Assembly (NCBI RefSeq): GCF_038594945.1
Contig: NZ_JBCFYD010000001.1
Location: 1,488,001-1,552,000 of the forward strand
Length of the DNA: 64,000 bases
Direction of reading: 5' to 3'
From: Fodinibius sp. Rm-B-1B1-1
GTDB lineage: Bacteria > Bacteroidota > Rhodothermia > Balneolales > Balneolaceae
Positions 1 through 64,000 of this stretch are shown here, in pieces. Under the pieces are notes generated by a model. It was not told the origin of the DNA. It did not search any database and saw only the letters and a program-made list of their open reading frames with translations. How positions within the stretch are numbered: position 1 is the stretch's first letter; each line of letters starts with the position of its first letter. The position numbers and the translations under genes were made by a program.

Positions 1-99
1 GCTTTATTCAATCTGAAAATAAATCGCCGTTATTTGCAATATGCTTTTTCCCTTTTGGCGGTTGCGATGGCTTTAAAATTGATTGTTGAAGTTTTTTAG
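1..99 (+). CDS. C-terminal end of a membrane protein, possibly TSUP (TauE/SafE) family
   Basis: An open frame enters from the left edge and ends at a TAG at 97-99. The visible 32 residues are a short basic stretch (KINRRYLQ) followed by a hydrophobic segment (AFSLLAVAMALKLIVEVF) ending at the C-terminus. TauE/SafE-type permeases often end with a basic loop and a last helix like this, but other membrane proteins do too, so the family is only a guess. It faces ftsZ tail to tail across a shared terminator. Confidence 0.4.
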   Translation, partial: ALFNLKINRRYLQYAFSLLAVAMALKLIVEVF

Positions 100-111
100 A
101 CAGAATAAAAA

Positions 112-139
112 AAAGGAGTCCCGATCAAAGGACTCCTTT
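112..139. terminator. Bidirectional intrinsic terminator between the left-edge gene and ftsZ
   Basis: A perfect 10-bp stem (AAAGGAGTCC at 112-121 with GGACTCCTTT at 130-139) encloses an 8-nt loop. It is flanked by an A-run on the left and a T-rich stretch on the right, so it can stop transcription from the plus-strand gene at the left edge and from the end of the dcw operon. Confidence 0.75.
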
Positions 140-250
140 CATAATTTATAGCAATCAAAATCCCAGAGTAAAGGGATTGGAATGAGTTCAACTAACGTTG
201 GTCATTCCGTTATGTACATAGCAATCTAAACCGGATAGTAATCAGCGGTC

Positions 251-1591
251 TTAATCCATGATTTTGCGCAGGAATGCCGGTTGATCGGAATCGGTTTTGT
301 CGATTCGTTCACGGCGATTATTGAGCAACTCATTGCTTTTTTCCTGCTCGTCCTGCATTTCATTTTGGTTCTTGTTTTGTTGCTCTTCATCCTTATTCAT
401 TGGGCTTACATTTTTAAGTCCACGACGATGGAACGCCGGTTGATCCATCTGCTTAAGGTTCTTTTCACCTTTATAAAATGGTTCATTGGTAGCAGAGTAA
501 CGGCTGTGTCCCGTAACGTCACTGGCCTTGGGCATATCTAAATCATCAGATTTTGCCTCTTTCTTCTGTTGGTTCTTTTGCGAATTTGGAGCAACCCGTG
601 CTTCCTTACTGCTTTCAGCCAGATCGAACCCCGTGGCAATAACAGTAACGCGGAGTTCACCATCGAAGCTCTCATCAAGTACAGTACCCAGAATGATCTC
701 GGCATTTTCGCCGGCCTCTTGCTGGATGATACTCGTGGCTGTATTGGTTTCTTTCATTCCGAGATCGGCACCCGATGAAATATTGACCAGCACATTGCGC
801 GCCCCATTAATGCTAACCCCATCTAACAGGGGAGAATTAATAGCTTCGCGCGCTGCAATTTCAGCTCGGTCTTCTCCTGTAGCATTGGCTGCACCCATGA
901 TAGCAGCTCCACCATCGAGCATGGTTGTGCGTACATCAGCAAAGTCAAGGTTGATAAGACCAGGCATCAGGATGAGATCCGAGATACCACGTGTCGCATT
1001 ATAGAGCACTTGGTTGGCCTGTTCAAAAGCCTCCAAGAGCGTCGTATCTTCATCCGCAATATCCATCAGGCGTTCATTGGGGATGACAATTACGGTGTCA
1101 CTGTTTTTCTTGAGTTCCGTAATGCCTTCAAGGGCATACTTCATTCGCTTGGGCCCTTCACAATCGAAAGGCGTAGTCACAATTCCAACCGTCAAAATGC
1201 CTTTGCGTTTGGCAATACCTGATACAACGGGAGCGCCCCCTGTTCCGGTACCACCGCCCATTCCAGCCGTAACGAAGACCATATCCGCGCCTTCGATCGC
1301 TTCTTCAATTTCGTGTCGATTTTCTTCCACGGCTTCTCTGCCAATCTCAGGACGTGCTCCGGCGCCAAGTCCATTCGTGAGGTTTGCTCCCACTTGGATG
1401 GTCAGATCTGCCATGCTGTTTTTTAGTGCCTGTGCATCGGTGTTAAGAGCGATGTACTCCACACTGGTCAGGCCTTTCTCGATCATGTTGTTAACGGCAT
1501 TGCCTCCGCCGCCTCCAACACCTATCACTTTTATTTTCGCATTGTCTTGACCGTCGATGTCAAAACTAAAACGAGAGTTTAGGTTAGACAT
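251..1591 (-). CDS. ftsZ: Cell division protein FtsZ
   Basis: This tubulin-like GTPase polymerises into the Z-ring that organises the division machinery. The 446-residue protein has the glycine-rich nucleotide-binding region near residues 24-35, the tubulin signature GGGTGTGG at 112-119 and the T7-loop region NLDFADV at 214-220, which completes the GTPase site in the next subunit. A charged, Q/N/E-rich linker (about 330-435) leads to the conserved C-terminal peptide DQPAFLRK at 436-443, the docking site for FtsA and other partners. The ATG at 1591 is chosen because AAAGGAG lies 8 nt upstream and homology begins there; the frame stays open further upstream but that part has no FtsZ character. 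It is the last gene of the dcw operon. Unusually, a second copy of the C-terminal motif ([12 protein letters not shown]) lies in the linker at 383-394. Confidence 0.97.
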
Positions 1592-1692
1592 AATATTTAC
1601 TCCTTTTTTTGATTGCTGTGTACTATTTATTGCTATTTGATTGCTATATGTTTTTCTCTTTGTGACAGCAGATATGGCTGCCGGCATATTTT

Positions 1693-2970
1693 TTAAAGTT
1701 CTTTGAACCAGCTCTTCATCCGTTCGGCAATACGATTCATTACCTTTTCCACGCTTGATCCCTTGGTGGATGACGGGACGATAGCCTGATTTGTAGGTCC
1801 GGAACCAGTTTTAATAGCATGCATAACCAGTCCGACACCTGTTGCATAAATTGGATTATTAACTTCTTCAATAAGTCCGCCGCTCAGGCCAATTGGCTTG
1901 CCGATCTTGGCGTCCATGCCCAAAATTTCGTTGGCCAGTGGACATACATTCTTAATCAGCGAACCACCGCCGCTAAGTACTACACCAGCACTGAGCGAAT
2001 CGGCATAGCCACTGCGTTTTACTTCGATGGCTACGATCTCCAGGATCTCTTCCATGCGCGCCTGGATGATTTTTGCCAGAATACTTTTGGTAATTTCTTT
2101 GGGTGGACGTCCTGCAATGCCAGGTACAGTAATGGCCTCGTCTTCTTCAATCATATCCACATAAGCTTCTCCGTGTTCACGCTTAAGTTTTTCGGCTTGG
2201 TCATCCAACACGCTTAATCCTACACGGATATCATCAGTAACCTTTTTACCGGCAATGGCGATAACAGCTGTATGACGGATCGTGTTATCCTGGAAGATTG
2301 CCACGTCTGTAGTACCGCCTCCGATATCCACCAGCACAACGCCGGCTTCTTTCTCTTCTTCATCGAGTACGGAATAGGAAGAGGCAAGTGGTTCAAGGAT
2401 GATATCGGCCACCTGATAACCAGCACGCTCAACGCATCGGTAGATATTTTTGGCAGCGGAAACAAGTCCGGTAATAATGTGGACTTCGGCCTCCATACGC
2501 ATGCCACTCATACCGACAGGATCTTGGATGCCATCCTGTCCGTCAACGACAAATTCTTGTGGAATTACGTGAATAATCTGCTGGTCAGTCGGCAGCATAA
2601 TGCGCTGACAATCTTCAAGCAGGCGTTCAACATCATCAACAGTAATCTCATTATCACGGTTGTTGATTGTGATGACCCCTTTGCTGCGCATACTACGGAT
2701 ATGGTCACCAGCAATTCCGACATTTACTGAATTGACTTCGATGCCAGATGCCAGCTGAGCTTGTTCAACAGCCGTTTGAATGGCATTAACGGTTTTGTCG
2801 ATGTTGACAACTACCCCGCGATTGAGCCCGTCACTCGGCGCCTTACCCACGCCCAGAATATGGATTCTATCTTGTGGATCGATAGACGCGACAATGGCGC
2901 ATACTTTTGTAGTACCGATATCCAGACCAACGACAATTCTGTCTTCTTGTTCTTCCATAATGTTATTCAC
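1693..2970 (-). CDS. ftsA: Cell division protein FtsA
   Basis: This actin-like ATPase tethers FtsZ filaments to the membrane and recruits late division proteins. It shows the actin-fold phosphate-1 motif [13 protein letters not shown] near the N-terminus, a phosphate-2 motif [15 protein letters not shown] in the middle, and GVVLSGGGS in the adenosine region. It ends with [15 protein letters not shown], an amphipathic helix of the kind that serves as the membrane-targeting sequence. Length (421-425 residues) is normal. The start is either the GTG at 2970 or the ATG at 2958; neither has a good Shine-Dalgarno site and the ATG is slightly preferred. It lies 101 bp upstream of ftsZ. A palindromic REP-like repeat fills the spacer between ftsQ and ftsA. 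Confidence 0.96.
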
Positions 2971-2998
2971 GTACTGTTATGTGATTTATTTAGTCATC

Positions 2999-3094
2999 AT
3001 GTCATGCTGAACTTGTTGTGTCCCGATTCTTCGGGGTTTCAGCACCTTTACACATTTCGTTTGTTAGATTCTGAAACGAGTTCAGAATGACACC
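2999..3094. repeat. REP-like palindromic intergenic repeat, copy A (ftsQ-ftsA spacer)
   Basis: Two imperfect inverted arms, GTCATGCTGAACTTGTT (from 3001) and GATTCTGAAACGAGTTCAGAATGACA (ending 3092), can fold into a long hairpin. The left arm carries an extra CCCGATTCTTCGGGG mini-hairpin that the other two copies lack. It belongs to the same family as the elements at 3882-3957 and 5438-5507. Confidence 0.75.
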
Positions 3095-3118
3095 GTAGTT
3101 CTTATTTTAATTCATGTT

Positions 3119-3868
3119 TTATTGTTCACGAGTTACAATCTGTCCCTCAAATCGAAGGTCAACAGAACGCATCTTTTCAATACCTTTCTTTTTGATGACT
3201 TCGCCATAAAATGCTTCCCAGTTGCGAAGTCGATTCTTAAAATCTCCTTTCCCAAAAATCAGTTTTACACCATTTTGGCTTGTCAGTGCGACAATGCCTT
3301 CGTTTGAGGATGTCCATGCTATTTCACTAATGGTAGCATCCGAAACATCACTTTGACGCACCGAGTTTAAAAATTCCGAAACGGTCCCAAAGGCTTCGTT
3401 ATTTAACGTATCCTGCATGGGGGCTGCCGAAAACCCATACAAAATGGGGACATCCACCGCCTTGCCAGGTACTATTGGCAGTCGAATACCTTCGTTATCC
3501 ACATAGATTTTTTTGCTGCCGTCAACAAGCAGAGCAATTGGTTCACGTTCGTTAATGCCGATACTCATTTTCCCATTTGGCGCTACACTGATGTCGGCAT
3601 GTTTGACGTAAGCAAGCTTTTCAAAATCATTTCTGATAGCACCGAAGTCCATACTGTCAGGGTGCATGCCGGTAGGTACATCAATAAGTTTCAGGTCCTT
3701 TTCGGATACAAAATGATTCCCTGAAAACTGTACCTGCTCAACCTTCATTGTTGAGCTCCAATAAAGTCCTCCAACAATAGCCAGTCCCAACACTAATACC
3801 GCACCGGCAATCCACGGCCAGGCGCTTGTGCTGTTTTGGGATTTAGTATGTTGCTTGTTTTTAGTCAT
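3119..3868 (-). CDS. ftsQ: Cell division protein FtsQ/DivIB
   Basis: This is a bitopic membrane protein that scaffolds the FtsQ-FtsL-FtsB complex and links the Z-ring to septal peptidoglycan synthesis. The 249 residues comprise a short basic cytoplasmic tail, one transmembrane helix (about 18-40), a POTRA-like region starting VEQVQFSGNHFVSEKDL (about 43-112) and a periplasmic beta domain with NEREPIALL and YVDNEGI, matching FtsQ family signatures. It lies between murC and ftsA in the usual dcw position. The spacers on both sides hold copies of the palindromic repeat, so its mRNA segment would be bracketed by hairpins. Sequence conservation in FtsQ is low, but position and topology agree. Confidence 0.92.
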   Translation of the reverse strand: MTKNKQHTKSQNSTSAWPWIAGAVLVLGLAIVGGLYWSSTMKVEQVQFSGNHFVSEKDLKLIDVPTGMHPDSMDFGAIRNDFEKLAYVKHADISVAPNGKMSIGINEREPIALLVDGSKKIYVDNEGIRLPIVPGKAVDVPILYGFSAAPMQDTLNNEAFGTVSEFLNSVRQSDVSDATISEIAWTSSNEGIVALTSQNGVKLIFGKGDFKNRLRNWEAFYGEVIKKKGIEKMRSVDLRFEGQIVTREQ

Positions 3869-3881
3869 TTATTCTACTTCA

Positions 3882-3957
3882 TGTCATCCTGAATTCGTTT
3901 CAGGATCTGGTGCAATTATTTTTCTATCATGGATGCTGAAACAAGTTCAGCATGACA
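3882..3957. repeat. REP-like palindromic intergenic repeat, copy B (murC-ftsQ spacer)
   Basis: Left arm TGTCATCCTGAATTCGTTTC from 3882 and right arm GATGCTGAAACAAGTTCAGC from 3932 to 3957 (ending CATGACA) are imperfect inverted copies. Each arm also contains its own small palindrome (ATCCTGAA/TTCAGGAT and GCTGAA/TTCAGC). Confidence 0.8.
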
Positions 3958-3987
3958 CGTTAATTATTTCGATTTAGCTCAGTTTTT

Positions 3988-5412
3988 TTATTTCAATTTT
4001 GATATTCCTGCTTCCAGTTTTTCAACAAATTCTTCTCCATATTTATAAATATCTCCGGCGCCCATCGTAATGATTACATCACCCGGTTCAACAATTTCTT
4101 CAAGCTTGTCCGGCAATCCGGTTTTATCCTCTACATAATGCACCTTTCTGTGGCCATATTCCTTGGCGACGTCGGCAATCAATTTTCCAGTCACACCTTC
4201 GATGGGTTCTTCGCGTGATGGATACACATCTGTAATAACGCACACCTCGGCATCGAAAAAAGAAGTTCCAAATTCTTTGTAGAGTTCTTGCGTTCGCGAA
4301 TACAAATGTGGCTGAAATACCGCAATAATGCGACGGTCTTTCCATCCTTTGCGAGCCGCATCAAGCGTAGCCTGTACTTCCGTTGGATGATGCGCATAAT
4401 CATCGATCACCATCACATCATCGGTTTCTGTTTTAAGCTGGAAACGTCGAAATACTCCTTGAAAGCGTTCCAGACCGGACTTTATCTCTTCGAAATCGAT
4501 ATCCAGTTCAAGTCCTACAGCTACAGCAGCTAAGGCATTTTTCACATTGTGTTCGCCGGGTGCCTCCAAGTTGATTTGACCAAGTTCTTCGCCTTCATTA
4601 ATTACGGTAAAGGTGCTGGTAAAATGATCTACCTCAATATCAACGGCACGCACCTGGGCTTGTGGCGTTAATCCATAAGTGATTGTGCGACGTTCTATCG
4701 ATGGAATAATACTCCGTACATTCGGATCATCAAGGCAAAGTGCTACGGCCCCGTAAAAGGGAACTTTGTTGGCAAATTCGATAAAGGCATCCTTTACATC
4801 CTCTAAGTTGTCATATATATCCAGATGTTCGGCCTCAATATTTGTAATAACCCCCAAACTTGGCGTAAGCCGCAAAAAGGTGCGGTCAAACTCATCGGCT
4901 TCAACCACGATAATATCACCTTTACCAACTACGGCATTGGTCTTGGAAAAACTGTGCACTTTGCCGCCAACCATGATAGTGGGATCAAAGCTGCCATCCT
5001 GGATCACGTGCCCAATCATAGTCGTAGTCGTTGTTTTGCCGTGGGTTCCTGCTACTCCTACGCCATACTTCATGCGCATCAGTTCGGCCAGCATTTCGGC
5101 CCGTTTGATAACGGGAATACCTTGTTCCAGTGCGGCCTTGGTTTCAATATTTTCTTCGGCTTGCACGGCACTGGTGAACACAACTACATCGGCGCCTTCG
5201 ATATTTTGGGCATTGTGGCCGATAGAAATATCAGCACCGAGCTCTTGCAGACGCTCAATCGTTTCTCCCATGTTGGCATCCGAGCCAGTTACTTTGTAGT
5301 CTTTTTGAAGCAGGATCTCAGCCATGCCACTCATACCGATGCCACCAATACCAACCATGTGGATATGGCGGGTGCGCCCGAAAATAGGTTGTGTTTGTAT
5401 TTTTTTACTCAT
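3988..5412 (-). CDS. murC: UDP-N-acetylmuramate-L-alanine ligase MurC
   Basis: It adds L-alanine to UDP-MurNAc, the first amino acid of the peptidoglycan stem peptide, in the cytoplasm using ATP. It has the N-terminal Mur ligase catalytic-domain motif HMVGIGGIGMSGMAEILL, the ATP-binding loop GVAGTHGKTTTTTMIGH, the central-domain motif ITNIEAEHLD, and DDYAHHPTEVQATL, typical of MurC. Length of about 474 residues is normal. The ATG at 5412 (MSKKIQTQPIF) is preferred over a GTG 15 nt upstream. It sits between murG and ftsQ, in the same order as other Bacteroidota dcw clusters. Confidence 0.97.
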   Translation of the reverse strand: MSKKIQTQPIFGRTRHIHMVGIGGIGMSGMAEILLQKDYKVTGSDANMGETIERLQELGADISIGHNAQNIEGADVVVFTSAVQAEENIETKAALEQGIPVIKRAEMLAELMRMKYGVGVAGTHGKTTTTTMIGHVIQDGSFDPTIMVGGKVHSFSKTNAVVGKGDIIVVEADEFDRTFLRLTPSLGVITNIEAEHLDIYDNLEDVKDAFIEFANKVPFYGAVALCLDDPNVRSIIPSIERRTITYGLTPQAQVRAVDIEVDHFTSTFTVINEGEELGQINLEAPGEHNVKNALAAVAVGLELDIDFEEIKSGLERFQGVFRRFQLKTETDDVMVIDDYAHHPTEVQATLDAARKGWKDRRIIAVFQPHLYSRTQELYKEFGTSFFDAEVCVITDVYPSREEPIEGVTGKLIADVAKEYGHRKVHYVEDKTGLPDKLEEIVEPGDVIITMGAGDIYKYGEEFVEKLEAGISKLK

Positions 5413-5437
5413 CTTTTGTCTTATCACTTTGTAACTG

Positions 5438-5507
5438 TGTCATCCTGAATTCATTTCAGGATCTTCAACATCGTTTTATTAGATGCTGAAACAAGTTCAG
5501 CATGACA
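5438..5507. repeat. REP-like palindromic intergenic repeat, copy C (murG-murC spacer)
   Basis: Left arm TGTCATCCTGAATTCATTTC from 5438 and right arm AGATGCTGAAACAAGTTCAG from 5481 (ending CATGACAC) fold back on each other. The right arm shares 26 consecutive bases with copy B. It occupies nearly the whole spacer between murG and murC. Confidence 0.8.
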
Positions 5508-5513
5508 CCGTAG

Positions 5514-6674
5514 TTATTTTGATTTAACCAATTCTACGATTTCAGTTGCGATTTCATTGGCTGCATCGGGTCGCGCTAATTGCTTTGCAGCCTTGTTCAT
5601 ACTATCCAGTTTTTGATCATTATTAATGATTTCTTTGACTGTATTTATCAGCTTATCATTTAACTCATCGTCAGTCAGTAATTCGGCAGCTCCATTTTCC
5701 ACCATTGAACGTGCATTTTTTGTTTGATGGTCACCGGCTACATTTGGCGAAGGGACCAAGATGCTTGGCTTGCCCGTTAGAGCCAGCTCCGAACAGGAGA
5801 GGGCCCCGGCACGACTTATTACTAAATCTGCCGCTGCATAAGCAGCTGGCATATCGTGGATAAAATCCTTGAGTCGTAAATGGCTAAAAGCTGTTGTATC
5901 GATTTTACTATTAAGCTTATCGAAATATCGTTTTCCGCATTGCCAAATAATCTGTAGATCCAATTCATTATGCAGCCTGTTTATATTCTGCTGCATCGCC
6001 TCATTGATGCTTTTGGCACCACCACTTCCACCTAAGATGAGAAGCGTCTTTTTATCACTGTTGAACTCAAACGTTTGTAAGGCTTCATTACGATCTTTTA
6101 TACTCAACGATTTTCTTGTAGGATTTCCGGCTAACTTTACCTTATCTGTCGGAAAATATTTTTCAGCATCAGCAAAGGCCGTAAAAATGCGTACGGCTTT
6201 TTTCCCCAGTATGCGATTGGTTACGCCGGGATAACTATTTTGCTCTTGGATAATCAATGGGATACCCATTTTACCGGCAACCCATCCGACGGGTCCAGCC
6301 ACATAACCGCCGCAAGAGATAACCACATCAGGGTTATACTTTTTGACAGTCGCAAAGCTTTGAACAATACTTGTTCCCAGTTTTATTGGGAATAGCAGGT
6401 TCTTAAGCGTAAATCGGCGATGAAATCCGCTAATCCAGATGCTGGTAATATCATAACCAGCCTTGGCAACGACTTCCCATTCCATGTGACTTTTAGTACC
6501 CACAAAGAGTATTTCCGTATCGGCACGAGAATCTTGTAGCGCATCAGCAATAGCGATGGCCGGGTATACATGACCGCCAGTACCCCCGGCTGCTATGAGT
6601 ACTTTAACAGCACCCATAGCAGCGGAGTCTGGACCGTCGTGCGATGATATGTTCTTTGTTGCAGCGCTATGCAT
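5514..6674 (-). CDS. murG: UDP-GlcNAc:lipid I GlcNAc transferase MurG
   Basis: This peripheral membrane glycosyltransferase converts lipid I to lipid II at the inner face of the membrane. It has the N-terminal acceptor-domain loop AAGGTGGHVYPAIAIADAL, the second loop SCGGYVAGPVGW, the GT28 C-terminal donor loop LGGSGGAKSINEAM, and the UDP-GlcNAc signature DLVISRAGALSCSELALTGKPSILVPSP. The ATG at 6674 overlaps the end of ftsW by 8 nt. A second ATG at 6617 (MGAVKVLIAAGG) starts right at the conserved domain and may be the true one. The C-terminus is followed by repeat copy C. Confidence 0.96.
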   Translation of the reverse strand: MHSAATKNISSHDGPDSAAMGAVKVLIAAGGTGGHVYPAIAIADALQDSRADTEILFVGTKSHMEWEVVAKAGYDITSIWISGFHRRFTLKNLLFPIKLGTSIVQSFATVKKYNPDVVISCGGYVAGPVGWVAGKMGIPLIIQEQNSYPGVTNRILGKKAVRIFTAFADAEKYFPTDKVKLAGNPTRKSLSIKDRNEALQTFEFNSDKKTLLILGGSGGAKSINEAMQQNINRLHNELDLQIIWQCGKRYFDKLNSKIDTTAFSHLRLKDFIHDMPAAYAAADLVISRAGALSCSELALTGKPSILVPSPNVAGDHQTKNARSMVENGAAELLTDDELNDKLINTVKEIINNDQKLDSMNKAAKQLARPDAANEIATEIVELVKSK

Positions 6675-7857
6675 AAAACACCGCTTTTTTGCTACTGTCG
6701 TATTTCGAAATATTCATTAGGATACCTATCATAATGCCTGCAAAGAGAATGTTGGTACCTCCGTAACTCACAAATGGCATAGGCAGACCAGTAACGGGCA
6801 GCAATCCACTTGCTACGCCGGCATTAATAAATCCATATAGAACAATAGTTAGGGTACAGCCCACGGCGATGAGCATTCCCATGATATCCGGGGCATTTTT
6901 GGCAATTTTCGCGATGCCGCGGAATAGGATAACAGTGAATATCAGAATAACCAGCCCAGAACCTACAAGGCCATACTCTTCAGCGATGATGGCAAAGATG
7001 AAATCATTATAAGGAGCTGGCAGGAAATTGCGTTGTGTACTTTTTCCGATTCCTACTCCGAATAGTTCACCTTGCGCAATGGCAATATGAGCTTGTTGTG
7101 CCTGATATCCTTCACTGACGTTAAATTCCGTGCTGTTGATATCAACAATTTGATCTACATATTGGTCAATTCGGCTCTGGCGTTCTGGGGATTGCCACAC
7201 AAAGGCACTGGCGCCAAGCAGGCCAATCAATACCAGGGTACTCAACTGCGTCATACTGACTCGACCCACAAACATCACCAATAGTGAAAGTGCAAAGAGT
7301 AGTGCTGCACTACTAAAATCCTCGATACCAATAAGTCCACAGGTGATAATCACCCAAAACATGATGGGCAAGAAGGCGCGTTTAAAGTCTTTGATATAAT
7401 CCTGTTTTCGCTCTAATAAAACTGAGATATGAATTAACAGGGTGGGGATTGCAAATGACGCTGGCTGGAATGAAAATCCTCCAATATTTAAAGATCGTTT
7501 TGCTCCAAATACTTCATTCCCAAATCCAAGAACTATAATCAGGAGTATCCAGCTGACAATAACGCCCAGTCGGCTAAATTTAGCCAGCAGATGATAGTCA
7601 ATTTTTGAAACAATAAGCATAGCCAGAAAGGCAATACCCACTTTTACGGCATGCCCTACTACAAGGCTGCCTGCAGTGGTATGTTTCGTCTCCGCAAAAA
7701 AGGCAATAGACGAATACACCGCCAGCATGCCGAAAATCATCAGCAGTATTACCGATACCAGCAAGAAACGATCACTACCCTGCTTGGGTGTATCGATGTC
7801 GTCCGGGCTGGTGCCCAGTATCGATGATATGTTATTTTTTGGCGTTGTGTATAGCAT
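6667..7857 (-). CDS. ftsW: Septal peptidoglycan polymerase FtsW (SEDS family)
   Basis: This polytopic membrane protein polymerises lipid II into septal glycan strands together with the partner PBP (the ftsI product here). The 396 residues contain about ten hydrophobic helices, the SEDS region GAKRSLNIGGFSFQPASFA (with the conserved W/L-I-G-F-Q-P-S-E-like segment), the long extracytoplasmic loop before GQGELFGVGIGKSTQRNFLP-like sequence, DFIFAIIAEEYG, and the C-terminal GLLPVTGLPMPFVSYGGT. These are the standard FtsW/RodA landmarks. Its position between murD and murG supports FtsW rather than RodA. The first 25 residues are cytoplasmic and hydrophilic. Confidence 0.95.
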   Translation of the reverse strand: MLYTTPKNNISSILGTSPDDIDTPKQGSDRFLLVSVILLMIFGMLAVYSSIAFFAETKHTTAGSLVVGHAVKVGIAFLAMLIVSKIDYHLLAKFSRLGVIVSWILLIIVLGFGNEVFGAKRSLNIGGFSFQPASFAIPTLLIHISVLLERKQDYIKDFKRAFLPIMFWVIITCGLIGIEDFSSAALLFALSLLVMFVGRVSMTQLSTLVLIGLLGASAFVWQSPERQSRIDQYVDQIVDINSTEFNVSEGYQAQQAHIAIAQGELFGVGIGKSTQRNFLPAPYNDFIFAIIAEEYGLVGSGLVILIFTVILFRGIAKIAKNAPDIMGMLIAVGCTLTIVLYGFINAGVASGLLPVTGLPMPFVSYGGTNILFAGIMIGILMNISKYDSSKKAVFYA

Positions 7858-7864
7858 AATTTCT

Positions 7865-7916
7865 GTTTTCAGTCTTCAGCTTTCAGCTATCTGATAATGA
7901 GCAGATAACTGAAAAC
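7865..7916. repeat. Nested palindrome in the murD-ftsW spacer
   Basis: Outer arms GTTTTCAG (7865-7872) and CTGAAAAC (7909-7916) enclose inner arms TATCTG (7888-7893) and CAGATA (7902-7907). Between the left arms are further short iterations of the CTTCAGC/TTTCAGC kind. The element fills most of the 73-bp spacer. No T-run follows, so it is not a canonical terminator. Confidence 0.6.
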
Positions 7917-7930
7917 TCAAGGCTGAGTTA

Positions 7931-9298
7931 TTAAAGTCGATTTACTGCTTTTTTAAATTCATTACCTCGATGTTCGTAGTTATCATACATATCAAATGAA
8001 GAGCAGGCGGGGCTTAGCAAAACTACCTCGCCGCGCTTTGCTCCCTCTTTAGCAGATCGTACTGCATCATTCATGGTTTTTGCCGTTTTAAAGTGCGGAA
8101 CTATCGATTTTAGTTGCTCTTCAATCATGGGTTTTGCTTCTCCAATCGCAATAACCGTATGTACTTTTTCGCGGATCTGGCCTACCAATTCCGAGTAATC
8201 ATTTCCTTTATCACGTCCGCCTAAAATCAGGGTTAGAGGTACATCAAAGCTATCCAGCGCATACCAAACTGCATTTATATTCGTGGCTTTACTATCGTTG
8301 ATATACTTCACTCCATTCACTGTTCGCACTTGTTCGAGGCGATGTTCAACTCCTTCGAACGTGCGCAGACTTTCGCGAATAATATCACTTTTGATTTCAG
8401 AAGCCCGGGCCGCAAGAGCTGTTGCCAGCCCGTTATTTAAATTGTGTTTACCTGAAAGTCGTACATCATTAGTTGGCATGAGCACCTCTTCCTGTTGGTC
8501 TATTTTTAGGATGATGTTTTGGTCTCGAACAAATGCTCCGTCTTCTTCTTGAATCTCCTGCTTGTTCGAGAAAGCCAAGAGACGTGGTCCATTTTCTTTT
8601 TTTTTCAGTGATGATACATGGTTTGTAATCGTAGGATCATCGTAGTTGTAAATAAACCAATCGTCTGTAGTTTGGTTTTCGGTAATGCGAAATTTTGAAG
8701 CTGCATATTTCGAAAAATCCTCGTCATAGCGATCCAGATGATCAGCGGTAATATTCAGTAACAGACTGATATGCGGTTTAAAAGTAGCAATGTGATCCAG
8801 CTGAAAACTGCTTACTTCTAACAGCGCCTCACCATCGTTAGTAGTGCTGTCCACAGTATCAGAAAATGCATACCCGATATTGCCAGCGGTTACATGTTTA
8901 CGGCCGGCTTTTTTCCAAGTGTGATCAAGCCAATTTGTGACTGTTGTTTTTCCGTTACTACCAGTTACGGCCACAATGGGGCTTTTGTTAAACCAGCTGG
9001 CCACTTCAATTTCTGAAAATACTTTTTTCCCGTTGTTTAAATATTCTTGTACTAAGGGTGCTTCCGTAGGTACGCCGGGACTAATGACTAAAAATGCTGC
9101 CCCTTTAGCCTTTTCAGTATGTCCGCGTTCTTCAAAGTTGATATTAAGGCGACTCAATTTTTCTTTTGCAGAATCCTCAATCGGGCCGTGATCAGTTACA
9201 AATACGGCTGCCCCTTTGCGCTTAAGCAACGATGCTGCGGCCAGTCCGCTACGGGCGGCACCGACAACGACGATATGTCTATTTGCTACATCTATCAT
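7931..9298 (-). CDS. murD: UDP-MurNAc-L-Ala:D-glutamate ligase MurD
   Basis: It adds D-glutamate to UDP-MurNAc-L-Ala in the cytoplasm. The 455-residue protein shows the N-terminal Rossmann-like VVVGAARSGLAAASLL, the Mur ligase P-loop VAVTGSNGKTTVTNWL, the central LLNITADHLDRYD, and C-terminal YINDSKATN with LILGGRDKGNDY, all characteristic of MurD. The start is the ATG at 9298, which overlaps the mraY stop as ATGA, suggesting translational coupling; the frame remains open upstream within mraY, but those residues have no homology. Downstream it is separated from ftsW by a palindromic spacer. Confidence 0.97.
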   Translation of the reverse strand: MIDVANRHIVVVGAARSGLAAASLLKRKGAAVFVTDHGPIEDSAKEKLSRLNINFEERGHTEKAKGAAFLVISPGVPTEAPLVQEYLNNGKKVFSEIEVASWFNKSPIVAVTGSNGKTTVTNWLDHTWKKAGRKHVTAGNIGYAFSDTVDSTTNDGEALLEVSSFQLDHIATFKPHISLLLNITADHLDRYDEDFSKYAASKFRITENQTTDDWFIYNYDDPTITNHVSSLKKKENGPRLLAFSNKQEIQEEDGAFVRDQNIILKIDQQEEVLMPTNDVRLSGKHNLNNGLATALAARASEIKSDIIRESLRTFEGVEHRLEQVRTVNGVKYINDSKATNINAVWYALDSFDVPLTLILGGRDKGNDYSELVGQIREKVHTVIAIGEAKPMIEEQLKSIVPHFKTAKTMNDAVRSAKEGAKRGEVVLLSPACSSFDMYDNYEHRGNEFKKAVNRL

Positions 9299-10431
9299 CG
9301 TAACTTGAGAGTTAAGAGGCTTAGAATTCCAAGAAGTACCGCAATAATCCAAAAACGTACGACGATTTTAGATTCTGGAAGTCCCTTTTTTTCGAAGTGG
9401 TGATGGATTGGCGTCATCAAAAATACGCGCTTACCTTCACCATATTTTCGCCGGGTATATTTGAAATAGGTTGTCTGGATGATTACGGATATCGTTTCTA
9501 CGAAAAATATCCCACAGATAATGGGCAGTAGTAGTTCTTTATGCAGCATCAATGCAATGGCGCCAAATGATCCACCAAGGGCTAACGATCCGGTATCACC
9601 CATAAACACCGAAGCGGGATGCGTATTATACCATAAAAAGCCCATGCAGGCTCCTACCAGGGATGCTGCAAAAATGGTGAGTTCGCCAGCTCCCGGCAGG
9701 TAAATGATATCGAGAAAATCTGAGAAGTCGGTTCGCCCGGAGACATAAGCAAAAATACCAAGAATAAGTCCTGCAATGGCCGACGTACCCGCCGCAAGTC
9801 CATCAAGACCATCGGTTAAGTTGACGGCATTACTTACGGCAGTAATCACAAAAACAACCATGGGGATATATATAATCCATCCGAGTGCTTCGCCTAAAAT
9901 GGCGTAATCGATATTTACGTTCTTCAGAAACGGAACGGTAGAAAGTGTATTAAAGTCCTGAAAGTCGGGCCACAAATAGAGCGTGATGCCGAGCATTAAT
10001 CCTACAGATATTTGCCCGGCTACTTTGAGCCTTCCACTTAGTCCAGATTTATCTTTTTTAACTACTTTGATATAATCATCTACAAAGCCAACGATCCCCA
10101 AAATGAGTGTGACTAAAATAATCATCCAAGTGTAAATACTGTCCATTTTCATCCAGAAAGCGGCTGGAATCAAGATTGCCAACAAGATGATTAGTCCTCC
10201 CATAGTTGGGGTATGAGCCTTCCCCAAGTGGGTGTCGAGTCCAATATCTTCACGGATGACTTCGCGCAGCTGCATCTTTTCGAGCCATTCGATAATACGT
10301 TTGCCTATCATGATGCTGATAAACAATGCCATAGCAGCAGCTATAGCGGCACGCGTAGTGATAAATTCAAAAGCACCAAAGCCCGGTGGCTCATAGGTTA
10401 CTTCCAACCAATGTAAGAGTTCGTATAACAT
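9295..10431 (-). CDS. mraY: Phospho-MurNAc-pentapeptide translocase MraY
   Basis: This integral membrane enzyme transfers phospho-MurNAc-pentapeptide to undecaprenyl phosphate to form lipid I. The 378 residues have about ten transmembrane helices, the cytosolic motif KAHTPTMGGLIIL, the catalytic acidic motif GFVDDYIKVVKKD, NLTDGLDGLAAG, and the MTPIHHHFEKKGLPE loop near the C-terminus. These are the conserved MraY sequences. Its start codon overlaps the murE stop by one base (TAATG), and its stop overlaps murD by ATGA. murF, which often lies between murE and mraY in other phyla, is absent here. Confidence 0.97.
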   Translation of the reverse strand: MLYELLHWLEVTYEPPGFGAFEFITTRAAIAAAMALFISIMIGKRIIEWLEKMQLREVIREDIGLDTHLGKAHTPTMGGLIILLAILIPAAFWMKMDSIYTWMIILVTLILGIVGFVDDYIKVVKKDKSGLSGRLKVAGQISVGLMLGITLYLWPDFQDFNTLSTVPFLKNVNIDYAILGEALGWIIYIPMVVFVITAVSNAVNLTDGLDGLAAGTSAIAGLILGIFAYVSGRTDFSDFLDIIYLPGAGELTIFAASLVGACMGFLWYNTHPASVFMGDTGSLALGGSFGAIALMLHKELLLPIICGIFFVETISVIIQTTYFKYTRRKYGEGKRVFLMTPIHHHFEKKGLPESKIVVRFWIIAVLLGILSLLTLKLR

Positions 10432-11912
10432 TAGGAATCCTCATTTTTAGGGTTCACATTTCGGTTTCCTAATGCATTACGAGCAATTAATCGATCATCA
10501 AAATCAAATCGCTCTCCTCTAATTTCCTGATAGGTCTCGTGACCTTTGCCCGCAATTAAAATCATGGTATTGGGCGCTGCATGTTTTATTACATATTCGA
10601 TTGCTTTTTTGCGGTCTGTGATGCGCTTAACCTTTTGGGGATTCTCGAAGCCTTTCATGATGTCATCAATGATAGCATCAGGATCTTCGTCCCGGGGATT
10701 GTCTGAAGTAACGGTTATGTTATCGCCATACTGTTCGGCAATCTGCGCCATTGTAGGGCGCTTTGTTTTATCCCGATTCCCGCCACATCCAAATACAATA
10801 TGGAGTTGCTGTTGTTCAGCTTTGACAGCAGCCAGGGTAGAGGCTACATTTTCCAAAGCATCGGGAGTGTGAGCATAATCCACGAGAATAACGGGATTGT
10901 ATTCTGCTTCTGAGCCAGCAACGCGCTCGAGCCGACCTGCTGCCCCCGGGGCATTTTCTAAGGCTTCTTTTACTTCTTGGTTACTATATCCCATAACTGT
11001 GCAAATGATAAATGCTTGCGCCAGATTATAGGCATTGAAGATGCCAACGAGTGGGCTTTCAACCATTGTTTTATCGATACGGATGATAAGCCCATCCATG
11101 GTGTTTTCAAGCACTTGACAATCAACGTTGAGTGCTTTCTTAAAGCTGAAGTCTATAACCTTTGCTGGGCAATCCATCACCATAAATCTGGCTTTATCAT
11201 CATCACCATTAATGACAGCTGTAGCATCGGGGTCAAGGTTATCAAATAATATTTTCTTTGCCTCGGCATAGGAGGTTAAATCTTCGTGATAATCCAGATG
11301 GTCGTGGCTGAGGTTTGTAAAGGCAGCAATTTGAAAATCAATTCCACGAACACGCAGTTGATCAAGAGCATGTGAGGAAACTTCCATCACCAGGTGTGTA
11401 GAACCAGCTTCGACCATTTGAGCCATATCAGCTGCAAGCTCAATAGGGTCAGAGGTGGTCAACGTACTATCCATTTTTTGATTACCAATGTGTTTGGCAA
11501 CCGTCCCCAGAAGGGAAGGGTTCGCTCCAAGATTCTGTAGGCTTTGGTACACCAAGTTTGCAACGGTGGTTTTGCCATTTGTACCGGTAATACCAACAAT
11601 CGTTAGTCTTTGAGCTGGATTATCGTAAAATTCTTGAGCCAATGGTCCTATCAAAGCTCGTGTATCTTCAGCTTGGATAACACAAACTTCTTTATCGGTA
11701 TGGAAAGGCTTTTCTGATATTACAATCGAAGCCCCGTTATCAATGGCATCATCAATAAAGGTATGTCCATCAGCCTGGAATCCTTCAATAGCAATAAAGA
11801 CATCACCAGGTGTTACTTTGCGAGAGTCGTTACAGAGCATACCGATGGTGTCAGGTTCCGGACCAGAGACCTCAATTGGTTTGCAAAGTGCTATTAGTTT
11901 TTTCAGATTCAT
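10431..11912 (-). CDS. murE: UDP-MurNAc-tripeptide synthetase MurE, meso-DAP type
   Basis: It adds the third stem-peptide residue to UDP-MurNAc-L-Ala-D-Glu. The 493 residues include the MurE N-terminal domain (SRKVTPGDVFIAIEG), the P-loop GITGTNGKTTVANL, the tripeptide-binding segment TTSDPIELAADMAQMVEAG, HDHLDYHEDLTSYAEAKKILF and the substrate-selecting motif TSDNPRDEDP. In characterised MurE enzymes the DNPR motif goes with meso-diaminopimelate rather than lysine, so the wall is predicted to be DAP type. The start overlaps the ftsI stop by ATGA and the end overlaps mraY by one base, so this stretch is tightly coupled. Confidence 0.97.
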   Translation of the reverse strand: MNLKKLIALCKPIEVSGPEPDTIGMLCNDSRKVTPGDVFIAIEGFQADGHTFIDDAIDNGASIVISEKPFHTDKEVCVIQAEDTRALIGPLAQEFYDNPAQRLTIVGITGTNGKTTVANLVYQSLQNLGANPSLLGTVAKHIGNQKMDSTLTTSDPIELAADMAQMVEAGSTHLVMEVSSHALDQLRVRGIDFQIAAFTNLSHDHLDYHEDLTSYAEAKKILFDNLDPDATAVINGDDDKARFMVMDCPAKVIDFSFKKALNVDCQVLENTMDGLIIRIDKTMVESPLVGIFNAYNLAQAFIICTVMGYSNQEVKEALENAPGAAGRLERVAGSEAEYNPVILVDYAHTPDALENVASTLAAVKAEQQQLHIVFGCGGNRDKTKRPTMAQIAEQYGDNITVTSDNPRDEDPDAIIDDIMKGFENPQKVKRITDRKKAIEYVIKHAAPNTMILIAGKGHETYQEIRGERFDFDDRLIARNALGNRNVNPKNEDS

Positions 11913-14071
11913 TCGCTGACACCATTTGTGGTTAATGATTCCAATGGCTTAGCCTTTCCACGTACTGTTACAGTACGACCGTGCTTCATCGTGTCGCCGG
12001 GACGCGGAAATTGGGTATAAATTGTTCCTGAGCCAATCATTTTTATTTCAAAACCACGGCTGTTCAATAGTACAGAAGCCTTTCGCATGCTCATACCGCC
12101 TACATCAGGAATGGTTGAATATCCTTCAGACAGCTCTTTAACCTCGTTTTGTGAGATACTGTTCGACAGTGATAGGGTAATATTATCTTTTGGTGATAGT
12201 TCGTTTCCGCTGTCAGGAGATTGGTCTACAACCCAGTCCCCGGTTCCATCAAATTCGTAGGAGAGATTTTGGTTGGTCAGCAGGGCTTGGGCATCTTCTT
12301 TCGTTAATCCTTTAAGATTAGGAGTATAAGCCCAAACATCGTTGTCTTGTTCCTGTTGCAAAATCTGTTTTTCAATATCATCATCCAGGCCGGCAATACG
12401 ATTGGCTGTTTCTCTAAAAATAGGTCCAGCCGTAACACCTCCATAAGGGGGATAGGTATCGGGATCATCTAATACAATGAGTGTTACATATTTGGGATTT
12501 TCAGCCGGAAATACCCCTACAAAAGAGGAGCGGTACTCATTACGGTACTGCCCGTCAATATACTTCTGTGCCGTTCCGGTTTTGCCAACAATGGAAAGCC
12601 CGGGTACTTGCGCGTAATTAGCAGTACCCGAATCAGAAACAACGTCTTTAAAAATAGGATACAGTTTTTCGATCGTAGATTTCTTGGCAATTTCTCGGAC
12701 TGGTACGTTCTCAGTTCTGGAAACGATATTTCCTTGCCCATTAGTTATCTGTTTTACCAGATAGGGACGCATCATCGTACCACCGTTGGCAAAGGCGGCA
12801 TAAGCCTGCGCCAACTGAATAGGAGTGACTTGTAATTCGTAGCCTATCGACATCCATGGTAATGAGACCTGGCTCCATTCATAGGGTTTAGATAAGCGGC
12901 CACTTTTTTCGTTTGGAAGATCAATATTTGTAGGAGTTCCAAATCCAAGATTACGGGCATACTGGTAAAATGCATCCTTGGAAAGGCGCATAGCAATTTC
13001 TGCCGTGGCAATATTTGATGATTTTTGAATAACTTCGGGAAATGAAAGGGTCCCAAGCGGATCGTGGTCACGCATCCATTGGCCGTGAATCAATGTTTTA
13101 CCATCCTCAGGAGTCTCAAACTGTTCATTAAGTTTGACTTTGTTTTGTTCAACTGCGGCAATAGCTGTTACGAGTTTAAAAGTAGAGCCGGGTTCGATCA
13201 TATCCGAGATCGTAAAATTCCTGCGGTTTGTTTTGTCAAGGGATGCAGGGTTGTTAGGGTTGAATGTGGGATAGTTCGCCATTGCTTTAATGGCACCTGT
13301 CTGGGGATCCATGACAATAGCAGAACCGCTGGTAGATCTGGTTTTCTCAATCCCGGCTTTAAGTTCTTCTTCTACAATAGCTTGAATGTGTGAATCAATC
13401 GTAGTATGCAGCGAATACCCTTGGCGTGGTTGTTTACGTGGTGCACCCAAATAGGCATAGATGCGCCCATTTCGATCTCGTCGAACTTGCTGCACACCAT
13501 CTTCACCGCTAAGTTTCTCATTGTATTCCTTTTCAAGTCCTGACATACCAGTTAGATCGTGGTTTACAAAACCAAGGGTATGGGCAGCTAAAGTTTCGAA
13601 ATTATATTTGCGTTTATATTCTTCTTCCAAAATGACTCCACGAATGTCGAGCTGTTGCAGTGCCTGATAGGCTTCAGTATTAATTCGTTTGTTCAAGACG
13701 ACATATCGTGATCGGTTTGGGGCACGATTAATTTTTTGTCGATAAAATCTTGCAGATTGTCCGGTATATTTTGCCAATGAATCACAAACCTGAGAAATTT
13801 GGTCAGAAGTTAAGCCATTTATTTTGGGATCGATTGCAGCTTTATATACTACGTTGTTAGTTACTAACAGACTGCCGTCCTCATCATAAATGTTGCCCCG
13901 CTGCGCCGGTATGGGGATATAATCAATTGCTTGTTCGTTCCAGAGTTGACGTAACTCATCGCCCTCCACAAAATTAACGCGGACCAGCTGTAGTCCAATG
14001 GTAAATGGAACCAGCAGTACCAGTCCAAAGACCATAAACATGCGATTTAGTATGGCAGAATGATTCTTCAT
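11909..14071 (-). CDS. ftsI: Division-specific transpeptidase FtsI/PBP with two PASTA domains
   Basis: This class B penicillin-binding protein cross-links septal peptidoglycan with FtsW. It has an N-terminal transmembrane anchor (about 8-30), a PBP dimerisation region containing PAQRGNIYDEDG (about 55-66), and the transpeptidase domain with the three active-site motifs STFK (296-299, nucleophile S296), SSN (351-353) and KTGT (497-500). Two PASTA domains follow at about 583-636 and 651-706. The total of 720 residues is longer than proteobacterial FtsI, which lacks PASTA domains; the tail is usual in Bacteroidota and Firmicutes. It starts at the ATG at 14071, abutting the ftsL stop, and overlaps murE by ATGA. 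The PASTA repeats are likely to contact uncross-linked wall or partner proteins, which is an inference. Confidence 0.95.
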   Translation of the reverse strand: MKNHSAILNRMFMVFGLVLLVPFTIGLQLVRVNFVEGDELRQLWNEQAIDYIPIPAQRGNIYDEDGSLLVTNNVVYKAAIDPKINGLTSDQISQVCDSLAKYTGQSARFYRQKINRAPNRSRYVVLNKRINTEAYQALQQLDIRGVILEEEYKRKYNFETLAAHTLGFVNHDLTGMSGLEKEYNEKLSGEDGVQQVRRDRNGRIYAYLGAPRKQPRQGYSLHTTIDSHIQAIVEEELKAGIEKTRSTSGSAIVMDPQTGAIKAMANYPTFNPNNPASLDKTNRRNFTISDMIEPGSTFKLVTAIAAVEQNKVKLNEQFETPEDGKTLIHGQWMRDHDPLGTLSFPEVIQKSSNIATAEIAMRLSKDAFYQYARNLGFGTPTNIDLPNEKSGRLSKPYEWSQVSLPWMSIGYELQVTPIQLAQAYAAFANGGTMMRPYLVKQITNGQGNIVSRTENVPVREIAKKSTIEKLYPIFKDVVSDSGTANYAQVPGLSIVGKTGTAQKYIDGQYRNEYRSSFVGVFPAENPKYVTLIVLDDPDTYPPYGGVTAGPIFRETANRIAGLDDDIEKQILQQEQDNDVWAYTPNLKGLTKEDAQALLTNQNLSYEFDGTGDWVVDQSPDSGNELSPKDNITLSLSNSISQNEVKELSEGYSTIPDVGGMSMRKASVLLNSRGFEIKMIGSGTIYTQFPRPGDTMKHGRTVTVRGKAKPLESLTTNGVSE

Positions 14072-14503
14072 CTACTTTTTCACCTCAATTACCTTTTCGG
14101 CCGGACCACCATTGATGAAGCCGGCATTTTGGGCATTTTCATAAATTTCAGCTGGGCCAATCATCCGATCATAAATGAGTTTATAATCGGTATGCATCCG
14201 CTGAACACGATTATATTCAGCCTCAAGCTGGTTGACTTCACGTAGCAATTCCTGTGTTGCAAACACATGGTTTAGATAAATGATGCCGAGTGCACCAAGA
14301 ATTATTGCACCTACTATTACTTTCCATGGTTTCAGCTTAGGAAGAGATAATCCCTTCTTTGATTTTGCTGATCCATAGTTTTTCTTTTGCCCATTATTGC
14401 CATTAATAAGGATGCGATTTGAATCTCTCGACGAGTTTTTGTTCTTTTTCGTCCGTCGATTCTGCTTCACCTTATCTTTTTTCATCGGAGATTTTATCAG
14501 CAT
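14072..14503 (-). CDS. ftsL: FtsL-like division membrane protein
   Basis: This small bitopic protein lies in the ftsL position between rsmH and ftsI. The 143 residues consist of a very basic, Lys/Arg/Asn-rich cytoplasmic region (about 1-58), one transmembrane helix (VIVGAIILGALGIIYLNHVF, about 62-81), and a short periplasmic coiled coil (ELLREVNQLEAEYNRVQRM). FtsL assembles with FtsQ and FtsB and activates FtsWI. Sequence conservation is low across this family, so the call rests on position and topology. The start at 14503 is supported by GGAGG 6 nt upstream, in the last codons of rsmH. The cytoplasmic tail of about 60 residues is long for FtsL but common in Bacteroidota. Confidence 0.85.
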   Translation of the reverse strand: MLIKSPMKKDKVKQNRRTKKNKNSSRDSNRILINGNNGQKKNYGSAKSKKGLSLPKLKPWKVIVGAIILGALGIIYLNHVFATQELLREVNQLEAEYNRVQRMHTDYKLIYDRMIGPAEIYENAQNAGFINGGPAEKVIEVKK

Positions 14504-14504
14504 A

Positions 14505-15458
14505 CTACACCTCCGGTGGAGTTATTTTCTGGGCAACGCGCATTTTTGCACTTCGTGAAGCGGGGTTGCGCTCGATTTCTTCTTCTGTGGGACGAATAAT
14601 TCCGCCAGAAATTTCTTCTATGGGAGACAGCGGGTTACCGTAAAAATCTTTTTCTATTTTGCCCTCGTGATTGCCGGCTTTAAAGAATTTCTTAACGATA
14701 CGGTCTTCCAACGAGTGGTAGCTGATAGCTACAATACGTCCATTTTCTTTGAGTACTTCAAGGGATTGCTCCAATATTTTTCGGAGCATATCCAGTTCTC
14801 GATTAACCTCGATACGAATACCCTGAAAAACACGAGCCACACTTTTTATCTGGTATTGGCCCTTTACAACAGCTTCTACGGCATTGCGAAGTTCAGTCGT
14901 TGTTTCAATGGGACGCCGGTCGATAATTTCACTTGCTATTTTTCGGCTATTTCGCTCTTCGCCGTAATGATAAATGACATCGCGCAGATCTTCGTAGGAG
15001 TAATCATTAACCACTTGGTATGCTGTAATACCACGCAGGTTACCCATGCGCATATCCAGGGGACCTTCTTCCTGGAAGGTGAATCCGCGATCGGCTTCTG
15101 TTATCTGATGGGTTGAAACGCCCAGGTCAAGAAGGATTCCGGCCACCTCTCCACTAAGTTCTGGGGGTAATAGCCTGGAGAGGTAACCGAAATTGCCTTT
15201 TATAGAAGAAAAACGTTTATCGTCGCCAATACGATTATTTGCTGCGGTTAGTGCTTCGTCGTCTTGATCAATACCAATAAGTTGCGCGTCGTCATTTAAA
15301 TGAGATAACAATGCCTGGCTGTGTCCACCACCGCCTAACGTCGCATCGATATAGATCCCGCTGGCATCCGTAATTAAGTAGTCTACGGATTCTTCCAGCA
15401 GTACCGGCTGATGCTCATGATATGTATCATTGTTCTTCATTATGGTTGTCATCGTCAC
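14505..15458 (-). CDS. rsmH: 16S rRNA m4C1402 methyltransferase RsmH
   Basis: This SAM-dependent enzyme methylates N4 of C1402 in 16S rRNA. The 317-residue protein shows HQPVLLEESVDYL at the start, the SAM-binding motif YIDATLGGGGHSQALL, LLDLGVSTHQI, GFTFQEEGPLDMRM, and SYHSLEDRIVKKFF, all typical of RsmH/MraW. Several in-frame ATGs exist at the beginning (15458, 15452, 15440), all inside the end of mraZ, so translation is probably coupled; the one at 15440 starts closest to the conserved region. It is the second gene of the dcw operon. Confidence 0.96.
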   Translation of the reverse strand: MTMTTIMKNNDTYHEHQPVLLEESVDYLITDASGIYIDATLGGGGHSQALLSHLNDDAQLIGIDQDDEALTAANNRIGDDKRFSSIKGNFGYLSRLLPPELSGEVAGILLDLGVSTHQITEADRGFTFQEEGPLDMRMGNLRGITAYQVVNDYSYEDLRDVIYHYGEERNSRKIASEIIDRRPIETTTELRNAVEAVVKGQYQIKSVARVFQGIRIEVNRELDMLRKILEQSLEVLKENGRIVAISYHSLEDRIVKKFFKAGNHEGKIEKDFYGNPLSPIEEISGGIIRPTEEEIERNPASRSAKMRVAQKITPPEV

Positions 15459-15897
15459 CCATCACGCGCTCAAAAAGTTCTTGGTACGATTCGAAGTCCA
15501 GACCAGCATCGATTTCTTCAAGTTTCTCGGGCGACCATATTTCAATGCGTTCGCCACTGCCTATGAAAATGGCCTTTCCGTCGATGTCGGCCCAGTCTGT
15601 TAGTTGTGAAGGGAGAGCAATACGGTTTTGATTATCGAGATTCACATCCTCGGCAAAACGCAAGAAATTACGTTTTACCGTGCGACCTTCTTTAGTAAAG
15701 CTGTTGATCTGGGAGAGCTGATCCTCTACATTTTGCCATTCATCCTCTGGGTAGAGATAAAGGCAGGGTTCGAGACCTCTTAAAATAGTAAAACGCTCTT
15801 GTGCCTGGGGGTTGAGGGCTTTACGCAGTTTAGCCGGGAAGCTAACGCGTCCTTTATTATCAACACTATGTTCGTATTGCCCTTTAAAACTCGGCAT
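15427..15897 (-). CDS. mraZ: Transcriptional regulator MraZ
   Basis: MraZ is an AbrB-like DNA-binding protein that forms rings and regulates the dcw operon that it heads. The 156 residues contain the two duplicated SpoVT/AbrB-like halves: YEHSVDNKGRVSFPAKLRKAL near the N-terminus and NLDNQNRIALPSQLTDWA in the middle, each with the DxxGR/DxxNR-type motif. An acidic tail (GDDDNHNEEQ) ends the protein. Three MraZ-type boxes with 10-bp spacing lie 56-82 bp upstream of the ATG at 15897, so autoregulation is likely. Confidence 0.96.
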   Translation of the reverse strand: MPSFKGQYEHSVDNKGRVSFPAKLRKALNPQAQERFTILRGLEPCLYLYPEDEWQNVEDQLSQINSFTKEGRTVKRNFLRFAEDVNLDNQNRIALPSQLTDWADIDGKAIFIGSGERIEIWSPEKLEEIDAGLDFESYQELFERVMGDDDNHNEEQ

Positions 15898-15952
15898 ATA
15901 TGGTCCCCAGAATTAACAGCAAATGTTATCGAATTCGATAAGTGGATATGAA

Positions 15953-15979
15953 CTCCCACATTCTCCCACTTCACTCCAC
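15953..15979 (-). promoter_or_regulatory. MraZ operator (three 10-bp-spaced boxes) upstream of mraZ
   Basis: Read on the minus strand, GTGGAG, GTGGGA and GTGGGA start exactly 10 bases apart. Known MraZ sites in Escherichia coli are TGGGN direct repeats with 5-nt spacers, which gives the same period. The boxes lie just downstream of the candidate -10 element, a place where bound protein would block the promoter. Confidence 0.75.
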
Positions 15980-16009
15980 AATGTACCCCGAAAGGATGTA
16001 ATTTGTCAA
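15980..16009 (-). promoter_or_regulatory. Candidate promoter of the dcw operon
   Basis: On the minus strand a TTGACA (plus-strand 16004-16009) is followed after 18 nt by TACATT (15980-15985), which also reads as TACATTGT and so resembles the Bacteroidota -7 consensus TAnnTTTG. It is immediately upstream of the MraZ boxes. The placement is convincing, the exact elements less so. Confidence 0.5.
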
Positions 16010-16148
16010 GCACTTATTGCAGAAAGATTTAGAAGATTAAATTTCTGGAAGTTTGATGTTCGAGGTTGGATAATAAAAGCGCCTTTTTGGGGGCCTGAAA
16101 GTGGATTAGAGAGTTTTGCTTCTATATTAATATTGAGATATTAGAAAA

Positions 16149-16174
16149 TGGGTGAGGTGTGGTAGAGTGTGGGA
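16149..16174 (+). promoter_or_regulatory. Second MraZ-box-like cluster, facing the divergent peptidase gene
   Basis: On the plus strand TGTGGTA (GTGG at 16159) and TGTGGGA (GTGG at 16169) are spaced 10 bases apart, and a third TGGG occurs at 16149. The pattern matches the operator 175 bp away but reads toward the opposite gene. It lies 115 bp upstream of the peptidase ATG. Function as a MraZ site is an inference. Confidence 0.4.
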
Positions 16175-16288
16175 GAGATTATATGGATAGTTTACAAATA
16201 AATTCCACAAGCCGTTTTGCCTACAAGTAATTTTTCAGCTATCCTTATCCTCTCAATTTTTCAATGCCGACAAAATCTATTTTGTGAT

Positions 16289-18679
16289 ATGATACGATTA
16301 ACATCCGTTATTTGGGGAGTATTTTTATCTGCCACACTATTAATAGTGGGATGCTCTTCTCAACAGTCTGCAATCAAGCAAGAGTCGCCTGGCCGGATAG
16401 AACAAAACACAGAAACGAAGGAAACGGTTACTGCCGAAGACTATCAGCGAGCCGAGCAGTTTTTGTGGCAAAATACGTATCATAAAGTATTGAGCATGGT
16501 ATCGGGACAACGTTGGATCTCCGATGTCCTTATTTATAATACCCGCACAGAAGAGGGCAGAAAATATGTTTTGGCTGATATCATATCCGAAGAAAAGAAA
16601 GAAGCTTTTGATCACGGTCGATTAGCGGACACGCTTTCTGCTAACGTAGATCAGGATGTTGATGCCCAAAACTTACCGCTGAGCAATGTCTCATATTCCA
16701 AGGAAGAGAATACGTTGATCTATCAAATCAACGGACAACGGTTTGAAACGGATTTGTCATCGTATGAAACCAATAAGTTATCAGATAAAGAAGGAGACAA
16801 TGAAATTCTTTCGCCAGACGGTAAAAAAGCGGTGTATATTAAAAATTATAACCTGTGGATGCGGGATACCAAAACCGATGAGCATACGCAGCTGACGACC
16901 GATGGCGAACAGTATTATGGATACGCTACCAATAATGCCGGTTGGATTCGAAGTGATAATCCTGTTGTGTTGTGGGGACCGAATTCGGAGAAGATTGCTA
17001 CTTTCCGTCATGATAGCCGTGGTGTTGGAGAGATGTATCTGTATGATACCCAAGTGGGGCACCCCGATTTAGAGAAATGGAAGTACCCGTTGCCCGGTGA
17101 CAGTACGGTATTCAAAATTGAGCGCGTAGTAGTGCATGCCAATGAAGAAAATCCCGAAGTGGTTGATTTGGACATGGAGCCAGATTACCATCGCTCTACG
17201 ATTTCGGATCACATTGCAAGTTGGGGCGGGCAGTTTCTGGATAACGAGTGGAGTGCCGACGGATCGCAGCTGTATTTTGTTTCCTCATCCCGTGATCACA
17301 AGGTGGCGGAGCTTCGGGAGGCAGATCCTGAAACCGGAGCAGTACGTGATATATTAAAAGAGACAACCAATACTTATTACGAGTCAGGATATAGTGAGGA
17401 GAGTTGGACGGTGTTGGAGGATTCCGATGAAGTGATTTGGTTTTCTGAGCGCGATAACTGGGGACATCTCTATTTATATGATCTGGAGACTGGTGAATTA
17501 AAACGGCAGATAACTCAAGGTAACTGGCGTGTGCTGGATCTCCATCATGTGGATGAGGAGAATAGTACGATTTATTTTACGGGTTCCAACAAAGAGGAAG
17601 GAAACCCTTATTACCACTATTTATATAAGGTGAGTTTTGATGGCAGTGGTTTGACGAATTTAACGCCCGAAATTGCGCATCACGAAATCACATGGTCTGA
17701 CTCAAAAGAATACTTTACGGATACCTATTCTACCGTTGATGCGCCTCCTGTTTCCGTCGTCCGAAATGTAGATGGTGATGTGGTGATGGAGTTGGAAGAA
17801 GCAGACATCAGTAAGCTTAAAGAAACGGGGTGGCAGGCTCCCGAACCGTTTACGGTGAAAGCGCGTGACGGGGAAACGAACCTATATGGACTGATGTACA
17901 AGCCCACTAATTTTGATTCGACGAAATCCTATCCGGTATTGAATTACTTATACCCGGGGCCGCAGTCGGGCAGTATTCGTTCATTTGGATTCAGTGCGTC
18001 GCGATCCGATAAGCAGTCGCTGGCTGAATTAGGATTTATTGTTGTGGAAGTCAACGCAACCTGTACGCCCGGACGTTCAAAATCTTTTCATGACACTTGT
18101 TATGGAGATATGGGTGACAATGGACTGCCCGATCAGATAACAACCATTAAGCAGTTGGTAGATCGTCATTCTTGGATGGATACATCACGTGTGGGCATCT
18201 GGGGACATTCGGGCGGTGGATTTGCTTCGACCCGTGCCATTCTGGAGTACCCGGATTTTTATAAGGTGGCCGTTTCCGGCGCGGGAAATCACGATAACCG
18301 AAATTACGAGGATGATTGGGGAGAAAAATGGCACGGGCTCCTCGAAGAAAAGGAAGGTGTGAATAAAAGAGAGCTGGGGTTCTATGAGCAGGGCGATAAT
18401 TACGATAAGCAGGCAAACCAGCTGTTAGCTGAAAACCTGGAAGGGAAACTGCTCATCGCCCATGGCATGATGGACAGTAACGTGCCGCCTACAAATACGT
18501 TGCTTGTGGTCGATGCTTTGATTAAAGCCGATAAAGATTTTGATCTGATGGTATTTCCCAATGCAGGACATGGTTTTGGCAATTCTCGGTACTTCATGAA
18601 TATGCGGTGGGATTATTTTGTGAAGCACTTAAAAGGAATGGAACCGCCTAAATATAATTTTGAGGATAACATTCGATAG
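16289..18679 (+). CDS. DPP-IV-type serine peptidase lipoprotein (family S9B)
   Basis: This exported prolyl-oligopeptidase-family enzyme removes dipeptides from peptide N-termini. Starting at the ATG at 16289 the protein has 796 residues: a lipoprotein signal with lipobox LLIVGC, an N-terminal beta-propeller domain (about 60-520) with repeats such as SPDGKKAVYIKNYNLWMRD, and a C-terminal alpha/beta hydrolase domain. The nucleophile is S641 in GHSGGG; the general family form is GxSxGG, so a Gly in place of the usual Tyr is a variation. Acid and base are probably in MMDSNVPP and NAGHGF. A longer frame starts 72 nt upstream, but the signal peptide fits only this ATG. It is monocistronic, divergent from mraZ, and ends at a terminator. 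Confidence 0.92.
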   Translation: MIRLTSVIWGVFLSATLLIVGCSSQQSAIKQESPGRIEQNTETKETVTAEDYQRAEQFLWQNTYHKVLSMVSGQRWISDVLIYNTRTEEGRKYVLADIISEEKKEAFDHGRLADTLSANVDQDVDAQNLPLSNVSYSKEENTLIYQINGQRFETDLSSYETNKLSDKEGDNEILSPDGKKAVYIKNYNLWMRDTKTDEHTQLTTDGEQYYGYATNNAGWIRSDNPVVLWGPNSEKIATFRHDSRGVGEMYLYDTQVGHPDLEKWKYPLPGDSTVFKIERVVVHANEENPEVVDLDMEPDYHRSTISDHIASWGGQFLDNEWSADGSQLYFVSSSRDHKVAELREADPETGAVRDILKETTNTYYESGYSEESWTVLEDSDEVIWFSERDNWGHLYLYDLETGELKRQITQGNWRVLDLHHVDEENSTIYFTGSNKEEGNPYYHYLYKVSFDGSGLTNLTPEIAHHEITWSDSKEYFTDTYSTVDAPPVSVVRNVDGDVVMELEEADISKLKETGWQAPEPFTVKARDGETNLYGLMYKPTNFDSTKSYPVLNYLYPGPQSGSIRSFGFSASRSDKQSLAELGFIVVEVNATCTPGRSKSFHDTCYGDMGDNGLPDQITTIKQLVDRHSWMDTSRVGIWGHSGGGFASTRAILEYPDFYKVAVSGAGNHDNRNYEDDWGEKWHGLLEEKEGVNKRELGFYEQGDNYDKQANQLLAENLEGKLLIAHGMMDSNVPPTNTLLVVDALIKADKDFDLMVFPNAGHGFGNSRYFMNMRWDYFVKHLKGMEPPKYNFEDNIR

Positions 18680-18801
18680 TTATGCAAGGACTTTGTAATG
18701 TCCATCGATCGGCTGATGGATATCTGGTGACTTGTGAATCCGTCCGACTGTATATACAGCGTTTGGACGGGGTTCTTCTGCAAAGGTCTATATAAATAAA
18801 A

Positions 18802-18835
18802 AGGGACCAGTCTTCCGACCGGTCCCTCTAATTTT
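18802..18835 (+). terminator. Intrinsic terminator of the S9 peptidase gene
   Basis: AGGGACC (18802-18808) pairs with GGTCCCT (18821-18827), with further weak pairing inward, followed by CTAATTTTA. An A-rich stretch precedes it. The U-run is modest. Confidence 0.65.
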
Positions 18836-19150
18836 ACAGAGATGACTACCCCAATAGCCACTCTATCATTGATGTAAATAGCTGCTGTAGATATCTATTT
18901 ATAGACAGTTTTAGCTGTTATCCCCGATGAATATTTTATTTCAGTACTCTTGATTATATTTGATCTCTTTTTGAATATTTGCTCTCGCATGTTGATGAAT
19001 TCTTGAGATAGCTTGTTAAACAGCATCACTGTCAAGATTCTAAAATCATGTTATATATATTTTAGCACAAAAGCTTGTTATTAAGAGCAATCTAACCTTG
19101 GTTAAAAACTCTTATAGTTAGCGGCTTCTCGGTGTAATTATATTTCGAAC
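18836..19150. other. Intergenic stretch with no recognised feature
   Basis: This AT-rich stretch lies between the peptidase terminator and the 3' end of gltD. I see no open frame with coding character, tRNA or clear hairpin terminator for gltD. The two flanking genes converge here, so no promoter is expected. Confidence 0.5.
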
Positions 19151-20635
19151 TTATGGCAACTCCGTACTGCCCATCAAATACCGATCGCATTCGCGCGCAG
19201 CCCCACGCCCTTCGTTAATGGCCCATACAATAAGGCTTTGTCCCCGACGCATATCGCCGGCTGCAAAAACACCATCCACATTTGTTTGATAGTCACCGTG
19301 TTCAGCTTTGGCATTCGAGCGTTCATCGCGCTCAATTTTAAGTTGATCCAGCACCGGATTTTCGGGACCTGAAAATCCCATTGCCAAAAGTACAAGGTCT
19401 GCTTTCCAGACTTTTTCGGTGCCAGAGATTTCTTTGGGAAGTTTTCGACCATCGTCGTTGGTTTCCCATTCTATTTCCACCGTATGAAGTTCCTTGACAT
19501 TGCCATCTCCATCGCCGACAAATTTTTTCGTCATCACCTGGTATTTACGGGGATCTTCTCCAAAACGGACCTTGGCTTCTTCCTGTCCATAATCCACTTT
19601 GTAAATGTGGGGCCACTCGGGCCAGGGATTGTCATCCGATCGACTCTCAGGCGGTTTGGGCAAAATTTCGAATTGAGTCAGGCTTTTGCAATCATGACGC
19701 ATGGAAGTGCTTACGCAATCAGTGCCAGTATCACCGCCGCCGATGACGATCACATCTTTATCTTTGGCTGAAATATAGTTTCCATTTTCGTGATCTGAAT
19801 CCAGCAGGCTCTCCACGTTGGCGTGCAGAAAATCCATCGCAAAGTGGATGCCGTCAAGATCACGCCCTTCAATATCAAGGTCGCGGGGCTTCGTCGCGCC
19901 ACCGGCCAGTACAACGGCATCAAAATTTTTGGTGAGCTCGGTGGCGGGCACGTCGGTACCGATTTCGGTGTTTGTAATAAACTCGATTCCCTCATCCGCC
20001 AGCAGGTTCACACGTCGTTTTACTACCGATTTTTCCAGCTTTTGATTGGGGATACCATAAGTCAACAGGCCGCCAATTTTATCGTGACGTTCATAGACCG
20101 TTACGTTATGACCGGCTTTATTAAGCTGGTCGGCTGCCGCCAATCCTGCCGGACCCGAGCCCACAATGGCGACTTTTTTGTCTGTTCTGTTTTCCGGAGG
20201 TTCTGGCGTAACCCAGCCTTCCTCGAATCCCTTTTCGATAATAGCCAGTTCAATATTTTTGATCGTTACCGGCTTATCAATGATGCCAAGTACGCACGAG
20301 CCTTCACACGGGGCCGGACATGCACTTCCGGTAAACTCGGGAAAGTTATTTGTTTTGTGGAGCCGGTCCAGTGCTTCTTTCCACTTGCCTTTGTACACCA
20401 AGTCGTTCCATTCGGGAATAAGATTATGGATGGGACATCCCATGGTTTTCCCTTCTTTCTCTTCACCGGTCTGGCAAAAAGGGACGCCACAGTCCATACA
20501 TCGCGCTCCCTGCTCTTTTAGTTTTTCTTCGGATTGATGTTCATGATATTCGTTCCAGTCCTCAATTCGTTCTTGGGGATTTCGGCTTGGAGCATCCTCC
20601 CGCTCGTACTCCATGAATCCAGTTGGCTTACCCAT
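19151..20635 (-). CDS. gltD: Glutamate synthase small subunit GltD
   Basis: This FAD- and NADPH-binding beta subunit passes electrons to GltB, which makes two glutamates from glutamine and 2-oxoglutarate. The 494 residues show the N-terminal iron-sulfur cysteines ([31 protein letters not shown]), the FAD-binding motif [17 protein letters not shown] (about 154-170) and the NADPH-binding motif [17 protein letters not shown], ending with [19 protein letters not shown]. Length is normal. It lies 49 bp downstream of gltB on the same strand and is very likely cotranscribed. Confidence 0.96.
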
Positions 20636-20684
20636 AATATTTTTGCTGATTTAATGTGAGTTTAAAATTATTGAATGATGCCCC

Positions 20685-23600
20685 TTACTGTTTGTTTTCC
20701 AGGAATGCTTCCATTTCGGCCTCTTTTTGATCAAGCCCATTCTTTTTAGCTTTGTTAATCGATTCCTGCATCTTTTTGTAATCCTTTGGAAGCACTTTTA
20801 CGAAGTGGGGAATCATTTCTTGCCACTTGGCCAGCACTTTCCAGCCGCGATGACTGTCGGTGTATTCAGCGTGTCGGCGAATCATCTCATAGACTTCATC
20901 GATCTCATCCTCATCGCGGAGATCAGTAAGTTCTACCATTTCAGTATTGCAGCGCTCGTGGAAGGTTCCATTTGAGTCAAGGATGTAGGCAATACCTCCG
21001 GACATTCCCGCTGCAAAATTTCGTCCCGTTTCGCCGAGTATGACTACGCGTCCGCCAGTCATATATTCACAGGCGTGATCGCCGACCGATTCCACCACAG
21101 CGTGGAGACCACTATTGCGAACACAGAAACGTTCGCCGGCTTTTCCACGGATGTACGCCTGTCCGCTGGTGGCGCCATAAAATGAGACATTACCCACAAT
21201 AATATTTTTAGCGGGATCGAAGCGAGAGTTTTCAGGGGGATAGAGAATCAGCTTTCCACCCGAAAGTCCCTTACCAAAATAGTCGTTGGCATCACCCTCC
21301 AACTCGAGTGTCATTCCGTTGGGTATAAATGCACCAAAACTTTGTCCCGCCGAACCGTTGAATTTCAGGTGGATGGTGTCTTCCGGAAGTCCCTCCGAAC
21401 CGTATCGCCGCGTGAGCTCGCTGCCTACAATGGTACCGACCACGCGATTTGTATTTTTGATCGAGAGTTCAGCCTCAACAGGGTTGCCATCCGAAAGCGC
21501 CGGATCACAAATATCCATCAGCGTCTGAATATCCATAGCATTTCCAAGCCCATGTTTTTGTTTGATGATGCAGTGGGTTCCCACCTCATCGGCATTGTCT
21601 GGTCGGTGTAAAATAGGCGACAGATCCAGCGTTTTGCCTTTCCAGTGATCAGTTTCTTTTTGCTTCAGTTTATCAACGCGCCCGACCATCTCATCCACCG
21701 AGCGAAAGCCCAGTTTAGCCATATATTCGCGCAGATCCCGTGCTACGAATTTCATAAAGTTAACCACATACTGCGGATCGCCGGTGAACTTTTCGCTGAG
21801 TTCGGGATCTTGCGTGGCAATGCCGACGGGACACGTATTGAGATGACAAACCCGCATCATGATACAGCCGAGGGTAATCAGTGCGCTGGTACCAAAGCCA
21901 AATTCTTCTCCACCGAGCAGGGCTGCCACTGCAATATCCCGACCGGTTTTGATCTGCCCGTCTGTTTCGATGGCAACGCGGCTTCGCAGGTTGTTCAACA
22001 CCAGGGTTTGGTGCGTTTCGGAGACCCCGAGTTCCCAAGGCAAGCCGGCATGCTTAATACTGGTTTGGGGAGAAGCCCCCGTGCCGCCATCATGACCACT
22101 AATTAATATAACATCAGCGCGTCCTTTTGATACGCCCGCAGCAATGGTGCCTACCCCAACGGCCGATACCAACTTTACATTAATATCTGCGTTTTTATTG
22201 GCATTCTTGAGATCATGAATAAGCTGAGCCAGATCTTCAATCGAGTAAATATCGTGGTGCGGCGGTGGTGATATCAATCCTACACCGGGTGTGGACAGTC
22301 GAACTTTCGCAATCCATGGGTATACTTTTCGACCGGGAAGCTCACCGCCTTCACCGGGTTTAGCCCCTTGTGCCATTTTAATCTGAATTTCCTCACTTTC
22401 TGTGAGATACTCGCTGGTTACCCCAAATCGCCCCGACGCTACCTGTTTAACGGCACTGCGTTTCGAATCGCCATTGGGTTCGGGTTCATACCGCGAGGGA
22501 TCTTCGCCACCTTCGCCGGTATTGCTCTTGCCGCCGATGCGGTTCATGGCAATGGCCAGTGCCTCATGGGTTTTATCATTGATCGAGCCGTAGGACATCG
22601 CCCCGGTTTTAAAACGTTTGCATATTTCTTCCACTGATTCTACTTCTTCAATGGGGATCGATTCCGACTCATCGTGATTAAATTCCAAGAGTGATCGCAA
22701 GTTTGGCGGGGGATCGTCCTGCTCGTCGATTAGTTTGGTGTATTCTTTATAAAGCTCATAATCTCCATTTTTGGTTGCCAGCTGCAAGGTATGTACCGTC
22801 TTGGGATTATACGCGTGATACTCACTACCCTTTCGCCATTTGTATTCGCCGCCTTCGTCCAGCACTTGTCCGTTCGTTCTATAATTCGGGTAGGCCTTTT
22901 GGTGACGCAGTTTCACTTCTTTGGCAATGGTATCCAATCCAATACCGCCGATACGCGAGTCGGTCCATGTGAAATATTTATCAATTACTTCTTTGTCGAT
23001 ACCCAGAGCTTCAAAAATCTGTGCGCCACGGTATGACTTAATTGTGGAGATTCCCATTTTTGACATCACTTTTACGATACCCTTAACGATGGCCTTGTTG
23101 TAGCCTTTCTGTGCGCGCTGAAAAGAAAGGTCAAGATGTCCCTGCTCGATGAGATCATAGAGACTTTCGTACGCCATATATGGGTTGACGGCTTCCACGC
23201 CGTAGCCCAGAAGCGTACAAAAATGATGAGTTTCGCGGGGCTCTCCCGATTCCAGTACTATTCCGACCTGTGTTCGCGTGCCTGATCGAATCAGGTGGTG
23301 GTGCAGGCCGGCCACCGCAAGCAACGCAGGTATGGGTGCTTTTTCTTCATTGAAATCACGATCCGAGAGAATCAGGATATTTGCTCCGTTTTGGATGGCT
23401 TTATCGGCTGCGTCAAACAGATCGTCGAGTGCCTGCTCGAGCCCGGAACCTCCTTTATTCACATCAAAAAGGATGGGCAGCGTTTTGCTTTTAAAGCCGG
23501 ATTCATCAATCGTCTTAAGCTTTTTAAGCTCATTATTTTTTAGGATGGGATGTTCCAGCCTGATCTGTCGACATGACTCTGGCTGGGGATCCAAAATATT

Positions 23601-25244
23601 GCCTTCTGAACCCAGCGTGATTTCGGTGGATGTAATGAGCTCCTCGCGGATAGGATCAATCGGGGGATTGGTAACCTGCGCGAAAAGCTGTTTAAAATAG
23701 TTGTAAAGCAGTTGAGGCTCATTGGAAAGCACCGCGATAGGAGCATCATTGCCCATCGCACCCACGGGCTGCAGCATATCTTCTGCCATGGGTCCCACAT
23801 TGATATTTAAATCCTCATAGGTATAGCCAAAGGCTTTTTGCCGATGGATGATGTCTTCGTGTTCGAGATCGAACTCGTCTTTGAACTCAAAAGGCAGGTT
23901 TTGAAGATCGATAAGGCTTTTTTCCAGCCATTCCCGGTAGGGATGTTCGTTGGCAATCTCCTGTTTAATTTCTTCATCACTTTTGATTCGTCCCTCTTCG
24001 GTATCAATTAACAGCATCCGGCCCGGCTGCAAGCGATCTTTGTATACAACTTCTTCCGGGGGAATATCCAAAACTCCAACCTCGGAGGAGAGCACCACGG
24101 TATCATCATTAGTCACATAATAGCGAGATGGACGAAGTCCGTTTCTATCGAGTGTAGCGCCGACAACTTTACCATCCGTAAAAGCGATCGAGGCCGGTCC
24201 GTCCCACGGTTCCATAAGACAGCTATGATATTCGTAAAATGCTTTCATGTCATCATCCATGTTCTCATGCTTTTCCCAGGGCTCGGGAATCATCATCATC
24301 ATGGCATGAGGCAGCGAGCGTCCGCTGAGCACCAGAAATTCAAGGCAGTTGTCAAATTTGGCGGAGTCACTTCCGTATTCTTGAATGATAGGTGTAATCT
24401 CATCCAGATCATCCCCAAAAAGATGAGAGCCCAGCTGAGCTTCACGGGCGTGCATGGCATTTTGATTACCACGCAGTGTATTTATTTCGCCATTATGAAT
24501 CAGGTAGCGGTAGGGATGGGCAAGCTCCCAACTGGGGAAGGTGTTGGTACTAAATCGGGAGTGTACCAGGGCCAGCGCCGATTTTATGCGGGGATCGGAG
24601 AGATCCGGGTAATAATCTTTGAGCTGGGTAGACGTCAGCATCCCCTTGTAAATGATGGTGCGCGATGAAAGGCTGGGGATGTAGAAATAGTCTTTATCCG
24701 TCAGATCGCTGTTTGCTATGGCTTTGGAGGTCCGACGACGGATGAGATACAGCTTTCGTTCAAAATCGAGATCGGTCTGCAAGTTGGAATTTCGTCCGAT
24801 AAATATTTGCCGCACGGCCGGTTCGGCACTTATGGCTGATTGGCCCAGGTAATAATTATTTGTCGGGACTTTCCGCCATCCAAGCACTTCCTGACCTTCC
24901 TCTTCAACAATCTCCTCAACAACTTTTTCGCAGGGTAGACGGTTATCGCGATCAGGAGGCAGAAAAATCATTCCCACTGCGTACTGTCCCGGTTTCGGCA
25001 AGTCAATCCCCAAACCCCGACACGAGTGATCCAGAAATTGGTGAGGAATCTGCATCAGGATACCGGCTCCATCTCCTGTGTTGGCTTCGGCTCCCGTGGC
25101 TCCCCGGTGATCCAGGTTATGGAGAACATCCAGTGCGTCATGTACGATCTTGTGGGATTTTTTGCCCTTTATATTTACGATAAATCCTATTCCGCACGCA
25201 TCGTGTTCGTTTTTGGATTGGTATAAACCTTGATCGGAAGCCAT
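20685..25244 (-). CDS. gltB: Glutamate synthase large subunit GltB
   Basis: The alpha subunit of bacterial NADPH-glutamate synthase hydrolyses glutamine and aminates 2-oxoglutarate through an internal ammonia tunnel. The 1519-residue protein starts with a short propeptide before C17 ([10 protein letters not shown]), which becomes the N-terminal nucleophile of the class II amidotransferase domain after cleavage. The central and FMN-binding domains contain [25 protein letters not shown], and the 3Fe-4S cysteine cluster [15 protein letters not shown]. The C-terminal beta-helix domain has repeated glycine-rich turns ([21 protein letters not shown]). It is followed by gltD. The upstream gap to the aspartokinase gene is 92 bp without a clear terminator, so readthrough from the met operon is possible. 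Confidence 0.97.
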
Positions 25245-25336
25245 AGTATATGTGTGATTTTAGTTTAAGAAATAGTAGTTCGGATAAATCTGGGTATTAC
25301 TTAAGGATTATTGTTTTAGTTCTGTCGAATGGGTGA

Positions 25337-27748
25337 TTATGAGAGCGATTTTGCAGTTTTTAGGATGTCACTCAGTACTCCCGCTGCGGTAACCTCTTTG
25401 CCAGCACCCGGACCTTGAATGACCAGAGGCGTATCATTATAGAAATCCGAAAATATCTGGATGATATTATCGGTGCCTTGTAGTTGTCCCAATGGAGAAT
25501 CTTTAGGGACCGATTCAATGCCAATTTTAATTTTCCTATCCTGCAGTTTGCCGGTATATCGCAGTGTTCTGTTTTGTTCTTTAGCTGAATCAATACGCTG
25601 CTTCCAGGTACTGTCATAACTCGGCAATTTTTCTAAAAAGGTTTCCTTGTCGACATTTGTTAGTTCCTGCGGAATGAGTGATTCTACTTCCAGCTCCTCG
25701 CGTTCTATGGTGATACCCAGGGTTCGTGCCAGTGTTAAAAATTTGCGGGCTACATCTTCGCCGGATAAATCATCACGTGGATCGGGTTCGGCGTAGCCTT
25801 TTTCGCGGGCATCCACGATAGCTTTACTGAAAGGAGTGCCTTGTTCCAGCTGGTTAAAAAGATATGTCATGGTTCCTGAAACAACTCCCGATATTTCAGT
25901 GATGTCATCTCCCACAGAATGTAGATCTTTAATGGTTGAAATAACGGGGAGTCCCGCTCCAACGGTGGTTTCGTATCTGAAGGAGCTGTTTTGTTTTTGG
26001 ATCAATGATTGTAGTTCATCGAAAAATGATTGTTCGAAGGTATTAGCTAACTTGCTGGGTGTTACGACATGGATACCATTGGCAAACAGCTTGGGATATA
26101 GTTGGGCAACATCTTTACTGCCGGTAGCATCTACGAAAATTAAATTGGGATTAGTGGCATCTGTTAGCTTATCTATTAATGCATCCCAATTCGTTTGATC
26201 AGATTTTTCCCAGCATAATGGTTGTTGTAACTTTATTCCCGAATCATCCCACAGTGTTTGGCGGCTGTTGCAGGTGCCCAGTAGGCGAAATTGAAATTCA
26301 TTCGTGGTTATATTTTTGAGTTGGTCGAGCAGCGTTTTTCCTACAGCACCGGTGCCCGCTACAAAAAGGTCAACCGTGGGCTGTTTTTGGGAGGTCAGGT
26401 TGTTGATAAGGGCCGCGGCTTTGCGAGCATCATCCTCAGAAAACAAAAACGAGATAAACCGTTCGTCATAATTTCGCTCAGTGTGTAAGGGGCGAATTTT
26501 ATGCTCAGCAAGTAACGAAACAATACGGGCAGAAAGTTGTTCATTCTTGTTAAACTGATTGCTGAACTTTTTCACCTTATAAAGGTTGTCGGTAAGGTTG
26601 AAAATGGTGTTACGATTGGACGCCCAGGCAGCTAACTGTTCTTTTATTTTCTCAAAAAATGATTGTTTTAAAAGAAAACGTGCAGCTTCGAAATCAGACT
26701 CCTGCGTAAAGCCAATGGGTTTGGCATCGGGATAGTTTTCACCCCAGCTGTTGAGCTTGGTAAATAACTCTACTGCATGTTTTTGATCAATTTGTAGCCG
26801 TACAAAGGGACCGGTGATGGTGATAGTTTTTAAGGATCCGTTTGTGTTATAATCTGATGTGATAAGTGTACCAGGGTGTTGAGGATTGTAGCTATTTTTA
26901 ACTAACACAGTAGTATCTTGTTTTTGAATGGGGTTAATGGTTTTGGGATGAATGACGTTGGCTCCGTGAGCAGAAAGTTCAGAGATATCCCCGAAGCTGA
27001 GCTGTTCAATCGACTCGGTGTTGTCAACCCAGCGGGGATCAGCCGACAAGACGCCGTCGACGTCGGTCCATATCTCGAGGTGGTCGGCATGTAGTGCATC
27101 GGCAACGAGTCCGGCCGTGTAATCAGAACCGGATCGGCCCAGCGTGGTAATATTCTGCTTTTCATCAGAGCCAATAAAGCCGGTTATCACCGGAATGGCT
27201 TTTTGTTGCAGGATAAATTCACGAATAAGTTTTCTGCTTAAACTGCGATCAACATTGGCCTGACCGAAGGTAGAATCAGTTTTAATAAAGTGATGTGCTT
27301 CATACGACTGAGCCTGATATCCTTTTTCAGAAAGTGCGGCCGAAAAAATAAGGGCAGAGGCTCGTTCCCCAATCGATAAAATTTGGTCTTTCCACGCCCG
27401 GTAGTTTTTGGTTTTGAGTTCATGATTATTCAGGGTTGTTCGAAGTTCAATGAACAGGTCTTGCAGGTACCCACGGCTGGGATGGCTCATAGATACCAAA
27501 CTGTCAAACAGTTGACGGTGGCGACGTTCAAGTTTATTTAATGTTCGATACATATAGCTGTTGTCATCGCGGTAGTTCTCAGCTATTTCGATAAGCGTAT
27601 TTGTAACACCGCCAATAGCTGAAACAACCACAACGGGATTTGCTTCGTCCAATCTATTAGCAACGATTTTTACCGATTGTTGAATGAGAGCGGTATTTTT
27701 TAGAGATGAACCGCCAAATTTTAGGATATGTGTTTCTGCCTGTGACAT
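25337..27748 (-). CDS. Bifunctional aspartokinase-homoserine dehydrogenase
   Basis: It catalyses the first and third steps from aspartate to homoserine. The 803 residues contain an N-terminal aspartokinase domain with KFGGSSL (10-16) and TTLGRSGSDYTA (201-212), a regulatory region with ACT-like character (about 305-450), and a homoserine dehydrogenase domain beginning with the Rossmann motif VAGTGAVGKTLL (from 463) and including the catalytic-region sequence ETTVGAGLPVISTI and PDPRDDLSGEDVARK. It resembles ThrA/MetL of enterobacteria. Genomic position, 2 bp downstream of metX under a SAM riboswitch, argues for a methionine-dedicated (MetL-like) role, but threonine inhibition cannot be excluded from sequence. 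Confidence 0.93.
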   Translation of the reverse strand: MSQAETHILKFGGSSLKNTALIQQSVKIVANRLDEANPVVVVSAIGGVTNTLIEIAENYRDDNSYMYRTLNKLERRHRQLFDSLVSMSHPSRGYLQDLFIELRTTLNNHELKTKNYRAWKDQILSIGERASALIFSAALSEKGYQAQSYEAHHFIKTDSTFGQANVDRSLSRKLIREFILQQKAIPVITGFIGSDEKQNITTLGRSGSDYTAGLVADALHADHLEIWTDVDGVLSADPRWVDNTESIEQLSFGDISELSAHGANVIHPKTINPIQKQDTTVLVKNSYNPQHPGTLITSDYNTNGSLKTITITGPFVRLQIDQKHAVELFTKLNSWGENYPDAKPIGFTQESDFEAARFLLKQSFFEKIKEQLAAWASNRNTIFNLTDNLYKVKKFSNQFNKNEQLSARIVSLLAEHKIRPLHTERNYDERFISFLFSEDDARKAAALINNLTSQKQPTVDLFVAGTGAVGKTLLDQLKNITTNEFQFRLLGTCNSRQTLWDDSGIKLQQPLCWEKSDQTNWDALIDKLTDATNPNLIFVDATGSKDVAQLYPKLFANGIHVVTPSKLANTFEQSFFDELQSLIQKQNSSFRYETTVGAGLPVISTIKDLHSVGDDITEISGVVSGTMTYLFNQLEQGTPFSKAIVDAREKGYAEPDPRDDLSGEDVARKFLTLARTLGITIEREELEVESLIPQELTNVDKETFLEKLPSYDSTWKQRIDSAKEQNRTLRYTGKLQDRKIKIGIESVPKDSPLGQLQGTDNIIQIFSDFYNDTPLVIQGPGAGKEVTAAGVLSDILKTAKSLS

Positions 27749-27750
27749 TG

Positions 27751-28797
27751 TTATGAAACTGCTTGTTCAGATCGTTCTGATTGTAATGATTTTATGATCG
27801 GATTCAGTTGATCAAATTCGATTAAAAAGGCATCGTGGCCGTGTGGAGACGATATTTCCTCGTAACGACCGTTGGGTAAAAGCTCTGCCAGCTCGCGGCA
27901 TTCGCCAGGGGGATAAAGCATATCACTGTTGATACCAACAACTTTTACAGGGATGGTGAGTCCGGCCAGTGTTTCTCCGATTCGCGGTCGACTTCGTTTG
28001 ATGTCATGAGAATCCATAGCTTGGGTAAGCCGCACATATGAAACCGCATCAAAGCGGTCTACGAGCTTTTCGCCTTGGTAGTTGAGATACGATTCTACTT
28101 CGTATTGTGATTGCCCGTCTTGGAGCCTGCGGCCAAACTTTTTGTCAAAATCAGAGGGATGGCGGTAGCTGTTCATCGCAATCATACGTGCCAGTGCCAA
28201 TCCGTCTTTTGGGGGCTGTTCTTTGGAATAGAAACCATCCTCCCAGTTGGGATCGTTGTAAATGGCCTGTCGTTGAGTATGGCTAATGCCAATGGCCCAG
28301 GGGCGATGTTTTTCCCCCATCCCAATAAGTACGGCCGATTGCGGACGCTCATCCATGATGCACCACTCCAGTGCTTGCATGCCGCCCATGGATCCTCCAA
28401 TTACCAGTTCTATCGCATTAATATCGAGTTTATCCAATAGTTTTTGCTGTAGGCGAACAATATCACGGATCGTGACCTTAGGGAAATCAGCACGGTATGG
28501 TTTATTGGTTTCGGGATTGATGGATGTCGGCCCGCTGGTGCCGTAACAACTGCCAAGTACATTGGGGCAGATGATAAAATGTTTGTTGGGATCAAGGGTC
28601 TTGTTTTGGCCAAATGTTCCACCAAACCATTCATCAACGGAGGTGTTGCCGGTCAAAGCGTGGCAAACCAAAATGACATTATCTTTTGTATCATTTAAGG
28701 TCCCCCACGTTTGATACGCAATGGTTGGTTCGGGAATCGTAGCTCCGCCCTCCGTAACAAAAGGCTGATCAAAAGTATGTGATTGTTTGTTGCTCAT
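27751..28797 (-). CDS. metX: Homoserine O-acyltransferase MetX
   Basis: It activates homoserine by acylation, most likely with acetyl-CoA, for direct sulfhydrylation. The 348-residue alpha/beta hydrolase has IAYQTWGTLN near the start, the oxyanion region CHALTGNTSVDEWFGG, the nucleophile elbow VIGGSMGGMQALEW, and Asp and His of the triad in GINSDMLYPP and SPHGHDAFL. Acetyl versus succinyl specificity depends on a few residues that I cannot assign with certainty here, though pairing with metY fits O-acetylhomoserine. It lies 63 bp after metY and 2 bp before the aspartokinase gene. Confidence 0.94.
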   Translation of the reverse strand: MSNKQSHTFDQPFVTEGGATIPEPTIAYQTWGTLNDTKDNVILVCHALTGNTSVDEWFGGTFGQNKTLDPNKHFIICPNVLGSCYGTSGPTSINPETNKPYRADFPKVTIRDIVRLQQKLLDKLDINAIELVIGGSMGGMQALEWCIMDERPQSAVLIGMGEKHRPWAIGISHTQRQAIYNDPNWEDGFYSKEQPPKDGLALARMIAMNSYRHPSDFDKKFGRRLQDGQSQYEVESYLNYQGEKLVDRFDAVSYVRLTQAMDSHDIKRSRPRIGETLAGLTIPVKVVGINSDMLYPPGECRELAELLPNGRYEEISSPHGHDAFLIEFDQLNPIIKSLQSERSEQAVS

Positions 28798-28860
28798 ATT
28801 GTTGTCAAGTAATGCAAATTATCCACCGGATGGCCAATTCAGCCATCCGATGGCTTTGAA

Positions 28861-30210
<1,350 letters not shown>

Positions 30211-30708
30211 TTAGTTGTTATTGGTTGATTCCTTTTTGGGTCGAATTAAAAACTGGTGATCGACTTTGATACATCGGTTTTCGTAAATTTCAATTCCTGT
30301 TCCTTGTACCTTTTTTATTTCATCGGTTTGTTCTCCTGTACCAAGCTGCAGCCAGATTGCTCTTGGCTTAGGATCTATTACCAGGGCCTGATCAACGGCT
30401 TTATGGATATGAGCAGGTGGTAGAAATACATCCACGATATCAATGGGATGAGGAATGCTTTTCAAATCCGGATAGGCTTTTTTGCCTAAGATTTTATCCG
30501 CATTGGGGTTTACGGGTACGATGTTGTAGCCGGCATTTTGCAGATAGCGAGCTACAAACTGACTATCCTTGTGAAAACTGCGTGAGAGACCAACTATGGC
30601 AATGGTCGAGATAGTATTGAGTGTTTTCTCAGCGCGGTTTGTTTCTGCTTCGAGCGCTTCGGTCGCCCGCATCTTTTTGTCGTACCAGCTGTTAAAAGTA
30701 GATTTCAT
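30211..30708 (-). CDS. CoA-binding domain protein (CoA_binding_2, YccU-like)
   Basis: The 165-residue protein has a single Rossmann-like CoA-binding domain: TIAIVGLSRSFHKDSQFVARYL, YNIVPVNPN, GKKAYPDLKSIPHPIDIVDVF, and ENRCIKVDHQFL. This small family is widespread but its biochemical role is not established. The ATG at 30708 is chosen because an upstream in-frame TTG lies inside the riboswitch terminator stem. It is the first gene after the SAM-I riboswitch and lies 18 bp before metY, so it is probably connected with methionine or sulfur metabolism. That link is inferred from context only. Confidence 0.85.
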   Translation of the reverse strand: MKSTFNSWYDKKMRATEALEAETNRAEKTLNTISTIAIVGLSRSFHKDSQFVARYLQNAGYNIVPVNPNADKILGKKAYPDLKSIPHPIDIVDVFLPPAHIHKAVDQALVIDPKPRAIWLQLGTGEQTDEIKKVQGTGIEIYENRCIKVDHQFLIRPKKESTNNN

Positions 30709-30745
30709 GAAATTTTCGTGATTGAATTTGTTTATCACATCAAAT

Positions 30746-30800
30746 AAAAAAGCCCCTTCCAAGATCTTGCGCCGCGTAGGGGGCAGATCTAAGAAGAGGC
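30746..30800 (-). terminator. Expression-platform terminator of the SAM-I riboswitch
   Basis: On the minus strand a 16-position stem (plus-strand 30785-30800 with 30752-30767; one mismatch and two G-U pairs) with a 17-nt loop is followed by six U residues (30746-30751). It lies 34 nt after the aptamer and 38 nt before the first gene, as expected for an OFF-type SAM switch. Confidence 0.8.
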
Positions 30801-30833
30801 TTGATATCTACTTTGCTAAAAGTATGGCCTGTT

Positions 30834-30947
30834 CTCTCATCTTTCCCCGTAATACGGAGCAGGAAGTGGCACCTTTCCGTGCATAAAAATGCAGGATGGT
30901 TGCCAAAGCGTCTTCGGGCCTGATCCCTCAGCTTTTCTGGATAAGAG
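30834..30947 (-). promoter_or_regulatory. SAM-I riboswitch (S-box) upstream of the met operon
   Basis: On the minus strand the conserved core appears in order: CTCTTATCCAGA, GCTGAGGGATCAGGCCC, GGCAACC, AAGGTGCCACTTCCTGC, and closing GGAAAGATGAGAG. The first and last segments form P1. These are the S-box hallmarks of the aptamer that binds S-adenosylmethionine and promotes termination when SAM is abundant. It controls the CoA-binding protein, metY, metX and aspartokinase-homoserine dehydrogenase genes. Confidence 0.95.
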
Positions 30948-30983
30948 TGCTCACTAAATCAAAAGAACAATCGTACAATAACT

Positions 30984-31016
30984 AAAAAAGCCCTTCGGGA
31001 TCGACCGAAGGGCTTT
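30984..31016 (-). terminator. Attenuator terminator between the leader ORF and the SAM riboswitch
   Basis: On the minus strand AAAGCCCTTCGG and CCGAAGGGCTTT form a perfect 12-bp stem with a 6-nt loop, followed by six U residues (30984-30989). It lies between a short Cys/Met-rich ORF and the riboswitch, with no gene in front other than that ORF. The 5' arm can instead pair with the last codons of the ORF (31049-31056). Confidence 0.9.
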
Positions 31017-31022
31017 GAATCT

Positions 31023-31040
31023 GTTTTACAAGTGTAAAAC
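31023..31040 (-). other. Leader stem-loop between the ORF stop and the attenuator terminator
   Basis: GTTTTACA (31023-31030) and TGTAAAAC (31033-31040) form an 8-bp palindrome with a 2-nt centre. In RNA the tight loop would open by a pair or two. It would bring the ORF end and the terminator 5' arm next to each other in the antiterminated state. It could also be a protein-binding palindrome. Confidence 0.5.
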
Positions 31041-31043
31041 GAA

Positions 31044-31121
31044 TCAGTCCTTCGGTTGCAGGTGCGACATAAGCATACACATGCAACAGAGGCGATAAAA
31101 ATATGTGTTAATTCGTTTCAT
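31044..31121 (-). CDS. Cys/Met-rich leader peptide of the met operon (25 aa)
   Basis: A short ORF of 25 codons starts at the ATG at 31121 and ends with TGA at 31044. It begins MKRINTYFYRL and continues CCMCMLM, then SHLQPKD. Codons 12-18 are TGT TGC ATG TGT ATG CTT ATG: six of seven are Cys or Met, the two sulfur amino acids. The codons CCG AAG G just before the stop are complementary to the 5' arm of the terminator that follows. This is how leader peptides of amino-acid biosynthetic operons look, and the operon downstream makes methionine. No strong Shine-Dalgarno site is seen, which is common in this phylum. I know of no named family for this peptide; its function is inferred. Confidence 0.7.
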   Translation of the reverse strand: MKRINTYFYRLCCMCMLMSHLQPKD

Positions 31122-31194
31122 GACTTGAGCTGTTTTGAATTTCAATTCTAACATAAGTGATTGTTTTAAATCAAACAAGTATTAAATGTGTGGG

Positions 31195-31225
31195 GATATA
31201 ATTGTTAGTTACAAATGTATGTCAA
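31195..31225 (-). promoter_or_regulatory. Candidate promoter of the met leader transcript
   Basis: On the minus strand TTGACA (plus-strand 31220-31225) is followed directly by TACATTTG (31212-31219), a match to the Bacteroidota -7 consensus TAnnTTTG, and further on by TATATC (31195-31200) at 19 nt from TTGACA. Which pair is used is unclear. It lies about 75-95 bp upstream of the leader ATG. Confidence 0.35.
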
Positions 31226-31229
31226 GCTA

Positions 31230-32303
31230 TTAATCAATACTAAAGCTCATGTTAAAATGGACGCCATCGTCAGAACGGAAGGAGTATTCTGCCCCCAATT
31301 GGTTACATAGCGATTCAATAAGCTTGAGCCCCAGGGATGTTGTGTTTGAAATATCCAAACCGTCGGGAAGGCCTTTCCCATTATCACTAACTGCAACATA
31401 AAATTGATCGTCTTTCTTGTAGCAGGAGATAGAGATCGTGCCACCTTCATCTTCAAAAGCGTGCTTATTGGCATTAGTGATAAGTTCATTTAAAATTAAT
31501 CCTAATGGAACGGCTTGCCTGGTATTGAGCGAAACAGGATCAAGGTTCAAGTCGAAGGAGATATTTGAGTTTCCGTTCAGAGTCTCCATTGATTCGCTAA
31601 GCTGATCTACAAGGTCGTGGATATAGCTTTCCAGCTTAATGCTTGCCAAGCCATCTGTTTGGTAAAGCTTTTGGTGAATGGAGGCAATGGACTGTACGCG
31701 ATTCATACTTTCAGAGAGTACATTCGTTACTTCCTGCGAATCGGTCTTCATTATTTGCAGCTCGAGCAGGCCGGTAATAGTAGCCAAATTATTTTTAATG
31801 CGGTGGTGGGTTTCCTTAATCAGTGTTTCGCGTTCTTCTATTATCTCCTTCATTTTTTGTTTCCGCTTCCAGTCTTTGGTAAGATCATTTTGTACGGATA
31901 CATAGTGGGTTACTTCTCCCTCTTCGTTGTAAATGGGATCAATGCTCCATCGAACACGATAGGGTGTACCATCCTTTTTATAATTGAAGGTTTCTCCTTC
32001 GAATCGTTCATTGACATTAAGCTTATGAATAAGCTTCTCAATAACTTGGCGATCCGTTTTAGGCCCTTGCAAAAGAGACGGGGTTTTGCCCATAACTTCA
32101 TCTCTTGAATACTGGGTAATACGTTCGAATGCTTTGTTTACAAAGATAATTTGTTCGTTGCCAATTTTTTCCGGAGCATCTGTTATGACAACCATCTCAC
32201 TGGTTGTTTCGATAGCTTTGAGTAAGATATCTGAAATCTTTCCATTGGAGTTTTTGTCACCCACAACATTTTCCTGGAGTTTATCTATGGCCTGTTTTTT
32301 CAT
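31230..32303 (-). CDS. PAS-domain sensor histidine kinase (HisKA_2 type)
   Basis: The 357-residue protein has an N-terminal PAS domain (about 27-145), a coiled linker, a HisKA_2 dimerisation segment with phospho-acceptor H166 in ETHHRIKNNLATITGLLELQ (read as ETHHRIKNNL plus ATITGLL), and a HATPase_c domain with the N box LNELITNANKHAF and G boxes DNGKGLPDG and SLGLKLIESL. No transmembrane segment or response regulator is adjacent, so it is a soluble orphan kinase. The PAS domain has a LOV-like segment GKTPSLLQGPKTD (72-84), but the flavin-binding Cys position is a Pro. A start at the ATG at 32303 is supported by AAGGGAAT upstream. Confidence 0.88.
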   Translation of the reverse strand: MKKQAIDKLQENVVGDKNSNGKISDILLKAIETTSEMVVITDAPEKIGNEQIIFVNKAFERITQYSRDEVMGKTPSLLQGPKTDRQVIEKLIHKLNVNERFEGETFNYKKDGTPYRVRWSIDPIYNEEGEVTHYVSVQNDLTKDWKRKQKMKEIIEERETLIKETHHRIKNNLATITGLLELQIMKTDSQEVTNVLSESMNRVQSIASIHQKLYQTDGLASIKLESYIHDLVDQLSESMETLNGNSNISFDLNLDPVSLNTRQAVPLGLILNELITNANKHAFEDEGGTISISCYKKDDQFYVAVSDNGKGLPDGLDISNTTSLGLKLIESLCNQLGAEYSFRSDDGVHFNMSFSID

Positions 32304-32341
32304 TGTATTCCCTTTTTTGGGTTGGTGGATTTCAGCATCAA

Positions 32342-34057
32342 CTATTCAACATGTTTCACCAAATCTTTATTCACATAATAATCTACATGTAATGAAAAAT
32401 TTGACGGGTCAGATAATTCCAGCTTTGTGCGTTTCCATCGTTCAGAGGTTGGATGAATCACAGAGTATCCATTATCGTTAAGTGTTACTTCGAGTGGCAT
32501 ATCAAAATGGTCAACGTCGGCTTTCCATCGGTAATAAAGCACATCATCTTTAATATGATATTCGAAGGTTGGGATGTCGGTATAGTGTACATATTGATCA
32601 AAAACGTCATCTAAATCTTTCCCGGATTGTTCGATGATATAGCGCTCAATTTGGTCGGCAGTCACAATTTGATGGCGGAAATCTCTTTGAATTCCACGGA
32701 GGATTTCTTTCCATTGGCTGTCGTTACCAATAATCTGGCGAATCATGTGTAACATATTGTGTGCTTTGTTATACATGTCGCCGGAACCTTCATTGTTCAA
32801 TCCATATTTTCCTGTGATGGGTTCCTCATTTTCAATACCATCACGGATTCCACGTGTATATTCGGCGCCGGCTTCCTTGCCAAAGCGACATTCGGTATAG
32901 ATGGATTCTGAATAACTGGTAAAACCTTCATGTACCCACATGTCGGCAACATCGTTTGTAGTGATATTGTTGCCCCACCACTCGTGCCCGGTTTCGTGAA
33001 TTATGATAAAATCCCACTTTAATCCCCAGCCGGTACCTGATAAGTCAGTGCCGCGATAGCCATTTTGATAGCCGTTTCCATAAGCTACTGCACTTTGGTG
33101 TTCCATGCCCAGATGCGGCGTTTCTACCAGTTTAAAACTATCCTCATAAAAAGGGTAGGGGCCAAACCAATCTTCAAAACACTGCATCATAGGCTTTACC
33201 TGCTCGAACTGTTGTTTCGCTTTGTCGAGGTTGTGTTCCAGCACCCAGTAATCCAGATCAAGGGTTCCGTCTTTGCCGTCATACGTATCGCTAAAATTTA
33301 CGTAGTTGCCAGCATTTACTGCTACATTGTAATTATTTATGGGATTGGATACGAACCAGTGCCAAGTAGTCATGCCATTGTCATGCTTGGTGGTGTCGCG
33401 TAGCCGTCCATTCGAGACATTTTTGATTTTACTGGGCACCGTAATATTGATGCTCATACTGTCGGGCTCTGCGGATTGATGATCTTTGTTGGGCCACCAC
33501 ACGCTGGCACCAAGTCCTTGATTGGCGGTAGCAATAAAGTGATTGCCGAGTGAATCTTGCTCCCAAACAAAACCGCCGTCCCAGGGCGCATTTTCGGCTA
33601 CTTTTGGTTTTCCTTGGTAATAAACAGAGATCGTATAAAGAGAATCTTTTTGAAGGCTATCTGGCATATTTACCATATAGGCATAACTGTTTTCAGCCCG
33701 CTGATATTCGAGTGGGTTTCCGTTTTGCGTGATCTGGTCAATATTGAGCGGATCCTGCAGGTCAATTTGCATACGCTTTGGCTTGTCAACAACGCGGTAG
33801 GTGATATGGTTGTATCCGGTGATGGAAGAATCCGCAGGCTGGATGGTAACGTTCAAGTCATAATAAACGACCTCCCACCAGCCGCGTTCAGCAGTTATAG
33901 AGCCGCGAAGAGAATCCTTGGTTGTGGCCAGAACCCCGGAGCTTTGAGCAAAAGAAGTTGCCGAAAACAACAGTAATACTATTGTCAGTCCAAGTTTAAA
34001 GGGGGCGTTTTTCTTTTTCGTTAAAGTAGAATTATATCGTTTGGAAAAAATATTCAT
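32342..34057 (-). CDS. Secreted M1-family aminopeptidase
   Basis: This exported zinc metallopeptidase has 571 residues. It has a signal peptide (about 18-38, ending SFAQ), an N-terminal beta domain (about 55-240) and the gluzincin catalytic domain with HETGHEWWGN, followed after 18 residues by the third zinc ligand in HEGFTSYSES. The exopeptidase motif of M1 enzymes is GxMEN; here the matching region reads TPHLGMEHQSAVAYG, so the MEN triad is MEH. That variant is seen in Bacteroidota members. It is probably involved in peptide scavenging. The gene is divergent from the REP-transposase remnant, 14 bp away, and followed by the histidine kinase. Confidence 0.9.
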   Translation of the reverse strand: MNIFSKRYNSTLTKKKNAPFKLGLTIVLLLFSATSFAQSSGVLATTKDSLRGSITAERGWWEVVYYDLNVTIQPADSSITGYNHITYRVVDKPKRMQIDLQDPLNIDQITQNGNPLEYQRAENSYAYMVNMPDSLQKDSLYTISVYYQGKPKVAENAPWDGGFVWEQDSLGNHFIATANQGLGASVWWPNKDHQSAEPDSMSINITVPSKIKNVSNGRLRDTTKHDNGMTTWHWFVSNPINNYNVAVNAGNYVNFSDTYDGKDGTLDLDYWVLEHNLDKAKQQFEQVKPMMQCFEDWFGPYPFYEDSFKLVETPHLGMEHQSAVAYGNGYQNGYRGTDLSGTGWGLKWDFIIIHETGHEWWGNNITTNDVADMWVHEGFTSYSESIYTECRFGKEAGAEYTRGIRDGIENEEPITGKYGLNNEGSGDMYNKAHNMLHMIRQIIGNDSQWKEILRGIQRDFRHQIVTADQIERYIIEQSGKDLDDVFDQYVHYTDIPTFEYHIKDDVLYYRWKADVDHFDMPLEVTLNDNGYSVIHPTSERWKRTKLELSDPSNFSLHVDYYVNKDLVKHVE

Positions 34058-34071
34058 ACAAGAGTGCTGTT

Positions 34072-34407
34072 TTGGGAAATAATAGAGAGCTTTTTGAGTC
34101 GAATACAGTTTACCATGTCTTTAATCATGGAAATGCCAAAAATCTTATCTTCAGAGAAGATACAAATTACGGATTCTTTTTAAAGAGATTTCAAAACTAT
34201 ATTCCACCCATCGCTGATACATATGCATTCTGTCTGATGCCAAATCATTTTCATGTTATGGTACGGGTAAAAAGTAGGGAGGAATTGGTGGAGTTTTATC
34301 ATAAGAAAAACCCTCAGGGTCTTCGAAACCCAATAAAACATGGTTTTGTAGATAGCATTATGGATTGGTCTTACAGTTCATACTACAGTATCATATCGAG
34401 TAAATAA
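34072..34407 (+). pseudogene. Truncated REP-associated tyrosine transposase (RAYT, Y1_Tnp)
   Basis: The 111-codon frame has the N-terminal half of a Y1 transposase: NTVYHVFNHGNAKNLIF and the HUH metal-binding motif in CLMPNHFHVMVRV. It then jumps to the family's C-terminal end, NPIKHGFV...DWSYSSYYSI. The middle of the usual 180-200-residue protein, which carries the catalytic tyrosine helix, is missing, so it cannot be active. The first codon of the frame is a TTG and the true start is uncertain. RAYTs move or maintain REP palindromes, and this window has both REP-like repeats in the dcw cluster and a TCCGCAAA palindrome right after this gene. Confidence 0.75.
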
Positions 34408-34490
34408 GCGAATTTAAAATGCGAAGAAATGTTTAAATGGTTTGCGGAAGGCAAGATTTTATTCATGCTCATAAAACAGATTGATAGGAA

Positions 34491-34517
34491 TCCGCAAACT
34501 TTCTAAAACTTTGCGGA
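34491..34517. repeat. TCCGCAAA palindrome downstream of the RAYT remnant
   Basis: TCCGCAAA (34491-34498) and TTTGCGGA (34510-34517) form a perfect 8-bp inverted repeat. Another TTTGCGGAA lies 50 bp to the left at 34441. It sits between the RAYT remnant and the end of era, without a T-run. It could be a REP site of this transposase or a weak terminator for era. Confidence 0.5.
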
Positions 34518-34527
34518 TTATCATCTA

Positions 34528-35415
34528 CTAATATCCATAATGCCGAACTCTACTGGGATCTTCGCGCCATTTTTCGCGTACTTTTACATGCAGGTCCAGG
34601 TAGATTTTTTTATCCACAAAAGCTTCAATGACTTCGCGTGCGCTTTTCCCCAATTTTTTGATAGCTTTTCCGCCCTTTCCTATTAAAATGCCTTTTTGTG
34701 AATTGCGATTTACAATAATATCGGCACTGATGTAATCAAGGTCGTCGCGTTCATCATACTGAACAATATCAATAGTAGAAGAATAGGGGATTTCCTGGTG
34801 ATAAAGCAGGAAGAGCTGCTCGCGAATCATTTCGGCGACGAAAAAGCGTACCGGCTGCTCACTGAGCATATCTTTTGGATAAAAGGGCGGACCCGGTTTG
34901 ATATGCTCCTTGATGTGATCCATCAAATTTTGGAGCCCATCTCCATTGAGTGCTGAAACAAAAAACGTATCGTCGAAATCGAATTCTTCCTCAAGTTTTC
35001 GAGCTACGCCCTCGGCTTCCTGATCGGTGACTTTATCGATTTTGTTGAGGATTAGAAATATATCTTTTCCCTTCATCGAGGAAAACATCTTGTAAATGCG
35101 TCCCGGTATCTTGTGATCCTTTACATCCACAATGAGCAGCAAAATGTCGGCATCAGTACGTGCGCGATCTACCGTTTTCATCATTGCTTTTTGGAGCTCG
35201 TATTTGGGATCGATGACGCCGGGCGTATCAAGGAAAATAATTTGCATATCTTCTTCCGAATGAATCCCGATAATCTGATGTCGCGTAGTTTGTGGCTTGT
35301 GCGTGGTGATCGAAATTTTATTACCAAGCAGTCGGTTCATCAACGTAGATTTACCGGCATTGGGTTTGCCCAAAATGGCAACATATCCTGAGCGATGATT
35401 TTCTGTGTTTTCCAT
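34528..35415 (-). CDS. era: Ribosome-assembly GTPase Era
   Basis: Era binds the 3' end of 16S rRNA during 30S maturation. The 295 residues show the GTPase motifs G1 GKPNAGKS, G2 region THKPQTTRHQI, G3 DTPG and G4 NKID in the N-terminal half, and a C-terminal KH domain (RNSQKGILIGKGGKAIKKLGKSA split as NSQKGILIGKGG and AIKKLGKSA) that contacts RNA. It ends HVKVREKWREDPSRVRHYGY, typical of Era. It begins 46 bp after pdxJ ends and is likely cotranscribed with it. Confidence 0.97.
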   Translation of the reverse strand: MENTENHRSGYVAILGKPNAGKSTLMNRLLGNKISITTHKPQTTRHQIIGIHSEEDMQIIFLDTPGVIDPKYELQKAMMKTVDRARTDADILLLIVDVKDHKIPGRIYKMFSSMKGKDIFLILNKIDKVTDQEAEGVARKLEEEFDFDDTFFVSALNGDGLQNLMDHIKEHIKPGPPFYPKDMLSEQPVRFFVAEMIREQLFLLYHQEIPYSSTIDIVQYDERDDLDYISADIIVNRNSQKGILIGKGGKAIKKLGKSAREVIEAFVDKKIYLDLHVKVREKWREDPSRVRHYGY

Positions 35416-35460
35416 AGATACGAGAAATATAGGGAGCCTTAGCTCCGAGGATTAATGCAA

Positions 35461-36189
35461 TTAATTATTAGGGTTTTTCATGATGCGCAAGAATTTTTTC
35501 ACAGTTTTATTCAATCCATAAAAAAGAGCCGAGGAAACCAATGCATGACCAATGCTGATATCATTCAGGTGGGGCACTTGATCTACCAGTGGTTCCAGAT
35601 TATCGAGGTTCAGTCCGTGGCCGGCGTTCACTTTCATGCCCAGCTCGTGAGCCAGTTCGGCCCCTTCTTTAAGTCGATCCAATTCTGCTTTTTTATCGGA
35701 TTCAGTCGTGGCGTTGGCATATGTACCAGTATGTAGCTCAATGGCATCACTGCCTAAGTCGGCAGCTAACTCAATGTCTTTTTTATTGGGATCGATAAAG
35801 AGACTTATGGCAATATTGGTATCTGCATAAGCCGGGAAGACACGATCTCGAAAGTCATCGAAAACCGTTTCCATGTCCAGTCCGCCTTCGGTGGTGAGTT
35901 CTTCACGGCTTTCGGGAACAAGAGTTACCAGTTCGGGATTAACATCCTTGCTGATATCGAGCATTTCGTCGGTGGCGGCCATTTCAAAATCGAGATCGCC
36001 CTGAACCGATTTCTTTAACTGATATACGTCCTCGGTCTTAATATGTCGACGATCTTTGCGCAGGTGAAACACAATTCCAGAGGCACCAGCGTGTTCGCAT
36101 ACCTTGGCTGCTTCAACGGGATTAGGATACCCTTCGCCGCGGGCGTTGCGCAAGGTGGCAATATGATCAACATTTACCAGAAGTTGCAT
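35461..36189 (-). CDS. pdxJ: Pyridoxine 5'-phosphate synthase PdxJ
   Basis: PdxJ condenses 1-deoxyxylulose 5-phosphate with 3-amino-2-oxopropyl phosphate to form pyridoxine 5'-phosphate (the DXP-dependent B6 route). The 242-residue TIM-barrel protein has NVDHIATLRNARGEGYPNPVEAA near the N-terminus (landmarks NVDHIATLRNARG and PNPVEAA), IVFHLRKDRRHI, FEMAATDEM, LVPESREELTTEGGLD and VNAGHGLNLDN, all conserved in the family. It precedes era. Other B6 genes are not in the window. Confidence 0.97.
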   Translation of the reverse strand: MQLLVNVDHIATLRNARGEGYPNPVEAAKVCEHAGASGIVFHLRKDRRHIKTEDVYQLKKSVQGDLDFEMAATDEMLDISKDVNPELVTLVPESREELTTEGGLDMETVFDDFRDRVFPAYADTNIAISLFIDPNKKDIELAADLGSDAIELHTGTYANATTESDKKAELDRLKEGAELAHELGMKVNAGHGLNLDNLEPLVDQVPHLNDISIGHALVSSALFYGLNKTVKKFLRIMKNPNN

Positions 36190-36268
36190 TGTTCAATAAA
36201 CGCTTAATTTGTGGTTGTCTTTAAACCCTTAAATATAGATCATTTAAGGAAGAGTTTAAGCTGAAATT

Positions 36269-36865
36269 ATGAGAAGGTTATCAATGAAAATACAGACGGT
36301 TTTAGTTGTGGTATTGGTAGGATTGATGGGCGTAGCCTGTGGTGTGGTGCCGCGTTCCTCACAGCCGCCATCAAGGCCTGTTGCTTCTGATAGACCTTCA
36401 ACGTCATCAGGTTCAGATACCTCAACGGCTACTGAAAGTTCTACACCGTCTTCAGCTGATGAGGCAGTTCAACCTGCTATGAAAGTATCTTCCCTGAATG
36501 AGGTTAAAGCTTCATTAATGCAGGCATATCGTGACTGGCAGGGCACTCCCTATGTGCTGGGAGGAGGATCACAGGAAGGGGTTGATTGCTCACGACTCGT
36601 CAATATTGTACTTGATGATTACTTTGGGATTGATGTGCCAACGAATACCAAAGAGCAGTTAAGTGTGGGCAATAAAATTCGAAGAAGTGCTGTGCGAACG
36701 GGCGATCTCGTATTCTTTAAAACGGGACGAAAAACACTGCATGTGGGCATTGCTGTTAATAGTGGAGAATTTTTACATGCCTCAACCTCAAATGGGGTGA
36801 TGATAAGTAAACTCGGAAAAAGCTATTGGCGCAATCGGTTTTTAGCGGCCCGACGTGTTTTTTAA
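36269..36865 (+). CDS. NlpC/P60 (C40) cell-wall peptidase lipoprotein
   Basis: The 193-198-residue protein has a lipoprotein signal (lipobox MGVAC), a Ser/Thr/Pro-rich spacer (about 27-72), and an NlpC/P60 domain (about 82-198): GTPYVLGGGSQEGVDCSRLVN split as YVLGGGSQEGVDCSRL with the catalytic Cys, RTGDLVFFKTG, LHVGIAV with the catalytic His, and FLHAS. It resembles Spr/MepS-type endopeptidases that cleave peptide cross-links in murein. The ATG at 36269 and a second at 36284 are both possible. It stands alone between pdxJ and DUF805. Confidence 0.9.
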   Translation: MRRLSMKIQTVLVVVLVGLMGVACGVVPRSSQPPSRPVASDRPSTSSGSDTSTATESSTPSSADEAVQPAMKVSSLNEVKASLMQAYRDWQGTPYVLGGGSQEGVDCSRLVNIVLDDYFGIDVPTNTKEQLSVGNKIRRSAVRTGDLVFFKTGRKTLHVGIAVNSGEFLHASTSNGVMISKLGKSYWRNRFLAARRVF

Positions 36866-36895
36866 TAATCAGGGGTAAATATTTGTTTTTTTCAG

Positions 36896-36966
36896 AAAAG
36901 AGTTGACTCTTAGCCTGTAGTGGCAAATCCTTCCGTGATGGTTGATCGAGGGTACAACTCTTTTTT
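36896..36966 (+). terminator. Long-loop hairpin with T-run after the NlpC/P60 gene
   Basis: AAAAGAGTTG (36896-36905) pairs with CAACTCTTTT (36955-36964), and the T-run continues to 36966. The 49-nt loop is unusually long for a plain terminator. It starts 31 bp after the NlpC stop codon. Confidence 0.55.
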
Positions 36967-37032
36967 AATTAAATCACGTGACGATGCGTTGCATTGTTAC
37001 AAGGGTAAATTAAGGACGATTAGAAATAGAAA

Positions 37033-37066
37033 AACCGAGCTGTCCATGTAGTGAACAAGCTCGGTT
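37033..37066 (-). terminator. Intrinsic terminator of the DUF805 gene
   Basis: AACCGAGCT (37033-37041) and AGCTCGGTT (37058-37066) form a 9-bp stem. On the minus strand the hairpin is followed by an interrupted U-run (AAAA on the plus strand, partly in the stem). It lies 24 bp after the DUF805 stop. Confidence 0.65.
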
Positions 37067-37090
37067 ATCAAATCAACATAAAAAGCGTAT

Positions 37091-37486
37091 TTACGCCACG
37101 GCCGTAGATCCCACTTCTTTGGGATTTTCGCCGTACTGGTTAGCGCCCGGCTGACTGTCTTGAACATAAAACACAATTAAGGCAATCGTCCCGATTACGG
37201 GGATAAAGCCGATAAGGAGCCACCATCCGCTGCGTCCCGTATCGTGCAACCGGCGAACACTTACCGCTAAGCTGGGAATGAAAACGGCCAACGAATACAA
37301 GCCCAGAATACTCATAATAACTAAGCCAATACTTGATTCGGGGTTCATTCCTCCAAACATTATCATAACCGTTTGTAGCGCCATAATTATTAAGAAATGA
37401 ACCAGTGAAAACATCCAGAACTCTTTACGACGAGCACGGCCTTCAAATTCAGCATACTGCTTTAATACTTTAACATACCATTCCAT
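37091..37486 (-). CDS. DUF805 family membrane protein
   Basis: The 131-residue protein has four hydrophobic segments and the DUF805 hallmarks FEGRARRKEFWMFSL near the N-terminus and SVRRLHDTGRSGWWLLIGFIP before the last helices. The family is found across bacteria and has no established biochemical role. The C-terminal tail (QPGANQYGENPKEVG) matches the family's usual ending PGxNxYGPxP. It is monocistronic and divergent from a small membrane protein gene. Confidence 0.9.
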   Translation of the reverse strand: MEWYVKVLKQYAEFEGRARRKEFWMFSLVHFLIIMALQTVMIMFGGMNPESSIGLVIMSILGLYSLAVFIPSLAVSVRRLHDTGRSGWWLLIGFIPVIGTIALIVFYVQDSQPGANQYGENPKEVGSTAVA

Positions 37487-37627
37487 AAGCTCTCCTTGGT
37501 TTAATTTTGTATTTTAATGTACCCCTAATAAAATTAACATGACTAAGAATAGAAGAATACCCATAAGTTGCAAGTTTAGCTTCTATATTGGGAGATTGAA
37601 TTACACGACAAGGAATAGTTTAGATAA

Positions 37628-37816
37628 ATGGTACTTATTCTGTTGGCGGTTGTATTAGGTTTAGGACTTTTAATTTGGCTTTGGAAGGGACCGGTAAAAA
37701 ACACAGTTACCGCCATAAAAAGAAATGGAAGTAGTGCTGCCGAGGCTTATGGAATTATTTTATTTCTCACATCGGCTATGGGATTTAGCATCTACCTGAT
37801 AGCAACTATTCTATAG
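37628..37816 (+). CDS. Small membrane protein of unknown function (62 aa)
   Basis: The ORF starts at an ATG, has two hydrophobic segments (VLILLAVVLGLGLLIWLW at 2-19 and AYGIILFLTSAMGFSIYLIATIL at 40-62, given as AYGIILFLT and GFSIYLIATIL), and a basic loop VKNTVTAIKRNGS between them. I do not recognise a family. It ends 6 bp before the convergent DUF3127 gene. Coding status is likely but rests only on length, topology and the lack of any better frame. Confidence 0.55.
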   Translation: MVLILLAVVLGLGLLIWLWKGPVKNTVTAIKRNGSSAAEAYGIILFLTSAMGFSIYLIATIL

Positions 37817-37821
37817 CCCAA

Positions 37822-38163
37822 TTAAAAGGGTACGTCGTGGTCCATATCCGACATATCAATGACATTTTCCTCGGGATCGTCTGAGTCTCCGTCCCCACGT
37901 TCCACCTTCCAGGCTTTGACATCGGTATACCAATTGCCCTTGTACTCTCGGCTCTGTAGATCTACATACACTGTTACTTCTTCGCCCTCCTGAACATTAA
38001 ACTGGTCAATTTTATCGCCCCACTGGGTAATACAAATTTTCTTGGGATACTTGCCCGGCGTTTCCAAGATAAAATCCTGCTTACGCCATTCCCCGTTTTT
38101 ACCTGTTCCGGACTGTTCTTCGAGGATTTGTGCGACTTTTCCTTTTACTTTCAACTCATCCAT
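37822..38163 (-). CDS. DUF3127 protein, OB-fold-like with SSB-like acidic tip
   Basis: The 113-residue protein starts MDELKVKGKVAQILEEQSGTG and has GEWRKQDFILETPGKYPKKICI and FNVQEGEEVTVYVDLQSREY, the core of DUF3127, a small family common in Bacteroidota and predicted to take an OB fold. Its function is not established. The last residues, DMSDMDHDVPF, are preceded by an acidic stretch and look like the C-terminal tip of single-stranded DNA-binding protein (DFDDDIPF), which is the docking site for repair and replication partners. A role at single-stranded nucleic acid is therefore an attractive inference. Confidence 0.85.
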   Translation of the reverse strand: MDELKVKGKVAQILEEQSGTGKNGEWRKQDFILETPGKYPKKICITQWGDKIDQFNVQEGEEVTVYVDLQSREYKGNWYTDVKAWKVERGDGDSDDPEENVIDMSDMDHDVPF

Positions 38164-38246
38164 AATATCTGTTCGCTCTTTTCGGCCTTACATTTTGCGT
38201 CAATGAGGATAGGCATGCCTGCCATTTATATCAATTAAAATATGGG

Positions 38247-39167
38247 TTATTTGTCGGATGAGGTTTTGCCTAAACTCATGGGAGGATAGTCGGCCATGAG
38301 ATACGAAATATTTTCATTTTTCTTGATGTCTGTCACCGTCATGGTAACCTGTTCTCCGGTGTTATGATTATCACTTTTCATTTCCATAACCATGCCGTGG
38401 GGATACTCGTCGGGAATTTTGCCTCTCATCTGTTTGGCATTGGCATGCGCTTTAAAAAGCTGCGTCATCCCAAAATCCTCGTCGCGGGTTACCCAAACTT
38501 CCACGGTTTCCTCATCGGTTTGAGATCGATATCCATCACAAGCATAGCCCAAAATATTTTTGCTGCCAATCTTCTCATATCCGCGCCACTCTTCGAGCTC
38601 ATCCCAATTGGTATCGTCCTGCAAAAGGCTGTCATTTGCAGTAACATGCTGATCCCATGCATAGCCAAAAGAAAATTTGTTACCTTCATTTTCCATTAGC
38701 ATGAGCATCGCTTCGTTCGTGAAGTCGTAAATAATGAAAAGGTCGCCTTCCTGTTTTTCCATCTCCTCGGAGCGGAACTTGGTGCCAGTATAAGTACCGT
38801 CATCACTAAAGTGCATATCCATGATAAGTGGCTCTTCTTCCTTGCCATTTTTATCGCGTGATTGTACCTCCATCGTCGTTACTGTTTGGAAGGCATATTG
38901 ATCCTCCATTTTAATATTACTGCTCATCGCGAACGGGACCCGCATTCCATTGGAACTATCGGCCTCCCATTCCCCAAAGATCGAATTCCAAGATCGTTCT
39001 ACGGCTTGCTCGGCGGCCCGTTGGACCTGCTCTGCCAGTTTTTCTTCGGCTTTTTGTTCTGCGGCTTGTTGCGCCTTCTTTTTAAGTCGATTTAATAGCT
39101 GCGCCTCTGCATCTACGCTCAGGCTTGTCAATAGAATAGTCGTGATAAGGCCAATTAGAAATCTCAT
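38247..39167 (-). CDS. Secreted DUF4412-like protein
   Basis: The 306-residue protein has a signal peptide (about 1-22, ending VDAEAQ), a charged Ala/Glu/Lys/Gln-rich helix (about 25-60, LKKKAQQAAEQKAEEKLAEQ), and a beta-rich domain with FTNEAMLMLM, ILGYACDGYRSQ and EVWVTRDEDFG, which resembles DUF4412. That family is typical of periplasmic or secreted proteins of Bacteroidota and has no known activity. It is probably a single-gene unit; the gap to DUF3127 downstream is 83 bp. Confidence 0.75.
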   Translation of the reverse strand: MRFLIGLITTILLTSLSVDAEAQLLNRLKKKAQQAAEQKAEEKLAEQVQRAAEQAVERSWNSIFGEWEADSSNGMRVPFAMSSNIKMEDQYAFQTVTTMEVQSRDKNGKEEEPLIMDMHFSDDGTYTGTKFRSEEMEKQEGDLFIIYDFTNEAMLMLMENEGNKFSFGYAWDQHVTANDSLLQDDTNWDELEEWRGYEKIGSKNILGYACDGYRSQTDEETVEVWVTRDEDFGMTQLFKAHANAKQMRGKIPDEYPHGMVMEMKSDNHNTGEQVTMTVTDIKKNENISYLMADYPPMSLGKTSSDK

Positions 39168-39375
39168 GATGTATGCTCCGTTATGCTCACTGTTTTTGTT
39201 GGTAGTTTTAAAATTTACTTCAAATTACTGTAAAAACATATAGTTACAGCGAAAAATTATCTCATTAATATGTCAAAAGTAATCAATGATATCTGAATGT
39301 TAGATAGGGGATTTTTGTACTTTACATATCAGAGAAAGTATTATCACTGGCTTTAACAACATATGGTTGTCTCCC

Positions 39376-40971
39376 ATGGATTCACCACTCATTTCGTTCT
39401 TACAATCGCCCGACGCATATGCCCATAGCCCGGATTCAGTGACCCATGTACAGACGCATATTTCGCATGTTTTTATCGCTTCTCCATACGTGTATAAATG
39501 CAAAAAGTCGGTCGACTTTGGGTTCTTGGATTACAGTTCGCTCGAAAAGCGTAGGAAATTTTGTGACCGAGAAGTGGAACTAAATCGCCGGCTGTCAGAT
39601 GGTATATATCTTGGAGTAGCTGCTATTGTAAAAGATGGGGATTCGTACCAGTTGACGGATGAGAAAGCGGCGGACGATAAAGTCGTTGAGTACGCCGTAA
39701 AAATGAAGCAGCTGCCGGAAGAGTATTTTCTGCACAGTTATCTTGAGCAGGATACCCTCAGTAAAAAACACCTCGATCGAGTGGCCGACAAGCTGGCTGA
39801 TTTTTACTTGAGTCAGCAGCCTGATGAAGAGATCTTACAATACGGAGAGATCGAGAGCATTAAAGTAAATACGGATGAAAATTTTGAGCAGACCCGCGAT
39901 TTTGTGGACGAAACCATAGCAGAGAATGCCTATAAGGCCATTCAATATTTTACGAATCAATATTTTGAAAAACGCGGTGGTCTTTTTGAGCGACGGGTTG
40001 CTCAAAAGCGCATTGTTGACGGCCATGGTGATCTGCACCTTGAGCACATCCACATTACGCCTGACAGCGTGCAGATCTATGATTGCATCGAATTCAATGA
40101 TCGATTTCGGTATGGTGATTTGGCCGTGGACTTAGCTTTCTTGGCTATGGACTTGGATTTCAATGATCGCTGGAGTGACGAGCGCTATTTTATTGATCAG
40201 ATGGCCGAGAAGTTGGATGACCCCGACCTGCCCAAGATTATTGATTTCTACAAGTGTTACCGCGCCTACGTAAAGGGCAAAGTAAAAAGTCTGCAAAGCG
40301 GGGAACCGGAAGTACCCAAAAAGGATCGTCAGCGAGCCCGGCAAACCGCCCAGCAATATTTCGATCTTTCACTGCGCTATGCGTTACTGGGATCGCGGCC
40401 ATCGGCAATTATATTTATGGGGAAGGTGGGTACAGGCAAAAGTACGCTTGCTCGTCACCTGCACAAAAAGCTTAGCATCGAATATTTTTCTACCGATGAA
40501 ATCAGAAAAAGGTTGGCTGGTTTGCCACTCGAAGAACGGACGCCTTCTACCAAACGGGATACTTTATATTCTGAAAAGATGTCAGAGCAAACGTATCAAC
40601 AGCTTTTGGATAAGGCAGAGTCTAACATCAGGGCAGGGAAAAGTATTATTTTGGATGCCACATTCAGCAGCAGATCATCGAGAGAAAAGCTGATAAAGAA
40701 GTTGACGTCTCTCAATGTGCAGCTGTTATTTGTTGAGGCTCAGGCTCCTGAGAACATTATAAAACAGCGGCTTAAAGCCCGTGAAAATCAGGATGATGTT
40801 ATTTCCGATGCGCGCATTGAAGATTTTGATAAATTGGATCGTCGCTATGAACCGCCCGCAGAGTTGGAGGGTAAGCAGCTTGTTGAGGTAGCTACGGACC
40901 GCGACTTGACGAATACGATTGAGCAGTTATACCGGGCGTTGGCAGAACGAAATATTATAACTTATTCGTAA
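39376..40971 (+). CDS. Fused APH-like kinase and AAA_33 ATP-binding protein
   Basis: The 531-residue protein joins an N-terminal aminoglycoside-phosphotransferase-like domain (about 1-330), with the Brenner motif HGDLHLEHIHI and DCIEFNDRFRYGDLAVDLAFLAMDL (given as DCIEFNDRFR), to a C-terminal P-loop kinase domain of the zeta-toxin/AAA_33 kind starting IIFMGKVGTGKSTLARHL. This two-domain architecture is widespread and uncharacterised; the name should not be taken as evidence of antibiotic resistance. The ATG at 39376 is preferred to an in-frame TTG 9 nt upstream. It is convergent with the ECF41 gene and overlaps its 3' end by about 10 bp. Confidence 0.88.
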   Translation: MDSPLISFLQSPDAYAHSPDSVTHVQTHISHVFIASPYVYKCKKSVDFGFLDYSSLEKRRKFCDREVELNRRLSDGIYLGVAAIVKDGDSYQLTDEKAADDKVVEYAVKMKQLPEEYFLHSYLEQDTLSKKHLDRVADKLADFYLSQQPDEEILQYGEIESIKVNTDENFEQTRDFVDETIAENAYKAIQYFTNQYFEKRGGLFERRVAQKRIVDGHGDLHLEHIHITPDSVQIYDCIEFNDRFRYGDLAVDLAFLAMDLDFNDRWSDERYFIDQMAEKLDDPDLPKIIDFYKCYRAYVKGKVKSLQSGEPEVPKKDRQRARQTAQQYFDLSLRYALLGSRPSAIIFMGKVGTGKSTLARHLHKKLSIEYFSTDEIRKRLAGLPLEERTPSTKRDTLYSEKMSEQTYQQLLDKAESNIRAGKSIILDATFSSRSSREKLIKKLTSLNVQLLFVEAQAPENIIKQRLKARENQDDVISDARIEDFDKLDRRYEPPAELEGKQLVEVATDRDLTNTIEQLYRALAERNIITYS

Positions 40972-41828
40972 GCTTCGAGCTTTGATGGGTTTAATATCAC
41001 AAAGATTGCAGAAATTCTACTTCTGTGAATATGGAAGGTCCAGATACTGTGGAGTGTTTCCCGTTGATATACTTTAAAGCCGGGGCAATTATTAACGGAA
41101 GTCATCTCAAGATCAATATCGGCCTCATTTTTTTCTGCAATGCTGATCAAAAACTTGCTTACTTTTTTCATGCTATCGATGGGTTTAGGAGCTGCCGTTA
41201 CTTCTCCACCTCCATCGGAATACAGAACAGCATTGTCCGTTAATATTGCCTGAAGCTTATCCATATCGCGGAGGTAGAGTGCTTCGATAAATTCATCTAC
41301 GATTTGTTGGGATTCTGGGTTAGGGGTAATATTGGATATCGTGCTATGCTGGATATTTTGGCGTGCCCGCTGCGCGGCCTTCCGGCAAGTTGCCGGCTTT
41401 TTGTCAACCAGTTCTGATATTTCAGAAAATTTGTAGCCGAAAACGTCGTGGAGCAGATATATGGCTCGCTGATCGGGGGACAGATTTTCTAAAAGATACA
41501 GTAGGGCAACAGTCAGCTTTTCGTGGAGTTCAATATTAGAATCTGGAAGATTGGAGTCCGAATCTACAACAGGTTGGGGCAGCCATGGTCCCATATATTC
41601 CTCCCGCTGACTTTTCGCCGACCGGTATCGGTCAATACAAAGTCGGGAGACAATCGTTTTTAGATAACTTTCGTGATTGTGAACCTCCGTGTCGGACTCA
41701 TTCCACTTGATGTAGGCATCCTGTACAATATCTCGAGCATCCGGTAGGTTCCCCAGCATTCCGTAGGCAATATTGATGAGTTCTGCCCGATGTCGATTAA
41801 AGATTGTAGTCTTATTATCAGCATCCAT
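40962..41828 (-). CDS. ECF41-type RNA polymerase sigma factor with SnoaL-like tail
   Basis: The 288-residue protein has sigma region 2 (HRAELINIAYGMLGN, ARDIVQDAYIKW), region 4 (LSPDQRAIYLLHDVFGYKFSEIS) and a C-terminal SnoaL-like domain (about 172-288). All three ECF41 signature motifs are present in recognisable form: WLPQP (82-86, usual WLPEP), DGGG (205-208) and NPSKL (280-284, usual NPDKL). In ECF41 the C-terminal extension regulates sigma activity in place of an anti-sigma factor. It lies 12 bp downstream of a CxxC protein of the type that accompanies ECF41 and shares its promoter. Confidence 0.93.
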   Translation of the reverse strand: MDADNKTTIFNRHRAELINIAYGMLGNLPDARDIVQDAYIKWNESDTEVHNHESYLKTIVSRLCIDRYRSAKSQREEYMGPWLPQPVVDSDSNLPDSNIELHEKLTVALLYLLENLSPDQRAIYLLHDVFGYKFSEISELVDKKPATCRKAAQRARQNIQHSTISNITPNPESQQIVDEFIEALYLRDMDKLQAILTDNAVLYSDGGGEVTAAPKPIDSMKKVSKFLISIAEKNEADIDLEMTSVNNCPGFKVYQRETLHSIWTFHIHRSRISAIFVILNPSKLEAYE

Positions 41829-41840
41829 AATAGTATTATG

Positions 41841-42419
41841 CTATACAGAGCAGAGGTTGTCAGTACCTATCTGCAGCGGTTTGTTGATAAGATTGTAATA
41901 GTTTTCTGTGGCATTGAGCCACGTAATTTCCACAATTTCTGTATCATTGTAATAGCGTTGCAGTTCCTCAAAAAGAGGATCAGCCACTTCTTTTTCAAGG
42001 GTAACCTGTTCCACATATCTGAGTGCTGTCTTCTCGGCCTTACTAAAAACGTCGGAAGATTGATAGTTGAGCAACTGTTCATATTTTTGAATTTCGACCT
42101 CATCTTCGGCCGCAGCCTTGGCAATATCGATGCAAAACGAACAGCCGTTGAGTGTTGCTATATAGCTTTTGATATAAAACACCAGGTCTTTTGACAGCGA
42201 TAGATTTTTTTCGATGCTCATTAGTTTTTGGGAGAGTGAGAGGGTATCTGTCATCCGCGCCTGAACTACTTTTATGGGAGTAATGACTTTACCCATCTTT
42301 TTCTTTGTGAGCCAGTAGGCCAGCTTAAGCTTGATGCTCCGTGGATTTTCAATAGGTGCTATGCGCGGGCTTTGGTTACTACTATTTTCGGTTGTTGTAG
42401 TTAATTCCAGCTCGTCCAT
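41841..42419 (-). CDS. AhpD-like/carboxymuconolactone decarboxylase-family protein (ECF41 partner)
   Basis: The 192-residue helical protein carries the redox motif NGCSFCIDIA with C93 and C96, the CxxC of AhpD-like alkylhydroperoxidase proteins, followed by KAEKTALRYVEQVT and EIVEITWLNATENYYNLIN. Members of this family (along with oxidoreductases and epimerases) are the usual neighbours and targets of ECF41 sigma factors. It is the first gene of the two-gene unit. An ECF41-type promoter lies 34-60 bp upstream of its ATG. A peroxide or small-molecule redox role is likely but unproven. Confidence 0.85.
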   Translation of the reverse strand: MDELELTTTTENSSNQSPRIAPIENPRSIKLKLAYWLTKKKMGKVITPIKVVQARMTDTLSLSQKLMSIEKNLSLSKDLVFYIKSYIATLNGCSFCIDIAKAAAEDEVEIQKYEQLLNYQSSDVFSKAEKTALRYVEQVTLEKEVADPLFEELQRYYNDTEIVEITWLNATENYYNLINKPLQIGTDNLCSV

Positions 42420-42452
42420 GATAATGTGTTTTAATTCGAGGTAACATTATAA

Positions 42453-42479
42453 GACGAAATAGCCGGCCGGAATGTGACA
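42453..42479 (-). promoter_or_regulatory. ECF41-type autoregulated promoter
   Basis: On the minus strand TGTCACA (plus-strand 42473-42479) and CGTC (42453-42456) are separated by 16 nt. This is the described consensus for ECF41 promoters (TGTCACA at -35, CGTC at -10). It lies 34 bp upstream of the CxxC-protein ATG, so the sigma factor probably drives its own operon. Confidence 0.8.
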
Positions 42480-42503
42480 TCAGAAGGGAAGAGTGGGTAG
42501 AAG

Positions 42504-42956
42504 TTATTCGTTGCGGCTGAAAAAGAGTTGACGGTGGGGAAATTCGCGGGCTATAGAGACCAGCTGGTTCCATCCGCTTTTAACGGGACTGTTTTTGCCG
42601 CCCGCATTTTCTACTTCCGTTCCACTGGCCAAGGTGCCCGTGATATGGAGAGCGGAATCTTTTACTGAGGCGTTTATTTTCATAGAATAGCTGCCGAAAA
42701 GCCTTAAGATGGTGGGATCAAATTGCTTGTACCGTGTTTCGAGCGTCATAGGCTGCTCGTTGGATCGGAGTACTGTAAAGCCCATGTTGCCAAGGTGCAC
42801 CTCAAAGTTTTGATAGGCTTGGGAAGGAGCTTCATCAAAGGTGAGAATGATCGTGTCCGCATTGTCCATCATATTGATGGACGGTTCCGCCGGGGGCAGC
42901 GACGATCTGCAGGATGCTAACAAAATTACAAGAAAACTGATAGTGATAATTCTCAT
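42504..42956 (-). CDS. Hypothetical lipoprotein (150 aa)
   Basis: A short lipoprotein signal (MRIITISFLVILLASC, lipobox LASC) is followed by about 130 residues predicted to be mainly beta, with TIILTFDEAPSQAYQNFEVHLG and SYSMKINASVKDSALHITGTL as the clearest stretches. I do not recognise a family. It lies upstream of the ECF41 promoter on the same strand but is separated from it, so it is probably an independent unit. Confidence 0.7.
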   Translation of the reverse strand: MRIITISFLVILLASCRSSLPPAEPSINMMDNADTIILTFDEAPSQAYQNFEVHLGNMGFTVLRSNEQPMTLETRYKQFDPTILRLFGSYSMKINASVKDSALHITGTLASGTEVENAGGKNSPVKSGWNQLVSIAREFPHRQLFFSRNE

Positions 42957-43129
42957 AGCCCCGAAGTTGATTTCTGATAACAGATAATAAGGTACTACAA
43001 TTTTAGAAAGGGAGAAATAGGGATAGTAGGTATCTCTTTGGATATTATTTTGTTGATCAGTAGGTCGTATCTTCTCCCATATCCTCTAATAACTTCTTTG
43101 AAAACTTTGGGAGGCTTTTTCCAAAATCG

Positions 43130-43457
43130 AGGACTATATCTTCCAAATCATCTCGATCCTCAACAAACAGGAGCAGGGATTGAAGGTCCGAGACATCTGT
43201 CGCGAGCATGGCATCAGTGATGCGATCTTCTACAATTGGAAAGCCAAGTATGGCGGGGTTCAGCGTGAGTGAGCTGGCCCGTATTAAAGAGCTTGAAGCA
43301 GAAAATTCCAGACTTAAGCGCATGTATGCGGACCTGAGTCTGGTCCATTATGCCCTCAAAGACACTGTCGAAAAAAGTTGTAACCCCTGAACGCAGGTGG
43401 AAGATGGTTACTTACATGCGCGAATATCGAAATGTTTGTACTAATATTTGCACCTAA
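43130..43457 (+). pseudogene. IS3-family transposase remnant (orfA and start of orfB)
   Basis: Plus-strand fragments match IS3 OrfA in two frames: KQEQGLKVRDICREHGISDA with FYNWKAKYGG in one (about 43164-43260), then SELARIKELEAENSRLKRMY and ADLSLVHYALKDTVEK in another (from 43266). A frameshift lies near 43258-43266 where the usual GGMDVSEL junction is damaged. The first codons of OrfB follow (VTPERRWKMVTYMREYRNV, from 43380), and the frame then ends at 43457. No terminal inverted repeats are evident and most of orfB is gone. It lies against the terminator of the tRNA-Leu gene. Confidence 0.85.
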
Positions 43458-43462
43458 CATAG

Positions 43463-43497
43463 TAACCCCTTGTAAGTCAATAACTTACAAGGGGTTA
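43463..43497 (-). terminator. Terminator hairpin of the tRNA-Leu gene
   Basis: TAACCCCTTGTAAGT (43463-43477) and ACTTACAAGGGGTTA (43483-43497) form a perfect 15-bp stem with a 5-nt loop, starting 3 bp from the tRNA 3' end. There is no good U-run, but the position makes a terminator or processing role likely. Confidence 0.65.
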
Positions 43498-43499
43498 AG

Positions 43500-43584
43500 T
43501 GCCCAAGAGAGGACTCGAACCTCCACGGGGAAGATCCCCATATGCTCCTGAAGCATACGCGTCTACCAATTCCGCCACTTGGGC
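43500..43584 (-). tRNA. tRNA-Leu (anticodon CAG)
   Basis: On the minus strand the sequence starts GCCCAAGTGGCGGAATTGG and ends GTTCGAGTCCTCTCTTGGGCA. The acceptor stem GCCCAAG/CTTGGGC pairs fully. The anticodon arm is TATGC-TTCAGGA-GCATA, giving anticodon CAG for codon CUG. A long variable arm (GGGGATCTTCCCC) and the T-loop GTTCGAGTC confirm a class II leucine tRNA. The CCA end is not encoded. Confidence 0.96.
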
Positions 43585-43703
43585 AATTTCGCCAGATTTT
43601 TAGCGTGACAAATATAGGGGTTTTCATCACTAAATTGAAACACGCTTCCGTATTTTTATTTGATTCCCACCCAGTATTCGACTTGTGTTAAGCAATCTGG
43701 CTG

Positions 43704-46700
43704 TTAGTCATCTTCCTCTTCGTCTTCAGTCGTAAAGTTCCAGCTGTAATTGTTGTCCAGGGCATTGCCATTAAGATCCTCAATGCCATTGGTAATAGTG
43801 GCGGTGAAGTCGGTTCCGTCTGCCAGAGGGTTATCCGGTATAAAGGTCGCGGTTGTGCCGGAATAATTGACCGACCCGGAAATGGGGCCGTTGCTGGATT
43901 GTAGTCGGAAGGTATTGGTGGTGACGGTCGCCGGATCAAGCTGCTCGCTAAAGCTGGCGGTAAGTTGGATATCTACCCGCACGTCCTGTTGGCCATCTTG
44001 CGGGGTGGTGGATTCGACAGTGGGCGGTGTCTGGTCAACGACTTCGGTTGTAAAGTTCCAGCTGTAATTGTTGCCCAGAGCATTGCCATTAAGATCCGTG
44101 ACGCCATTGGTAATGGTGGCGGTGAAGTCGGTTCCGTCCGCCAGAGAGTTATCCGGTATAAAGGTCGCGGTTGTGCCGGAATAATTGACCGACCCGGAAA
44201 TATTACCGTTACTGCTTTGTAGTCTAAACGTATTATTGTTTACCGAAGATGGATCGAGCTGCTCGCTAAAGGTGGCGGAGAGTTGAATATCCACCGGCAC
44301 GTCCTGCTGGCCGTCTTGGGGATTGGTCGATTCTACGCTCGGTGGTGTCTGGTCAATTACTTCTGTGGTAAAGCTCCAGCTATAATTGTTGTCCAGGGCA
44401 TTTCCATTAAGATCCCGAATGCCATTGGTAATAGTGGCTGTGAAGTCGGTTCCATCTGGCAGGGGATTATCTGGCGTAAAGGTGGCCGTGGTCCCGGAGT
44501 AGCTAACGGATCCGGAAATGGTGCCGTTGCTGGATTGTAGTCTAAACGTATTATTGTTTACCGAAGATGGATCAAGCTGCTCGCTGAAGGTGGCCGACAG
44601 TTGAATATTTACGGGCACGTCCTGCTGGCCGTCTTGGGGGTTTGTGGATTCTACGCTGGGTGGCGTCTGATCAACGACTTCGGTTGTAAAGCTCCAGCTA
44701 TAATTGTTATCCAGGGCATTGCCATTAAAATCTTCAATACCATTGGTGATAGTCGCAGTAAACGAGGTTCCGTCCGCCAGAGGATTATCTGGGGTAAAGG
44801 TGGCCGTGGTCCCGGAGTAGCTGACCGCCCCGGAAATGGGGCCGTTGCTGGATTGCAGCCGGAAGGTGTTGGTGGTGACGGTCGCCGGATCGAGCTGCTC
44901 GCTAAAGGTGGCGGTAAGTTGGATATCCACCGGCACATCCTGCTGGCCGTCTTGGGGATTGGTCGATTCCACGCTGGGTGGCGTCTGGTCAATTACTTCT
45001 GTCGTAAAGTTCCAGCTATAATTGTTGTCCAGGGCATTGCCATTAAGATCTTCGATGCCATTGGTAATAGTCGCGGTAAATGTAGTACCGTCCGCCAGAG
45101 GGTTATCCGGGGTATAGGTGGCCGTGGTCCCGGAGTAGCTAACGGATCCGGAAATGGGGCCGTTGCTGGATTGCAGCCGGAAGGTGTTGGTGGTGACGGT
45201 CGCCGGATCGAGCTGCTCGCTAAAGGTGGCGGTAAGTTGGATATCCACCGGCACATCCTGCTGGCCGTCTTGGGGATTGGTCGATTCCACGCTGGGTGGC
45301 GTCTGGTCAATTACTTCTGTCGTAAAGTTCCAGCTATAATTGTTGTCCAGGGCATTGCCATTAAAATCTTCGATGCCATTGGTAATAGTCGCGGTAAATG
45401 TAGTACCGTCCGCCAGAGGGTTATCCGGTATAAAGGTCGCGGTTGTGCCGGAATAATTGACCGACCCGGAAATATTACCGTTACTGCTTTGTAGTCTAAA
45501 CGTATTATTGTTTACCGAAGATGGATCAAGCTGCTCGCTGAAGGTGGCCGACAGTTGAATACCAGCGGGAACGTTCTGTTGTCCATCTTGCGGCTTAGTG
45601 GATATGACATGCGGAGGGGTACGGTCTATTTCTTTGGTCGTAAAACTCCAGTTGTAATTGTTGGGAGAATTCCCATTAAGATCCTCAATGCCATTGGTAA
45701 TAGTGGCGGTGAAGTCGGTACCGTCTGCCAGAGAGTTATCCGGCGTAAAGGTGGCCGTGGTCCCGGAGTAGCTAACGGATCCGGAAATGGGGCCGTTGCT
45801 GGATTGCAGCCGGAAGGTGTTGGTGGTGACGGTCGCCGGATCAAGCTGCTCGCTAAAGGTGGCGGTAAGTTGGATATCCACCGGCACGTCTTGCTGGCCA
45901 TCTTGCGGGGTGGTGGATTCTACGCTGGGTGGAGTGCGGTCGACCTCTTCGGTGGTAAAGCTCCAGCTGTGATTGTTGTCCAGAGCATTGCCAAAAGGAT
46001 CTTCGATGTTCTCGGTAATGGTAGCGGTGAACTCGGCCCCGTCCGGTAGTCTTTTTGATGGGTTGAAAGTAGCTATTGAATCTTTGTAACTAACCGATCC
46101 GGAAATGCTGGTGTTGTTTGTGCGCAGTAAAAACGTATTGTTGTTTACGGTAGATGGATTGAGTGCTTTATTGAAATGGGCATAGATGTTAATATCGGCT
46201 GATATTTCCCTAGCTCCGGGGGATGGTTCGGTAGACGTAACGGCAGGTGGGATAATTTCATCCGTTGTAGCTTGACGGGTGGTAAAACTCCATTTGAAAT
46301 CCTGCTCCATAATGTTGCCATTAACGTCAGCCACTTCTGAGGTGATGATTGTACTGATGAGCATGTTTCTTTGAAATTCATTTGTGGGAGCAAAGGTAAC
46401 AGAGCTGTCTCTAAAGAAGAATGAGCCAGAGACGGGGGTAGTATCTTGGCGAACAATAAAGGTATTGTTGTTAATGGTGGTAGAATCGATGGAGGTGTTG
46501 AAGGTAGCCTGTATAGAAATGTCGAGATCGATATTTGTGGCATCGTCATCGGGGGTTGTTTGAATCACTTGTAAGGGAGATGGGACTTCCCCCAGCGAGT
46601 CGTTAAAGCCGGGTTGATTTGATTTCTTGCAGCCTGTTGCAAGAACGATTGCCACGATAATGATTGCAATTTTCGTCGAATAATAGCAGATGGCTTGTCG

Positions 46701-46721
46701 AGCTCCCTGTTTGTGGCACAT
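43704..46721 (-). CDS. Lipoprotein of nine bacterial Ig-like (Big_5) repeats
   Basis: The 1005-residue protein has a lipoprotein signal (lipobox LATGC), then nine Ig-like domains of about 100-106 residues with the Big_5 pattern PP-V-ST-P-DG...DIQL-ATFSEQLDP...F-NFTTE. Domains 1 and 2 are divergent; domains 3-9 are nearly identical and repeat every 318 bp in the DNA (for example CTGGCCGTCTTGGGG at 44943 and 45261). Two alternative blocks, DPATVTTNT with NGPIS and DPSSVNNNT with NGNIS/NGTIS, alternate among the repeats. The protein ends in an acidic tail EDEEEDD with no C-terminal sorting domain. It probably extends from the cell surface as a stalk or adhesin; no catalytic domain is visible. 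GGGAGAAAGG lies just upstream of the ATG. Confidence 0.88.
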   Translation of the reverse strand: MCHKQGARQAICYYSTKIAIIIVAIVLATGCKKSNQPGFNDSLGEVPSPLQVIQTTPDDDATNIDLDISIQATFNTSIDSTTINNNTFIVRQDTTPVSGSFFFRDSSVTFAPTNEFQRNMLISTIITSEVADVNGNIMEQDFKWSFTTRQATTDEIIPPAVTSTEPSPGAREISADINIYAHFNKALNPSTVNNNTFLLRTNNTSISGSVSYKDSIATFNPSKRLPDGAEFTATITENIEDPFGNALDNNHSWSFTTEEVDRTPPSVESTTPQDGQQDVPVDIQLTATFSEQLDPATVTTNTFRLQSSNGPISGSVSYSGTTATFTPDNSLADGTDFTATITNGIEDLNGNSPNNYNWSFTTKEIDRTPPHVISTKPQDGQQNVPAGIQLSATFSEQLDPSSVNNNTFRLQSSNGNISGSVNYSGTTATFIPDNPLADGTTFTATITNGIEDFNGNALDNNYSWNFTTEVIDQTPPSVESTNPQDGQQDVPVDIQLTATFSEQLDPATVTTNTFRLQSSNGPISGSVSYSGTTATYTPDNPLADGTTFTATITNGIEDLNGNALDNNYSWNFTTEVIDQTPPSVESTNPQDGQQDVPVDIQLTATFSEQLDPATVTTNTFRLQSSNGPISGAVSYSGTTATFTPDNPLADGTSFTATITNGIEDFNGNALDNNYSWSFTTEVVDQTPPSVESTNPQDGQQDVPVNIQLSATFSEQLDPSSVNNNTFRLQSSNGTISGSVSYSGTTATFTPDNPLPDGTDFTATITNGIRDLNGNALDNNYSWSFTTEVIDQTPPSVESTNPQDGQQDVPVDIQLSATFSEQLDPSSVNNNTFRLQSSNGNISGSVNYSGTTATFIPDNSLADGTDFTATITNGVTDLNGNALGNNYSWNFTTEVVDQTPPTVESTTPQDGQQDVRVDIQLTASFSEQLDPATVTTNTFRLQSSNGPISGSVNYSGTTATFIPDNPLADGTDFTATITNGIEDLNGNALDNNYSWNFTTEDEEEDD
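43710..45940 (-). repeat. Tandem 318-bp repeat array (seven near-identical Ig domains)
   Basis: Seven in-frame copies of about 318 bp (106 codons) lie head to tail. Copies differ at a limited set of blocks that occur in only two forms, giving a mosaic. Both strands stay largely open through the array because of the repeat composition; the plus-strand frames are not genes. Confidence 0.85.
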
Positions 46722-46807
46722 ACCTTTCTCCCTTTTTAGTTAAATTAGTGGCCAATTATTGTAGTACATCAACATAAGTTCAATGACTATACCGGCGGGA
46801 GAGGGGT

Positions 46808-46845
46808 TTTGTAGGGAATATGTGTAGATGAATCTATCACACTGT
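46808..46845 (-). promoter_or_regulatory. Conserved upstream element, copy 1
   Basis: This 38-bp block lies 87 bp upstream of the nine-repeat lipoprotein ATG. It matches a block at 48522-48559, 91 bp upstream of its paralogue, at 34 of 38 positions, while the surrounding bases have diverged. On the minus strand it includes GATAGATTCATCTACA and TTCCCTACAAA. It is probably a promoter or regulator site. Confidence 0.5.
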
Positions 46846-46982
46846 CTATAGGGAACTGGCGTCTTTGGGTTGAGGCTTGTAAACTTTTGTGTTGATGAAA
46901 TTTCATAATTTATTTGAAACACGTTTTGGAATTTTTATTAGTATCTCCCTGTCTTTTCGGTTTGTATAGCGTAGATAGGCTG

Positions 46983-48431
46983 TTAGTCGTCCTCGGTATT
47001 AAAACTCCAGCGGTAGACTTCCCCCAGTTCGTTGCCGGCCAGGTCGGTAACGTCTGAACTGATAATGGCCACATAATGTCGGTCATTACGGAGGTCACTT
47101 AGAGGAGTAAGGGTGGCCGTATTTCCCGAGTAGCTTACCGATCCCGAAATCTGACGGTATTGCCCCAATCGCCATTGATAAAGTCCAAACGTATCTTCGT
47201 TGATGGTAGAGGCATCCATGGACTCGCTGAATGTCGCTGTTACTTGAATATCATCGGATACTTCATCTGCGTCGTCGCGAGGATTAGTGGATACCACGCG
47301 GGGCGGAGTACGGTCTATTTCTTTGGTCGTAAAATTCCAGTTGTAGTTATTACTTGGCGCATTCCCGTTAAGGTCTCGGATGCCATCAGTGATCGTGGCT
47401 GTAAATAAGGTGCCGTCTTGCAGGGTTTCTGAGGGATTAAAAACAGCTGTTGAGTCTTCATCTTCATAACGGACTGATCCGGAGACGTTGCCGTTGTTTG
47501 TCCGTAGCCTAAAGGTATTGCTGTTGACGGAAGCGGGGTCTACACGTTCGCTAAAGGTCGCTGTTATCTGGATGTCAAAGAGTACGTCATCTTCATCGTC
47601 TCGCGGCCGGGTGGAGGACACGTGGGGCGGCGTGCGATCTACATCTTTGGTGATAAAATTCCAGTTATAGTTATTGCTGGGCGCATTGCCATACAGATCG
47701 CGGATGTCGTCGGTAATGGTAGCGGTATATACGGTTCCATCTTGCAGGTTTTCCGATGGGTTGAAAATAGCTGTTGAGTCTTCGTAGCTCACCGACCCTG
47801 AAATGTTGTTGTTATTTGTGCGTAGTAAAAAGGTGTTATTGTTTACGGTAGATGGATTCAGTGCTTTGTTGAAACGGGCATAGATGCTAATTTCGGCTGA
47901 TACGTCGGTAGTGCCAGGGGATGGTTCGGTAGATGCAACTGTGGGAGGGGTGATTTCTTGGGTTGTAGCTTCGCGGGTGGTGAAACTCCATTCAAAATCT
48001 TGGTCCATGGTGTTGCCTTGGCTATCAGCGATAGTTGATGATATGGTTGCGATAATGGTTTGGTCTCGTTGAAATTCGTTGGCAGGAAAAAAGGTAAGGG
48101 CACTGTCGGTGGGCGAAAGCGATCCTTCTACGATGGTATTGCCTTGTCGAATGATAAGGGTAGAGTCGGTAATACTGGTCGAGTCGATAGTGGTGTTGAA
48201 GATGGCTTGTATGTAGGTGTTTAGCTCTACGTCTTGTGCATCTTCGGGGGGCGAAGTTTCTATTACCTGTACGGGGGATGGGTTTTCGGCCAGTGAGTCG
48301 GAAAAGCCGGGTAACTGAGGGTCTTTACAGCCTGCTATAATGACGGTTGCAAGAATAACCGCTGTTATGGCTGTTCTCTTGACATGATTATGAATGGTTT
48401 GTGAGGCTCCCTGTTGGTGATCCATGCCCAT
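46983..48431 (-). CDS. Lipoprotein of four bacterial Ig-like (Big_5) repeats, paralogue
   Basis: The 482-residue protein shares the build of the gene downstream: lipobox ATVIIAGC, a linker with LPGFSDSLAENPSPVQVI, then four Ig-like domains ending in FTTRE, FITKD, FTTKE and FNTEDD. The first two domains are clearly related to domains 1 and 2 of the larger protein (for example NPSTVNNNTFLLRTNN in both), so the two genes come from duplication, with later expansion of repeats in one. The ATG at 48431 follows AGAGGGT. It lies 261 bp upstream of its paralogue on the same strand; each has its own conserved upstream element. Confidence 0.86.
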   Translation of the reverse strand: MGMDHQQGASQTIHNHVKRTAITAVILATVIIAGCKDPQLPGFSDSLAENPSPVQVIETSPPEDAQDVELNTYIQAIFNTTIDSTSITDSTLIIRQGNTIVEGSLSPTDSALTFFPANEFQRDQTIIATISSTIADSQGNTMDQDFEWSFTTREATTQEITPPTVASTEPSPGTTDVSAEISIYARFNKALNPSTVNNNTFLLRTNNNNISGSVSYEDSTAIFNPSENLQDGTVYTATITDDIRDLYGNAPSNNYNWNFITKDVDRTPPHVSSTRPRDDEDDVLFDIQITATFSERVDPASVNSNTFRLRTNNGNVSGSVRYEDEDSTAVFNPSETLQDGTLFTATITDGIRDLNGNAPSNNYNWNFTTKEIDRTPPRVVSTNPRDDADEVSDDIQVTATFSESMDASTINEDTFGLYQWRLGQYRQISGSVSYSGNTATLTPLSDLRNDRHYVAIISSDVTDLAGNELGEVYRWSFNTEDD

Positions 48432-48521
48432 ACCCTCTTGGTTAATAATTGTTGATCACAGTTATATGTAATAGTTCGGTCAAGAAGTTAAGTGCTGTTA
48501 CGGTAATAGTGCCAGAAGGGA

Positions 48522-48559
48522 TTTGTAGGGAATCTTTGTAGATGAATGTATCACATTGT
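48522..48559 (-). promoter_or_regulatory. Conserved upstream element, copy 2
   Basis: This 38-bp block is 91 bp upstream of the four-repeat lipoprotein ATG and matches the element at 46808-46845 at 34 of 38 positions. The rest of the 321-bp gap between this gene and cspA holds only the cspA terminator. Confidence 0.5.
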
Positions 48560-48709
48560 TTTTATTTGGTTTACTGGTGGAATGGAATTGGGGAGGTGTG
48601 ATTTTTGTATTGATGGGGTTTTGCAGATTAATAAGCATCCGCAAAAAAGGGAGAGTACTGATGCAATGATTGTTTGAAGGGGAATAAAGGGCTATAAATA
48701 GAAAAAGCC

Positions 48710-48732
48710 CGCTAAAAAGCGAGCTTTTCTCC
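48710..48732 (-). terminator. Intrinsic terminator of the cold-shock gene
   Basis: On the minus strand AAAAGCTCGC and GCGGGCTTTTTC pair with a small central mismatch around a short loop, followed by a U-rich tail. It lies 21 bp after the csp stop codon. Confidence 0.65.
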
Positions 48733-48752
48733 AAATAAAAATCTGGTAAACA

Positions 48753-48968
48753 CTATTTGTAATCGAGGCTTGTAACGTTTATCGCGCTCAGGCCTTTGGG
48801 TGTTTCTTCAACTTCAAATTCGACGGATTCGCCGTCTTCGAGTCCCTCGTTGTAGTCGAGTCCCTCTACGTTGTTTCGGTGGACAAAGATGTCTCCGCTA
48901 CCGTCTTCTGGTGCGATGAATCCGAATCCTTTTTTAGTGTCAAAAAATTTTACTTTTCCTTGTGTCAT
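48753..48968 (-). CDS. Cold-shock domain protein (CspA family)
   Basis: This 71-residue single-stranded nucleic-acid-binding protein has the RNP1 motif KGFGFI and the RNP2 motif DIFVH in a five-strand OB fold: GKVKFFDTKKGFGFIAPEDG. It ends NVTSLDYK. Such proteins act as RNA chaperones in cold shock and growth. The gene has a 150-bp upstream region before the DUF5916 gene, long enough for a structured 5' UTR, although I see no clear cold-shock box. It ends at its own terminator. Confidence 0.95.
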   Translation of the reverse strand: MTQGKVKFFDTKKGFGFIAPEDGSGDIFVHRNNVEGLDYNEGLEDGESVEFEVEETPKGLSAINVTSLDYK

Positions 48969-49117
48969 AATAGAACTGTATTTGTGTACACCACTAAATT
49001 TTATCTTGAGAAAGGAGTTGTACTAACGCGTCGTTTCAAAAAATATACTAAAGTAGGTGGGTTATTAAATGTAACGCTGCAAGGTAGGGGTAATTAGGGA
49101 CAATACCTATTAATTTC

Positions 49118-51334
49118 TTATAACTTAAATGAGTAGGTAAATTTAACCAGCAATGCTTGGTAGCCGGAGAGGGGCAGAGTGGGCAGATTGACTTGCTGCC
49201 GCTGGGTGTTGATGACGTTGTCGTAGACAATCCATAGGTCGTCGCCTTCGGCAATATTGTATCGAAAACGGGCGTTAATGCTGGTTTTTTCGACTTCGCT
49301 ATTGTACTGTATAAAGGAGTTGAGGGATAATTTGGTGTTAAGTGCGGTCTTGAGACGAAAGCGTGCGATGTGGGCGTCGAATCGTTGGTTCCGGCTGGGA
49401 AATTGTACCTTGTTATATTCGTATTCGTTGTTGATTTCAAAGTGTTTGGAGAGATTCCAGACGGTTGAAATGGAGGCCATGGTTCGGTTGCCGTCGAAGA
49501 AGTTACCATGTTGGAGGTTCATTTCGGGGCGGAATTTCCAGCCGTCTGGTGCGCCGTAGCTTATCGATAGATTTTGGTACCAGTATTCGCCGGCCGGGAT
49601 GATGGCATTATCGGAAAGCTGGAAAGAGCGCAGGAGATGTTCGTATCGGATATTAGTTTGGAGGTCGAATGAGGATCCGTTTTTGGTGCGTGTTCCGGCT
49701 TGGGGATTGATAACGGCACTTTCGATTTGGGCGTCGTCATGGCGCCTGTAAGCGTTAGTGAAGTTGGAAATATAAATGTTTTGAAAAATGGGGGAGCGGT
49801 CGGTAATCCACTTGTACTGGATGTTGTTTTGAATTAGGGAAAAGCCGTTTCGGGTGGTGAAGCCAACTTCGGGATTGAAGTTGTTGCCGGAGCGGTCGTA
49901 GTCGAGCCTGTAGCTGAGTCCGTCATTTCGGCGTCGCTGCCACTGAATGAGGGCGCGGGAGTTTTTTAGGAGGTCAAAACCTTGCTCTTGATAGGTTTGG
50001 GCAAGTTTCAGCGTCAGGTATTCGTCGCCGATAACACGGATGATGGCGTCGGTGCCGTAGGAATAATTGTTTCTGTTTTTATTGCTAATACGACTGGTGA
50101 ACATGCCGCCAATGGTGGAGTAGCGATTGAAGATTTTGCGTTTCGCTCGTATCACGTTGAAGTTTTCGGACGGCAAACCGGCATCCGGGGCGGTTTGCAT
50201 GTTGATGAATCCTACGTCGGTATTGTTGAGCTTGCCTACGGTTCGGATTCCACCATAAATGCGAACGGGTTCTCCGGTATTAGATAAGCCAATACGCCGG
50301 CTGTGAAAGAGGCGCCCATTTTGGGTAAAGCCGAAATTGAAGACAGAGGAACGCTCCTGAAAAAAGCGTCTTTTTTCGCTGAAAAAGAGGGGAAAGCGCG
50401 TAAGGTTTATTTGTTCGTCGTCGGCCTCGACCTGTGCAAAGTCAGTATTGACGGTTACATCCATGGTTAAGTTGCTGGTAAGATTGAGCTTAACGTCAAC
50501 GCCGGGTTCGTAGGTCCATTGGCGGGTGGCTTTGTAGGCAGTGCCGCTACTATTTAGTTGGGTGTTTTGTTCTAATCCACCCAAAAGGTACGGGGTAATA
50601 TAAATGGGATCGTCACTTTTGATATTCTCGAGGACAATTTTTTGGGCTTGCGATGGTTTGCGGAATCCGTTATCCCAGGTAGGGGGAACAGCGGGATAGA
50701 TATATCGCTCATTTAGCTTTGCCAGATATCGATAGATGCTGACGCCCATGATGGTTTTGTCATCTTCACTTTGGAAGCCGAGAGTGGAAAAAGGGACTCT
50801 CATTTCTACCGACCACCCCCAGTTGGTTCGGGCGGTTTTAACATCCCAATAGGTATCCCAGTCAAAATTGATGGTTTCGGCATCGTCCGAAATGAGAACA
50901 TCAAAACGGGTGCCGGCGGGATTGGTAAAGAACCACTGCGCATTTTCATTGTCGTTGAAGGTGTCGAGGATGAGGGCAAAAGTATCATCGCCGCTGTATT
51001 CGTCGCGATATAGGGAATTCGATCGAATATCGTCAAGATCTTCGTAGTAAAGATTAGCGGCCAGATAGATGTAATCCTGATTATATACGAGATAGATTTC
51101 ATTCTCCTCGGCCATTGTTCCCTGGTAGACCGGCTGGTACATCGTCATATTAATGGGAGATAGTTCTTTCCAGAACGACTCGTTTAGCTGGCCGTCAAAA
51201 ATGAGGTCTTGATTGCTGATGTTGGGAATTGAGGTTGGGGTTTGGGCCAGAAGAATATGGGGGTGGAAACAGGACAGGCATAGGAAAATGATAGCTGTAA
51301 GAGTTTTCGTCAATCGTAGTTGTTGTTTTCCCAT
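49118..51334 (-). CDS. DUF5916 outer-membrane protein with CBM9-like N-terminal domain
   Basis: The 738-residue protein has a signal peptide (about 1-31, ending ILLAQ), an N-terminal carbohydrate-binding CBM9-like domain (about 40-225; LIFDGQLNESFWKE, IYLVYNQDYIYLAANLY, GWSVEMRVPFSTLGF), and a C-terminal DUF5916 region of repeated amphipathic beta strands that ends in FTYSFKL, typical of an outer-membrane barrel. PLFFSEKRRFFQE is the family's conserved core. Function is unknown; such proteins are common in Bacteroidota. It is divergent from the amino-sugar locus, 196 bp away, so a link to glycan binding is possible. Confidence 0.86.
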   Translation of the reverse strand: MGKQQLRLTKTLTAIIFLCLSCFHPHILLAQTPTSIPNISNQDLIFDGQLNESFWKELSPINMTMYQPVYQGTMAEENEIYLVYNQDYIYLAANLYYEDLDDIRSNSLYRDEYSGDDTFALILDTFNDNENAQWFFTNPAGTRFDVLISDDAETINFDWDTYWDVKTARTNWGWSVEMRVPFSTLGFQSEDDKTIMGVSIYRYLAKLNERYIYPAVPPTWDNGFRKPSQAQKIVLENIKSDDPIYITPYLLGGLEQNTQLNSSGTAYKATRQWTYEPGVDVKLNLTSNLTMDVTVNTDFAQVEADDEQINLTRFPLFFSEKRRFFQERSSVFNFGFTQNGRLFHSRRIGLSNTGEPVRIYGGIRTVGKLNNTDVGFINMQTAPDAGLPSENFNVIRAKRKIFNRYSTIGGMFTSRISNKNRNNYSYGTDAIIRVIGDEYLTLKLAQTYQEQGFDLLKNSRALIQWQRRRNDGLSYRLDYDRSGNNFNPEVGFTTRNGFSLIQNNIQYKWITDRSPIFQNIYISNFTNAYRRHDDAQIESAVINPQAGTRTKNGSSFDLQTNIRYEHLLRSFQLSDNAIIPAGEYWYQNLSISYGAPDGWKFRPEMNLQHGNFFDGNRTMASISTVWNLSKHFEINNEYEYNKVQFPSRNQRFDAHIARFRLKTALNTKLSLNSFIQYNSEVEKTSINARFRYNIAEGDDLWIVYDNVINTQRQQVNLPTLPLSGYQALLVKFTYSFKL

Positions 51335-51530
51335 CCGTAATTTTATGCTTAAGGCTTTTCCATTCAGAACGTTATATGACAGCCGGGAAGTGGAGAGCCC
51401 CTATCATTATTTCAAAAATGTGGTAAATATTCGACAAAGCTATAAGGAATATGAAAAAAAATTAGGGGTAGTGGCATTCTCAGCGGTCTATATAGTGTAA
51501 CAGGGACCAATAATAGATTTATAGAATTTA

Positions 51531-53441
51531 ATGGCCGATTCGAATGCGTATGAGTGCCTCTCAACAGATGTATATGAAAATCCTGATGAGGCTTCGGAAT
51601 TTGTGGCACAGCAAATCGTTAATCTTATTCAGAAGAATAACGAGAATGGGGAACCAACGGTACTTGGATTGGCAACGGGATCTACCCCTATCCGCGTTTA
51701 TGATGAGCTTATTCGCCATCACCGTGAAGAGGGGGTGAGTTTTAAGAATGTTATTACTTTTAATCTTGATGAGTATTACCCCATTGAGCCTACAGCCGTG
51801 CAGAGCTATGTACGGTTTATGGATGAAAATCTATTTAACCACATCGATATAAAGGAGGAACACATCCATATCCCGGATGGAACGCTGAACCGGGATGAGG
51901 TGGGAGAATACTGTCGCCGGTATGAGGAAAAGATAAGAGATGCCGGTGGACTTGACCTCCAACTTTTGGGCATTGGTCGTACGGGGCATATTGGTTTTAA
52001 TGAGCCGGGTTCGGTAAAAAATACGAGAACGCGTCTTGTTACGCTGGATCAATTGACGCGCAAAGATGCGGCCCCCGATTTTTATGGAGAGGAGAATGTG
52101 CCGCGCCAGGCTATCACCATGGGCATAGGTACGATCTTGGATGCCAAAAAAATTATTCTGATGGCGTGGGGCGAACACAAGGCTGATATCGTTGCCCGTA
52201 CGTTGGAAGGGGAAATTTCGGAGCAGGTTCCAGCGACTTACCTTCAGGATCATACGGACACGCAAGTTATTCTTGATCAGGCTGCTGCGCTCGAGTTAAC
52301 GCGCGAAAAGACGCCCTGGCTTGTGGGAGAGTGTGATTGGTCGGAACAGTTGATTAAAAAGGCGGTGGTGTGGCTTTCGGATATGTGTCAAAAGCCGGTG
52401 CTAAAGCTTACAGATGAAGACTATAACGAAAATGGGTTGAGTGATTTATTGACTCGGGAGGGGCCAGCTTATGATATAAACCTGGCGGTTTTTAATCAGA
52501 TTCAGCATACTATTACGGGTTGGCCCGGAGGTAAGCCCTCGGCGGATGATACGAATCGACCCGAAAGGTCGGCGCCGTTTCCCAAAAAAGTACTCGTGTT
52601 TAGTCCGCATCCCGATGATGATGCGTTCTCAATGGGAGGAACCCTCATGCGCCTGGTTGAGCACGGCCACGAGGTAGATGTAGCGTACCAGACGTCCGGA
52701 AGTAATGGCGTATATGATGAGGAGGCGATTCGATTTGCTGATTTTGTGATGGATTATCATACTGCTTTTGGCATGGAAACGGGTGGTGTACAAAAGGTTT
52801 TTAGCGAGGTAAAAAAGTATCTTTCCCAAAAGTCTCAGGTTGATGCGGATACGGATGAGTTGCGTAAAATTAAGGGGCTGATCAGGGCGGGAGAAGCCAA
52901 GGCTGCGTGCCGGTACATGGGCATTCCGCAAGATCGAATGCATTTCTTGAATATGCCTTTCTATGAAACCGGAGGCAGCCGAAAAAAGCCGCTTAGTGAG
53001 GATGATATTGATCTGATTGTGTCTTTGTTGAGAGAGGTGCAACCCCATCAAATATACGCGGCTGGTGATCTTTCTGATCCGCATGGTACCCATCGGATAT
53101 GTCTTGAAGCTCTGAAAAGGGCGTTTAAGAAAGTGAAAGATGAATCCTGGTTTAATGATTGTTATATCTGGCTATATCGAGGGGCTTGGCAGGAGTGGGA
53201 GATTCATGAAATTCGCATGGCGGTTCCGCTAAGTCCCGGTGAATTGAGCCGAAAACGCAATGCCATTTTTAAACACAAATCCCAGAAAGATCGCCCCCTT
53301 TATCCGGGGAATGACAGTCGGGAGTTCTGGGAGCGGGTTGACCAACGTAATAGGGGTACCGCTGATAGTTATGATGCGCTGGGGCTTGCTGAATATGAGG
53401 CCATTGAGGGGTTTGTCCGCTGGAATGATTTTAACGCTTAA
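51531..53441 (+). CDS. nagB: Glucosamine-6-phosphate deaminase fused to a PIG-L deacetylase domain
   Basis: The N-terminal half (about 1-290) is a NagB-type deaminase converting glucosamine 6-phosphate to fructose 6-phosphate and ammonia; the C-terminal half (about 345-636) is a PIG-L/LmbE-like metal-dependent de-N-acetylase with SPHPDDDAFSMGGTL and SDPHGTHRICLEAL. The fusion is common in Bacteroidota and could combine deacetylation with deamination. In the NagB half the catalytic-base Asp (D80 in FNLDEYY), H153 and E158 (TGHIGFNEP) are present, but the residue matching E. coli D141 is T151 (GIGRTGH). It is the first gene of the plus-strand amino-sugar locus. Confidence 0.92.
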   Translation: MADSNAYECLSTDVYENPDEASEFVAQQIVNLIQKNNENGEPTVLGLATGSTPIRVYDELIRHHREEGVSFKNVITFNLDEYYPIEPTAVQSYVRFMDENLFNHIDIKEEHIHIPDGTLNRDEVGEYCRRYEEKIRDAGGLDLQLLGIGRTGHIGFNEPGSVKNTRTRLVTLDQLTRKDAAPDFYGEENVPRQAITMGIGTILDAKKIILMAWGEHKADIVARTLEGEISEQVPATYLQDHTDTQVILDQAAALELTREKTPWLVGECDWSEQLIKKAVVWLSDMCQKPVLKLTDEDYNENGLSDLLTREGPAYDINLAVFNQIQHTITGWPGGKPSADDTNRPERSAPFPKKVLVFSPHPDDDAFSMGGTLMRLVEHGHEVDVAYQTSGSNGVYDEEAIRFADFVMDYHTAFGMETGGVQKVFSEVKKYLSQKSQVDADTDELRKIKGLIRAGEAKAACRYMGIPQDRMHFLNMPFYETGGSRKKPLSEDDIDLIVSLLREVQPHQIYAAGDLSDPHGTHRICLEALKRAFKKVKDESWFNDCYIWLYRGAWQEWEIHEIRMAVPLSPGELSRKRNAIFKHKSQKDRPLYPGNDSREFWERVDQRNRGTADSYDALGLAEYEAIEGFVRWNDFNA

Positions 53442-53467
53442 CATTAATACAACTAATACAAATAACT

Positions 53468-54328
53468 ATGAAGAAACTATCTGTACTGCTTGCTTTGATG
53501 ATTTTACCGGCTTTGCTTTTTGCTCAGCCCGAGACGCCTGTTGAGGAATGGACCGACCGTACGGTGTTGCTAATTGGGGCTCATCCCGATGATGACCAAC
53601 AATCTCACGGTACAATGGCGATGCTCCAAGACAATGGAAATGATGTGTATGTGCTATTGCTTACCACGGGTAATGTAGGAACGAAAGATCCTGATATGAC
53701 CCGGGAAAGGTTGGCAAAAATTCGGTATCAGGAAGAGGTTGATGCCTTAGCAGAGCTTGGAATCCCGGAAGAAAATTATATTAATCTCGGCTATACTGAT
53801 GGTATGCTGGAGTTTGCCGATCGTGAAGAAGTAGTCAAGCAAATTGTTTATTGGATTCGAAAGTTGAAGCCGACTACGTTGATGGCGTTTGATCCGGGTT
53901 GGGGATATCAAAAGTGGCATAAGACCGACCACCGATCAGCTTCATATTTGGCTGCTGATGCTGCTCGTGCTGCAGAATGGCGATTGTTATTTCAAGGTCA
54001 GATAACACAATAGGGACTCGAGGCTCACCAAATAACCGATTACCTGTTCTTTAGTGAACCCGAAGAAGCTACAAATACGTGGGTGAATATTGCTGATTAT
54101 GCTGAAAACAAGGTGCAGTCGCGTTCAAAGTATATCAGTCAGTTTACTTCTGGCTGGGATGATTATAAGGGGCCAAATTTAGATGATTTGCCCGGCAATG
54201 AAGGGGAAGAATTTCTGGAGCGGCTCCGTAAAAGTGTGTACGAAGGGGAAGATGTGAAGGATGGCGACCCCCATGAGACCTTCCGGTATTATAAGGGAAT
54301 TCCTGACGGGATCGGTGTTCGGCGGTAA
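53468..54328 (+). pseudogene. Secreted PIG-L deacetylase gene interrupted by an in-frame amber codon
   Basis: A signal peptide (MKKLSVLLALMILPALLFAQ) is followed by a PIG-L/LmbE domain with GAHPDDDQQSHGTM and WHKTDHRSAS. At 54011-54013 a TAG interrupts the frame after GQITQ. The same frame continues without shift with GLEAHQITDYLFFSEPEE and runs to the stop at 54326-54328, giving 286 codons in all. One base change from CAG, GAG or AAG would restore a normal-length protein. It is either a recent nonsense mutation, a sequencing error, or (less likely) a read-through site. It begins 24 bp after nagB. Confidence 0.85.
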
Positions 54329-54355
54329 AAATTGTTAATTATTTTAAAATAGATG

Positions 54356-54395
54356 AAAAGGCAGTCGGAATAATAGTCGGGCTGCCTTTTACATT
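54356..54395 (+). terminator. Intrinsic terminator after the broken PIG-L gene
   Basis: AAAAGGCAG (54356-54364) and CTGCCTTTT (54382-54390) form a 9-bp stem with a 17-nt loop, followed by ACATTTGTATTTTTTT. It separates nagB and the broken deacetylase from the sigma-FecR-SusCD unit. Confidence 0.75.
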
Positions 54396-54524
54396 TGTAT
54401 TTTTTTAGTATAATGAGGTATAGGAAAAGTAAGGACACCAAAAAGGGATGGGGAAATATGTTGACCTGTTCCATTACAGAAACAGCATTTCTTGGACCGC
54501 AAAGGTTGTAACAGGGATTACTAT

Positions 54525-55049
54525 ATGGATAAACAGTTACGGCGAATACGTAATGGTGATGAGAAAGCTTTTGAAAAGCTTTTTTCGCAGTACTATCCGC
54601 AATTATGTGCTTTTGCTGTAAATATTCTGGATTCCCGAGAGTTGGCCAAGGATTGTGTTCAGGAGGTTTTTCTAAAGATTTGGCGAAACAGGGAGAATTG
54701 GCAAATAAACTATTCTGTATCTGTTTATTTGTATCAAGCCGTTCGTAACCAGGCTCTTAACAGAATTGAAAAGCGAAATACAAGTAGGGATTATACCCAA
54801 AAGTATTATGAGCAAGGATTTCACGAGAGAGAAGAAGAGGAAGTATCGCCGGAGAAAGCCAAGCTGGTTGCCAAAGTCTGGGAGGTTGCTGAAACCATGC
54901 CAAGGCGAAGGCGCATGGTCTTTGAGCTGCATCGCAAGCATGGGTTAAGCTACAAAGAGATTGCCTACGTTATGGATATTACCCGCAAAACTGTTGAGAA
55001 CCATATGGGCCAAGCACTACAGGATATTCGAGAGAAACTGGACGCCTGA
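54525..55049 (+). CDS. ECF sigma factor of the FecI/SusCD-regulating type
   Basis: The 174-residue protein has sigma region 2 (EKAFEKLFSQYYPQLCAFAV, LAKDCVQEVFLKIW) and region 4 (AETMPRRRRMVFELHRKHGLSYKEIAYVM given as MPRRRRMVFELHRKHGLSY, then TRKTVENHMGQALQ). It is typical of Bacteroidota sigma factors paired with FecR that switch on adjacent SusC/SusD genes in response to a glycan. The ATG at 54525 is used because an upstream in-frame TTG adds non-homologous residues. The FecR gene follows 93 bp downstream. Confidence 0.93.
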   Translation: MDKQLRRIRNGDEKAFEKLFSQYYPQLCAFAVNILDSRELAKDCVQEVFLKIWRNRENWQINYSVSVYLYQAVRNQALNRIEKRNTSRDYTQKYYEQGFHEREEEEVSPEKAKLVAKVWEVAETMPRRRRMVFELHRKHGLSYKEIAYVMDITRKTVENHMGQALQDIREKLDA

Positions 55050-55142
55050 AAAAAATCTAAGAAAATTTTAGGGGGAGGGTGTTTTAGGGCTGTCTATACA
55101 ACAGAACAAATCTTTATTGCTAAAAACAAAAACGAATACAAG

Positions 55143-56201
55143 TTGGAAATTCGATTAATTGCCCGGTATTTGGCTGGAGAGGCTGATGCCATTGAAGAAG
55201 AAAAAGTTCAGGAATGGATGCAGGCTGATCCCTCAAATGAAGAGCTTATGGATGAATTCAAACAGATATGGAAGGCTTCTGGAGAAGAGCGTGATGAGTT
55301 CCATAATCAGTTTGATTTGGATGAGGGACTGCAGGAGTTGCGTAAACGCATGAAAAGCGAGTCGGGTAGTACTACAACAGTAACCCATCTTAACAGCAAC
55401 TATTTGAAATTCACAAAAACGCGATTTACCCAGCTTTTGCGTGTGGCAGCAGTGTTGTTAATAGGTTCGTTAATTGGCGTTGTGGTTTATACGTCGCAAG
55501 ACATCAGCCCAAAGCCCGAAGTTACGAAGCCTGTTTTGAGAGAAATTGCTATGGATAAGGGGCAACGGGGAAATATCACTCTTTCTGATGGCACAAAAGT
55601 TATTTTAAATGCTGAGAGTAAGATTGTATTGCCTGATGTCTTTAAGTCCGACAAGCGGGAAATAACGCTACAGGGAGAAGCTTTTCTGGATGTTGCCCAT
55701 GATCCCGATCGCCCATTTGTCGTTACTATCGATGATGCGGTCGTAGAAGTATTGGGTACCTCTTTTGGAGTTCGCTCTTATCCCGATGATGAATCCGTCC
55801 AGGTTGTTGTGAGTGATGGGAAGGTTTCGCTGGGATCCAATGAAAAGTCGAAAACCAGTAATGCCGTGTTGGCAGCCGGTGAGATGGGGCAGCTCTATAT
55901 GAATGATCATCGTATTGTAAAGAAAGTTGTTGACGATATGGATCTGTTTCTCGGCTGGAAAGAGGGATGGCTTAAATTTAAGGATACCAATATGGAGAAA
56001 GTGGCCCGTGATTTAGAGCGAAAGTATGACGTAGAGATCAAATTTGCAGATGAAGAATTAAAGGATTTAAAGCTTACCGCAGAATTGAAAAGCAGATCGT
56101 TCGAGCGAAATCTGGAAGTGATATCAATTTCACTTGGAATAGAATATAGCGTAGGTCAGGAGGTGGCAACATTTTATCAAGAGAAAAACAGGGAAGACTA
56201 A
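55143..56201 (+). CDS. FecR-family anti-sigma factor
   Basis: The 352-residue protein has a short cytoplasmic sigma-binding region (RYLAGEADAIEEEKVQEWM), one transmembrane helix (about 97-117, LLRVAAVLLIGSLIGVVVYT), a periplasmic FecR domain (about 135-245; DKGQRGNITLSDGTKVILN, TLQGEAFLDVAHD, VEVLGTSFGVRSY), and a C-terminal DUF4974/STN-like domain. It transmits the signal from the STN domain of the SusC protein to the sigma factor. No ATG fits the N-terminus: the frame starts with TTG at 55143, an uncommon start codon. It lies 57 bp before susC. Confidence 0.9.
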   Translation: MEIRLIARYLAGEADAIEEEKVQEWMQADPSNEELMDEFKQIWKASGEERDEFHNQFDLDEGLQELRKRMKSESGSTTTVTHLNSNYLKFTKTRFTQLLRVAAVLLIGSLIGVVVYTSQDISPKPEVTKPVLREIAMDKGQRGNITLSDGTKVILNAESKIVLPDVFKSDKREITLQGEAFLDVAHDPDRPFVVTIDDAVVEVLGTSFGVRSYPDDESVQVVVSDGKVSLGSNEKSKTSNAVLAAGEMGQLYMNDHRIVKKVVDDMDLFLGWKEGWLKFKDTNMEKVARDLERKYDVEIKFADEELKDLKLTAELKSRSFERNLEVISISLGIEYSVGQEVATFYQEKNRED

Positions 56202-56258
56202 ATGAGAGTTAACGAACTTCAAAAATAGCATGATAAATCCAATAATGGAGGCACATAT

Positions 56259-59200
56259 ATGAAATGGAAAGGGACAGATAACAAGTGGCGCCGATGTTTA
56301 TTTATGGCAATAGCGTCATTTCTACTAATTGGGATGACAAATGAAGCCAATGCGCAATACTATACGTCTAACACAAGCCAGGTATATGAGAATGATTCAT
56401 ACTATCTTGTTGAACAATACTCAGATAATATATCAGAACTGAGTAAGACGATCTCTTATGAAGCAACACAAGTACCGATAAAAAGTATATTGCAAAGTGT
56501 TGCTAAAGAAGGGGAGTTGGGCATTGCTTTTAATGCTGATCTGGATTTCTTGCAAGAGAAAAAGGACGTCAGTTTTAAGAACGTGAAAGTTGGAACAGCC
56601 TTGCAAGAAGTGTTAAAAGGGACCGGCTACCAGGCAGGTATCACCAGGACAAGAGAAATTGTGTTGGTGAAAAAAGCACCTTTGGATGTGAAAGATACCG
56701 AGCAGGCCTTACAGGATATATCTGGTCGTGTTGTTGATGCTGAAACCGGGGAACCGTTGCCGGGTGTTAATATATTTGTTGAGGGGACCAATACGGGAAC
56801 AACTTCAGACGAGAATGGTGAGTTTTCACTTACTATTCCGGATGATTCTGAAGTGTTGGTCTTTTCCTTTATTGGATATGAAAGACTTGAAGTAGAAATT
56901 GGAGATCGCACTACTTTTAATGTAGAGATGTCTCCGGATGTAGAAGCCCTTGAAGATGTTGTTGTGGTAGGATATGGTACACAACAGAAAAATGAGGTAA
57001 CTGGATCTATTACTTCGGTACAGGCCGAAGATCTGCAACTTGTGCCTGAATCCAGTTTCGAAAGTGCCTTGCAGGGAAAGATGGCCGGTGTTAATGTGGC
57101 TTCGCCTACTGGTGAGCCCGGTTCTTCTCCCCAGATTACTATTCGTGGAACCGGTTCCATTTCGGCCGGGAATGATCCGTTAATTGTTGTTGACGGGGTA
57201 CCGTTATCAAAGAATTCCGATTTACAGGGGAATTTAGAAAGTCGTCGGGCCTCGTTTCAGCCACAGAAAGCTAATCCAATGGCGACTATAAATCCGAAAG
57301 ATATACAGTCTATTGAGGTTCTTAAAGATGCTTCTGCTTCTGCAATTTATGGATCGCGAGGGTCCAATGGTGTTATCTTAATTACTACAAAATCGGGTAG
57401 TAAAGATGATTTCCAGGTTAATTTCAGTGCTTATGGAGGGGTATCGAGCGTGATGAATAAGCCGCACATGATGAATGCGGAGGAAATCATTGAATATACG
57501 CAGGATTCAAGAAATAATGCCTTGAATCAAGACTACCCGAATGTAAACTATGATGCCGAGTCGAACCAGGGACGTATTGATCCACAGACTGGTGATGAGT
57601 TGGGTACAAACTATTTACTGCCGGATAAATATGTTAATTGGGATGGTACAGACACCGATTGGCTGGATCTTGTATTAAGTGATGCGGCAATCCAAAATTA
57701 TGATTTATCACTAAGCGGTGGTAGCGAGAATATTCGTTATTCCATTTCTGGTGGCTATCTCAACCAAGGTGGTATTGTGGAAGGCTCATCCTTTGATCGA
57801 TACAGCTTACGTGCAAATGTTATTGCTGATGTATCGGATGCTGTGGAACTGGGTGTGAATGTGAATAGTTCATTTTCACAGCACGATCGTTTACCTGCTG
57901 GTGCTCCTTATTTTGCGAGTCCTCCGGGTATCATCTATTCGGCCATGGTGCATTCACCGGTTATTAAGCCAAGAAATCCTGATGGAACTCCAAACCAGTT
58001 AAATGGACAGTCGTATCTTGGCGGCGGTACTACAACAGCCAGTAACCCATTAGCAATAATGGATGCTGTTGATGAAACGATTAAAAATAATCGCATCTTC
58101 GGGAATGTATATGGTCAGTATACAATTTCTGACAACTTCGAGTTTAAATCGATGCTCGGTTATGATATTGATGATTACCAGCGTTCTTTTTATCTGGGTA
58201 ACGATCTTCTTTACAGAACGGCAACCGAACCCGATCCCTATGCACAGTCTTCTGCTGCTCAGGGTTTTAACTGGGTATGGGAGAATACGTTGAATTACTC
58301 TAATACCTTTGGTGACCATTCTATTAATGCACTGGCAGGATATACTGCTCAAATGCAGCAAGACGAACGTAACATGGTTTTTGCGGAAAACTTTCCTGAT
58401 GATCAAGTAAAAACTATCAGCGGTGGTGTGGTTACCAGTGGTGATCAGGTAAAAGAAGAATGGTCATTAGTTTCGGCTTTGGCACGTGTTAATTATACGT
58501 ATCAGAATAAGTACTTACTGACTGCGACCATACGGTCTGATCGTTCTTCTCGATTCGGTCCTAATAATCAAACGGGTATATTCCCATCTGGTTCATTGGG
58601 CTGGCGTTTAACGGAAGAATCATTTATGAGCGGACAAGATCTGTTCAACGAACTTAAGCTTCGTGTCAGTTATGGTGTGACGGGTAACTTCAGCATTCCA
58701 AACTATGGTTCTGTTGGATTGCTCGAAGAAGCCAACTATATATTGAATGACTCTGAAGTGAGTGGGCTTGGTCCTGAAACGATTGGTGATGAAAACCTAA
58801 GTTGGGAGACAACCTATTCAATGGATGTGGGTTTAGACTTTGCATTGATGGAAGACCGCATTTATGGCTCAGTAGATTATTATGACAGTATTACAAAAGA
58901 CTTACTGTTAGATGTCACGGTACCATCTGTAACCGGTTACACCACGGCTCTTACAAATATTGGTGAGGTTTCGAACAAAGGTTTTGAGTTCCAGATAACA
59001 TCACGGAACATTGTAGGAGACTTTCAATGGTCCACCGACTTGAACTTTGGAAGTAATCAAAACGAAGTACAGGCATTAGGTCCCCAAGGTGACCCTATTA
59101 TAAGTGCCGGTGGTGCTGGTCAGCGTCATATTACCAGAATTGGAGATGAGATTGGTAGCTACTACGGATACGTCGTTGATGGAATCTATCAATCACAGGA

Positions 59201-59843
59201 AGAGATAGATAATGCTCCTAATGATACCCAAGCAGGTTCAGGAGGAGCGCGTCCGGGAGATTTCCGGTTTAAGGATGTGAATGGCGATGGTCAGATCACG
59301 CCAGATGACAGGACCGTTACCGGGAGTTATCATCCAGACTTTACCTACGGAATTACAAACCGTTTTGCGTACAAAGGGTTTGATATGAACGTATTTATCC
59401 AAGGGGTGCAGGGACGTGAGATCCTGAATCTCACCGCTCGACACATGAGAAATGGTGAGGCTAATTTTAACTCTTATGCCGTGTTAAATAATCGCTGGCG
59501 TTCACCTGATAATCCCGGGAATGGCGAACATCCCAGGGCCGACCGCTTGACGGGAACACATGGGAATAATAATCGCCCTTCATCTTACCAAGTTGAAGAT
59601 GGGTCATACCTTCGAATAAAAAGAGTTACGCTTGGATATAACTTGCCAAATAATCTGATCGGAAAATATGCACGGAGTGTACGAGTGTATGGATCCGTTA
59701 ACAACCTTGCGATCTTTACCGATTATACCGGATTTAATCCGGAGGTAAGTCTTCAGGCCAGCAACAGTCTTACGCCTGGCGAAGACTATGGCGCATATCC
59801 TTTGTCCAGAACTATTCAGCTTGGAATAGATATTTCTTTCTAA
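56259..59843 (+). CDS. SusC/RagA-type TonB-dependent glycan transporter with STN domain
   Basis: This outer-membrane importer has 1194 residues: a signal peptide (1-32, ending ANAQ), an STN signalling domain (about 48-125), a carboxypeptidase D-like regulatory domain (about 150-232; ISGRVVDAETGEPLPGVNIF), the TonB-box/plug start EDVVVVGYGTQQKNEVTGSI, plug domain (to about 365; IRGTGSISAGNDPLIVVDGVP, VLKDASASAIYGSRGSNGVI), and a beta barrel ending in IQLGIDISF. The STN domain fits signalling to the FecR protein upstream. The ATG has GGAGG 9 nt upstream. It forms a pair with the SusD protein that follows after 14 bp. Confidence 0.95.
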   Translation: MKWKGTDNKWRRCLFMAIASFLLIGMTNEANAQYYTSNTSQVYENDSYYLVEQYSDNISELSKTISYEATQVPIKSILQSVAKEGELGIAFNADLDFLQEKKDVSFKNVKVGTALQEVLKGTGYQAGITRTREIVLVKKAPLDVKDTEQALQDISGRVVDAETGEPLPGVNIFVEGTNTGTTSDENGEFSLTIPDDSEVLVFSFIGYERLEVEIGDRTTFNVEMSPDVEALEDVVVVGYGTQQKNEVTGSITSVQAEDLQLVPESSFESALQGKMAGVNVASPTGEPGSSPQITIRGTGSISAGNDPLIVVDGVPLSKNSDLQGNLESRRASFQPQKANPMATINPKDIQSIEVLKDASASAIYGSRGSNGVILITTKSGSKDDFQVNFSAYGGVSSVMNKPHMMNAEEIIEYTQDSRNNALNQDYPNVNYDAESNQGRIDPQTGDELGTNYLLPDKYVNWDGTDTDWLDLVLSDAAIQNYDLSLSGGSENIRYSISGGYLNQGGIVEGSSFDRYSLRANVIADVSDAVELGVNVNSSFSQHDRLPAGAPYFASPPGIIYSAMVHSPVIKPRNPDGTPNQLNGQSYLGGGTTTASNPLAIMDAVDETIKNNRIFGNVYGQYTISDNFEFKSMLGYDIDDYQRSFYLGNDLLYRTATEPDPYAQSSAAQGFNWVWENTLNYSNTFGDHSINALAGYTAQMQQDERNMVFAENFPDDQVKTISGGVVTSGDQVKEEWSLVSALARVNYTYQNKYLLTATIRSDRSSRFGPNNQTGIFPSGSLGWRLTEESFMSGQDLFNELKLRVSYGVTGNFSIPNYGSVGLLEEANYILNDSEVSGLGPETIGDENLSWETTYSMDVGLDFALMEDRIYGSVDYYDSITKDLLLDVTVPSVTGYTTALTNIGEVSNKGFEFQITSRNIVGDFQWSTDLNFGSNQNEVQALGPQGDPIISAGGAGQRHITRIGDEIGSYYGYVVDGIYQSQEEIDNAPNDTQAGSGGARPGDFRFKDVNGDGQITPDDRTVTGSYHPDFTYGITNRFAYKGFDMNVFIQGVQGREILNLTARHMRNGEANFNSYAVLNNRWRSPDNPGNGEHPRADRLTGTHGNNNRPSSYQVEDGSYLRIKRVTLGYNLPNNLIGKYARSVRVYGSVNNLAIFTDYTGFNPEVSLQASNSLTPGEDYGAYPLSRTIQLGIDISF

Positions 59844-59857
59844 AAGATTAAATATAC

Positions 59858-61279
59858 ATGGTGATTAACATGAAAAAACGAATTCTATTATTTCTGATAC
59901 CCGCGTTTCTTTTGATTTCCTGTGGTGAAGAGTTTACATCATTAGCTCCTTTATCGCAGCGAAACATGGAAAACTTCTATAAATCTGAATCAGATTTTGA
60001 AGTAGCCATTAATGGGGCGTATGATGCTCTCCAAGCTGATGGTACCTTTAACAAGAACTATATTCTAATGCTCGAGATGCGAGCAGATAATGCTTTCAAT
60101 GGCGGCGGGGCTACTGGCCTGGCTGCAGCAATGGAACGCATTGATAACTTTAATGAGCTAAATGATAATGGCCAGGTTGGTGAGGCTTGGTCGGCATCCT
60201 ATAAGGGGATTGCTCGAACCAATCAGCTGCTCGCATCGCTTGATGCCGGGCCTGATATTAGTGCTGATGTAGCCGATCGTATTCGTGGCGAAGCGTTATT
60301 TATACGCTCATTGCTCTATTATAAGCTGGCGGTAATGTTTGGAAATATTCCTCTTCAGCTGGAGCCCGTTTCCTCACCAGAGGTTGAAATAAATCAGGTT
60401 GATGCATCGGCGATCTATAATCAGATATCAGGTGATCTCCAGTCGGTAGTCGATGGAGAAATGCTGCCAAGTAGTTATAGTGGGACTAATGTTGGTAAAG
60501 CTACCCACGGTGCGGCAGCTACCTTGCTTGGAAAGATATACCTGACCATGGGAGAAAACTCCAGTGCCGAAACGGTATTGCGTGACCATGTGCTGGGAGA
60601 ATATGAACTCTTGGATAGCTATGCTGATCTTTGGGGTGTTGACAATGAAAATAACGCCGAGTCCATTTTTGAGATACAGTTCAAAAGCGGGGGTATTGGT
60701 GAAGGGAGTGCTTTTACCGATATCTATACGGTTACGTCAACAGCCGTGGGTGGCGGTAATATTCCCCAGGATGTTACTGAGGATCTACTCAATAATGGTT
60801 ACGAAGCCGGTGATGAACGGTTTGATATCACCTTTGATACTACAAGCGCAGATAATAACAACGATCCGAATGAAATCTATGTGGCAAAGTTTGATGGCAC
60901 CATTGCTGGTCCATTAGATGGCGGTTTAAATTGGATTGAGCTTCGTTATGCTGATGCCCTGCTTATGCTTGCAGAAGCTATTGGGGAAAGCCCGGAGGCC
61001 TATGGGTATATTAATGACGTACGAGATCGCGCGGGCCTTGGGGATATTAGTGCCGCGACGCCTGGCACGTTCGAAGAAAAACTTCTTGATGAACGTCGCC
61101 GAGAGCTTGCGTTTGAAAACAAACGTTGGCCAGACTTGAAAAGATTCGGGGTGGCAAAAGCAGTAATGTCGAATCATCTTGGATTGCCGGAAAGTCGCAT
61201 TACACTTCTGTTTCCTATTCCACAACAGGAGATCAGCGTTGCGCCTGACCAGATGGAACAAAATCCTGAACATCAATAG
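59858..61279 (+). CDS. SusD/RagB-type surface glycan-binding lipoprotein
   Basis: The 469-473-residue lipoprotein (lipobox FLLISC) is built of tetratricopeptide-like helices as in SusD: YKSESDFEVAINGAYDAL, YKGIARTNQLLASLD, RGEALFIRSLLYYKLAVMFGNIPL (given as RGEALFIRSLLYYKLAV), and RYADALLMLAEA followed by LDERRRELAFENKRWPDLKR. It caps the SusC barrel and captures the ligand. The second ATG (59870, MKKRILLFL) is probably the start. A terminator-like hairpin follows. Confidence 0.93.
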   Translation: MVINMKKRILLFLIPAFLLISCGEEFTSLAPLSQRNMENFYKSESDFEVAINGAYDALQADGTFNKNYILMLEMRADNAFNGGGATGLAAAMERIDNFNELNDNGQVGEAWSASYKGIARTNQLLASLDAGPDISADVADRIRGEALFIRSLLYYKLAVMFGNIPLQLEPVSSPEVEINQVDASAIYNQISGDLQSVVDGEMLPSSYSGTNVGKATHGAAATLLGKIYLTMGENSSAETVLRDHVLGEYELLDSYADLWGVDNENNAESIFEIQFKSGGIGEGSAFTDIYTVTSTAVGGGNIPQDVTEDLLNNGYEAGDERFDITFDTTSADNNNDPNEIYVAKFDGTIAGPLDGGLNWIELRYADALLMLAEAIGESPEAYGYINDVRDRAGLGDISAATPGTFEEKLLDERRRELAFENKRWPDLKRFGVAKAVMSNHLGLPESRITLLFPIPQQEISVAPDQMEQNPEHQ

Positions 61280-61300
61280 GTATCTAAATACTAATTATAG

Positions 61301-61335
61301 GCAGCCGGTTTTTGTTTAAGTTACCGGCTGCTTAT
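61301..61335 (+). terminator. Hairpin after susD
   Basis: GCAGCCGGT (61301-61309) and ACCGGCTGC (61323-61331) form a 9-bp stem with a 13-nt T-rich loop, followed by TTATTTCTA. The weak U-run suggests partial termination, allowing lower expression of the genes downstream. Confidence 0.6.
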
Positions 61336-61366
61336 TTCTATTAATGATTGAAAAGAGGAATAATGT

Positions 61367-62266
61367 ATGTTAAAAAGAATATTATTTGTTTCGTTAGCTT
61401 TGTTTATGTCTGTTTCAATAACCAAGGCACAAGATCATAGTGATGATCAACTGCGAGTCATTGCGGTCTTTGCTCACCCCGATGATGGGGATGTTAAGAT
61501 GGGGGGTACGGCTGCGCTAATGGCCGAGCATGGACATGCTGTTAAGTTTCTTTCCCTCACTAATGGCGATGCAGGTCATCACGAAGAAGGTGGCGGCGCG
61601 TTGGCGAAACGACGCAGGGCCGAAGCAAAAGAAGCGGCTAAACGGTTTGGCATTGATGAGTATAAAGTGCTCGATAATCACGATGGAGAATTAATGCCAG
61701 AGTTGCATATCCGGAACCAGGTAATTCGTGAGATCAGGGAATGGAATGCCGATGTCGTTATTGGATTACGACCCAATGATTATCACCCCGATCACCGCTA
61801 TGCCGGAATATTAATGCAGGATGCGGCATATATGGTAGTCGTACCCAATGTAGCACCCGATACTCCACCGTTGAAAAAGAACCCCGTATTTCTGTATATG
61901 AATGATCGGTTTGAAAAGCCGAATCCCTTTAGCCATGATATTGTAGTAGGCATTGATAAGGTTATTGATAAAAAAGTAAATGCCTTGGATGCTCACGAAT
62001 CGCAAATGTATGAGTGGTTGCCTTGGGTAAGCGGAGATTTAGACCAGGTACCCGAAGGGGAGAAAGAACGTAAAGAATGGCTTGGAAAACGCTGGACCAG
62101 CAGAGAGTTATCCCAAGAACAACAGCAGGGGTTAGAAAAATGGTATGGTTCAGATAAGGCAAACTCATTTGATTATGCTGAATCATTTGAAGTGTGTGAA
62201 TATGGCCATCAGCCTTCGGATGAAGAGTTGAAAACTATTTTCCCGATGCTTGGTGGAAATAAATAA
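61367..62266 (+). CDS. Secreted PIG-L/LmbE deacetylase
   Basis: The 299-residue protein has a signal peptide (1-21, ending TKAQ) and a PIG-L de-N-acetylase domain with the metal-binding motif FAHPDDGDVKMGGTAAL (about 35-51), and RPNDYHPDHRYAG with further metal-ligand and catalytic residues. Family members remove N-acetyl groups from GlcNAc-containing sugars or related compounds. It lies 87 bp after susD. With the NagB-fused domain and the broken gene it makes three PIG-L domains in 11 kb, so an N-acetylated amino sugar is the likely substrate of the locus. Confidence 0.9.
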   Translation: MLKRILFVSLALFMSVSITKAQDHSDDQLRVIAVFAHPDDGDVKMGGTAALMAEHGHAVKFLSLTNGDAGHHEEGGGALAKRRRAEAKEAAKRFGIDEYKVLDNHDGELMPELHIRNQVIREIREWNADVVIGLRPNDYHPDHRYAGILMQDAAYMVVVPNVAPDTPPLKKNPVFLYMNDRFEKPNPFSHDIVVGIDKVIDKKVNALDAHESQMYEWLPWVSGDLDQVPEGEKERKEWLGKRWTSRELSQEQQQGLEKWYGSDKANSFDYAESFEVCEYGHQPSDEELKTIFPMLGGNK

Positions 62267-62357
62267 TTGTGAGGTGTTTGCCAGTTAATGACTTTATATA
62301 TGTTATGTGGAGCCGATTGAAGTTATTCATCTTTTAAGAAGTAACTACCAAAAATTC

Positions 62358-62395
62358 CTCTTGCGTGCCCCGAGTAATTCGGTGGCATAAGAGGG
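62358..62395. other. Imperfect palindrome in the PIG-L to MFS gap
   Basis: CCTCTTGCGTGCC (62358-62370) and GGCATAAGAGG (ending 62394) pair with a small internal bulge, capped by CCGAGTAATTCGG. It lies in the 226-bp gap before the MFS gene, about 100 bp upstream of its start. There is no T-run directly after it. It could be an operator or an mRNA structure. Confidence 0.4.
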
Positions 62396-62492
62396 ACTTA
62401 GGGAGATTGGATTCCTGTTCTGAACTGGTAGACAGGGTAATTATAGTTTTAATAATTTTTTTTCTTAAATCATTAAATCGTAGCTAAATATT

Positions 62493-63758
62493 ATGAAGCG
62501 GAACTATTACCTCGTTGGATTAATCTTAGTCATATTCTTTGTTATATCATTTCTTACGAATATCATTGGTCCGTTAGTCCCAGAAATTATCGAGGACTTC
62601 AACCTTAGCCTGACGATGGTAGCCGTTCTGCCATTTGCATTCTTTATTGCCTATGGAGCCATGTCGATACCGGCAGGGTTACTTATTGAGCGTTATACCG
62701 AGAAAACGGTAATGATAAGTGCCTTCCTGGTTGCCTTTGGAGGCGCCCAGTTGTTTGCCCTCTTTCCAAACTATTTAATCGCCATTATTTCCCTATTCCT
62801 TATTGGTACGGGGATGGCCATGCTTCAGGTAGCGATCAATCCCTTGCTCAGAGAGGCTGGAGGGGAGGAGAATTTCGCCTTTAATTCGCAGCTGGGCCAA
62901 CTATTTTTTGGGTTAGCTTCATTTTTGAGTCCATTGGTATATTCTTACCTGGTGGTAAATTTGGATAGCGGTGTTACCGAAGGCCTTATTTTGTCGATGG
63001 CTGCTGCAGTGGTTCCTCAAGATCTGCCGTGGATTTCGTTGTACTGGATTTTTGCCTTGGTCTCGCTTTTGATGGTCGTTATCATATTTTTCTCCCACTT
63101 TCCAGAAGTAGAACGTAAAGAGGATGAAACGGTAGGAACACTTGAAACACTCGAGCTGCTTAAGCGTCCGATGGTGTGGTTATTTTTTCTTGGGATATTT
63201 TGCTACGTCGGATCGGAGCAGGGGATAGCCAACTGGATTTCAGAATTTCTTTCTACCTACCATGGATATGACCCACAAACTACGGGTGCCAGCACCGTTT
63301 CCTGGTTTTGGGGAATGATGACAGCTGGTACCGTACTTGGATTGCTGTTGTTAAAAGTGATGGATAGTAGAAAGGTATTAATATCATTTACAACAGGTGC
63401 GCTTCTTTCTTTAACTCTGGCTTTGTTTGGCAGTGGACAGGTAGCACTTTATGCATTTCCTGCGATTGGTTTTCTGATCGCTGTGATGTGGCCGGTCATT
63501 TTTTCTTTGGCATTAAATTCAGTGACCGAAAATCATGGTTCATTTTCAGGTATCTTGGTTACGGGAATTGCCGGTGGGGCAGTTGTCCCGCTTATTGTGG
63601 GGTCGTTGGGTGACTGGCTGGGTCTCAAATTCGGCCTGTTTTTTATATACATCACCTTCGGATATATCCTGAGTATTGGGTTTTGGGCTGATCCACTGGT
63701 TACGAATAAAACCATTGAATTTTCCGGTAGTGAAGCAGAAGAAGCCAATGTTAGTTAG
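62493..63758 (+). CDS. MFS sugar transporter (FucP/NagP-like)
   Basis: The 421-residue inner-membrane protein has 12 hydrophobic helices. It matches the fucose/glucose-galactose/GlcNAc permease branch: FLTNIIGPLVPEI in helix 1, FIAYGAMSIPAGLLIERYTEK between helices 2 and 3, IGTGMAMLQVAINPLLREAGG, and the paired FNSQLGQLFFGLASFLSPL. The conserved FNSxxGQxLxGLG-like segment fits this family. In this locus it most likely imports GlcNAc or glucosamine, with the ROK kinase gene 18 bp downstream. Confidence 0.9.
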   Translation: MKRNYYLVGLILVIFFVISFLTNIIGPLVPEIIEDFNLSLTMVAVLPFAFFIAYGAMSIPAGLLIERYTEKTVMISAFLVAFGGAQLFALFPNYLIAIISLFLIGTGMAMLQVAINPLLREAGGEENFAFNSQLGQLFFGLASFLSPLVYSYLVVNLDSGVTEGLILSMAAAVVPQDLPWISLYWIFALVSLLMVVIIFFSHFPEVERKEDETVGTLETLELLKRPMVWLFFLGIFCYVGSEQGIANWISEFLSTYHGYDPQTTGASTVSWFWGMMTAGTVLGLLLLKVMDSRKVLISFTTGALLSLTLALFGSGQVALYAFPAIGFLIAVMWPVIFSLALNSVTENHGSFSGILVTGIAGGAVVPLIVGSLGDWLGLKFGLFFIYITFGYILSIGFWADPLVTNKTIEFSGSEAEEANVS

Positions 63759-63776
63759 TCTGAGGAAATTACAACA

Positions 63777-64000
63777 GTGGATCATAACGAATTGAAACAG
63801 CACACACTTATTGGTATTGATCTTGGTGCCACGAATGTACGAGTTGCCCGAATACGTGGGAATACCATTGAGCAGGTCAAATCAAAAAAAATTGTCCACA
63901 GTGATGACCCTGATGATCTGCTCAATCAGATCGAGAGCTTGATTAAACAGGTTGACCAAGAAGAGGTTCAAAGCATTGGTATTGGCGTACCCAGCGTGGT
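63777..64000 (+). CDS. ROK-family sugar kinase, 5' part only
   Basis: The frame starts at a GTG at 63777 and runs off the right edge after 74 codons. The N-terminus shows the ATP-binding DxGxT motif LIGIDLGATNVRVARI and later SIGIGVPSVV, as in ROK glucokinases and N-acetylglucosamine or N-acetylmannosamine kinases. GAGG occurs 13 nt upstream. It lies 18 bp after the MFS gene, so it probably phosphorylates the imported amino sugar. Specificity cannot be decided from this fragment. Confidence 0.88.
   Translation, partial: MDHNELKQHTLIGIDLGATNVRVARIRGNTIEQVKSKKIVHSDDPDDLLNQIESLIKQVDQEEVQSIGIGVPSV

Follow-up and report, generated by a model that had tools for sequence, protein, structure and literature searches.

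The locus studied here raises the question of why a short open reading frame (ORF) rich in Cys and Met codons, followed by a predicted intrinsic terminator, should precede a SAM-I riboswitch and the methionine genes behind it. It lies on the minus strand of Fodinibius sp. Rm-B-1B1-1, a member of the Balneolaceae (Balneolota), and was analyzed in a window of 64,000 nucleotides, this being the whole stretch of DNA considered and the frame of all coordinates given below. Ribosome-mediated transcription attenuators of the trp, his and leu type are composed of a leader ORF, an antiterminator that is masked and an intrinsic terminator. The ilvB1 leader of M. tuberculosis is described as a case of this class (PMC13236596). 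Judging from the sequence, we consider it very probable that the locus carries a trp-type Cys/Met attenuator of this kind, placed in series with the SAM-I riboswitch.

The leader ORF (31044-31121) has 25 codons, opening with ATG, and encodes MKRINTYFYRLCCMCMLMSHLQPKD before its TGA stop codon. Codons 12-18 (31068-31088), the candidate regulatory codons, are TGT TGC ATG TGT ATG CTT ATG and read Cys Cys Met Cys Met Leu Met (CCMCMLM), six of the seven being Cys or Met. Near the end of the ORF lies the putative antiterminator segment ACCGAAGG (31049-31056), whose alternative partner is the 5' arm of a predicted intrinsic terminator (terminator 1, 30984-31016), a 12-bp stem formed by AAAGCCCTTCGG/CCGAAGGGCTTT at 31016-30987 with six U finishing at 30984. 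The ORF with its six Cys/Met codons and the complementarity of ACCGAAGG to the arm of a 12-bp, U6 terminator before the riboswitch had been described in the earlier note, and both were confirmed on the sequence, together with their coordinates. Further downstream, a boxA-like word GTTCTTT (30962-30968) precedes the SAM-I aptamer (30834-30947; RF00162, 84.2 bits against a gathering score of 44.4, E 2e-18), which is the one SAM-I match in the whole genome. An Rfam scan of the window at the gathering score returned only SAM and one tRNA, and no T-box. The aptamer is followed by intrinsic terminator 2 (30746-30802), with an 11-bp outer stem and a U-run in its fold, which would be the expression platform of the riboswitch.

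The first gene past the riboswitch (30211-30708) encodes a CoA_binding_2 protein (Pfam PF13380, E 1.7e-32). It is followed by metY (28861-30192), of the O-acetylhomoserine sulfhydrylase family (TIGR01326, 681 bits for a cut-off of 495; PF01053), metX (27751-28797), encoding homoserine O-acetyltransferase (NF001209, 391 bits for a cut-off of 331, with a TIGR01392 score under the cut-off of that model), and a gene for a fused aspartokinase-homoserine dehydrogenase (25337-27748; PF00696, PF00742 and PF03447). These four genes would form one operon. On the other side, a predicted -35 box TTGTTT (31173-31178), read from the sequence 17 nt before a predicted -10 box TATGTT (31150-31155), would place the transcription start near 31143 and give the leader ORF a 5' UTR of about 22 nt, a length counted from this predicted promoter only. 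In a promoter scan, TTGTAT or TTGTAA at a 17-nt spacing from TATGTT was picked at a similar distance in 6/12 genomes of the genus, and a site other than TTGTTT-17-TATGTT was chosen in Fodinibius sp. Rm-B-1B1-1 itself. Upstream on the same strand is a PAS/HisKA_2 sensor kinase gene (31230-32303), separated from the leader ORF by 108 nt; by eye, the sequence upstream of the leader differs in several relatives from the genus.

In the proposed first stage, a shortage of charged Cys- or Met-tRNA would cause the ribosome to stall on codons 12-18; ACCGAAGG would then remain accessible and capture the 5' arm of terminator 1, allowing RNA polymerase to read through. With plentiful charging of both amino acids, the ribosome would instead reach the stop codon and cover ACCGAAGG, terminator 1 would form and transcription would stop. 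The second stage would be the SAM-I riboswitch with its own terminator, and the downstream genes would be expressed only if low Cys/Met charging coincides with low SAM. Translation of the ORF, stalling, termination and the tRNA that dominates the response are what we infer here; the elements, their conservation, their spacing, the co-change of the pairing strands and the link with metY are seen in the sequence. The earlier note had read the locus as antitermination governed by ribosome position, and conservation, spacing and pairing support this reading.

Within the genus (Fodinibius/Aliifodinibius), the ORF, the terminator and the alternative pairing are kept in 12/12 sampled genomes, with one mismatch in the terminator stem of genome G151. 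CCGRAGG at the ORF end and CCTTCGG in the terminator are likewise present in all 12. Eight of the 12 leader peptides read L-C-C-M-C/H-M, and the remaining four have diverged and are still Cys/Met-rich (e.g. WMCIIRLCM). The conservation proposed as a check in the earlier note, that of the ORF, the Cys/Met codons, the terminator and the alternative pairing, is therefore found in the related genomes. Moreover, the Cys/Met leader ORF is far from chance. In 3600 dinucleotide shuffles of 60 loci (240 nt each), only 24 contained an ORF of 15-29 codons holding at least four Cys/Met in eight residues, and at least six in eight were found in 0/3600 shuffles versus 44/60 real ORFs, these last having been picked from 330 nt. 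The order and number of the Cys/Met residues differ among genera, as illustrated by CCMCMLM, MCCMYMC, CICIMCMCCC and SCMMLC. The genome was also searched for another occurrence of the CCMC codon word, giving two matches, one of them the leader itself; the other, in which neither a leader nor a terminator could be seen by eye, was discarded. A control pattern gave three matches.

To place the leader in its wider context, SAM-I was searched for in the phylum, with matches in 313/394 genomes, and in relatives, with matches in 89/97. Of 104 own-order matches listed, 89 were fetched, corresponding to 70 metY loci, 18 metH loci and one weaker metY relative; the survey thus covers these and not the other 15 or further matches from the own family. 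The downstream labels are tblastn matches to the metY of the window and to the first gene of locus L070, a piece of one third of the model length that matches NCBIfam methionine synthase models below their full-length cut-offs. With an ORF of up to 40 codons holding at least four Cys/Met in eight residues as the criterion, a leader was found at 62/70 SAM-I/metY loci of the order versus 0/18 SAM-I/metH loci (Fisher p = 6.5e-13). A 19th metH locus of the own family (L023), tallied among the outsiders and not in the 18, also has no Cys/Met ORF. In an earlier ORF scan, the 26/86 loci giving no qualifying ORF were the 18 metH loci, four loci from one small-genome genus (g11, 1.9-2.6 Mb), L057, L121, L032 and L059. 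Eight metY loci lack a Cys/Met ORF in the survey, four of them being those of g11, and at L032 and L059, which fail the criterion, ORFs with three Cys can be seen by eye. The g11 loci (L071, L088, L104 and L110) have SAM-I and GTTCTTT before metY; no leader ORF was found in them and no terminator by eye, and the leader was apparently lost in this genus. The 20 best-matching named loci, several of which overlap the surveyed genomes, all have SAM-I, and each also has a leader ORF in which four or more of eight residues are Cys/Met. A U-tract terminator lies between the ORF and the genes at 58/60 own-order loci with a leader ORF.

In these sequences, the putative attenuator accompanies the metY operon, which fixes sulfide. 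The metabolic sense of this could be that MetY draws on sulfide in competition with cysteine synthesis and MetH does not, which, if true, offers a reason for a leader before metY and not before metH.

The pairing between the ORF end and the terminator was examined in the 58 own-order loci with both elements (51 terminators found by script and 7 by hand); L116 and L119, without a U-tract terminator, do not enter the pairing, spacing and folding sets. In the Fodinibius locus, the 8-bp complement of ACCGAAGG to the terminator arm has p = 0.006 in 500 shuffles. Every locus (58/58) has, from -11 to +14 nt from its stop codon, a stretch able to form 6-10 bp with the 5' arm of the terminator; when compared with shuffles, this reaches p <= 0.05 in 46 loci and p <= 0.01 in 16. 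Also in 46/58, the own terminator arm pairs better than the median arm of the other groups. For these values, the register was picked for maximal pairing, the shuffles being given equal freedom, and related genomes are not independent. The antiterminator and terminator strands change together, as in CCGRAGG/CCTTCGG, CGGAGGG/CCCTCCG and AGGGCTTT/AAAGTCCT, and the pairs can be quite different (CAGAGGG/CCCTCTG, AGGGTTC/GAACCCT and GGAGAGCCT/AGGCTCTCT).

The genus alignment (A1) shows 96.8% pairing for the antiterminator helix; the outermost position is A-U in four genomes, U-A in four, unpaired in three, where it fails, and a gap in one. A second helix (helix a) joins the start of the ORF (TGAAACGAATTA, 31109-31120) to the stop codon and the next bases (TGATTCGTTTTA, 31035-31046); it is 91.7% paired, with 3/12 pairs changed on both sides. 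For these two helices, the cells paired, the cells changed on both sides and the covariation score exceed those of 500/500 shuffles and of all slid registers, and the pairs changed on both sides together with the number of pair types are matched by 71/500 shuffles. Helix a reaches p <= 0.05 in 15/58 loci, 11 of which belong to the genus (11/12), versus 4/46 outside it. In sister group C, the antiterminator helix on a MAFFT alignment shows no excess over column shuffles (417/500 as high). A second group C alignment of 12 rows, made with L053 left out, shows the terminator arm one base out of register in some rows, and the failure is probably due to such misregistered rows. As to covariation, which the earlier note had suggested examining, the pairing changes together in several lineages, but the group C count failed.

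The 8-bp stem-loop that the earlier note had placed between the two elements fared less well. Its arms, GTTTTACA and TGTAAAAC, do exist, but at 8 bp they leave a 2-nt loop, and therefore about 7 bp is realistic. As the key middle element, this hairpin was set aside, helix a being better supported in the genus and the left arm GTTTTACA being better supported as a partner of the ORF start. A candidate protector strand, GTTGCA inside the Cys codons (31082-31087), could pair with 31055-31060; this helix is weak in Fodinibius sp. Rm-B-1B1-1 (p = 0.19) and reaches p <= 0.05 in 14/58 loci taken singly. In group C, 5/7 of its pairs are changed on both sides, a value matched by 9/500 shuffles.

The position of the codons relative to the antiterminator is what would be required if the ribosome covers this segment at the stop codon and frees it when stalled. 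In Fodinibius sp. Rm-B-1B1-1, the first bases of the six Cys/Met codons lie 14-32 nt ahead of the antiterminator. Among the 58 loci, 386/411 Cys/Met codons from codon 6 onward lie at least 13 nt upstream of it, and every locus (58/58) has at least three such codons 13-37 nt upstream. The center of the Cys/Met run holds its distance best to the antiterminator (standard deviation of 4.8 nt, versus 8.4 nt to the stop codon, 7.2 nt to the start codon and 7.5 nt to the terminator), and the position of the antiterminator relative to the stop codon floats among loci.

Nascent-RNA folding of the same loci, with the ribosome modeled as a 28-nt mask, gives a mean antiterminator probability of 0.44 for the naked RNA and 0.89 when the ribosome is stalled at the first Cys/Met codon. 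Placing it at codon 3 is already enough to lift the mean to 0.60. With the ribosome at the stop codon, the mean is 0.00, a value built in by the imposed mask. The stalled state exceeds the naked state in 54/58 loci (p = 3e-10). For the Fodinibius locus, the antiterminator probability of the naked nascent RNA is already 0.96 and the protector helix is weak; therefore, the state without translation may differ from that of trp. The full-length minimum-energy fold, by contrast, contains the terminator along with the start helix and the hairpin of the Cys codons (z -5.1).

The word GTTCTTT is found less than 50 nt before the SAM-I aptamer in 94/122 loci, for 0.009 expected per 50 nt, and GTTCTT less than 40 nt before SAM-I in 65/70 metY versus 1/18 metH loci of the order. 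In Fodinibius sp. Rm-B-1B1-1, GTTCTTT also occurs in the 16S leader (CGTTCTTTGACAG, about 145 nt before 16S), and it precedes 16S in 5/6 rRNA operons of three relatives, being missing from the one operon of the third. This word is a candidate boxA, the NusB/S10 antitermination site. In family f2 (L116, L119, L121 and L049), the stop codon of the Cys/Met ORF lies 7-8 nt before GTTCTTT. By eye, these ORFs sit in a long hairpin in which the ORF start pairs with its end, and no U-tract terminator was found in the four leaders (two by script and two by eye). In this family, attenuation could possibly occur by the ribosome covering boxA at the stop codon.

In sister genera g2-g7 and g9 (e.g. L075, L081 and L103), the loop of terminator 1 pairs over 9-12 bp with the SAM-I side. 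The partner runs 3-4 nt into the 5' strand of SAM-I P1 in 20/20 loci, each with p <= 0.0075, and compensatory changes are seen (AAC/GTT, AAT/ATT, AAA/TTT and TGAT/ATCA). On a MAFFT alignment of group B, this helix is 95.5% paired (0/500 shuffles); 1/9 pairs is changed on both sides, which 451/500 shuffles match, and one pair covaries (U-A in 8, C-G in 6). The pairing reaches p <= 0.05 in just 2/12 loci of the genus of the window, 0/14 of group C and 1/12 of group D. If true, it would join the attenuator physically to the riboswitch. A tentative extension, which we hold as possible although doubtful, is that Cys/Met charging, SAM and boxA/Nus factors act on one transcript as an integrated sulfur-allocation gate with interacting stages, which would operate at the step where sulfide enters methionine.

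The same observations bear on three other explanations of the locus. The kinase gene upstream, on the same strand and ending 108 nt before the ORF, invites the reading that the hairpin is simply its terminator and the short ORF a chance frame. We regard this as exceedingly improbable, because the leader is kept while the upstream sequence varies by eye among genomes of the genus, the Cys/Met run is far above the shuffles, the leader follows metY and not metH (62/70 versus 0/18), and it is conserved across genera and in named genomes. That the ORF shields the leader from Rho, with a constitutive terminator 1 and read-through set by boxA/Nus factors, would account for the GTTCTT before SAM-I in 65 of the 70 metY loci of the order and for the four f2 leaders that end 7-8 nt before GTTCTTT without a U-tract terminator. 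However, it explains neither the presence of Cys/Met codons nor their spacing from the antiterminator, nor the co-change of the antiterminator itself, and we find it very unlikely.

An arrest peptide is a further candidate, in which the Cys/Met-rich product would bind a sulfur compound or a metal, copper for instance, and the ribosome arrest caused by this ligand would switch the terminator. Runs of Cys and Met could bind soft metals, and the same RNA geometry would serve arrest as well as stalling. Nonetheless, the order and number of Cys/Met vary among genera and Met alone occurs in two Ignavibacteriota, as expected for codons and not for a binding motif, and the genes behind the leader make methionine; this explanation is in our opinion unlikely.

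Beyond the order, the leader is mostly absent. Among the loci counted there, 60/64 SAM-I/metY loci have no leader, and of the four with a leader match, one (L021) looks like chance. In 60 further loci, L169, L171 and L173 show the layout, each with metY downstream. The layout alone was also seen at L274 and L293 among 24 additional new loci. SAM-I is present in 8/20 other named loci scanned, and the leader is found at three of the eight, L204 from the Balneolaceae and L222 and L232 from the Ignavibacteria, and not at L238, L242, L244, L247 and L260. L222 and L232 present a leader reading MKNKNLNIEIKNMAMCL..CMMC.., a terminator, GTTCTT and SAM-I, and then metY. On the other hand, Stygiobacter electus (L245, Ignavibacteriota) and a Melioribacteraceae genome (L254) carry Met-run leaders (FMMWMM and HIMMINMMM, respectively) and a terminator directly before metY, with no SAM-I match at the gathering score. 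Because of these two loci, the leader-peptide attenuator seems able to stand alone.

When compared with known systems, the Fodinibius leader resembles trp, his and leu attenuators in having an ORF with regulatory codons, an antiterminator that would be masked at the stop codon, an intrinsic terminator and biosynthetic genes downstream, but it differs from them in mixing Cys and Met codons, in preceding SAM-I and in the weakness of its protector helix. Polycysteine leaderless ORFs of mycobacteria are reportedly attenuators based on Cys codons. The uORFC-8-2 motif before cysS in Rhodobacterales is likewise described as a Cys-codon attenuator (PMC8632094). Both depart from the present case in using Cys codons instead of a mixture and in preceding other genes, and SAM-I is not reported in the text accessible for them. 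MetL of Campylobacter jejuni, a leader peptide with Met codons on a short terminated RNA before metBA (PMC3847290) that shows a peak in start-site profiling (PMC11955535), shares the Met-codon leader before methionine genes. In contrast, it has three Met codons, belongs to another phylum and, in the accessible part of these sources, comes with no reported SAM riboswitch; its orthologues are given there only for C. jejuni, C. coli and C. doylei (PMC3847290). The metL of Streptomyces lividans before metNIQ (...RCMCRRMCAF; PMC8079986) does mix Cys and Met in one leader peptide, but it is leaderless, serves a transporter operon and, according to the paper, has no typical Rho-independent terminator, and its accessible text mentions no riboswitch in series (PMC8079986).

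Tandems of SAM-I with a Met T-box (PMC9481103) and T-box SAM pairs in Bacillota (PMC12452182) are also known, and by inference they would be similar in logic, expression needing uncharged tRNA and low SAM. These tandems use a tRNA-binding RNA, whereas the amino acid sensor of Fodinibius would be a translated leader peptide; in the text accessible from these sources, the terms "leader peptide" and "uORF" are absent from the tandem review (PMC9481103) and "leader peptide" from the other (PMC12452182). Also, a Xanthomonas SAM-I riboswitch binds uncharged tRNA-fMet (PMC7270179), bringing Met-charging and SAM signals onto one met operon, although through a single RNA with mainly translational control, according to the part available, and not through two predicted terminators in series. 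A leader-peptide attenuator in series with SAM-I was not found among the papers listed in open-license full text. The earlier note knew of no described met/cys attenuator of this design in the phylum; Met or Cys leader peptides had in fact been proposed in other phyla, and SAM-I/T-box tandems are known, but the combination with SAM-I and the host group look new. If true, Balneolota and some Ignavibacteriota would have arrived at the T-box/SAM-I logic of other bacteria by way of other components, which suggests that these phyla, themselves little studied, control sulfide use by reading cysteine and methionine charging. The natural leader variants would be material for tests of translation-transcription coupling in the Bacteroidota/Chlorobiota group.

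Finally, some features of the leader ORFs vary by lineage. In group C (e.g. L084, L085 and L107), only 6-8 nt separate a predicted -10 box from the start codon of the leader in 12/14 loci, and because of this the ORF is probably read from a leaderless or nearly leaderless mRNA. In the nine Ignavibacteriota-like leaders, with L274 and L293 counted from an inner start codon, codon 7 is Asn in 9/9 and codon 8 is Ile in eight and Thr in one. Also, in 51/58 loci the leader ORF has ATA at precisely nt 20-22 despite varying residues, and in Fodinibius sp. Rm-B-1B1-1 it is displaced by 2 nt, to nt 18-20 (31102-31104).
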